From NCBI GenBank assembly GCA_903848965.1, contig CAINHV010000575.1:1-33102 (forward strand): a stretch of 33,102 nucleotides of DNA, written 5' to 3'. The DNA is from an uncultured Opitutia bacterium (GTDB lineage Bacteria; Verrucomicrobiota; Verrucomicrobiia; Opitutales; Opitutaceae). This document shows, piece after piece, positions 1 through 33,102 of this stretch (positions are counted from its first letter, which is position 1; every line of letters starts with the position of its first letter). The position numbers were made by a program, and so were the translations under genes. The notes under the pieces were generated by a model. That model worked only from the letters and a program-made list of their open reading frames with translations, had not been told where the DNA came from and did no database searches.

Positions 1-297
1 GGTCGAGAACCCCTGGTCGTCCTTGAAGACGCAGTTGATCTGAACCTGCACGCGGCGGGCTTCGCGGTTCTTCACGTTGGCGACCACCTCAAGCCGGCCG
101 TCGTCCCGCCAGACTTCCTGCAGGCCGGTGCACGTCACCGTGGATTGCATGGGCTGGTCGAGGAGCACGAAGCGATCGGTGTTCTCGAGCGTGAACTTGG
201 TGGTGTCGGCCGGCGCGTAGGGCCCGGCGGCCACGCAACCTCCCGCCAGCGCGAGGATAGCGGCAATGGCCGGGAGGGAAATCAGCTTGGTGTTCAT
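1..297 (-). CDS. YcfL-like (DUF1425) lipoprotein, C-terminus outside window
   Basis: Partial gene: 99 codons read from the ATG at 297 and stay open to the window edge. The start MNTKLISLPAIAAILALAGG is followed by Cys21, a clear lipobox (LAGGC), so the product should be a lipoprotein. The visible domain has the short beta-rich character of the YcfL/DUF1425 family, with a stretch NVKNREARRVQVQINCVFKD. It starts 38 bases after the COG3014-type gene and follows an LpoB-like gene in the same direction. In enterobacteria ycfL sits beside lpoB, so context supports the family call. The family's biochemical role is unknown. No Shine-Dalgarno is seen. Confidence 0.7.
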   Translation of the reverse strand, partial: MNTKLISLPAIAAILALAGGCVAAGPYAPADTTKFTLENTDRFVLLDQPMQSTVTCTGLQEVWRDDGRLEVVANVKNREARRVQVQINCVFKDDQGFST

Positions 298-335
298 GGG
301 TGGCAGGAAGGTCAGATGATCGGTGAGACTTGGGG

Positions 336-1571
336 TCAGCGTTTAAGTTCGCTCAAAAACACCACGGTGTCGCGACCCTCGGGGCCGACGCTGAAGGTGA
401 CCGACTGCGTCCGTTGCTCCAGCACATTGCCGTCGCGATCGAGAAACTCAATCCGTCCCACATGGGCGCCGGGTGGCAGGGTCAACGCGGCGAAACTCAG
501 CCGCTGCGGCAGGTTGTCCCACTGGCGGGTGTCCGCCTGCGCGTCGGTCGCGGCGGAGGCCAGCTTGCCAAGCATGCCGAGCACGCCGAGCCCGAAGGCG
601 GCGAATTCCTGATCGTCGGAATCCTTCCCCTCGCGGTCCCGCCGACGCGCGCTGTCGTGCGCAATCGCGGAACCCGCCAGCGCCACGTCGCCCGCCACGC
701 TCGCGCCGGTCTTGAAGACGGCCTTGTTGCCGAGGATGTGATCCATCACGCGGCCGCCGCGGGTGGTGGCCTGATAGCCCAGGTCGTCGTACACGGGCAG
801 CGGCACCGGCACGCCACCGTCGAGCACGAGCCGCGCGGCACGCGACGGCGAGTCGTCGGTGTAGAAGCGAAGGAGTTCGCCGTATTGCCCGGTCGCATAC
901 TTGCGCGGGCCGTACCCGTATTCGGCAAAGACGAGGACGTTGGCCTTCGGCTGGTAGGGCGGCAGCGCCAGCCGTTCGCCCGCATGCCGCTGCGCCCGCG
1001 CGAACGAGTCGCTGCCGTCGCCCCCGAGCTTCGCCGTGGCGAAACCGTCGAGATAATCCAGCAGGACGTAGTCAGCGTCGTCGAGCTCGTTGGTGGGGTC
1101 GCTGTCAATGACCTGGCCGGATCGAAAGCACGCACGGGCATTGTCCGGCTCGCCGTCGCGCCAGTAGAGGATGCCACGATAAAAATACGCCATCGCCCGT
1201 TCGTAGGGTTCACCGATGAAGACCTTCGAGTTCTCCGAGGCAAACAGGCTGCGGGCCCGGGCCGCGTCCGCCGAGTTGGCGATGATGCCGCCAATGCGCG
1301 CAATCGCGTCGTCGAGCTTCTCCTTCGCTACGGTGTCATCGCCGCGCCGCAGGGCCGTCGCCGCGATCCGATAATCGAAGAGCACCCGATCGCGCTCCAC
1401 CGCGGGCGCGGCCTGCCGATCCGCGACCGTGCCGCCGCCCGTACGATGCTCGGGCAACTCCGTGACGCACCCGCCCCCAAGCAATCCGGTTCCCGCGAGA
1501 CCGAGAATCGCCAGCGCACGAACCGGCGAAAAAGCCGACCGACGATGAGTGGCATGGCCAGCGGAAGTCAT
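336..1571 (-). CDS. COG3014-type TPR-like lipoprotein
   Basis: 411 residues. The N-terminus has a hydrophobic signal (about residues 17-33) ending in LLGGGC, so Cys35 is the probable lipid-modified residue, although the lipobox is Gly-rich. Residues about 60-170 look like TPR helices (RAMAYFYRGILYWRDGEPDN is followed by ARACF). The middle holds a VFAEYGYGPRKYA segment and the C-terminus a beta-rich domain. This matches the uncharacterised COG3014 lipoproteins, which are known to neighbour LpoB and YcfL homologues, as here. It lies 85 bases after the LpoB-like gene, and that gap is filled by two hairpins. Inference: an envelope complex with its neighbours. The molecular role is unknown. Confidence 0.75.
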   Translation of the reverse strand: MTSAGHATHRRSAFSPVRALAILGLAGTGLLGGGCVTELPEHRTGGGTVADRQAAPAVERDRVLFDYRIAATALRRGDDTVAKEKLDDAIARIGGIIANSADAARARSLFASENSKVFIGEPYERAMAYFYRGILYWRDGEPDNARACFRSGQVIDSDPTNELDDADYVLLDYLDGFATAKLGGDGSDSFARAQRHAGERLALPPYQPKANVLVFAEYGYGPRKYATGQYGELLRFYTDDSPSRAARLVLDGGVPVPLPVYDDLGYQATTRGGRVMDHILGNKAVFKTGASVAGDVALAGSAIAHDSARRRDREGKDSDDQEFAAFGLGVLGMLGKLASAATDAQADTRQWDNLPQRLSFAALTLPPGAHVGRIEFLDRDGNVLEQRTQSVTFSVGPEGRDTVVFLSELKR

Positions 1572-1584
1572 AGGTCGGCTGAAA

Positions 1585-1653
1585 GTGGCACGAGTCTCCC
1601 GACTCGTGGACAGCAGTTCGAAGTCGCTTCACGGGTCTGGAGACCCGTGCCAC
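1585..1653. repeat. Double hairpin between lpoB-like and COG3014-type genes
   Basis: Two perfect hairpins lie side by side. CACGAGTC-TCCC-GACTCGTG is at 1589-1608 and CACGGGTCT-GG-AGACCCGTG at 1630-1649. Outer GTGGCAC (1585) and GTGCCAC (1647) are also inverted copies, so the whole unit can fold as one larger cruciform. Related hairpins occur at 26688 and 27059, so this is a dispersed family and not a simple terminator. No T-run follows on the minus strand. It fills the gap inside a probable operon and could affect mRNA processing or stability. Confidence 0.8.
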
Positions 1654-1656
1654 CGC

Positions 1657-2283
1657 TCAGCGGTAAGCCGCGTCCTCCAGACCCTGCTTCTTGATCTCGG
1701 CCGAGTCCTCCCAGACGATCTCGCTGGTGCGGGCGTTGGTGAGGCGGAAGCTGTAGAGCACGTAGTCGCTGGTCCCGGCGCTGGTGCGCGTGGTCAGGCC
1801 ATCGAGCTTGCCGGTGAGGAAGTAATCGGCCCCGCGGAACTCGACCACGTTCGGGTCGGCGCTGGCCGTGACCTGGCCGCTTTGCTTCAGCGCGCGCTCG
1901 CGTTCGAGCGTCTTCATCATCTCGCGATCGAGGAAGCTCACCTGGCCGGTGGCCTTGGAATTGAGCTGGGTGCGGATGCGGGTGAGGAAGATATCCTTGT
2001 TGATTGGAAAGCGCGTGTTGTTCGTCACCGGCTCAAGCACGATGTAGGGCCGGGCTTGGGCCCGGGCGATCTCGGGAATGCCGAGGACGCTGCGCGCCAT
2101 CTTGTCGGTCACGGTCACGAGATCCTGCGACTCGATGCCGGTGCCGGCGACGAAGCCGCTCTCATCGGGACGCATGACCGTCGGCGGCACGCCGGCCGGC
2201 TGACGCACGCCCGAGGTGGCGCAACCCGAGACACCCGCGGCGATGACGGCCGCCACGAGAAGGAAGGAGGAAGTGTGATTCAT
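1657..2283 (-). CDS. LpoB-like penicillin-binding-protein activator lipoprotein
   Basis: 208 residues starting MNHTSSFLLVAAVIAAGVSG, then Cys21, a good lipobox (VSGC). The body fits the LpoB family (PF13036): SQDLVTVTDKMARSVLGIPE, a PYIVLEPVTNNTRFPINKDI segment, and a C-terminal strand YSFRLTNARTSEIVWEDSAE. In E. coli LpoB is an outer-membrane lipoprotein that stimulates the synthase PBP1b. Family members outside enterobacteria are often annotated this way without proof. It is the second gene of a minus-strand run, 64 bases after the glycine-zipper gene, followed by COG3014-type and YcfL-like lipoproteins. The family call is firm; the PBP-activating role is inferred. Confidence 0.8.
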   Translation of the reverse strand: MNHTSSFLLVAAVIAAGVSGCATSGVRQPAGVPPTVMRPDESGFVAGTGIESQDLVTVTDKMARSVLGIPEIARAQARPYIVLEPVTNNTRFPINKDIFLTRIRTQLNSKATGQVSFLDREMMKTLERERALKQSGQVTASADPNVVEFRGADYFLTGKLDGLTTRTSAGTSDYVLYSFRLTNARTSEIVWEDSAEIKKQGLEDAAYR

Positions 2284-2347
2284 GGATTCGCTGAAGAGAC
2301 GATCGAGGACAGGTCGCGCGCGGCGAAGGGTTTGTTAAGACCGGGGC

Positions 2348-2986
2348 TCAACGCCCGAACAGGCTGTTGGCCCCCGCCATCGGACTGGCGGGCGTGTTAT
2401 AGTAATTGTTGATGATCGTCACGGGCGCATGCGCCGGAGCCGCCGGCGAAGGCGAAACGGTCGGCGCGACACTGTAGGACGGGGCGGCGGCGGCCTGCGC
2501 CGCGACCACGCGGCGGTTGGCGTCGACGGCCGAGCCGAGGATCCAACCGAGCCCCGCACCCCACGCCGCACCCCGCCAGCCATCGTGCCGGAACGCGCCG
2601 CTGTTGTTGCCAATAATGCCTCCCGCGAGCGCGCCGAGCCAGAGTCCATTCGCCGCCGCGCTCGCGGGCGAGCGGTAGCCGTAGTTCACCTCGCCGTAGT
2701 TCGAGTAGCCGTAATTCGAATACGGATAGTACCCGTCGTCGTAGCCCGGGTAGTAACCCAAATAGGGAGCGCGATAGGCGCCGTGGTAACCGAGACCCAC
2801 GCCGTAGGGGTAGCGGTGCCCGTGACCGCGGTGACCGCTCCAGTCGCCGCCATGCGCCGGCGCGTGCCGGACCACCACCGCGGGCCGGTGCCCGCCGCGA
2901 TCATGGCGAACCTGCGGACGAAAGACTTGGGCGTGCGCGGAAACGGAGGCGACTAGGGCAACACTCAGGAGAAGCGCGGTTTTCAT
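2348..2986 (-). CDS. Exported Tyr/Gly/His-rich glycine-zipper protein
   Basis: 212 residues from the ATG at 2986, chosen because it opens with a clean signal peptide, MKTALLLSVALVASVSAHA. An upstream in-frame ATG at 3031 would bury the signal. The mature part starts with a His/Gly/Arg-rich stretch, then a Tyr-rich run built on YPYSNYGYSNYGEVNYGYRS (about residues 85-105). A glycine-zipper segment follows (LWLGALAGGIIGNNSGAF and later WGAGLGWILGSAVD, about 115-155), then an Ala/Pro-rich tail. Glycine zippers of this kind occur in outer-membrane-associated proteins. It is upstream of the LpoB-like gene on the same strand and may head that operon. The exact function is unknown. Confidence 0.75.
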   Translation of the reverse strand: MKTALLLSVALVASVSAHAQVFRPQVRHDRGGHRPAVVVRHAPAHGGDWSGHRGHGHRYPYGVGLGYHGAYRAPYLGYYPGYDDGYYPYSNYGYSNYGEVNYGYRSPASAAANGLWLGALAGGIIGNNSGAFRHDGWRGAAWGAGLGWILGSAVDANRRVVAAQAAAAPSYSVAPTVSPSPAAPAHAPVTIINNYYNTPASPMAGANSLFGR

Positions 2987-3064
2987 GACAGGATCAACCT
3001 GTGCGACACGACCGCCTCTGCAAGGTTTCACCCAACTGACGCGCCAGACGCCTTGGGTTCAACA

Positions 3065-3088
3065 GGCCTCGGCGGAGCTCGGCCCTCC
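3065..3088. repeat. Dispersed repeat GGCCTCGGCGGAGCTCGGCC
   Basis: The segment around 3065-3088 shares GGCCTCGGCGGAGCTCG with 32129-32145 near the other end of the window. An inverted related arm is at 32082-32106. It lies in the 276-base gap between the glycine-zipper and sugar-isomerase genes, immediately before another repeat family. Confidence 0.6.
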
Positions 3089-3102
3089 AACCAACCCCGG
3101 AG

Positions 3103-3237
3103 TTAACCACAAAGGCACAAAGGGCTCGGAGATCTTCTCGGTGCCGCTGTGTCTGCGTGCGGTCCCAATCCCCTGAATTCGCCCCGGAGGCACCGAGTCC
3201 CGGGTATGCTCGGTGCTCTCTGTGCCTTCGTGGTTAA
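3103..3237. repeat. Inverted-repeat element with TTAACCAC...GTGGTTAA ends
   Basis: The left end TTAACCACAAAGGCACAAAG (3103-3122) is answered by TGTGCCTTCGTGGTTAA (3221-3237), an imperfect inverted copy. Between them is a perfect inner stem, CACCGAG (3191-3197) with CTCGGTG (3209-3215). The same end sequences recur at 5764-5984 and 29385-29405. No protein is encoded. It resembles a non-autonomous palindromic element. Confidence 0.75.
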
Positions 3238-3262
3238 ACCGGCTCGGGGGTTTACGCCCGGC

Positions 3263-4102
3263 TTACTTGCCGACGGACTTCGCGAAGAAGGCCTTGGCTT
3301 CGGAGACGAGACGGTTCGGGTCTTCGGCGAAGGCCTTGCTGTCGGTCTCAATCGCCATGACGCCGTTCCAGCCGGTCCGCTTGATCTCGGCGAACAGGGC
3401 GGCGTAGTTCGCCTGGCCCTTGCCGATCTCGGTGTCGACGGGGGTCTTCTTTCCGTCGGCGCTGACCTCGATGACCTTGTCCTTGAGATGCATGTCGAAC
3501 ACGCGGTCGCCGTAATCGCGGAAGACCGCCGCGGCGTCGAAGCCCGCCGCTGTGATCCAGCCAATGTCGAGGCACACGCCGATCCGGCGATCGCGCGCCG
3601 CGAGGATCTTTTTTACCGTGGCGGGATCGCCGTACACCGTGCCAGTGCCGTGATTGTGGATCGCGACCTTGATGTCGTATTCCTTCACCAGCGCCTCGAT
3701 GTTGTCCCACTCGGCCAGGTTCTTCGGCTCGATCACGATCACCTTGATGCCCATCAGCCGGGCAAACTCGAAGAGCTTGCGGTTGGCTTCCTGGTCGAGG
3801 GAGGTGGCGTTGACGCCAAACGAGTAGGCGGTGAGTCCGTTCTGATCGAGGATGGCCTTCTTGCGCAGGGTTTCCTCGCGGGGAGCCGTGGGATCGAAGT
3901 GCGCCTTGTAAAACTCGAGCTGCTTGATCCCGTGCTTCACGGCGAACGCGACCGTCTGGTCGAAGTTCATGTTGCGGCAGGTCCAGGTTTGCAGCCCGAG
4001 CATCGGGCCGGTGGACGCGGACGCGGCTTGGGCCATCGGGCTGCTGAACGACAGCAGCATTCCGGCAAGAAGGGCGAGCAACGGGAGGAAACGGGATTTC
4101 AT
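3263..4102 (-). CDS. Exported sugar phosphate isomerase/epimerase-like TIM-barrel protein
   Basis: 279 residues from the ATG at 4102. This start gives a signal peptide MKSRFLPLLALLAGMLLSFS ending near SSPMAQA; longer frames upstream lack any sensible N-terminus. The body is a xylose-isomerase-like TIM barrel (AP endonuclease 2 family). Acidic and His residues sit where the family binds its metal: VIVIEPKN, VCLDIGW, DMHLKD and MAIETDS. Such proteins isomerise or epimerise keto-sugars, usually inside the cell; the signal peptide points to the periplasm. The gene is monocistronic, flanked by a repeat downstream. The substrate cannot be told from sequence. Confidence 0.85.
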   Translation of the reverse strand: MKSRFLPLLALLAGMLLSFSSPMAQAASASTGPMLGLQTWTCRNMNFDQTVAFAVKHGIKQLEFYKAHFDPTAPREETLRKKAILDQNGLTAYSFGVNATSLDQEANRKLFEFARLMGIKVIVIEPKNLAEWDNIEALVKEYDIKVAIHNHGTGTVYGDPATVKKILAARDRRIGVCLDIGWITAAGFDAAAVFRDYGDRVFDMHLKDKVIEVSADGKKTPVDTEIGKGQANYAALFAEIKRTGWNGVMAIETDSKAFAEDPNRLVSEAKAFFAKSVGK

Positions 4103-4443
4103 GTTTCGGGGAGGGAGGGGACCCGGAGCATGAGTTGGATCGCGGTCGATGCAAGCGGGGCTCCGAACAAACCGGGTGGACCATCGAGGCCCCGCGGCCC
4201 GGAGAAAATCCCGACCGGCATGCCACCAGGTTAACGCGGGCGGTCGCTTCACTTTTCGGAGCCCGATCTGAGTCCAACGCTGGCGAAATCTTCCTGAGTT
4301 TTGACCGCGGATGCCACACCCATGCGGCTTGCATGCCTCTTCTCGGCGAGATCGGCGTAATTCACGGCCGGCCTGACGCCGGATGGCCCGAAGGGGGACA
4401 AACGGGCCTCGCGCTGGAAGGACGCGGGTGACACATTCGATCC
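4103..4443. other. Gene-free stretch, divergent intergenic region
   Basis: 341 bases between the isomerase start (minus) and the CDGSH gene start (plus), so it should hold both promoters. I see no confident -35/-10 pair. The only structure noted is a short hairpin CCGGC-CTGAC-GCCGG at 4368-4382. Open frames here have no recognisable protein. Confidence 0.5.
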
Positions 4444-4683
4444 ATGTCCACCCCCATCGTCGCGCAAAAAGCCCCCTACCCGGTCAACGTCGAAGCCGGA
4501 AAAACGTATGCTTGGTGCGCCTGTGGCGGCAGCAAGAACCAGCCGTTCTGCGACGGTTCACACAAAGGGACCGGCCTGGGGCCCAAGATGTATAAAGCAG
4601 AAACCGCCGGCACGGTGTATTTTTGCGGATGCAAGAATTCCAAGGCGGGCGCCGCCTGCGACGGCACGCACAAGACATTGTAA
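4444..4683 (+). CDS. Double CDGSH iron-sulfur protein
   Basis: 79 residues with two CDGSH-type motifs, each giving three Cys and one His for a 2Fe-2S cluster. The first is Cys25, Cys27, Cys36 and His40 ([16 protein letters not shown]). The second is Cys61, Cys63, Cys72 and His76 ([16 protein letters not shown]). This is the size and layout of the small bacterial tandem CDGSH proteins, thought to act in electron transfer or redox sensing. It has no signal or membrane segment, so it is cytoplasmic. It is followed after 91 bases by the Tat-exported amidohydrolase on the same strand. Confidence 0.93.
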
Positions 4684-4774
4684 GGCGATCGTCCGGAGCC
4701 TGGGCTGCCAAGTCCGCGGAATTTGTTGGCGTCACCCAGCGATTGCTGGAATGGGAAACGCACCCCCCTCCCCT

Positions 4775-5746
4775 ATGATGACCACACCCCTGACGCGCCG
4801 GGATTTTGTGATCGGAGCCGTCGGCGCGGGAACCCTCCTCGCCGCCCGTTCCATGTCCGCCAAAGCCCCGCAACCTGCCACCGATGCCGCGTTCGCCGTG
4901 CCCCCAGGCGCGTGCGATTGCCACGTCCACGTTTTCGGCGACCCGGCAAAGTATCCGATGTTTCCTGGGCGAACCTACACCCCCGAGGCCGCGACGACCG
5001 CAGAACTCCAGGCGATGCACCGCCGACTTAAACTCGAGCGCGTCGTGATCGTCACGCCCAGTGTCTACGGCACCGACAACGCCGCGACGCGCGACGGAAT
5101 GAAGGAATACGGCACCGGCGCGCGGGGCATAGCCGTGATCAGCGAGCAGACGCCTGAGACCGAACTCGACGCGCTCGCGACCGCGGGGTTTCGCGGGATC
5201 CGACTCAATCTGTCCACCGGCGGAACCAACGATCCCAACATCGCCCGCGGACGGTTCGAGTCGGCGATCGCGCGGATGACGCGCCGCGGCTGGCATATCC
5301 AGACCTTCACCAACCTCCGCATGATTGCCGCGCTGAAGGACACGCTCGCGACGTCGGCAGTGCCGATCGTCTTCGATCACTTCGGCAGTGCCCGCGGCGA
5401 ACTCGGAGTCGGGCAGCCGGGCTTCGCGGATCTCGTGAGTCTCGTGAAGTCCGGCCGCGCGTATGTGAAGATTTCCGGCGCGTACCAAAATTCGGACAGC
5501 GGGCCTGACTTCTCCGACATGGCACCGCTGGCCCGCGCACTGATCGCGGCCAATCCCGATCGGATCCTCTGGGGCACGAACTGGCCGCATCCCGGTGGCG
5601 CAGCCGGGCGTGGGATCACGGAAATCACCCCGTATCGAACCGTCGACGACGGCAGAATGCTGAACCTGCTCGCGCAGTGGGCGCCGGACGCAGCACTGCG
5701 CCGAAAAATCCTCGTCGAGAATCCAGCGCGATTGTACGCATTTTGA
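4775..5746 (+). CDS. Tat-exported amidohydrolase (COG3618, PF04909 type)
   Basis: 323 residues from the first of two adjacent ATGs (4775 or 4778). The N-terminus carries a twin-arginine signal, TRRDFVIGAVGAGTLLAARS. The catalytic domain opens with CDCHVHVFGDP (His50, His52) and runs as a TIM barrel to WGTNWPHP near the C-terminus. It resembles the lactonase-like branch that includes 2-pyrone-4,6-dicarboxylate lactonase. The usual Asp of the last motif reads Asn here (GTN rather than GTD); I believe relatives share this, so it is not proof of inactivity. An upstream in-frame ATG at 4751 is possible. The substrate is unknown. Confidence 0.85.
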   Translation: MMTTPLTRRDFVIGAVGAGTLLAARSMSAKAPQPATDAAFAVPPGACDCHVHVFGDPAKYPMFPGRTYTPEAATTAELQAMHRRLKLERVVIVTPSVYGTDNAATRDGMKEYGTGARGIAVISEQTPETELDALATAGFRGIRLNLSTGGTNDPNIARGRFESAIARMTRRGWHIQTFTNLRMIAALKDTLATSAVPIVFDHFGSARGELGVGQPGFADLVSLVKSGRAYVKISGAYQNSDSGPDFSDMAPLARALIAANPDRILWGTNWPHPGGAAGRGITEITPYRTVDDGRMLNLLAQWAPDAALRRKILVENPARLYAF

Positions 5747-5763
5747 ACCGGGCAAGTCCGGAT

Positions 5764-5984
5764 TTAACCACGAAGGCACGAAGACCCGGAGAGTCGGGCA
5801 TTTCTCCGTGAACTCGGTGTCCCGGTGATAGATGTTCGGGGTCGGATTTGGAGCCGGAAGCCAGGAAATCCGGAACCGAGCCGCTCAACCACCGAGACGC
5901 CGGGGAAGACCACTCGCTCGCGCTCGCAGCCACGGAATTGTTTCCTGGTCCCACAACTCAGCCGCTTCGGGTCTTGGTGGTTAA
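5764..5984. repeat. Inverted-repeat element with TTAACCAC...GTGGTTAA ends
   Basis: TTAACCACGAAGGCACGAAG (5764-5783) is answered by GTCTTGGTGGTTAA (5971-5984). It fills most of the 262-base gap between the convergent amidohydrolase and RND genes. An internal 25-base segment at 5910-5934 is nearly identical (23/25) to 26850-26874. This is the second copy of the element at 3103-3237, with different interior sequence. Confidence 0.7.
5910..5934. repeat. Dispersed repeat containing CGCTCGCAGCCACG
   Basis: The 25 bases at 5910-5934 match 26850-26874 at 23 positions, sharing the core CGCTCGCAGCCACG. Both copies are intergenic and on the same strand, and both sit among other repeat families. Confidence 0.6.
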
Positions 5985-6008
5985 CTCCGGAAGACCCCGC
6001 CACTCGCC

Positions 6009-9000
6009 CTACTTCGCCATCGCCGGCTCGCTCGAGAGGCCAGCGGCGGCTTCGCGCTTCAACTTGCGGGCGTGCGAGGTGAAGCGGTCCATGTACACGT
6101 AAATCACGGGCGTGATGTAGAGCGTCAGCAATTGCGACACGACCAGCCCACCGACGACCGCGAGGCCGAGCGGCCGGCGTGACTCGGCGCCGGCGCCGAG
6201 GCCCATCGCGATCGGGATGGCACTGGCGAGGGCCGCGAAGCTCGTCATCATGATCGGCCGGAAGCGCACGAGGCAGGCCTCGACGATCGCCTTCTCGGCG
6301 TTGTGCTCGCCGCGATCCCGGGCCGACAGCGCAAAGTCGATCATCATGATCGCGTTTTTCTTCACGATGCCGATCAGCAGGATGATGCCCACGTAGCCCA
6401 TCACGTTCAGCTCCTGCTTGAACAGCCAGAGGGTGAACAACGCACCGAAACTCGCGGCCGGCAGGCCGGAGAGAATCGTCAGCGGATGAATGAAGTCCTC
6501 GTAGAGAATCCCGAGCACCACATAGATCACGAGGATCGCGAGAATAAGCAGCAGCCCGAGGCCCTGCATCGAGGAGGCGAAGGCCTGCGCCGCGCCCTGA
6601 AAGCCGTAGCTGATCGTGGCGGGCAGCTCCCGCCGGGCGAGTTCGGTCACCAGCGTGGTTGCCTCGCCGAGCGAATAGCCGAGACGCAGGTTGAACGAGA
6701 TTGTCACCGCCGGCACCTGCCCGAGGTGATTGACGGTCAGCGGGCCCACATCGCGTTTCAGCTCGGCGACGGTGTCGAGGGGCACCGGCTTGCCGCTGCG
6801 GCTGCGCAGGTAGAGCAGCGAAAGCGCCTCGGAGGTCCGCTGGAACTCCGGGGCCATTTCCATGATCACGAAATACTGGTTGGTCGGCGTGTAGAGCGTG
6901 GAGACCTGCCGGGAACCGTAGGCGCTGTAGAGCGCGTCCTCGATCTGCTGCGGCGTGATGCCGAGGGCGGCGGCGCGGTCGCGCTTGATTTCAACGCGAA
7001 GCTGCGGGCTCGTGATCTGGAGATCAGAATTCACGTCCTGCAGATCGGGCAGTTCGCGCATCTTCGCCTCCATCGTTTGCGCGGCGACGTAGAGTTCCTT
7101 CAGGTCGGTGCCGAACAGCGTGAACTGATACTGCGCCTTGGTCAGCGATCCGCCAATGCGGAGCGGCGGGAGAATCTGCGGGTAGGTCTTGATGCCGGGA
7201 ATGCCGGCGAGCCGCTGGCGCATGTCCTGCACCACCTCGGCGGCGGGCGGACGTTGATCGCGCGGTTTGAGCCGGATGAACATGCGGCCCTGGTTGCCGG
7301 TCGATGAGCTCATGCCCCCCGCGCCGATGGACGACATGAAGGCTTCGATCGCCGGGTGTTCCGACACGACCTTGGCCACCGCCTGCTGGTGTTTTACCAT
7401 CTCAGTGAACGACACATCCTGGGCGCCCTCCGTCGCGATATACATCTGGCCGGTGTCGTCGGTCGGGATGAAACCGGTGGGCAGCTGCCGCGCGACCAGC
7501 ACCGTGAGCACCACCATCGCGGCAGCGACGACGACGGTCACGACGCGGTGGCGCATCGCGGAACGGAGGGTCCGCTCGTAGAGCGAGACCATCCCGTTGA
7601 ACATCCCCTCGCTCCACCGGTAGAGGAGGCCGTGGCTTTCGCCGCCCGCGCGGTGCGGCTTGAGGAAGCGACTGCACAACATCGGGGTGAGTGTCAGCGA
7701 GACGAGACCGGAAATCAGGATCGACGCGGTGATGGTGACGGCGAATTCGTGCAGCAGCCGGCCGAGCAGCCCGCCCATGAACAGGACCGGGATGAACACG
7801 GCGACGAGCGAGACCGTCATCGACAGAATCGTGAATCCGATCTCGCCCGAGCCCTTGAACGCCGCCTCGCGCACCGGCATGCCGGCCTCGATATGCCGGA
7901 CGATGTTCTCGAGCATGACGATGGCGTCATCGACCACGAACCCAACCGAGAGCGTAAGCGCCAGCAGCGAGAGATTGTTCAACGAGTACCCGCAAAAATG
8001 CATCACGATGAACGTGCCGAGCAGCGCCAGTGGAATGGCGGCGGCGGGAATCAAGGTGGCGGTCAGCGTGCGGAGAAAAAGAAAGATCACCATCACCACG
8101 AGGGCGACCGCGAGGACCATCGTGAACTGGACGTCGTGGACCGACTCGCGCACCGCGACGGCGCGGTCGTTGAGGATCTCGATCTGGACCGAGGCCGGCA
8201 ACTGCTGGCGGAAGGCCGGGAGCAGCGCGCGAATCTTGCTTACCACCTCGACGGTGTTGGTGCCGGGCTGGCGCTGGACGGCGAGACCGATGGTGCGCTG
8301 CCACTTGGCGCCTTGATAATACCAACTCCCGACGCGCACTTCCTGCACGCTGTCGAGCACCTGGGCGATGTCGCCCAGCTTGACCGGGGCGCCGTTGCGA
8401 TAGGCGACCACGATCCTGCTGAACTCGTCGCTATTCTTGAGCTGGCCGCTGGCGACGACGGTCATCGCCTGGTAATTGCCGTCGAGGACCCCGGTGGGGA
8501 GATTGACGTTGTGAGTCGAGAGCGCCGACCGCACCTCGTCGAGCGTGATGCCGCGGCTGGCCAGCGCGCGGGGATCCAGTTGCACGCGAAGGGCGTATTT
8601 CTGCGCTCCCATGACCATCACCTGCGCGACGCCATCGACGGTGGAGATGCGCTGCGCGAGATGGGTCTGGGCGTATTCGTCGACGACCGAGAGCGGGAGC
8701 GTGGCCGAGCTGAGCGCCATGAACATGATCGGCGCATCGGCGGGATTGGTCTTCCGCAACGACGGCGGCGACGGCATGTCGGCGGGCAGCCGGCGCTGCA
8801 CGGCGGCGATGGCGGATTGGATGTCCTGCGCGGCGGCATCGATGCTGCGCTCGAGGGTGAACTGAACCGTGATCGAGGTGCCGCCGAGGAAACTCGTCGA
8901 CGTCATCGAATCGATGCCGGCGATGGTGGAGAACTGCTGCTCGAGCGGCGTGGCCACGGCCGAGGCCATGGTCTCGGGGGTCGCGCCGGGGAGGCTCGCG

Positions 9001-9143
9001 CTGACGACGATCGTCGGCAGATCGACGTTCGGCAGATCGCTGACGGGGAGCATCCGGTACGCCATCGCGCCGAAGACGATCAGCGCTGCGGTGAGCAGCG
9101 TGGTCATCACGGGCCGGCGGATGCAGAGCGCGGGAAGGTTCAT
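6009..9143 (-). CDS. RND efflux transporter, HAE-1 family inner-membrane pump
   Basis: 1044 residues from MNLPALCIRRPVMTTLLTAA, the canonical start of HAE-1 pumps; the open frame extends far upstream but that part is antisense to the fusion-protein gene. It has the two-fold RND layout: TM1, a large porter domain, then TM2-6 with the proton-relay pair Asp405-Asp406 in GFVVDDAIVMLEN, and the same pattern again in the second half. It most resembles the MdtB/MdtC/MuxB group. Its ATG overlaps the stop of the upstream membrane-fusion gene as ATGA, so the two are translationally coupled. No TolC-type channel gene adjoins. It exports unknown hydrophobic substrates from the inner membrane. Confidence 0.95.
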   Translation of the reverse strand: MNLPALCIRRPVMTTLLTAALIVFGAMAYRMLPVSDLPNVDLPTIVVSASLPGATPETMASAVATPLEQQFSTIAGIDSMTSTSFLGGTSITVQFTLERSIDAAAQDIQSAIAAVQRRLPADMPSPPSLRKTNPADAPIMFMALSSATLPLSVVDEYAQTHLAQRISTVDGVAQVMVMGAQKYALRVQLDPRALASRGITLDEVRSALSTHNVNLPTGVLDGNYQAMTVVASGQLKNSDEFSRIVVAYRNGAPVKLGDIAQVLDSVQEVRVGSWYYQGAKWQRTIGLAVQRQPGTNTVEVVSKIRALLPAFRQQLPASVQIEILNDRAVAVRESVHDVQFTMVLAVALVVMVIFLFLRTLTATLIPAAAIPLALLGTFIVMHFCGYSLNNLSLLALTLSVGFVVDDAIVMLENIVRHIEAGMPVREAAFKGSGEIGFTILSMTVSLVAVFIPVLFMGGLLGRLLHEFAVTITASILISGLVSLTLTPMLCSRFLKPHRAGGESHGLLYRWSEGMFNGMVSLYERTLRSAMRHRVVTVVVAAAMVVLTVLVARQLPTGFIPTDDTGQMYIATEGAQDVSFTEMVKHQQAVAKVVSEHPAIEAFMSSIGAGGMSSSTGNQGRMFIRLKPRDQRPPAAEVVQDMRQRLAGIPGIKTYPQILPPLRIGGSLTKAQYQFTLFGTDLKELYVAAQTMEAKMRELPDLQDVNSDLQITSPQLRVEIKRDRAAALGITPQQIEDALYSAYGSRQVSTLYTPTNQYFVIMEMAPEFQRTSEALSLLYLRSRSGKPVPLDTVAELKRDVGPLTVNHLGQVPAVTISFNLRLGYSLGEATTLVTELARRELPATISYGFQGAAQAFASSMQGLGLLLILAILVIYVVLGILYEDFIHPLTILSGLPAASFGALFTLWLFKQELNVMGYVGIILLIGIVKKNAIMMIDFALSARDRGEHNAEKAIVEACLVRFRPIMMTSFAALASAIPIAMGLGAGAESRRPLGLAVVGGLVVSQLLTLYITPVIYVYMDRFTSHARKLKREAAAGLSSEPAMAK

Positions 9144-10309
9144 GGCGTCACGGGGCTTGGGGTGGCAGGGGTGGCCGTCCCGGCGAGAATGCTGGCAAGG
9201 GACTTCGATTCCACCTTCGCGCCGGGCACGAGCCGAAGCTGGCCGTCGGTGATTACGGTCTGGCCGGCGCTGAGGCCCTCGGAGACAAGCGTCGAATCGC
9301 CGGCCGAACGGAGGACTTTGACGAGTTTGATTTCGACGGTCTGGTCCGGCTTCACCACGAAAACCTGCGGCCCGTTTTGGCCCGTCTGGATCGCGGCTGA
9401 TGGCACCAGCAGCGCGCCGCGGTCGAGCCCGACGCGGGTCTGCACATGTACGAACTGGCCCGGCCACAGGACGTGGTCCGCGTTCTCGAAGGTGGCCTTC
9501 AAGGTGATCGTGCCGGACGCGGGATCGACGGCGTTGTCCACAAACGTCAGCTTGCCATCCGAGCGCACGACGCCGGCCGCGCGGTCGGTCACCGTGATGG
9601 CCGCGGAGGCGGACTGCAGCGCGGCGCGGATCTCGCCGAGGGCGCTTTCGGGGACGGTGAAGGTCGCGTAGATGGGAGAGAGCTGGTTGAGCGTGACGAT
9701 CGACTGGCCGGCATCGTTGGCCTTCACGAGCGCGCCTTCGTGCAGGCTGAGCTGCCCGGTACGACCGGCGATGGGCGCCTTGATCGTGGTGTAGCCGAGG
9801 AGGAGCTCGACGTTGGCCACCGCCGCCTCCTTGGCCTGGACGAGCGCATGGGTGGTCTCGGCCTTGGTGGCGAGCTGGGCGTATTGCTCCTTGGAGATGG
9901 CGTCCTGTTGATCGAGGTGCTTGTAGCGATCGAGGTCGGCCTTGGCCTTCGACTCCTCGGCGCGAGCATTGGCGAGGTCGGCGCGCGCGATGCGGACACT
10001 GTTCTCGAACGGCCGCCGATCGAGGGATACCAGTGGCGCACCCGCCTTCACCTCGTCGCCCTCGCGAAAATGGATCTCCGCGATCATACCATCGACCTGT
10101 GACTTCACGGCCACGGTGCGAAGCGACTGCACCGAGCCCACGGACTCGACGATGCGCGGCACGTCCGCGGTCTGAACCTGCGCGGTCTGGACCGGGATGG
10201 TGGGAACGGCGACGGCCGTCGCGCCGCCACCTCCGCGGGAACACCCGGCCAGGGCGAGGAGCGAGGTCGCCGCGAACAGCGGGAGCAGGAACGGGTAAGT
10301 TTGTTTCAT
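9140..10309 (-). CDS. RND membrane-fusion (periplasmic adaptor) lipoprotein
   Basis: 389 residues from the ATG at 10309, chosen for the lipoprotein signal MKQTYPFLLPLFAATSLLAL followed by AGC (Cys23). The domain order is that of MdtA/AcrA-type adaptors: lipoyl half-motif around SQVDGMIAEIHFREGDEV, alpha-helical hairpin (ARADLANARAEESKAKADLD), second lipoyl half (TTIKAPIAGRTGQLSLHEGA), beta-barrel and membrane-proximal domain. It bridges the RND pump to an outer-membrane channel. Its stop overlaps the RND start (ATGA). The Cys anchor places it on the periplasmic face of the inner membrane. Confidence 0.95.
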   Translation of the reverse strand: MKQTYPFLLPLFAATSLLALAGCSRGGGGATAVAVPTIPVQTAQVQTADVPRIVESVGSVQSLRTVAVKSQVDGMIAEIHFREGDEVKAGAPLVSLDRRPFENSVRIARADLANARAEESKAKADLDRYKHLDQQDAISKEQYAQLATKAETTHALVQAKEAAVANVELLLGYTTIKAPIAGRTGQLSLHEGALVKANDAGQSIVTLNQLSPIYATFTVPESALGEIRAALQSASAAITVTDRAAGVVRSDGKLTFVDNAVDPASGTITLKATFENADHVLWPGQFVHVQTRVGLDRGALLVPSAAIQTGQNGPQVFVVKPDQTVEIKLVKVLRSAGDSTLVSEGLSAGQTVITDGQLRLVPGAKVESKSLASILAGTATPATPSPVTP

Positions 10310-10914
10310 GGAGGCGGCAGTCAGGGTAGAGCTCGCGACGCCAGCCGGGGAGGCTTCAGTCACGGCTGCCGGCGGCAGCGAAAGGAACTCGCCCCGCCGA
10401 GTTCTTCATCGCCGCGCCTGACCCCGGAACTGTCTAGGAACTCGGGGCCTCGCGGTCATGGGGAACGAAAGGGCATGGTGGTAAGCTAGCTTCCGACCGC
10501 GCAAGCTTCGAGTTTCAGATCGGCGTGCAAGCCGCCCGACACCCCAAATCTGGGGGCTCGTTGCCTTCGCGTCGACGCGACGCCGGCCCCAGGATATCCT
10601 CATCATGTCCGCAGTCTCCCATCCCGGCGGCGCTCTGCTCTCCACCCGCGGAGCCGCTACCTCTCCAGCACCGACGTCCCGCTGGAATTCGTGGTGCTAT
10701 TTCCACCCGGAACCAGGGCCCGGGCGGGCCGCCGCGCCGATTGACCGGGCCCGCGTCACCCGATCATGAGACGCGAGGTCTCCATCGGCACGCTGCAGGC
10801 CGACAAAATCGAGTGGGACATCATCGTGATCGGCGGCGGGGTGGAAAACGCTTAAACGCCACTTCGCGGATTGTATCGAATATGCTCATGGGTACCGTCG
10901 CCGCGTCCTTCTGC
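10310..10914. other. Gene-free stretch with a gene remnant
   Basis: 605 bases between the divergent adaptor gene (minus) and the giant LysM gene (plus). It contains a perfect hairpin GAACTCG-CCCCGC-CGAGTTC (10385-10404), a 10-base palindrome AAGCTAGCTT (10483-10492) and a GlpD-like N-terminal stub (10766-10855). The rest codes for nothing I recognise in any frame. It should hold both promoters, but none is clear. Confidence 0.5.
10766..10855 (+). pseudogene. N-terminal remnant of a GlpD-like FAD dehydrogenase
   Basis: An ATG-started frame of 29 codons reads MRREVSIGTLQADKIEWDII, then VIGGG, then four residues and TAA. A short charged helix followed by EWDIIVIGGG is the typical beginning of glycerol-3-phosphate dehydrogenase (GlpD) type flavoproteins, whose next residues complete the GxGxxG FAD-binding fold. 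Here the frame ends right after the Gly run. All of the roughly 500 further residues are missing; the giant LysM gene starts 60 bases on. I take it as a deletion remnant. The family call rests on about 25 residues. Confidence 0.6.
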
Positions 10915-13900
10915 ATGAAGTCCGTCCGCTTCGCGCTTCTGGTATCCCTTCCGGCCCTTGCACCCTTCGCATTTGCCGCGACGGCGCCTGAGCCAGCCCC
11001 GAAAGCCACGCCGTCAGCGAGTCCGGTGCGGAGCGACCCGAACGACATCCCCTCCCTTCGGGCCAAGGCGGAACGCGGCAACGTCATTGCGCAGTACAAC
11101 CTCGGCCTCGCCTATGCGCAGGGCCGGCAGACCGCGGTTGATCTCCCAGAGGCCTTCGTCTGGTTATCCCTCTCGTCCCAGAGCGGAACGACGGGGAAGG
11201 CTTTGGAAACCCTGCTTTCGACGATGTCGTCTCAGCAGTTGACGGAGGGTCGCCGCCGGCTCGAAGCGATTCGCAACAACAACCCTTTTCTGAAGGCGGT
11301 CGCACCCACGCCACCGGCGGCCAGCGCGTCGAAATCAGTCGCGGTCGCGACGGCCGCGAGCGACCCGGCCAGCACGGCTCCCGGTTCCGAGGAGGCCAAG
11401 AACCTCTACGACCAGCTCACCGTCATCGCCGAGGAAAAGCGCGAACTGGCCGCCGCGCTCGCCACCGTCCGTCAGGAACTGGAGGCATTGAAGGCCGGCA
11501 ACACACCGGTGGCCGGCGACGTCACCGGAGCCCCCGCCGACTTGGCCCCGCTCCAGGAGCAGCTCCGGGAGGCTCAAGCCGCGCTCGCCACCCGCAGCGA
11601 GGCAGCCGATCGCAGCGCCGCTCGCGTCCGCCAGTTGGAGGCCACGGTTACCGATCGCTCCAAGTCGCTCGCCGATGCACAGGCCGAGATTAATGGTGCC
11701 CGGGCCGAGGCGGCCGCCCGCGCCGTCGCCGCCACCAACTCCGCGAATGCTCAGGCCGCCCTCGACCGCGAACGCGCCGCCCACGCCGGGACCACTCGTT
11801 CCCTCGCCGAGACCCGCGCGCGGCTCGCCATTGCCGCTAACGAAGCCGCCCGGACCGCGGTTCGCACTGCAGAGCAAGCCACCGCCGCCGCCAACGCCGC
11901 GGGCCAGGCCGAGGAACTCGCCGCCGCCCGCCGCGACGCCGACCAGCTCCGGTCCGAACTCGCGACCGCCCGCGAAAGGCTCTCCGCCGCGGAAGCGCAA
12001 CAGGGCCAGCTTTCCGCCCAGGCCAGTTCAAACAGCCAGGCCCAAACCCAGCTCGCGACGCTGCGCACCCAGTTGCAAGCCGCCGAGGCGAAGCTCCGCG
12101 AGGCCACGCTCGCCGCGCAACGGGCCCAGGCGGCGCGCGACGCCGTCGTGACCACGCAATCGGAAAGCGCGGCGGCCACCGCCAGCCGGCTCGCCGCCCT
12201 CACGTCCGCGCAAACCGAATCCGCCGCGAAGGGCGAGGCGCTGAATCGGGATCTGGCCGGGGTTCGCGAGGAACTGAACCGCTCGCAGAAGCAGGTGGGC
12301 GAACTCACGTCGCGCCTGGCGCAGGCCGATGCCAAGTCCGGGGAAGTCGCAGCCCGCGCCCAAGCCTCCGCCCAATCGTCCGTCCAAGCGGCTGAACAAA
12401 CGAAGGCTCTCCAATCGCGGGTCACGACCCTCGAGCGCGATCTCCAAGGGGCCACCACCGCGCGAGCCGACGCGGAGAAAAAGATCCGCTCCGCCACTGA
12501 GGCGGCCGAGTCTGCGGCCAATAAATCCATTTCGACCGCCACGGCACTGGCCCAAGCGGAAGCCCGCGCCGCCGCCGCCGAAAAAGCCACCACCGCGGAA
12601 AAATCAAAGGCGACCGAAGCGCAGCGGCAGGTCGCCGCCCTCGACGCGCGGTTGAAAGCCGCCAGCGAGAGCGCCAGCCAAGCCGCCACGGAATCGAAAC
12701 GCCTGCTCGCCGCGCTCAACACCGCCGAAGCCGCCGCCAAGGCCGAGGCCGCCGCCCGCGAACGCGCCGAGGCCGCCGCGAAGTCCACCGCCGAACAACT
12801 CGCCACGCTCCAGACCCGCGCGCAAGCCGCCGAGACCGAGCGCAGTCAACTTGCCAGCGAACGCGATCGCCTCGCCGCCGAGGCCCGGTCCGCGACTTCC
12901 TCGGCCGGCAACCGGGACGCCACCGTTCGCCAGCTTTCGTCCGAGAAGGACGCCATCGCCGCCCGCCTCGCCACGGCGGAATCCAACGCGAAGGCCGAGG
13001 CCCTTGCCAAGGCCGAGTCCGCGGCGCGCGAGCTCGAGGCAGCCAAAGCACGCGCTGCGTCCCTGTCCGCCGAGCTTACAGCCGCCCAGAAGGAAATCGC
13101 CGCGACGATAGCGGTCTCCGCTCGCGCCAGTCAGGAGCGCGCGTCCACCGACGAGACCCTCAAGGGCCAGACGGCCGACCTGGCCAGCGTCCGGCGCGAG
13201 GTGGCCATGCTGACCGGCAAGACGGGGACTCAGGCGCGCGAAGTCGCGACTCTGAATGAACGACTCGCGGCCACCAACGAGCGATTGACCGCCGCGCGCC
13301 GGCAGATGGACGACGCTCGTGGCCAGGCGAACAGCCAGGGCAACGAACGGGTGACCGCCCTGCAGGCCCAACTGAAGGACCGCGATTCCCTCCTCGCCGC
13401 CGCGCAAAGCGCCACTGCCGCGAGCCAGCAGCGCAACGCCGAATTGCGTGCCGCGGCCGAGTCATCAACAGACACGTTGAAAACGACGGCGGCACGTGCC
13501 GCCCGGGCGGAACAAGCGCTCGCGAACCTCGAATCTTCCGCCAAGGCCGAATCCTCGGCGCGGGCCGAAGCCGCCGCCCAGGTTGCCGCCCGCACCGCGG
13601 ACTTGGAGCGCACCCACTCGGAAATGCAGGCGATCGCCAGGGAACGCGACGGCTTGGCCGCCGAACGGGCCCGGATCGCGGCTGAACTTACGACGGCCAC
13701 CTCACGCTCCGCGCAGGGCGCCGCGCAATCGGAAGCGGCGGCCAAGGCCGCCCAGGAACGGGCAGCGGCCCTGACCGATTCGGTGGCGCGCATCACCACA
13801 GAGAAGGATTCGCTGGCCAGCCGGCTGGCCGCCGCAGAAACCGCCGTGCGGAACGCCGGTGGAGCCCAAGCGCAGCTCGCGGCTCTTTCCCGCGAAGTTG

Positions 13901-14733
13901 AGACCCTCCGACAGGAGGCCGTCGCCGCCAAGGCAACCGCCGAAAAGTCGTCCGGCGCCCAGACGCGACTCGAGGCCGCTCTGACCGCGGCGGAAGCCTC
14001 TCGCGACGAGCTCGCCGAGCGCGCCCAGGCCGCCGCCCGCGAATCCACCACCCGGATGCAGGCCGGCGCCCAAGCCGAGGCCAGGATCGCCCAATTCGAA
14101 ACCCAGCTCGCCGACACGCGCCGCGAACTGGCCGCCGCCGCTACGACACGGGAGGCGTTGGAGGCCCGACTCCGCGAGTCCGCGGCGACGGTCGACCAGA
14201 GATCGCGCGACCTCGAGTCCCGCATCCGCGAGTTGGAGACGGAAAAATCCGCTCGCGCGGAACCCGCTCCCACCCCGGCCGTCGACCGCGAGGAACTCAC
14301 GCGGCTGGCCACTTCGCTGGCGCAAACGGAGGACAAGCTGGCGACCGCCCTGCGTTCCTACACCCTGCTGACGCGGGAACGCGACGAACTGGCAGTTCGC
14401 CTGGCCGCGGCACCGTCGGCGAATCCCGCCAGCACGACGGGGGCGCCCGCCGCACCGGTTCCCGTTGCCGAAGCACCGCGATCCACCGTGGTCACCGCCG
14501 CGCCGTCGCGACCCGCGGCTTCGGCGGCGGTCGCCGCTCCTGGCGCGGCCCGGGTTCCCGCCGGTGTACCCGTCGCGCGCCTGCACACGATCGTCATGGG
14601 CGAGACGCTGTCCGGAATATCTCTGCAGTATTATGGCACGGTCAGTCGTTGGCCCGAGATCCTCGCCGCCAATCGCGACTGGCTCCACGACGAACGGAGT
14701 TTGATCGCAGGCCGGGTCCTGCGGATTCCATAA
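10915..14733 (+). CDS. Giant Ala-rich coiled-coil protein with Sel1-like repeat and C-terminal LysM
   Basis: 1272 residues from the ATG at 10915, chosen for its signal peptide MKSVRFALLVSLPALAPFAF. A Sel1-like repeat follows (about residues 48-85: ERGNVIAQYNLGLAYAQGRQ, then PEAFVWLSLSSQSG). Residues about 140-1165 are an almost unbroken Ala/Glu/Arg/Gln-rich coiled coil. Next comes a Pro/Ala/Ser linker, then a C-terminal LysM domain in the last 54 residues (HTIVMGETLSGISLQYYGTV, ending LRIP). LysM binds peptidoglycan, so this should be an exported fibrous protein anchored to the wall. Such a coil could span well over 100 nm if extended. A second LysM lipoprotein follows 62 bases later. ATGs at 10882 and 10888 are alternative starts. 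Confidence 0.85.
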   Translation: MKSVRFALLVSLPALAPFAFAATAPEPAPKATPSASPVRSDPNDIPSLRAKAERGNVIAQYNLGLAYAQGRQTAVDLPEAFVWLSLSSQSGTTGKALETLLSTMSSQQLTEGRRRLEAIRNNNPFLKAVAPTPPAASASKSVAVATAASDPASTAPGSEEAKNLYDQLTVIAEEKRELAAALATVRQELEALKAGNTPVAGDVTGAPADLAPLQEQLREAQAALATRSEAADRSAARVRQLEATVTDRSKSLADAQAEINGARAEAAARAVAATNSANAQAALDRERAAHAGTTRSLAETRARLAIAANEAARTAVRTAEQATAAANAAGQAEELAAARRDADQLRSELATARERLSAAEAQQGQLSAQASSNSQAQTQLATLRTQLQAAEAKLREATLAAQRAQAARDAVVTTQSESAAATASRLAALTSAQTESAAKGEALNRDLAGVREELNRSQKQVGELTSRLAQADAKSGEVAARAQASAQSSVQAAEQTKALQSRVTTLERDLQGATTARADAEKKIRSATEAAESAANKSISTATALAQAEARAAAAEKATTAEKSKATEAQRQVAALDARLKAASESASQAATESKRLLAALNTAEAAAKAEAAARERAEAAAKSTAEQLATLQTRAQAAETERSQLASERDRLAAEARSATSSAGNRDATVRQLSSEKDAIAARLATAESNAKAEALAKAESAARELEAAKARAASLSAELTAAQKEIAATIAVSARASQERASTDETLKGQTADLASVRREVAMLTGKTGTQAREVATLNERLAATNERLTAARRQMDDARGQANSQGNERVTALQAQLKDRDSLLAAAQSATAASQQRNAELRAAAESSTDTLKTTAARAARAEQALANLESSAKAESSARAEAAAQVAARTADLERTHSEMQAIARERDGLAAERARIAAELTTATSRSAQGAAQSEAAAKAAQERAAALTDSVARITTEKDSLASRLAAAETAVRNAGGAQAQLAALSREVETLRQEAVAAKATAEKSSGAQTRLEAALTAAEASRDELAERAQAAARESTTRMQAGAQAEARIAQFETQLADTRRELAAAATTREALEARLRESAATVDQRSRDLESRIRELETEKSARAEPAPTPAVDREELTRLATSLAQTEDKLATALRSYTLLTRERDELAVRLAAAPSANPASTTGAPAAPVPVAEAPRSTVVTAAPSRPAASAAVAAPGAARVPAGVPVARLHTIVMGETLSGISLQYYGTVSRWPEILAANRDWLHDERSLIAGRVLRIP

Positions 14734-14795
14734 TTCGTAATCTCCGTATGACCGCAGCATTGCAGCGGATTATTTTCGCTTCTTCATCAGACGTC

Positions 14796-16256
14796 ATGCG
14801 GTCGCCCCGTACCCTCCTGAGCCTGACCTTACCTGCTGTGCTGGTATTCAGCGGCTGCGGATATGTCCATATCGGCCGGGTACCACCGGTGCCCACGGCG
14901 GGCACGTCGGTCGTCACCGACGAGAAGTTGACGAAGGAAAATTCGGATTTGCGGCTGGAGAAGAAGATGCTCCAGCAGGAACTGGCCATCACCCGGGCCC
15001 AAGGGGACGCTTTGCGGATGGCGATGGAAAATCGCGCCGCCGACGGCGATACGTCGAAGCGACTGGTCGACAAACTCAACGAAACGAGTCGTGAGCTCGC
15101 CACCTTGCGCGCCAACTACGCGCAACTGCAGACCGATCGCAATCAAGCCGTCGCCACGGCCGCCGAAGCGAACAATCTCCGCAGCCAGTTGGGAGCCACC
15201 GAGGAAAAACTGGCCGGGGCGCTGCGCACCTACACCGTACTCCAAGGCGAGGTCACGCGCCTCCGTACCGATGTCGATCAGACCCGCGCCGAAAACGTGG
15301 CCCTGAGCGAGAAGGTCCGGACCGTGACGGGCCAGAGCCAGGAGGCCCAAGCCGCCCTCGCCCAGCTCAATACCGAGTTGCTCAGCCAGAAGGATGCCCG
15401 GCTCCGCGCGGAACAGGATGCCGCCACTCTCCGCACCGAGCTGGCCACGGTGGCGCCACAGGCGTCAGCCCTGGCCCAGCAGCGGACTGGCGCGGCAGCC
15501 GCCGCCAGTTCCCTGATCGCCGAGCACGCCGCGGAAACGACGGCCCTCAAGAACCAACTCTCCACGCTGCAGCAGAAGGTGGAAAGCCTCACCCTCGAGC
15601 GCGCCCGCCTGACCGCCCAGGTCGCCGCCGCGGAAAAGGCCGCCCAAGGACCTTCGCCCGAGTTGGCCAATGTGGAGGCGAAACTTGCCACGGCGCTGCG
15701 GAACGCGTCGCTGCTGCGGGACGAAAATGAACAGCTCAAAGCCACCAGCACGCAGTTGGCGACCAGCCAATCCGAACTGGAAGCGCAGCTCGCCCAACTT
15801 CGCTCCGGCCCGGCCGGAAGCCAGGTGCAATCCCTCCGCGAGCAGTTGCAGGCGGCTCAGATGCAGGCGGCTGCCCTCAGTGAGGAAAATTCCCGCTTGA
15901 AGTCGCGGCTGCCCGGCCAGGCTCCCGCCGCCGCCGGCACTCCCAGCCAGATTACCATCTCGCCCCTTTCCCCGGCGCAGCCAACGGCGACCGTGACGCC
16001 GAATCCGCGCGTCGCCAGCGGGGTAAATGCCTCGCTCGTGTTGAGCGTGCCGCACACCCCGCGTCCGACGATCGTGAAGACCGAAGGTAACACGCAGACC
16101 CGCTACCACATCGTGACCGGCGGCGACACTCTCGCGAAAATTTCCAGCCAATATTACGGCACCACCGCACGCTGGGCCGACATCCTCGCCGCGAATCGCG
16201 ACATCCTGGGCGAGAATAACAACCTCGTGGTCGGTCGGTCGCTGCGCATTCCCTGA
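14796..16256 (+). CDS. Coiled-coil LysM lipoprotein
   Basis: 486 residues from the ATG at 14796; this start gives a lipoprotein signal, MRSPRTLLSLTLPAVLVFSG then Cys21. Residues about 45-400 are predicted coiled coil rich in Gln, Leu, Ala and Arg. The last 53 residues are a LysM domain (YHIVTGGDTLAKISSQYYGT, then RWADILAANRDILG, ending LRIP). It is a paralogue of the lipoprotein at 17495 (shared ELATLRANYA and a DAR-RAEQ segment), and its LysM closely matches that of the giant protein upstream. A lipid anchor on one end and peptidoglycan binding on the other suggest a membrane-to-wall tether. Confidence 0.87.
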   Translation: MRSPRTLLSLTLPAVLVFSGCGYVHIGRVPPVPTAGTSVVTDEKLTKENSDLRLEKKMLQQELAITRAQGDALRMAMENRAADGDTSKRLVDKLNETSRELATLRANYAQLQTDRNQAVATAAEANNLRSQLGATEEKLAGALRTYTVLQGEVTRLRTDVDQTRAENVALSEKVRTVTGQSQEAQAALAQLNTELLSQKDARLRAEQDAATLRTELATVAPQASALAQQRTGAAAAASSLIAEHAAETTALKNQLSTLQQKVESLTLERARLTAQVAAAEKAAQGPSPELANVEAKLATALRNASLLRDENEQLKATSTQLATSQSELEAQLAQLRSGPAGSQVQSLREQLQAAQMQAAALSEENSRLKSRLPGQAPAAAGTPSQITISPLSPAQPTATVTPNPRVASGVNASLVLSVPHTPRPTIVKTEGNTQTRYHIVTGGDTLAKISSQYYGTTARWADILAANRDILGENNNLVVGRSLRIP

Positions 16257-16323
16257 CCGCGGAAACGGCCGCCAGCCCGGTCGCCACGGGGGCCAGAGAG
16301 ATTTTTTTGGGGTCGTGGGTCGC

Positions 16324-17397
16324 TTACTTCAGCAGGTCCGCCGGAGCACCGCTGGCTTTGAGCACCTCGGCCAGAGTCACGGGCCCGCCGCCGCGCCGGA
16401 CGCTTTCATCGGAAGCGGCCATGAACGCGAAGATCTCGAGGGTCTCTGCCGGCGCCACCGGAGGGCGGCCCGTTTGGAAGAAAGTCACAATTTCCGCCAC
16501 GAGCTTCGCGTAGGCGCCATCCGGCTTGCCCTGGGCGACTCCCTTGGCGCCGAACACCGTCAGCCCGTACTCCGACTTCCCTCCCCGGATGCCGTGAACC
16601 GTACCCACGCGGCCGTCGGACCAAACGCCGGTCACCACGTCCGTGTCCGCGGTTTGGGTCCGGGTCACCTGCACGCAGCCCCGGCCCATCGCGGCAAACA
16701 GGGTTTCGACCGCGTGAATCCCATACCAAAACAGGTCGGGATGATGCGGCTCGATCGTGGCCGGTCCGTGGCTGAACGCGCCGATCTGCCGGCCGACGTC
16801 CATGCGCTTCACCGCGGCCACGCCGTTGGAGAAGCGCAGCGACGAAGAGGAAAACACCGGCACGCCAGCTTCCCGCGCGAGCCGAAAGATCTCAACCGCA
16901 TCGCGCAGCGACGCCGCCACGGGTTTGTCGATAAACACGGGCTTGCGCGCCGCCAGCACACGTCGGGCCTGGTCGAGATGAACACGGCCATCGACGCTTT
17001 CGATCATGATCGCATCGACGTTGCGAGTGAGCTCCTCGATGGAGTCGTAAAGCTTCACTCCGTGCTTCTGCACCAGCTCATTCGTAAACCCGTCAATCCG
17101 CGTCGCGCTGGCCGCAATATCCGGGCTGCCCCCCTTGAAGGCGCCGACAATGCGCGCGCCCGCCACGTGGTCCTTGTCGGCGGCATTATTCAGTGCATTC
17201 GTGAACGCGACGACGTGCGAGGTATCAAGGCCGATAATGCCGACCCGCAGATCGGCGGCCAAAACCACCGGCGCGCCCGCGACGAGCAACGCGAGGAATC
17301 CGGCCCGTCCGGACCAGCTTCGAAATCGCCGCGACAAGACAATCGGGCGGGTTTCCAGGAACGAAGATGGGGTGGGGAGAGCAAGGGACATGCGCAC
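16324..17397 (-). CDS. Exported Gfo/Idh/MocA-family oxidoreductase
   Basis: 357 residues. The nucleotide-binding fold starts at ADLRVGIIGLDTSHVVAFTN (about residue 48), followed by the family motif FIDKPVAA (the EKP-like Lys) and WYGIHAVETLFA in the C-terminal domain. The first 47 residues contain a hydrophobic segment (FLALLVAGAPVVLAA) after Arg-rich SRRFRSWSGR, so export is likely. A TTG at 17337 would give a neater signal peptide than the ATGs at 17397 or 17391. These enzymes oxidise or reduce sugars or related alcohols with NAD(P). It is convergent with one LysM gene and divergent from the other. The substrate is unknown. Confidence 0.88.
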   Translation of the reverse strand: MRMSLALPTPSSFLETRPIVLSRRFRSWSGRAGFLALLVAGAPVVLAADLRVGIIGLDTSHVVAFTNALNNAADKDHVAGARIVGAFKGGSPDIAASATRIDGFTNELVQKHGVKLYDSIEELTRNVDAIMIESVDGRVHLDQARRVLAARKPVFIDKPVAASLRDAVEIFRLAREAGVPVFSSSSLRFSNGVAAVKRMDVGRQIGAFSHGPATIEPHHPDLFWYGIHAVETLFAAMGRGCVQVTRTQTADTDVVTGVWSDGRVGTVHGIRGGKSEYGLTVFGAKGVAQGKPDGAYAKLVAEIVTFFQTGRPPVAPAETLEIFAFMAASDESVRRGGGPVTLAEVLKASGAPADLLK

Positions 17398-17494
17398 AGG
17401 TTAGGACTCAGGTTCCACCGGGCGAGGCGATTTCCCCTCCCCGGTCCATCCGTGCAGGATTGCCCTGCCGCTCCCCGCCCGCCTTCATCCGCGC

Positions 17495-18454
17495 ATGGTT
17501 CTTCTGCGGGCCCTCTTCGTCATGGCCATCCTGCCGTGGGTGGCCGGATGCGGTTTGGTCCATTTCGGCCGCCAGACCTCCAGCGTGACTGGCGGGGGCG
17601 ATGCCGCCCTCACGCAGGCCTACACCAATCTCAGTACCAGCCATAAAATCCTTCAACAGGAGCTGGCCCTCGCCCGCAAGGAAGGGGAGGCGCTGCGGGT
17701 TGCGCTGGAGCGCGGCGCCGGTCAGCCGGGATCGAGCGCCACGAGCGGCCGGCTCGAGGAACTGACCCGCGAACTTGCCACGCTTCGCGCCAACTACGCC
17801 CGGCTGCAGGCCGAACGCAGCGCGACGGCGGCGGGCCAGGCTCCCGCGGCCTCCGGCGGGCTCGCCGCCGTGGAGGAGAAGCTGGCCTCCTCGCAGCGCA
17901 ACTTCACCCAGTGGCAGGAGGAAAACGCCCGGCTCAGCCGGGACCTCGACCGTACCCGGACCGAGAACGCTGGCCTGGCCGAGCTCCTCAAGTCCGTGTC
18001 CCAGCAGAACAACCAGGCGCAAGCGGCGGTCGTGCAGCTCAACGCCGAACTCCTCGCGCAGCGCGACGCCCGCGGTCGGGCGGAACAGGCTACCGCCGCG
18101 GTCCGGGCACAAATGGCCACCGTGATGGCGCAGGCCGGAAAAACGCCCGGGACCGAAGCCGCGGGTGACGCTCCCCTTTCCGGCCTGCAATTCGCCAAGG
18201 CTCCGCCGGCCGAAGCCTCCGCCACGGCCGAACTTCGAATCTCGCCCGAGCGACTTCGCGGGGTGCCGGACGCGACATCCCCGGTGCCGCGGCGCATCCA
18301 CGTCGTCCGGGAGGGCGACACCCTCGACAAGCTGGCGCGCCAATATTACGACGCCCCCGCCCGCTGGCGCCAAATCTACGATGCCAACGAAGCCATCCTC
18401 ACCGGTGGCCGCCCTCTGCACGTCGGCATGGAGCTCGAGATCCCGGCGCCGTGA
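17495..18454 (+). CDS. Coiled-coil LysM lipoprotein, paralogue
   Basis: 319 residues. The signal MVLLRALFVMAILPWVAG precedes Cys19 (lipobox VAGC). Residues about 35-205 are coiled coil (THKILQQELALAR-like helices, LATLRANYARLQAER, LNAELLAQRDARGRAEQ). The C-terminus carries a LysM domain (HVVREGDTLDKLARQYYDAP, then RWRQIYDANEAIL, ending LEIPAP). It is a shorter paralogue of the 14796 gene; both lipoproteins begin their mature part with CGxVHxGR. The exported oxidoreductase, in opposite orientation, separates the two. It is followed 44 bases later by ppnP. Its likely role is a membrane-to-peptidoglycan link. Confidence 0.87.
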   Translation: MVLLRALFVMAILPWVAGCGLVHFGRQTSSVTGGGDAALTQAYTNLSTSHKILQQELALARKEGEALRVALERGAGQPGSSATSGRLEELTRELATLRANYARLQAERSATAAGQAPAASGGLAAVEEKLASSQRNFTQWQEENARLSRDLDRTRTENAGLAELLKSVSQQNNQAQAAVVQLNAELLAQRDARGRAEQATAAVRAQMATVMAQAGKTPGTEAAGDAPLSGLQFAKAPPAEASATAELRISPERLRGVPDATSPVPRRIHVVREGDTLDKLARQYYDAPARWRQIYDANEAILTGGRPLHVGMELEIPAP

Positions 18455-18498
18455 ACCAACGCTTGCCTCCGCCGCGCGGTAACGACATCACGCGACCC

Positions 18499-18831
18499 AT
18501 GTCCTCGCTTCCCGCCCAATTCGGTGGCGTCACCGTCGTCACGAAGGCCAATGTGTATTTCGACGGCAATGTCGTCAGCCACACCGTGCTGTTCAAGGAC
18601 GACACCAAGAAGACCCTCGGCCTGATTCGCCCGGGCACCTACCATTTCAACACCGGTGCACCCGAGCGGATGGAGATTGTCGCCGGGGCCTGCCGCGTGA
18701 CTCTCGACGGAGCGACGGCCACGCAGGACTATGCGGCGGGCACGTTTTTCGACGTCCCTGGCCAAAGCGGCTTCACCATCGCCGTCAGTGCAGGGCTGTG
18801 TGAATATATCTGCTCCTTCCTCCCCGCGTAA
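18499..18831 (+). CDS. ppnP: Pyrimidine/purine nucleoside phosphorylase PpnP
   Basis: 110 residues from the ATG at 18499; a GTG at 18451 overlapping the previous stop would add 16 residues not found in the family. It is a small cupin of the DUF1255/YaiE family: NVYFDGNVVSHTVLF, then LGLIRPGTYHFNTGAPERME, AGTFFDVPGQSGFTI and a terminal CEYICSFL. These match E. coli PpnP in order and spacing. PpnP phosphorolyses many nucleosides to base plus ribose-1-phosphate in the cytoplasm. It may share a transcript with the LysM lipoprotein upstream, but no functional link is evident. Confidence 0.92.
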   Translation: MSSLPAQFGGVTVVTKANVYFDGNVVSHTVLFKDDTKKTLGLIRPGTYHFNTGAPERMEIVAGACRVTLDGATATQDYAAGTFFDVPGQSGFTIAVSAGLCEYICSFLPA

Positions 18832-18861
18832 GGCGGAGCCGAAGCCGGCATGAATTCGTCC

Positions 18862-18910
18862 GCCGCCAGCGCGGGCATCTTCGCCCGCCTGAAGGCGGCA
18901 ATGTTTTACG
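18862..18910 (+). terminator. Possible terminator after ppnP
   Basis: A two-part stem: GCCGCC (18862-18867) pairs with GGCGGC (18894-18899), enclosing a perfect GCGGGC-ATCTTC-GCCCGC hairpin (18871-18888). AATGTTTT follows. The position, 31 bases after the ppnP stop and before the pilin gene, fits a rho-independent terminator, though the T-run is short. Confidence 0.4.
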
Positions 18911-19008
18911 AACCGCCGGAGGAAGACCTCGACCGGCCGCGCGGCAAATTATCGGACAATCTGCCTGCATTTTGCCCATCAGTATGCCATACGATTGCAC
19001 CAATCCCC

Positions 19009-19356
19009 ATGAAGCAAATTTCCCAAAAGGGCTTCACTCTCGTCGAAATCATGATCGTGGTCGTAATCATCGGGATGCTCGCCGCGATGGCGATCCCCGG
19101 GTTTCAGAAGGTGCGGTTGGCTTCGCAGGACAAGGCCGTGCTCAACAACGCCCGGCAACTCGCGGCCGCCGCCGATCAATACATGATGGAGAACGGTGCC
19201 ACTTTCGTCGGCTACAACCAGTTGGTCGGAGCCACGAATTACGTGAAGTCGATCAACCTGGTGGCGGCGGAGTCCTATCCGGACGGGTATACCCAAGGGA
19301 TGGCCATCACGATCTCCGGGGTCGCGGGCTCGCGGACGATCACCTACGGGCTCTGA
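19009..19356 (+). CDS. Type IV prepilin / pseudopilin
   Basis: 115 residues from the ATG at 19009, giving the short basic leader MKQISQKG cut before Phe. The class III signal GFTLVEIMIVVVIIGMLAAM has the conserved Glu at mature position 5. The mature part is about 107 residues, with one long N-terminal helix (KVRLASQDKAVLNNARQLAA) and a small C-terminal domain. No Cys pair is present. It could be a type IV pilin or type II secretion pseudopilin; no assembly genes lie nearby. An in-frame ATG at 18850 would add 53 residues before the leader and is unlikely, since prepilin peptidase substrates have short leaders. Confidence 0.92.
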   Translation: MKQISQKGFTLVEIMIVVVIIGMLAAMAIPGFQKVRLASQDKAVLNNARQLAAAADQYMMENGATFVGYNQLVGATNYVKSINLVAAESYPDGYTQGMAITISGVAGSRTITYGL

Positions 19357-19449
19357 GTCGCGGGCGAGACTCTCTTCCCCGCTTCGGCCCGAGTGCCGTG
19401 CGCTGCAGGTTTGCCAAGAAACCGTACGGTGGCTAGTCTGCCTTTACTC

Positions 19450-19983
19450 ATGCGGAACGTCTTTTTTCTCGTCCTGCTCGGCGCGGGGCTACTGACGGCG
19501 GCGCTGGTCACCCGATCGGGCATCCTAGCCCGGAAGGATCCCGGTCGCCCAATCAACAAGGCGATGCGCGAAGCGTTGGATCGCAATTCCCCGCAGTGGA
19601 GCACCGACGACGCGATGCTGATCGCGAAGACCTACGGCAACGCCCACAAGACGCCGTCCGGTCTCCAATATATCGTGCGGGCCCGCGGCACGGGCGAGGC
19701 CATGCCCACCATCGGCAACGAAGTGACCTGCCATTACGACGGCCGGTTCCTCGACGGCACCTCCTTCGACAGTTCCTACCGCCGCGGTGCACCGCTCACG
19801 TTCCGCGTCGGCATGGGCAGCGTGATTCGCGGCTGGGAGGACGCCTTCATGACGATGCGCAAGGGCGAGAAGCGCACGTTGATCATTCCCTACTGGCTGG
19901 CCTACGGCGAAAAGGGCCGGTCGCCCACGATTCCCCCCAAGGCCACACTGGTGTTCGACGTCGAGCTGATCGACTGGCGCTGA
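19450..19983 (+). CDS. Membrane-anchored FKBP-type peptidyl-prolyl isomerase
   Basis: 177 residues. The N-terminal segment MRNVFFLVLLGAGLLTAALV is a signal anchor or uncleaved signal. After about 65 residues of linker comes one FKBP domain (about 88-175): VTCHYDGRFLDGTSFDSSY, FRVGMGSVIRGWEDAFMTM, KRTLIIPYWLAYGEKG and FDVELIDW. The active-site Tyr, Phe, Asp, Val-Ile and Trp are all in place (Tyr97, Asp107, Val125-Ile126, Trp129). It catalyses prolyl cis-trans isomerisation, here probably on envelope proteins in the periplasm. The gene stands alone after the prepilin. Confidence 0.93.
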   Translation: MRNVFFLVLLGAGLLTAALVTRSGILARKDPGRPINKAMREALDRNSPQWSTDDAMLIAKTYGNAHKTPSGLQYIVRARGTGEAMPTIGNEVTCHYDGRFLDGTSFDSSYRRGAPLTFRVGMGSVIRGWEDAFMTMRKGEKRTLIIPYWLAYGEKGRSPTIPPKATLVFDVELIDWR

Positions 19984-20169
19984 AGCGAGATCGTGCAGGT
20001 GACAGCAGGGCCGGCACTCGCGACGGACCCGTGAACCTCGTGCATTTGCGGCCGGCCGACGAGCGGCAGCCCGACCCTAATTCGTCTCGGCCCGCCCGCC
20101 GTTGAAACTTTGCGCTTTCAAACGTCCGGTGCGGCTTGACCGTGCCCGGGCCGCGAAACGCCCACCGAG

Positions 20170-20970
20170 CTACAACCCGAGCAGGCTGCCGTTCCGCTTG
20201 ATCCAGAGTTCGGCGTCGCGCCAACCCGGACAGACTTCCTCCACCCGGGCCCAAAACCTGGCCGAGTGATTCATTTCCCGGAGGTGCATCAACTCGTGGT
20301 AAATGATGTAGTCGCGCACGAAGTCCGGCGACTGCACGAGCCGCCAGTTGAGCGAGATCGTGCCGTTCGCGGAACACGAACCCCACCGCGAACGCTGGTT
20401 GCGCACGACGACCTGTTTCGCGTCCGAGCCCGTCAAGGCAGCCAGCTCCCACGTCCGGCCGGGGAGTTCGATCTTGGCCCGTCGAAGAAAATGCGCCTCA
20501 AGGGTCGGACGCAGATCGCCCTCGAGCCGGGAAATGCGAAACACATCGGCCGCCAGACAGACCTGCGGCCGGTCTGCCACCGCGGACGCCACCCGAACCG
20601 AGGTCATTTCCCCGCGCCACAACACCAGGGTTCCGATGGTCCAGATGCCCGCGGAACTCGGCCGGCGCCGCTGCCGCTCGCGGGCCCGCTCCAGCCACTC
20701 GCCATGCCGCTCGACAAAGCGCAGCGCCTCGCGCTCCGAACCCCGGGCGGGAATGGTGGCGATCGCCGTGCCGTCGCGCTTCAGGGTGAGCCGATAGTTG
20801 AGGGCCCGATCGCTCCGCTGGAAAACGATGCCCTCCTCCGGGCGGGCGGAATCGCCGGCCGGCGCGGGCCGATTCAAGGGCTCACTCCCGGCGGTAATCC
20901 GCGGGGCGCCGTCGAACTGAAAAAGAGTCTGGTCGCGCACGTCGAAGGATGGAATTCCGTCCCGCTCCAT
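20170..20970 (-). CDS. YgjP-like zinc metallopeptidase (DUF45)
   Basis: 266 residues. The C-terminal half carries the YgjP/WLM signature: RNQRSRWGSCSANGTISLNW, then the zinc site HELMH (His225, Glu226, His229), followed by LREMNHSARFW with a further His235 and Trp. This HExxH layout is that of DUF45 (PF01863) SprT-related proteases. The first 100 residues are less conserved and include an RDGTAIATIPARGSEREALR stretch typical of the family's beta-rich N-domain. No signal peptide is seen, so it is cytoplasmic. Its natural substrate is unknown. Confidence 0.9.
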   Translation of the reverse strand: MERDGIPSFDVRDQTLFQFDGAPRITAGSEPLNRPAPAGDSARPEEGIVFQRSDRALNYRLTLKRDGTAIATIPARGSEREALRFVERHGEWLERARERQRRRPSSAGIWTIGTLVLWRGEMTSVRVASAVADRPQVCLAADVFRISRLEGDLRPTLEAHFLRRAKIELPGRTWELAALTGSDAKQVVVRNQRSRWGSCSANGTISLNWRLVQSPDFVRDYIIYHELMHLREMNHSARFWARVEEVCPGWRDAELWIKRNGSLLGL

Positions 20971-20991
20971 TTCGCGGCGAGGCGCGCCGCG

Positions 20992-21042
20992 ATGACAACG
21001 ATTTTTATCGGTGACGTCGATGGCGGGGCCGGCCGCGACTGA
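20992..21042 (+). pseudogene. Possible N-terminal stub of a YmdB-type phosphoesterase
   Basis: A 16-codon frame from an ATG reads MTTIFIGDVDGGAGRD then TGA. From memory, B. subtilis YmdB-type 2',3'-cyclic phosphodiesterases begin with M-x3-FIGDV-x-G-x2-GRD, which fits at 10 of 16 positions with no gap. The rest of the roughly 260-residue gene is absent: the next 98 bases are noncoding before the hydroxyacid oxidase stop. The match is short and could be chance. It is listed because the same pattern, a start codon plus a glycine motif then a stop, is seen at 10766. Confidence 0.3.
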
Positions 21043-21140
21043 AGCCTTGAGTGCCGATGAATGCCCGGCCGTCGTTGGGGAGCCCCCATCGCATCGCTGG
21101 CGCGGCGCTTCGACTCCGGATCCGTTTTATTGAAGCCGCC

Positions 21141-22253
21141 CTAACTCCAGATCACGGAACGGCCGATCGAGGCGATCGTCGGCCGCCCGGTCGAGGCCAT
21201 CGCCATCTCGAGTTCCCGCCGCAGGATGTTGATCACATGCGCGACGCCCTCGGATCCACCGACGGCGAGACCGCAAAGGTAAGGGCGTCCAATCAGGACC
21301 GCCGACGCCCCGAGCGCCACGGCCTTGAGAATATCCGTCCCGCGACGCACGCCGCCATCGACCAGCACGGGGATGCGTCCGGCAACCCGCTCCGCCACCG
21401 GCACCAGCGCATCAATCGCCGCCGGCACGGTATCCACATTGCGGCCACCATGGTTCGACACGATGATGCCCTGGACGCCGGCGTCGACCGCCCGGGCCGC
21501 ATCGTCGGGATTCATGATGCCCTTCAACAGCACCGGCATCGAGGTCAGGGAACGCAGCCAGGCCACGTCCTGCCACGTCACCGTCGGATCCTGCACCGCA
21601 CTGTAAATCGTGCCGCCCGTGGCCCGCTGTGCCCCGGTCGCGGCCTTCAGTCCGCGCAGGTTGGCCCGCTCCATTCCCGCCGGCAGCGTGAACTGACTGC
21701 GGGTCTCGCGGTAGCGCGGCCCGAGCACCGGCGAATCGATCGTGATGACCAAAGCCTGGCAGCCCGCCGCCTCCGCCCGCTGCACGAGCGACCGCGTGAC
21801 CTCGCGATCCGGCTGCACGTAGAGCTGGAACCAGAGCGGCTGCGTGGCGACCCGCGCCGTGTCCTCGATGCTGACTGTCGATGTGGTGCTCAGCACCATC
21901 GTCGTTCCGGCGAGTCCCGCGCCCTTCACGGTGGCCAGCTCGCCGTCCGGGTGCAGGAGTCTTTGATAAGCCGCCGGCGCGAGGAGGAGCGGCAGCGGCA
22001 TTTCGCGGCCGAAGAGCGTTACGCGCGTGTCGATCTTCGAGACGTCGACGAGAAAATCCGGACGAAGCCGAATCGCCCGAAACCGATCCTCGTTCCAGCC
22101 CAGCGTGACCTCGTCCGCGGCGCCGCCTCTCACGTATTCCCAGGCCATCGTCGACAGGCACGACGGCGCTAGGCGCACGTAATCGGACACATCGACCGGG
22201 GCAGCCATCACAGTGGACGCGGCAGCGGGAGACGGCGGGGGCGTGGGGTTCAT
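21141..22253 (-). CDS. FMN-dependent alpha-hydroxy acid oxidase/dehydrogenase
   Basis: 370 residues from the ATG at 22253; longer frames upstream do not look like protein. It is an FMN TIM barrel with the family residues in place: Tyr40 (AWEYVRGGAADEVTL), Tyr145 in FQLYV, Lys244 in LLKGI, catalytic His268 and Arg271 in SNHGGRNVD, and the FMN-phosphate loop VLVDGGVRRGTDILKA with IGRP. Members oxidise glycolate, L-lactate or long-chain 2-hydroxy acids. No signal or membrane segment is present, so it is a soluble form. It lies 91 bases after the phosphatidyltransferase gene, same strand. Oxidase versus dehydrogenase cannot be decided here. Confidence 0.92.
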   Translation of the reverse strand: MNPTPPPSPAAASTVMAAPVDVSDYVRLAPSCLSTMAWEYVRGGAADEVTLGWNEDRFRAIRLRPDFLVDVSKIDTRVTLFGREMPLPLLLAPAAYQRLLHPDGELATVKGAGLAGTTMVLSTTSTVSIEDTARVATQPLWFQLYVQPDREVTRSLVQRAEAAGCQALVITIDSPVLGPRYRETRSQFTLPAGMERANLRGLKAATGAQRATGGTIYSAVQDPTVTWQDVAWLRSLTSMPVLLKGIMNPDDAARAVDAGVQGIIVSNHGGRNVDTVPAAIDALVPVAERVAGRIPVLVDGGVRRGTDILKAVALGASAVLIGRPYLCGLAVGGSEGVAHVINILRRELEMAMASTGRPTIASIGRSVIWS

Positions 22254-22344
22254 GCGCGAGGACGAAAAGCGATCGCAGCTAAAGACTGCGGCCGAGCGAG
22301 GCGCAAGCGCGCCGGTGCCGGCGGCGACCTGACCCAGTCCTGGC

Positions 22345-22950
22345 CTAGTGCGCGCCGTCCGCCGGATCCACCGCGGCGGCGCGGTTGGCCTGCCGAAATT
22401 TCCAGGCGTGCCAGGCACTCGGCATCTCACCGACGTGCCGCGGTAAAAGGAGCGCGATGGTCACCTCGTCCACGCCGGCACAAATCTGCAGGGCGATCGC
22501 GACGTGAAACGGCACCTCAGAGTAGTCGGCGAGCAGCGGAATCATGGAAAGCGCGCACGCCGCCCCGCCCGCCTTGGCCAGCCAGGTGTGGTAGCACGGG
22601 GCCCGGCCGAGCCGCACAAAGCCGAAGACCACGACGCCGAAAAAAGCGCCCAGCCCCGCGACAATCCACGGGAGCTCCCGCTCGAACGTGCCGGGCCAGA
22701 GCAACGCAATGCCCAAAATGCCGGCGAACATGGTGACGTAATCCGCCATGCTATCGAGTTTCCGTCCGCGTTCGGAGTACGCGTTGAACTTTCGCGCGAG
22801 GTAGCCGTCGAAAACATCCGTGCTGAGCGCCAGCCCAAGGAGCACTATAAACGCGCGCCGTGAATCCGCGAGCGCCGCGCCCAGCACCACGGGCATCAGC
22901 GCGAGCCGCGTCCCGCTCAGGACATTCGGCCAGTGCTTCGGATTGATCAT
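22345..22950 (-). CDS. CDP-alcohol phosphatidyltransferase
   Basis: 201 residues. It contains the full CDP-alcohol phosphotransferase signature, D-x2-DG-x2-AR-x8-G-x3-D-x3-D, as Asp45, Asp48, Gly49, Arg53, Gly62, Asp66 and Asp70. Several hydrophobic helices follow (RAFIVLLGLALSTD before the motif; YVTMFAGILGIALLWPG and GLGAFFGVVVFGFVRLG after it). It starts MINPKHWPNVLSGTRLALMP, the usual amphipathic entry of PgsA-like enzymes. It transfers a phosphatidyl group from CDP-diacylglycerol to an alcohol in the inner membrane. Whether the acceptor is glycerol-3-phosphate or another alcohol is not clear. It lies 62 bases after the phosphoesterase gene. Confidence 0.88.
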   Translation of the reverse strand: MINPKHWPNVLSGTRLALMPVVLGAALADSRRAFIVLLGLALSTDVFDGYLARKFNAYSERGRKLDSMADYVTMFAGILGIALLWPGTFERELPWIVAGLGAFFGVVVFGFVRLGRAPCYHTWLAKAGGAACALSMIPLLADYSEVPFHVAIALQICAGVDEVTIALLLPRHVGEMPSAWHAWKFRQANRAAAVDPADGAH

Positions 22951-23012
22951 GCGCCCATCCGTTCCCCGGGGTCGACCGGAGTCAACCGGAGACCACGCCA
23001 CCCAGCCCGGAA

Positions 23013-23453
23013 TTAAACTCGAACTATCTCCCAGACCAACGGACCGGCGCGGTTGATGGTCAGCCAGGCATAGCTCGCCGGCGCCCCGCGATTCGGCCGC
23101 GTGATGCAGCCGGGATTCAGCCACCGCACACCCGCGGCATCGGTTTCGTCCCGGGGCACGTGCGTGTGGCCATGCAGCACAAAGTCGGCGTGCTTCGGCG
23201 CCCGGGCCGGCGGGATGTGCACCAAGTGAAAGCGAAGTCCTTCCCGCCGCAGGTCCAGCGTCAGCGGCCAGCCCGGCTCGGCATCGCAATTGCCCATCAC
23301 CAGCCGCAACGGTGGTCCCAGTTGTAGAAACTCGACCAGAGTTTCCGGCGCACAGACGTCGCCCAGATGCCAAATCTCGTCAGCCCCGCGGAGCCGTTCC
23401 GGGAGCCCAGCCGGATAGCGATCATGGGTGTCGGAAATCACCGCGATGCGCAT
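23013..23453 (-). CDS. YfcE/MJ0936-type metallophosphoesterase
   Basis: 146 residues with all five calcineurin-like motifs: ISDTHD (Asp8, His10), HLGDV (Asp32), GNCD (Asn55, Asp57), VHIPP (His79) and LHGHTHVP (His94, His96, His98). The small size, without extra domains, fits the YfcE family of phosphodiesterases active on cyclic or bis-phosphoester model substrates. It is cytoplasmic. The gene is divergent from rpmH across a 159-base gap and heads a minus-strand run with the phosphatidyltransferase and hydroxyacid oxidase. Confidence 0.9.
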   Translation of the reverse strand: MRIAVISDTHDRYPAGLPERLRGADEIWHLGDVCAPETLVEFLQLGPPLRLVMGNCDAEPGWPLTLDLRREGLRFHLVHIPPARAPKHADFVLHGHTHVPRDETDAAGVRWLNPGCITRPNRGAPASYAWLTINRAGPLVWEIVRV

Positions 23454-23559
23454 AGCCGGCGACGTTGACGAAATCCGGTTCCGAAACCACGCCAAAGTCG
23501 GGAGTCGCTCGCCCCAATCCCGTCCCTGCACCGTGTCTCCCACCTCCCGGCAAAGCCCC

Positions 23560-23590
23560 TTGACACCCCCCGGTGGCTGCGGCACCTCTG
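23560..23590 (+). promoter_or_regulatory. Possible rpmH promoter
   Basis: A perfect sigma-70-type -35 box TTGACA lies at 23560-23565, 47 bases before the rpmH start. At the expected distance the sequence is CACCTC, which is a poor -10 box, so only half of the promoter is convincing. Confidence 0.35.
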
Positions 23591-23612
23591 ACCCTCTTTT
23601 CTCGACACTTTT

Positions 23613-23750
23613 ATGAAGCCTACATTCCGTCCGCACCGCAAGAAGCGCGCCCGCAAGATTGGTTACCGTGCCCGGATGGCCACCCCAGGCGGCCGCAAGG
23701 TCATCCGCGCCCGCCGCCTGAAGGGCCGTAAGCGCCTGACCGTCGTCTGA
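23613..23750 (+). CDS. rpmH: 50S ribosomal protein L34
   Basis: 45 residues. It begins [20 protein letters not shown] and continues [20 protein letters not shown] to RLTVV, the standard L34 sequence: Arg/Lys-rich, with the conserved FRPH and MATPGGRKV signatures. The length equals the family norm. It is followed 56 bases later by rnpA, the nearly universal bacterial order. It is part of the large ribosomal subunit. Confidence 0.98.
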
Positions 23751-23806
23751 TTGCACTCCGGCGGGCGCCTCCGCGACTGCGGCAGGTGGCCTGTGACCTC
23801 CGGCCC

Positions 23807-24211
23807 ATGCGTTTCCGCTCCGAGCAGCACCTGCGCCGTCAGCGTGATATCCGGGCGGTTCGTGAACTCGGGCGTCGGCTCGAGTGCCGGGCTTTCACCG
23901 TTTGGTGGAAGCGCCGCGATCTCGCGTCCGCCGAGTCCGATGCCGTCGCGCCGATTCCTGCACCTCTCCAACGTCCCCGCGTCTGTGTCATTGCTTCAAC
24001 CGCGGCCGTGGGCGGAGCGATCCTGCGCAACCGGGCCAAGCGCCGGCTGCGCGAGATCTTCCGCCATCACCAGGAGCAGGTGCCCGCTGATTGCGATCTT
24101 CTGTTGATCGCCCGCGTCGCCGCCACGGAATGGCCGATCGCCGAACTGGAAAAAAAGTTCAGCGACGCCTGCCGGCAGATTCCACCCGCCCCGGGAGCCG
24201 CGCCCGAATGA
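23807..24211 (+). CDS. rnpA: Ribonuclease P protein component
   Basis: 134 residues from the ATG at 23807, where [20 protein letters not shown] gives the normal N-terminus. The RNase P protein signature is clear: [20 protein letters not shown], the RNR motif that contacts the catalytic RNA. An N-terminal aromatic strand (FTVWWKRRD) and a [13 protein letters not shown] segment also fit. It works with the RnpB RNA to mature tRNA 5' ends. Its TGA overlaps the yidD ATG (ATGA). Confidence 0.96.
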
Positions 24212-24543
24212 AGAATCCTCGGCCTGTCCTGCGCCCCGCGCTGACAACTCTCCTTCGGCTGCCCGCCGCATTGCTGCTCGCGTTGATCAAGCTCTATCAA
24301 CGCACGCTCTCCCCTGCCCTGCCCGTGCTCACGCTCGGTGCCTGTGGCTGCCGATTCATTCCGACCTGCTCGCACTACGCGGCCGAGGCGATTCGCACCC
24401 ACGGCGCCCTGACCGGCGCGGTGCTCGCCATTCGTCGCCTGCTGAAGTGTACCCCGCTGCACCCCGGCGGCGACGATCCGGTCTCACCCTTTCGCTCCGC
24501 ACGCCGGTCGGCTCCGCCGATCTGCTCCCGTCTCACCACTTAA
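24208..24543 (+). CDS. yidD: Membrane protein insertion efficiency factor YidD
   Basis: 111 residues from the ATG overlapping the rnpA stop. The core is typical: [17 protein letters not shown], then [20 protein letters not shown], and [20 protein letters not shown]. The Cys-rich CRFxPTCSxY motif and the GG-DPVP-like end identify the family. YidD is a small membrane-associated helper of YidC-mediated insertion. It sits between rnpA and yidC, as in most bacteria. The C-terminal 20 residues ([16 protein letters not shown]) go beyond the family consensus. Confidence 0.95.
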
Positions 24544-24588
24544 TAAACGTGACCGTCCCCCGTCCGGCGCCGGTCTCTCCGAATTTTC

Positions 24589-26403
24589 ATGGATAAAAGG
24601 AATTTCACCATTGGCGTTGTGCTGCTGATCGCGGCCCTCGCAATCCTCGTTCTGGCTCCCCGTTCCGCGCCGCCCATGGTGGCGGACAACGTCCAGCCCT
24701 CCTCCACGACCGCCACCGCCCCGGGCGGCTCGCCGGCCGCCACGCCGGGCACGCCTTCGGGCAGTCCCGCGATGACCAGGTCGGCGGCACCGATCACCGA
24801 ACTGGCCGGCGTCAATGCCGAGGGGATCAACGCTCAGGTCACACTGCTCACGAACGACTTCATCGAGGTTCGCCTGACCAATCTCGGGGGTGCCGTTCGG
24901 GACGTGGCGCTCAAGCAGCATGCCGCCGTGCTCGGCCGGCCGGAGCCGTACGTTTTCAACCTCCGCCATGACGAGCCGCTGCTCGCACTCACCGAGTACC
25001 CTGGCCTGGGTCGCGATCGCGCCTACGAGCGGGTCAGCGCCTCCACCACGGAGGCGGTTTTCCGCACCGTGCTCGACGGCCGGATTGAAGTCACGCGTCG
25101 CTACCGGCTCACGACTGATCGCGAGCCCGGCGGCGATCCCTATCGCATCCGCCATGAGACCACGTTTCGGAACCTCACGCCCGCGACCGCCCCGCTGGGC
25201 CGCGCCGGCCTGAGCGTCGGCACGGCCGCGCTGCTCCACCCCAGCGATGCGCCTCACTATCTCAACATCGTCGCCTTTGACGGCGAGGATCCCCACTACA
25301 TCGAGCGCGGCGAGCTCGAGGGTGGCGGCATTGGCTCGCTCGTCGGAGCCGGCCGCGCCCCGTTGGCCATGCTGGAACGGCCGGGTAACACCGTCTGGGC
25401 CGGCGCGAAGAACCAGTTCTTCACCAGCATCTATACGCCGGACAAGCCGGCCTCTGGCTTGACCGTCCGCCGCGTCGCCCTGCCGTCCTTCGCCGACACG
25501 CAGGTGGCGAACGTCGGCCTCAGCGGCACCGCCCGCTTCGAACTCCCCGCGCTCGCCGCCAACGGCACCACCACGCTCACCGGGATGCTTTATGTCGGCC
25601 CCCAGGAGTACCGCCGGCTGTCGCGCTTCTCCCAGAAGGAGGACCAGGTACTCCCCTACACCCAGTTGTTCTTCAACCGGATCTTCCTCGCCGGCTATGT
25701 GGCTCCGCTGCTCAACACCCTCCTGAATGCCACGCACCGCTGGGTCGGCAACTGGGGCGTGGCGATCATCGTGATGACTCTGATCCTGAAGTTCGTCAGC
25801 CTGCCCTTCACCCTCGCCGCCTCCCGCTCCGCGAAACGCATGTCGAAACTGCAGCCCGCGATGCTGGTGATCCGCGAGAAGTACAAGGACAACCCCCAGA
25901 AGCAGCAGGCGGCGACGATGGAGCTGTTCAAGGAGCATAAGGTGAATCCCGTCGGCGGCTGCATCCCGATTCTCATCACCTTCCCGCTCTTCATCGGCTT
26001 CTTCGCCATGCTCCAGTGCACGACCGAGCTCCGGTTCCAGTCGTTCCTCTGGGCGACGGATCTGGCGGCGCCCGACACCATCGCCCACGTGTTTGGATTT
26101 CCGATCAACATCATGCCGCTGCTGATGGGCGCCACGATGTACTACCAGATGAAGCTCACGCCGGCGCCGTCGGTAGATAACATGCAGATGAAGATGATGA
26201 AGTTCATGCCCGTGATCTTCACCGTGTTCTGCTACAGCTTCTCCTGCGCCCTGTCGCTTTACTCGACGATCAACGGCCTCTTCACGATCATCCAGCAGAT
26301 CGTGATTAACCGCAGCAGCGACGACGTCCCCGCACCGGCCCTGACCGTGGCCGGCGGCAAGACCGTCAAGAACGTCACGCCGTCGAAGAAGAAGCTGAAG
26401 TGA
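24589..26403 (+). CDS. yidC: Membrane protein insertase YidC
   Basis: 604 residues. It begins MDKRNFTIGVVLLIAALAIL, the first TM of long, Gram-negative-type YidC. A Pro/Ala/Thr linker follows, then a large periplasmic beta-supersandwich domain (about 65-360). The five-helix insertase core starts near NWGVAIIVMTLILKFVSLPF, with the conserved Arg in TLAASRSAKRMSKLQP, then NPVGGCIPILITFPLFIGFF and YYQMKLTPAPS. It inserts and folds inner-membrane proteins alone or with SecYEG. It is the last gene of the rpmH-rnpA-yidD-yidC cluster. The tail ends in basic SKKKLK. Confidence 0.98.
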   Translation: MDKRNFTIGVVLLIAALAILVLAPRSAPPMVADNVQPSSTTATAPGGSPAATPGTPSGSPAMTRSAAPITELAGVNAEGINAQVTLLTNDFIEVRLTNLGGAVRDVALKQHAAVLGRPEPYVFNLRHDEPLLALTEYPGLGRDRAYERVSASTTEAVFRTVLDGRIEVTRRYRLTTDREPGGDPYRIRHETTFRNLTPATAPLGRAGLSVGTAALLHPSDAPHYLNIVAFDGEDPHYIERGELEGGGIGSLVGAGRAPLAMLERPGNTVWAGAKNQFFTSIYTPDKPASGLTVRRVALPSFADTQVANVGLSGTARFELPALAANGTTTLTGMLYVGPQEYRRLSRFSQKEDQVLPYTQLFFNRIFLAGYVAPLLNTLLNATHRWVGNWGVAIIVMTLILKFVSLPFTLAASRSAKRMSKLQPAMLVIREKYKDNPQKQQAATMELFKEHKVNPVGGCIPILITFPLFIGFFAMLQCTTELRFQSFLWATDLAAPDTIAHVFGFPINIMPLLMGATMYYQMKLTPAPSVDNMQMKMMKFMPVIFTVFCYSFSCALSLYSTINGLFTIIQQIVINRSSDDVPAPALTVAGGKTVKNVTPSKKKLK

Positions 26404-26404
26404 T

Positions 26405-26459
26405 TGTGGATTTTGGATTTCGAGAAACATTCAATCGAGAATCGAGAATCGGAAATCCC
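26405..26459. repeat. GATTTTGGATT / AATCGAG repeat
   Basis: GATTTTGGATTTCGAG (26409-26424) is followed by a run of AATCGAG units (26433-26450) that form a partial inverted copy. It begins two bases after the yidC stop. Related copies are at 29886-29915 and 33031-33099. Confidence 0.65.
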
Positions 26460-26482
26460 CATTCGAGCCCTGCTCCTCAGCC

Positions 26483-26670
26483 CTGGCGGGACACAATAAG
26501 TGCTCCAAGGTGAAACGGCTGAAGGCCGTCACCGACTCCCGCAAGGGCAAGGTCTTCTCCCGGCTTTCGCGAGATCTCACGCTCGCCGCGAAGCGCTCGA
26601 AGACATCGACGATGTTCAGGCGGTATTTTCCAACGAGGAATCGGACGTTGATTTGGCGGACCTCACTTAG
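26483..26670 (+). pseudogene. yebC: yebC (transcriptional regulator/translation factor) with internal deletion
   Basis: The N-terminal piece in one frame reads LAGHNKCSKVKRLKAVTDSR, then KGKVFSRLSRDLTLAAK (26483-26593), the conserved start of YebC/TACO1. The usual ATG is CTG and the conserved Trp is Cys. It runs directly into a second frame (26593-26670) reading ALEDIDDVQAVFSNEESDVD, then LADLT and TAG, the typical C-terminal end of the same family. About 190 middle codons are missing and the junction shifts frame. It therefore keeps both gene ends but cannot make a protein. An intact copy probably lies elsewhere. Confidence 0.85.
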
Positions 26671-26687
26671 CGGCCCGGCGGCAGTTG

Positions 26688-26707
26688 CACGGGGCTCCTG
26701 CCCCGTG
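26688..26707. repeat. Hairpin CACGGGG-CTCCTG-CCCCGTG
   Basis: Perfect 7-bp stem with a six-base loop, 17 bases after the yebC remnant. It belongs to the same family as the hairpins at 1585-1653 and 27059-27082. Confidence 0.7.
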
Positions 26708-26758
26708 AGGTCCATCGATCGAGCGGTCTAATTTGACGCCTAGCTCGCAAAACCCAGA

Positions 26759-26811
26759 GGGCGCGCCCGAGGCACGCCCTTAAGAAACGCGGGCCGGGGC
26801 GTGACGCGCCC
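26759..26811. repeat. GC-rich inverted repeat
   Basis: GGGCGCG...ACGCCC (26759-26779) pairs with GGGCGT...CGCGCCC (26797-26811) around a central TTAAGAAAC. Each arm has a short internal insertion, so the stem is interrupted. Confidence 0.55.
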
Positions 26812-26849
26812 ACGGTCGAACGGCTCACGTTCACCGCACCCTCGATCCG

Positions 26850-26874
26850 CCACCCGCTCACGCTCGCAGCCACG
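26850..26874. repeat. Second copy of the CGCTCGCAGCCACG repeat
   Basis: Matches 5910-5934 at 23 of 25 bases. It lies between the GC palindrome and the nested CAGGAAG palindrome in the yidC-metX gap. Confidence 0.6.
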
Positions 26875-26902
26875 AGAGGAAGGAAACGCCCACGGCTGGA
26901 GC

Positions 26903-26950
26903 ACAGGAGGATTTTGAACAGGAAGCCTTCCTGCGAATCCTGACATCCTG
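26903..26950. repeat. Nested palindrome around CAGGAAGCCTTCCTG
   Basis: CAGGAAG-C-CTTCCTG (26919-26933) is a near-perfect palindrome. It is framed by CAGGAGGATT (from 26904) and AATCCTGACATCCTG, a second, looser inverted pair. Confidence 0.5.
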
Positions 26951-27058
26951 CCCAGGTCTGAGCCGAACCCAGCCGGCCACTCTGCGCCCTCTCGCAACCT
27001 CTGCGACCTCTGCGTTCCCGCTCCGGGTTTCCTTGAGGCCATTTCACCCCCTTCCGAC

Positions 27059-27082
27059 CACGGGTCAGGAGGCCCGTGCCAC
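27059..27082. repeat. Hairpin CACGGG-TCAGGAGG-CCCGTG
   Basis: A CACGGG/CCCGTG stem followed by CCAC, the same outer sequence as the 1630-1653 hairpin. It lies 96 bases upstream of metX. Confidence 0.6.
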
Positions 27083-27177
27083 TCCTGGACAGGGTGATGC
27101 CTCCCAACGCACCCAGCGTCATAACCCGGCGGCTTCCTTGCGTCGGCGGGGGCTTGGGGTTTGATCGTACGTCCCCC

Positions 27178-28374
27178 ATGACCGACGACGTCGAAGTCCT
27201 CCCGTCCACGGAGTCTGCGCGCCGCCACCTTGCACCCGGTGACGTCGGTCTCGTCGCTCCGCGTGACTTCGTCTCGAGTCATCCGTTCACGTTCAAGAGC
27301 GGCCAGGTCATCCCCGGCTTCACGCTGCGCTACGAGACGTACGGCCAGCTCAACGCCACCCGCGACAACGCCATCGTGATTTGCCACGCCCTCAGCGGCG
27401 ATCACCACTGCGCCGGCTGGCACACCCCGGACGATCGCAAGCCGGGCTGGTGGAACAATCTCATCGGGCCGGGCAAGGCGGTCGACACCCGCCGCTACTT
27501 CGTCGTCTGCGCCAACGTCCTCGGCGGCTGCCAGGGCTCGACCGGCCCTTCCTCGATCAATCCCGAGACCGGCCGTCCCTACGGCATCCTCTTTCCTTTC
27601 GTCACCATTCGCGACATGGCCCGCGCCCAGAAGCTTCTGCTCGAGCATCTCGGGATCGCGAAGGTTCACGCGATCATCGGCGGCTCGATGGGCGGCATGC
27701 TCGCCCTGCTTTCCACGATCGAGTTTCCGGGCTTCATCCGCCGCGTGCTCGCGATGGCCACGACCGGCCGCGAGAGCGCCCAGGCGATCGCGTTCAACGA
27801 GGTCGGCCGCCAGGCGATCATGCAGGACCCGGCGTGGAACCGCGGCGACTACCCCAAGGAGGCCGGACCGCGCGTCGGCCTCGCGATCGCGCGCATGATG
27901 GCGCACATCACCTACGTCACCGACGCCAGCATGGATCGGAAGTTCGGGCGCCGAAAAAAGGATGGTGCCCACGCGGACGCCTACACGTTCGATGTCCAGT
28001 TCGAGGTCGAGGGCTACCTGCGCCACCAGGGCCAGAGCTTCATCAATCGCTTCGACGCCAACTCCTATCTCTATATCACCCGGGCACTCGATCAGTTCGA
28101 TCTCGCCCACGCGGACGGCTCGCTGGAGAAGGCCTTCGCCCCCGTCGACGCCGAGACCTTGATCGTCGGGTTCACGAGCGACTGGCTCTTCCCGCCGGAG
28201 CAGAACCGCTCCCTCGCACTCGCCCTGCTGCGCGCCGGCAAGCGGGCGAGCTACGCCGAACTCTCCACCGATCTCGGCCATGACTCGTTCCTCCTCGAAT
28301 CCGAGGAACTCTACGCCCTGGTGCGCGCCTTTCTCGAGCGCGACGAACCCTACGAGTTCGACTATGCGATCTGA
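27178..28374 (+). CDS. metX: Homoserine O-acyltransferase (MetX family)
   Basis: 398 residues from the ATG at 27178; the frame is open further upstream but through repeats. It is an alpha/beta-hydrolase with the MetX motifs: FTLRYETYGQLNATRDNAIV, CHALSGDHHCAGWH, the nucleophile Ser170 in IIGGSMGGM, Asp335 in FTSDWLFPPE and His368 in LGHDSFL. It acylates homoserine, the first committed step of methionine synthesis. Acetyl versus succinyl specificity is not settled by the family name. It is followed by metW, the usual partner, but with a 243-base palindromic repeat between them. Confidence 0.96.
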   Translation: MTDDVEVLPSTESARRHLAPGDVGLVAPRDFVSSHPFTFKSGQVIPGFTLRYETYGQLNATRDNAIVICHALSGDHHCAGWHTPDDRKPGWWNNLIGPGKAVDTRRYFVVCANVLGGCQGSTGPSSINPETGRPYGILFPFVTIRDMARAQKLLLEHLGIAKVHAIIGGSMGGMLALLSTIEFPGFIRRVLAMATTGRESAQAIAFNEVGRQAIMQDPAWNRGDYPKEAGPRVGLAIARMMAHITYVTDASMDRKFGRRKKDGAHADAYTFDVQFEVEGYLRHQGQSFINRFDANSYLYITRALDQFDLAHADGSLEKAFAPVDAETLIVGFTSDWLFPPEQNRSLALALLRAGKRASYAELSTDLGHDSFLLESEELYALVRAFLERDEPYEFDYAI

Positions 28375-28401
28375 ACCCAATCTGTCGGGGAACCGAATAC
28401 C

Positions 28402-28538
28402 GCCGAACGCCCAGACTTGGCACAGAAGGACGAGCCAAGGCCAGGCGAAGACGGGGGAAATCGGAATGGCTAAGCTCGGGCTTGGCCTGCCCTTGGTTTG
28501 GCCTTCTGTGGAGAGGATGGCGGACTTGGGCATTCGGC
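28402..28538. repeat. Long imperfect inverted repeat between metX and metW
   Basis: The inner arms 28421-28446 and 28485-28510 match at 22 of 26 positions as inverted copies, starting with CACAGAAGG. The outer arms also match: GCCGAACGCCCA (from 28402) against the complement of TGGGCATTCGGC (to 28538). The transcript would fold into a long stem-loop inside the probable metX-metW message. Confidence 0.75.
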
Positions 28539-28617
28539 CCGGGAAGGAGATTTCGCCGATCCACGACTTCCATCGGCCCGCGGGAAATACTCGACTCGCC
28601 GCTCCGGGGATTGCGCC

Positions 28618-29223
28618 ATGACCAAGCAAATCGTCAAACGCACGGTCGACATGCAGATCATCGGTGACTGGGTTGAGCCCGGCACGCGGGTCCTCGATCT
28701 CGGCTGCGGATCAGGCGTGCTGCTCGATTACCTGATGCAGACGAAGCAGGTCTCGGGGATCGGCGTAGACCTCGAGTTCGCGAAGATCACGGCCTGTGTC
28801 CGGCGCGGACTCGCCGCCTACCAGGGCGACATGACGTCGTTCATGCGCTCGTTTCCTGACAAGCATTTCGGCCGCGTGATCTGCTCGCGTACCGTGCATG
28901 AACTCGCGGATCCAACGGCCGTGATCGACGAGGCGCTGCGCGTTGGCCGTTTCGTAACCGTGGGCTTCGTCAACCACGGCTTCTGGAAGAATCGGGTCAA
29001 CGCGCTGCTCCAGGGCCGCAAGATCAAGAACGAGGTCTATACCACCGAATGGTTCGAGAGCCGTCCCGCGAATCCCGTTTCCGTCGCCGACTTCGAACAT
29101 TTCTGCACCGCCAAAGGCATCCGGATCGCCCGCCGCGCCCATCTCGCCGGCGACTGGCATACGCCCTGTCACACGCTGCCGAATCTGTTCGCGGGTTACG
29201 CGCTGTACGATCTGGCGCGCTAG
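28618..29223 (+). CDS. metW: Methionine biosynthesis protein MetW
   Basis: 201 residues. It is a small SAM-dependent methyltransferase-like protein with motif I VLDLGCGSGVLLDYL. MetW-typical segments include SRTVHELADPTAVIDEALRV, VGRFVTVGFVNHGFWKNRVN and the C-terminal NLFAGYALYDLAR. The start MTKQIVKRTVDMQIIGDWVE is the usual one. MetW is nearly always paired with MetX and is needed for its activity in several bacteria. Here it follows metX, separated by a repeat. A weak GGGGA 9 bases before the ATG is one of the few possible ribosome sites in the window. Confidence 0.95.
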   Translation: MTKQIVKRTVDMQIIGDWVEPGTRVLDLGCGSGVLLDYLMQTKQVSGIGVDLEFAKITACVRRGLAAYQGDMTSFMRSFPDKHFGRVICSRTVHELADPTAVIDEALRVGRFVTVGFVNHGFWKNRVNALLQGRKIKNEVYTTEWFESRPANPVSVADFEHFCTAKGIRIARRAHLAGDWHTPCHTLPNLFAGYALYDLAR

Positions 29224-29384
29224 GGTTTCCGCGGCGCGAAAACCCGAGTTGGAGGGCGTCCCAAGAGGTGACTTCTCTCACCGCGGAGCGGCTGTCGCCA
29301 CGAACGCCCGCGAGTGGATGAAACGCCCGCGCCAGCTCCATGCCGAGTGACCTTTGAACCACCGCGGTCCGGATCTCTCCGCGC

Positions 29385-29405
29385 CCTTCGTGCCTTCGTG
29401 GTTAA
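29385..29405. repeat. Solo end CCTTCGTGCCTTCGTGGTTAA
   Basis: A right-hand end of the TTAACCAC element family. A degenerate left end may be TTGAACCAC at 29354-29362, so this copy would be only about 50 bases or a decayed remnant. It lies between metW and the rhodanese gene. Confidence 0.6.
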
Positions 29406-29486
29406 GCCGGCTCGCGATTAAACCTCCGCTCGGCGGATGATCGCTGCGGGCTGGCCCCCAGCACGATGTTCCATACGCTCCGGTTT

Positions 29487-29882
29487 ATGAAAATTCGTTC
29501 CTTTCTGCTCAGTCTCTTCCTCACCACGTCTCTCGCGGTGGCCGCAGATGTCGCCAAGGTCACGCCGGCCGACGCCGCGAAGCGCGTGGCCGACGGCAAG
29601 GCCGTGCTCGTCGACGTTCGCGAGGCCGCCGAGTGGAAGGAATCCGGCGTCGCCGGACCCGCGGTGCTCCTCGCGAAGAGCGACTTCGACGGCGCGCAGA
29701 CCGAGTGGAAGGACTTCCTCGCCAAGAACGGCGACAAGGAAATCATCGTGTATTGCCGCAGCGGACGCCGCTCGGAAACAGTTGCGGCCGCGCTCGCGGC
29801 CAAGGGCCTCAAGGTCTCCAACGTGGGCGGTTTCAAGGACTGGACCGACGCCGGCCTGCCCGTGCGCAAGTCGGAGAAGTGA
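29487..29882 (+). CDS. Periplasmic single-domain rhodanese
   Basis: 131 residues from the ATG at 29487, giving a signal peptide MKIRSFLLSLFLTTSLAVAA. The mature part is one rhodanese domain: KAVLVDVREAAEWKESGVAG, then the active-site loop with Cys90 in YCRSGRRSE and the terminal VGGFKDWTDAGLPV. The six-residue loop after Cys is standard for sulfurtransferases. It probably moves sulfane sulfur to a thiophilic acceptor in the periplasm. The gene is alone, with repeat islands on both sides. Confidence 0.93.
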   Translation: MKIRSFLLSLFLTTSLAVAADVAKVTPADAAKRVADGKAVLVDVREAAEWKESGVAGPAVLLAKSDFDGAQTEWKDFLAKNGDKEIIVYCRSGRRSETVAAALAAKGLKVSNVGGFKDWTDAGLPVRKSEK

Positions 29883-29885
29883 GAG

Positions 29886-29915
29886 AATTTTGGATTTCTG
29901 ATTCTCGATTTTCGA
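29886..29915. repeat. ATTTTGGATT...ATTCTCGATTTTCGA repeat
   Basis: A single-arm copy of the family best seen at 33031-33099, starting three bases after the rhodanese stop. It shares ATTTTGGATT and ATTCTCGATTTTCGA in the same order. Confidence 0.65.
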
Positions 29916-29962
29916 CGGGTGCCGTCAGGGAGAGGCGGAGATCCCCTGTGATCTGACGGAGC

Positions 29963-30130
29963 CACACACCCCGCCCTCCGGGCACCCCTCTCCAAGAGGG
30001 GATCCGATCAATGCTCCTCCCCACGGATCGACGCTCTTTCCCCAGAGATCGAGGCTCTTGCCCCACAGATCGAGCCGCTTGCCCAAGTTCCCCTCTCGAG
30101 AGGGGTGGCGCGCAGCGCCGGGGTGTGTTG
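29963..30130. repeat. Repeat island: inverted arms around 21-bp tandem units
   Basis: The left arm (29963-30002, CACACACCCC...CCCCTCT-CCA-AGAGGGG) and right arm (30088-30130) are inverted relatives; the right arm contains a perfect 16-bp palindrome, CCCCTCTCGAGAGGGG (30090-30105). Between them are three head-to-tail 21-bp units of the form CCCCAnnGATCGAnnCnCTT at 30019-30039, 30040-30060 and 30061-30081. A degenerate unit (GATCAATGCTCCT) precedes them. The units are variable, so this is not a CRISPR. Confidence 0.8.
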
Positions 30131-30172
30131 GTCCGGGCGGGCTAACCCGACGTTGATGCAGTCCCGACCCGA

Positions 30173-31102
30173 TCAAGCTCGGGTCCGCTGCAAGCGCGCC
30201 GCCTGAAACAGCACGATGCAGTCCGCTCCGTCCTGCGTGTGGAGCCAGTGAGGTTCGAAGGCCGCGAACTCGCGATCGATCGCGGCCCGCAGGCCGCCGA
30301 CCTCGATTGCGAGGAAGCCATGCGGCTGCAACCGCTCCGTTGCCTGCCGCACGAGCTTGCGGATGATCCCGAGTCCATCGCGACCGCCGTCGTGAGCCAT
30401 CCGCGGCTCCGCCGCAAATTCGGGCGCCTGTGAATCCACGAGCGCACTGGGTTCATACGGCGGATTGCTGAGGATGATGTCGTACCCCCCGGGACGAACC
30501 GGCACCGCGTCCAACACGTCGCCGGCAAACAGGTGGACGCGACGGCCGAGCCGGTGCTCGCGGACATTGATCTTCGCGACGTCCAAAGCGGCAGCCGAGA
30601 GATCGCAGGCGTCAATCGTCGCTCCCGGGAATTGCCGCGCCAGGAGGATCGCAAGGCAGCCGGAGCCGGTGCAGACGTCGGCGGCGCGCCGCACCTGGGT
30701 TCCCACGGGCAGCCAGGCATCGAGCTGCTCCGGGATAATCTCGAGAAAGTAGCTGCGCGGGATGATGACCCGCTCGTCGACAAAGAACCGGTGTTCGCCG
30801 AGCCAGGCTTCCTGCGTCAGGTAGGCGGCCGGCACGCGATCCACCACCCGGCGCCGAAAGATCGTCGCCAGGCCTTTACGTTCCGCGGCCCGAAGCTTCC
30901 GGGCGAGCACGCCGGCCTCGCTGTCGAGCGGCAGATCGAGCGTGCGGAGGATCATATATAGTGCCTCGTCGTGCGCGTTGGTGGCGACCTGGCCGAGCGC
31001 GATCTTCTCGCGGGCATAGGCCTTCTCCGCCCACGCCAGCCAGGCGCCCGGCGTTCCCAACTCCCCGACGCCGGCCAGGGGATCAGCCCGTTTTCGCGTC
31101 AT
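30173..31102 (-). CDS. prmB: PrmB-like N5-glutamine methyltransferase
   Basis: 309 residues from the ATG at 31102, which overlaps the end of the rhomboid-like gene by 20 bases. The N-terminal domain matches PrmB (HDEALYMILRTLDLPLD, then RVPAAYLTQEAWLGEHRFFV and DERVIIPRSYFLEII). The methyltransferase domain has motif I DVCTGSGCLAILLA and the catalytic NPPY (213-216), then AEPRMAHDGGRDGLGIIRKL. PrmB methylates a glutamine of ribosomal protein L3; the related PrmC acts on release factors. The N-terminal match favours PrmB. It is the last gene of a two-gene unit. Confidence 0.88.
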   Translation of the reverse strand: MTRKRADPLAGVGELGTPGAWLAWAEKAYAREKIALGQVATNAHDEALYMILRTLDLPLDSEAGVLARKLRAAERKGLATIFRRRVVDRVPAAYLTQEAWLGEHRFFVDERVIIPRSYFLEIIPEQLDAWLPVGTQVRRAADVCTGSGCLAILLARQFPGATIDACDLSAAALDVAKINVREHRLGRRVHLFAGDVLDAVPVRPGGYDIILSNPPYEPSALVDSQAPEFAAEPRMAHDGGRDGLGIIRKLVRQATERLQPHGFLAIEVGGLRAAIDREFAAFEPHWLHTQDGADCIVLFQAARLQRTRA

Positions 31103-31898
31103 GGGCGGCCACGACATGGGCGTGGTTCTGAATATGATCCGGGCAGTAGCACTGGTCGCCGGCGCACTTCGAGCAGTAGCGAAAATCGAGATCCGGATGC
31201 GTGCGATCCGTCTTGCCGCAGACATGGCAGACATGACGCGGCTCTTCGGCCTGGGCCGCCCGTTCAGCCTGTCGCACTTTCACGCGCTTGCGGTGGCGAA
31301 TCGACAGCCAGATGTCCCGGCCGAAGAAGAGGGCGAAATTTCCCGCTGCCGCCAGAATCTGCAGCCGCGTCGGTAAATCGCCGCGGATGAACGACACCGC
31401 GTAAAGGACCCATGTGAGCAGGGCCAGCCACTTGATCTTGATCGGGAGGATGAAGAAGAGTGAGAGCTCGAAGTCCGGATTGAGGTAGGCGAACGCGAGG
31501 AACACCGAGCCCGCGATGAACGCATTGGTCGCGGCGTAGCCCGGCGTCACGAACGCCGCCGCCACCGTCAGCGTCGCGCCGAGCAGCAGGAAGAGATTGT
31601 AGCGAAATGCCCCCCACGACCCCTCGAGCGCGTTGCCCATCAGGTAGAAAATGTACCAGGCGAACGCGACGAAGATGTACCCGAACATCCCCGGCGGCGG
31701 CGGCATGAGCAGGAAGGAGAACATCCGCCACCATTCGCCCTGCAGCACCAGCGCGGGCACGAGCAGGAAGGCCCCGAGATTGATCCGGCCGGCTAGAAAA
31801 CCCAGCAGGACAAAGACCTGGCCGATGATGATGTAGAGGCTGAGGTTGGAAACCGCGTATCGGCCGAACGTCCGCTCAAGTTTGTCCAGGAAAGTCAT
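31083..31898 (-). CDS. Rhomboid-like membrane protein with C-terminal zinc ribbon
   Basis: 271 residues from the ATG at 31898. Residues about 18-195 form about six hydrophobic helices in rhomboid order, with the L1-loop signature GEWWRMFSFLL (residues 54-64). The catalytic Ser motif GxSG and the active His are not there (IAGSVFLAFA and AAAGNFALFF instead), so it looks like a pseudoprotease. The C-terminal tail is a cytoplasmic zinc ribbon: Cys224, Cys227, Cys242, Cys245, Cys250, Cys252 and His255. It overlaps prmB by 20 bases, which implies co-translation. The function is unknown; it may bind a client or membrane partner. Confidence 0.75.
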   Translation of the reverse strand: MTFLDKLERTFGRYAVSNLSLYIIIGQVFVLLGFLAGRINLGAFLLVPALVLQGEWWRMFSFLLMPPPPGMFGYIFVAFAWYIFYLMGNALEGSWGAFRYNLFLLLGATLTVAAAFVTPGYAATNAFIAGSVFLAFAYLNPDFELSLFFILPIKIKWLALLTWVLYAVSFIRGDLPTRLQILAAAGNFALFFGRDIWLSIRHRKRVKVRQAERAAQAEEPRHVCHVCGKTDRTHPDLDFRYCSKCAGDQCYCPDHIQNHAHVVAAHDAKTG

Positions 31899-32081
31899 CA
31901 GAGAGCCGGAACATTGGGTGCATCCGCGGGCGGAGCGCAAGCGAAGCGCATAGACCGGAGGATTCGGGATCGGCTCGAGGAAGAATTTCGTCCGGTGCTT
32001 GGAGGGTGCAACGAAACTGCGCGCCGACGACCCTTGGCACTGCTGTCTCGGTGAATCGCTGCCTTTCGGGAGAATTTTTTT

Positions 32082-32151
32082 GGCGGGCCGAGCTCGATCG
32101 AGGCCGGATCCTTGAACGCTCTGCGATCGGCCTCGGCGGAGCTCGATCCTC
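32082..32151. repeat. Inverted pair of the GGCCTCGGCGGAGCTCG repeat
   Basis: The left arm CGAGCTCGATCGAGGC (within 32082-32106) and right arm GCCTCGGCGGAGCTCG (within 32123-32151) are inverted, matching at 13 of 16 positions. A T-run (TTTTTTT) sits just before the left arm. It is in the 281-base gap between the rhomboid-like and TPR genes. The right arm also matches 3065-3088. Confidence 0.6.
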
Positions 32152-32179
32152 TATTTTGGCCTCGGCCCGCGCACGCCCG

Positions 32180-33028
32180 TCACTTCGCCGGCGCGGCCAG
32201 CTGCTCCAGCAATTTTTGCTTCTGCCCCTGTAGCGCCGGTTCCTCGACGGTGTTGAGCAGGGCGCGCGCGTGATCGGGCTTCCCCACTTTCAGGCAGATA
32301 TTGGCCGCATGCAGACGCATCGTCTGCCGCTCGATCGGCGTCGGCGCCTTGTCCTCCAGCGCACTCCAAGCCTGCAAGGCCGCGTCCCAGTCGGGGTTCT
32401 CCAAGTCGTAGAAAGACTCCGCAAAGCGATACGCGAATTCGAAGCGATCGGGCGCAAGCTCTGCGGCCCGCTTGAACGCGCTGTGAGCCGTGGAGTCGAG
32501 GGCGGCCCGTTTCCACTCGCCGCTCTTCAGGAATTCGTCGCGCGCCTCGGTCAGCAGCGTGCCGAGCTGGTAGTGGTACAGCGGTTCGTCGGGCGCGAGT
32601 TTGATCGCCGCGATGTAATACGGAGCCGCCTGCATGGGCTTACCCGCTTCGGCGAGCTGGTTCCCGAGCTGGTTTTTTACCAGCGGGATTTCGGGATCGA
32701 GCTGGTTCGCCTTCAACAGCATCGCCGTCGCCTCCGCCGCCATGCCCACCTTGCCGAGCAGAAAACCGTAGGCCGCATAGCCCGCCGCATAACCCGGGTT
32801 GTTGCGCACGAGCAGCTCATACTCGTGGGCAATCGACTGCGCCTGCTGCCGGAAGGTCTCGGCGTCCAGGTTGTCCCCCTGCTTCGCCGCGCTTTCAAAC
32901 AAGTCGCGCTGGCGCTCCGCAATCCGCTTCAAGTTGCGCTCCGCCATCGTCTCCGACTCCGCCGCCCGCAACCCGGACACACCGCCGGCCAGCATCGCGA
33001 CCGATAACAGGGCGGCGGCGAGGCCCAT
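32180..33028 (-). CDS. Exported TPR protein
   Basis: 282 residues. The start MGLAAALLSVAMLAGGVSGL is a signal peptide with likely cleavage after LRAA. The rest is helical with several TPR units: AQSIAHEYELLVRNNPGYAA, AEATAMLLKANQLDPEIPLV, PMQAAPYYIAAIKLAPDEPL and SAFKRAAELAPDRFEFAYRF, each with the Ala-8, Ala-20 and Pro-32 spacing. It ends in LLEQLAAPAK. TPRs bind partner proteins, here probably in the periplasm. The ATG at 33028 lies two bases from a 26-bp inverted repeat that makes up the whole leader. Confidence 0.85.
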   Translation of the reverse strand: MGLAAALLSVAMLAGGVSGLRAAESETMAERNLKRIAERQRDLFESAAKQGDNLDAETFRQQAQSIAHEYELLVRNNPGYAAGYAAYGFLLGKVGMAAEATAMLLKANQLDPEIPLVKNQLGNQLAEAGKPMQAAPYYIAAIKLAPDEPLYHYQLGTLLTEARDEFLKSGEWKRAALDSTAHSAFKRAAELAPDRFEFAYRFAESFYDLENPDWDAALQAWSALEDKAPTPIERQTMRLHAANICLKVGKPDHARALLNTVEEPALQGQKQKLLEQLAAPAK

Positions 33029-33030
33029 TC

Positions 33031-33099
33031 TCGATTTTGGATTCTCGATCTTCGATCGGGAACCCCGTCTCGAATCGAAAATCGAGAATCCAAAATCGA
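33031..33099. repeat. 26-bp inverted repeat in the leader of the TPR gene
   Basis: The left arm 33031-33056 (TCGATTTTGGATTCTCGATC...) and right arm 33074-33099 are inverted copies matching at 25 of 26 positions, with a 17-base loop. This is the fullest copy of the family also found at 26405 and 29886. It lies directly upstream of the TPR start and must form a strong RNA stem if transcribed. Confidence 0.85.
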
Positions 33100-33102
33100 A
33101 AA

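Follow-up and report, generated by a model that had tools for sequence, protein, structure and literature searches.

A probable pseudogene of canonical yebC between yidC and metX and repeated loss of the gene in Opitutaceae

Gene content and ancestral order of the locus

The window, by which we mean the whole stretch of 33,102 nucleotides that was analysed, contains two genes of interest on its forward strand: yidC at 24589..26403, a 604-aa ORF whose orthologs are 48-82% identical across the family, and the downstream gene metX at 27178..28374, a 398-aa homoserine O-acetyltransferase-like ORF whose product is 70-88% identical to that of metX in 80 named relatives. Between these neighbours, at positions 26483-26670 (188 bases, + strand), lie the two ends of a canonical yebC gene, joined out of frame. 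In bacteria, yebC is a near-universal gene for a ribosome helper protein. The role of YebC/TACO1 proteins as translation factors was recognised just recently, and the known task of the family is to ease peptide-bond formation at stalling, proline-rich sequences.

Nearly all genomes of the genus with an intact yebC have it directly behind yidC, and where the available sequence extends far enough, metX comes next in most of them. A MetX scan of named genomes gave 80 loci, mostly titled Opitutaceae, Opitutae/Opitutia, Opitutus or Verrucomicrobia. At 60 of them a complete or almost complete yebC lies upstream of metX, and at 58 of the 80 yidC was present as well and in order, which is the arrangement that a preliminary description of this DNA had expected of related Opitutaceae. 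At six loci yidC is followed directly by metX, and at the remaining 14 the block is absent from the available flank. Since the order yidC-yebC-metX is spread over the family, it is probably ancestral in Opitutaceae.

The spacer between the remnant and metX (26671-27177) is about 500 bases long, compared with about 210 in the genome G004. It is full of interspersed-repeat pieces, with 49 matches genome-wide; a repeat unit of some 28 bases accounts for many of these, and a stretch of 100 bases is 90% identical to one on contig C81. Just upstream of metX, at about 27114-27150, there is a short motif, approximately GCGTCATAAC(C), with ACTTGC following a few bases later. The same motif is also found upstream of metX at the loci L032, L033, L034 and L047, in genomes with and without yebC, and it may represent a conserved promoter or leader element. 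An Rfam search of the window, this motif included, gave zero matches.

Structure of the yebC remnant

The 5' piece of the remnant (26483..26592, + strand) corresponds to codons 1-37 of yebC, and the 3' piece (26593..26670, + strand) corresponds to the last 25 codons and the stop. The translation of 26483-26593 is LAGHNKCSKVKRLKAVTDSRKGKVFSRLSRDLTLAAK, and that of 26593-26667, in another frame, is ALEDIDDVQAVFSNEESDVDLADLT, followed by TAG at 26668-26670. Against the NCBIfam profile NF001030, the 5' piece aligns with positions 2-37 (E 7.8e-9), and it also matches the Pfam domain TACO1_YebC_N (E 7.5e-7); the matches of the 3' piece to the end of NF001030 (220-239, E 0.04) and to the end of PF01709 (146-159, E 0.11) are weak. 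With an HMM constructed from Opitutaceae orthologs, the 5' piece gave E 2.3e-17 and the 3' piece E 1e-5 (positions 222-245), and the best chance match of this HMM on 69 control spacers (16 kb) had an E-value of just 2.2. At the protein level, the two pieces match the N- and C-termini of YebC, and the preliminary description of two YebC ends lying in different frames and closed by a stop is borne out.

Among the genomes compared, the nearest relative as judged by YidC (82% identical) is G004, in which yebC is intact and has 248 codons. In a DNA alignment with this gene both pieces of the remnant are collinear, and nucleotides 111-669 (559 bp) are missing, which agrees with the single internal deletion of roughly 560 bases that had been proposed from the window. 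The deletion junction is located at 26592..26593 (+ strand), with an ambiguity of one base, and no obvious repeat was seen at the deletion ends in this alignment. Because 559 is not divisible by 3, the C-terminal piece has shifted to another frame. Two further changes noted earlier, the decay of the start codon from ATG to CTG and the replacement of a conserved Trp by Cys, hold against a set of 74 intact orthologs: all 74 have ATG or GTG as the codon of residue 1, where the remnant has CTG, and all 74 have Trp at residue 7, where the remnant has Cys.

Over the 36 N-terminal codons, the remnant differs from the gene of G004 by 15 synonymous and 2 nonsynonymous changes. This synonymous excess suggests that, after the split from G004, selection probably maintained yebC in the lineage of the window for the greater part of the time, and that the gene was inactivated late.

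In total, yebC has lost about three quarters of its length together with its start, and its frame is broken. Both pieces are like canonical YebC (YebC_I, represented by E. coli YebC and described by TIGR01033/NF001030 and by TACO1_YebC_N together with PF01709) in sequence; unlike the canonical gene, however, the remnant cannot encode the protein. The intact orthologs at the yidC-metX site pass the cut-off of NF001030 (295.6 versus 243 bits). The feature therefore has three of the properties by which a pseudogene is recognised, namely homologous pieces, disabling lesions and the position of the functional ortholog of its relatives, and as a pseudogene it most likely does nothing.

Recurrent loss at the same site

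The event in the window is not isolated, since canonical yebC has repeatedly been lost at the same place. It is absent from the site in eleven other sampled lineages, one complete genome included. In three members of the same genus (G001, G024 and G012) there is no yebC, and metX begins 165-247 bases past yidC. Besides the genome of the window (G000), 24 of 150 family genomes carry only a second, divergent type of YebC (the paralog described below), and these include the single-contig genomes G043, G108, G112 and G148. In seven of the 24, representing six genera, metX lies at most about 450 bases from yidC with no yebC in between, and a search of these intervals revealed no remnant. When loss is mapped onto a tree of metX from 73 loci, 11 changes are required (12 when the remnant of the window is counted), and the well-supported branches of the tree force at least 8 losses (9 with the remnant).

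No yebC remnant was found in nine other yidC-metX gap sequences, some of which represent the same genome twice, and among 19 paralog-only loci a remnant was found only in G133, which belongs to another genus. This second remnant occupies the same place (locus L074, reverse complement from base 202; G133:C92) and consists of ATGGCTGGCCAT, an extra T, a few N-terminal codons, a small fragment of the middle part and, at the C-terminus, HHDDVQQVFSNEKTA with the stop. Compared with the intact gene of its congener G168, it carries several deletions, unlike those of the window remnant, and a 1-base insertion, and as judged from these sequences it was formed independently. In Opitutaceae, canonical yebC has thus been inactivated independently at least 8-9 times at the same site, in most cases now seen as a clean removal.

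The surviving paralog

The preliminary description had predicted a functional copy elsewhere in the genome, and this was right in outline and wrong in detail: a second canonical yebC was not found in the MAG, which is 94.7% complete with proven gaps, and an intact but divergent YebC paralog is present. The latter is the sole PF01709 gene found in this genome (C413:521-1249, - strand, 243 aa). It is 93.8% identical to the paralog of G004 and, in global alignment, 37-39% identical to canonical YebC. The paralog occurs in nearly the whole genus, in which most members carry both it and canonical yebC, the latter mostly in one copy. In the other sampled families of the order, mostly one gene with a canonical score is present, and a small number of further families in the class have related paralogs. 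Outside Opitutaceae, the near-complete genomes G254 (a single contig) and G294 have only a divergent paralog and lack canonical YebC.

The paralog scores above both Pfam cut-offs (TACO1_YebC_N, 73.3 versus 36 bits; PF01709, 124.4 versus 27 bits) and, of the family motifs, retains Tyr-Glu in YEGY as well as the terminal DDVQ. In S. pyogenes YebC the RNA-contacting residue Y84 is essential, and Phe is tolerated in its place (PMC12234827). By our own assignment, the Tyr of the YEGY motif in the paralog would be the equivalent of Y84; in the alignment, Phe takes this position in two paralogs of the family.

A second YebC-family protein is also known as YebC2/YebC_II (B. subtilis YebC2, E. coli YeeN), and the paralog shares the MGR.W start with YebC2. 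Among NCBIfam models it matches that of the subfamily NF009044 best (193.3 bits, cut-off 196). However, it is just 32-37% identical to the YebC2 proteins that were tested, no nearer than to canonical YebC, and in trees it forms a deep clade of its own. A sister relationship to YebC2/YeeN had a p-AU of 0.577 with few references, so that the joining is not rejected. A classification of the paralog as YebC2 is neither supported nor excluded by this evidence.

Co-occurrence of the two types

In the 122 family genomes with a completeness of 90% or more, both types occur in 62, the canonical type alone in 38 and the paralog alone in 22, and there is none with neither; the classes were assigned from hit number and E-value, two hits being taken as both, so that the class "both" is approximate. 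Under independence, 6.9 genomes with neither type would be expected where 0 were observed (Fisher p 1e-4, uncorrected for relatedness). Three genomes do have neither type, and these are 67-72% complete. One exception is the locus L165 in G403, an Opitutaceae MAG of unestimated completeness: no yebC lies between yidC and metX, and a search of this genome for a PF01709 gene of either type found none. The paralog is kept in almost all lineages that lost the canonical gene.

Published work on other bacteria offers a possible reason. In vitro, stalling at polyproline is relieved by YebC and by YeeN alike (PMC12234827), and the two compete in a reconstituted system, for the A site by the account of that paper (PMC13284719). 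In a survey of more than 15,000 genomes, YebC was kept in only 34% of the taxa bearing YebC2 (PMC11990639). The Opitutaceae pattern has the same either-or tendency. That survey, however, concerned presence and absence, with YebC2 mainly in Bacillota and Gammaproteobacteria, whereas here, in Verrucomicrobiota, the losses can be read from the nucleotide sequence, and relics persist at the site. Known subtypes replace each other only in part: when Salmonella lacks EF-P, yebC is important and yeeN is not (PMC12234827). From this work we infer a ribosomal action of the paralog, and a redundancy that would explain why the losses were tolerated.

Alternative explanations

The genome of the window is a fragmented MAG of 577 contigs. 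An intact yebC might therefore really be present, 559 bp of it having been skipped by the assembler or in a chimeric contig. We regard such an artefact as very improbable, since a mis-join would produce neither the CTG start nor the change of Trp7 to Cys, the junction has no obvious repeat that could trigger a collapse, and the clean losses and the second remnant, at the same place in independently assembled genomes, indicate that loss of this kind is real. Incompleteness of the assembly matters in another way, because the remnant could be the leftover of a duplication or transposition, with function kept by an intact canonical yebC elsewhere in the genome. At least one neighbourhood does fall into a gap: when the efp neighbourhood of G004 was mapped onto the genome, lpxA, lpxC and efp were located together in a contig gap (C521/C351). 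An EF-P match is missing in this genome alone of the 27 of the genus, and a loss of EF-P, which would mean that two stall-relief factors are gone, was considered and rejected, as this gap explains the missing match. Owing to the gap, absence of a gene from the assembly is weak evidence, but the loss of yebC at the locus is independent of such evidence because the relic is in place. The relic also lies at the ancestral position and would thus be the original copy; with one canonical copy usual in the genus, only the paralog found here, and complete genomes of other lineages having lost the canonical gene outright, we consider a hidden second copy improbable, if slightly less so than an assembly artefact.

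It is also conceivable that the relic has kept a function, the N-terminal helices of YebC serving as a short protein or as a regulatory leader. In each frame an open stretch begins at a GTG codon, and the N-terminal differences from G004 are mostly synonymous (see above). An excess of synonymous changes is expected, however, if the deletion is recent relative to the G004 split; in addition, the relic lacks the normal start as well as the invariant Trp7, the frame continues into non-homologous sequence, and the short form is kept by no relative searched. This possibility is the least credible of those considered. We therefore hold with considerable confidence that the feature is a pseudogene of canonical yebC, one of the recurrent losses in the family, buffered by the paralog.

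Implications

The proposed course of events is as follows. A frame-breaking deletion of 559 bp in the yidC-yebC-metX block would have left the two ends of yebC. The canonical gene would have become dispensable because a divergent second YebC-family protein is encoded elsewhere, and this paralog most likely covers enough of the work on the ribosome, that is, easing peptide-bond formation at stalling, proline-rich sequences, for one of the two to suffice. The Opitutaceae data fit such a sufficiency of one of two. As a tentative extension, for which we would claim somewhat less than an even balance of belief, Opitutaceae and some related Verrucomicrobiota may possess a third, undescribed subfamily of YebC (MGRQWLHAKRA...), a ribosome-acting equivalent of YebC that enabled the repeated loss of yebC, one YebC-family protein of either kind being required.

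Relics of genes are ordinary; less so is a family that has repeatedly lost a near-universal translation factor, with two fossils in mid-decay, and we consider this case moderately interesting. In practice, a survey that relies on a single PF01709 hit would score paralog-only genomes as bearing YebC although the canonical gene is gone. As genomes with both types, genomes with either type and fresh relics can be compared side by side, Opitutaceae provide a natural experiment on how far YebC subtypes replace each other.
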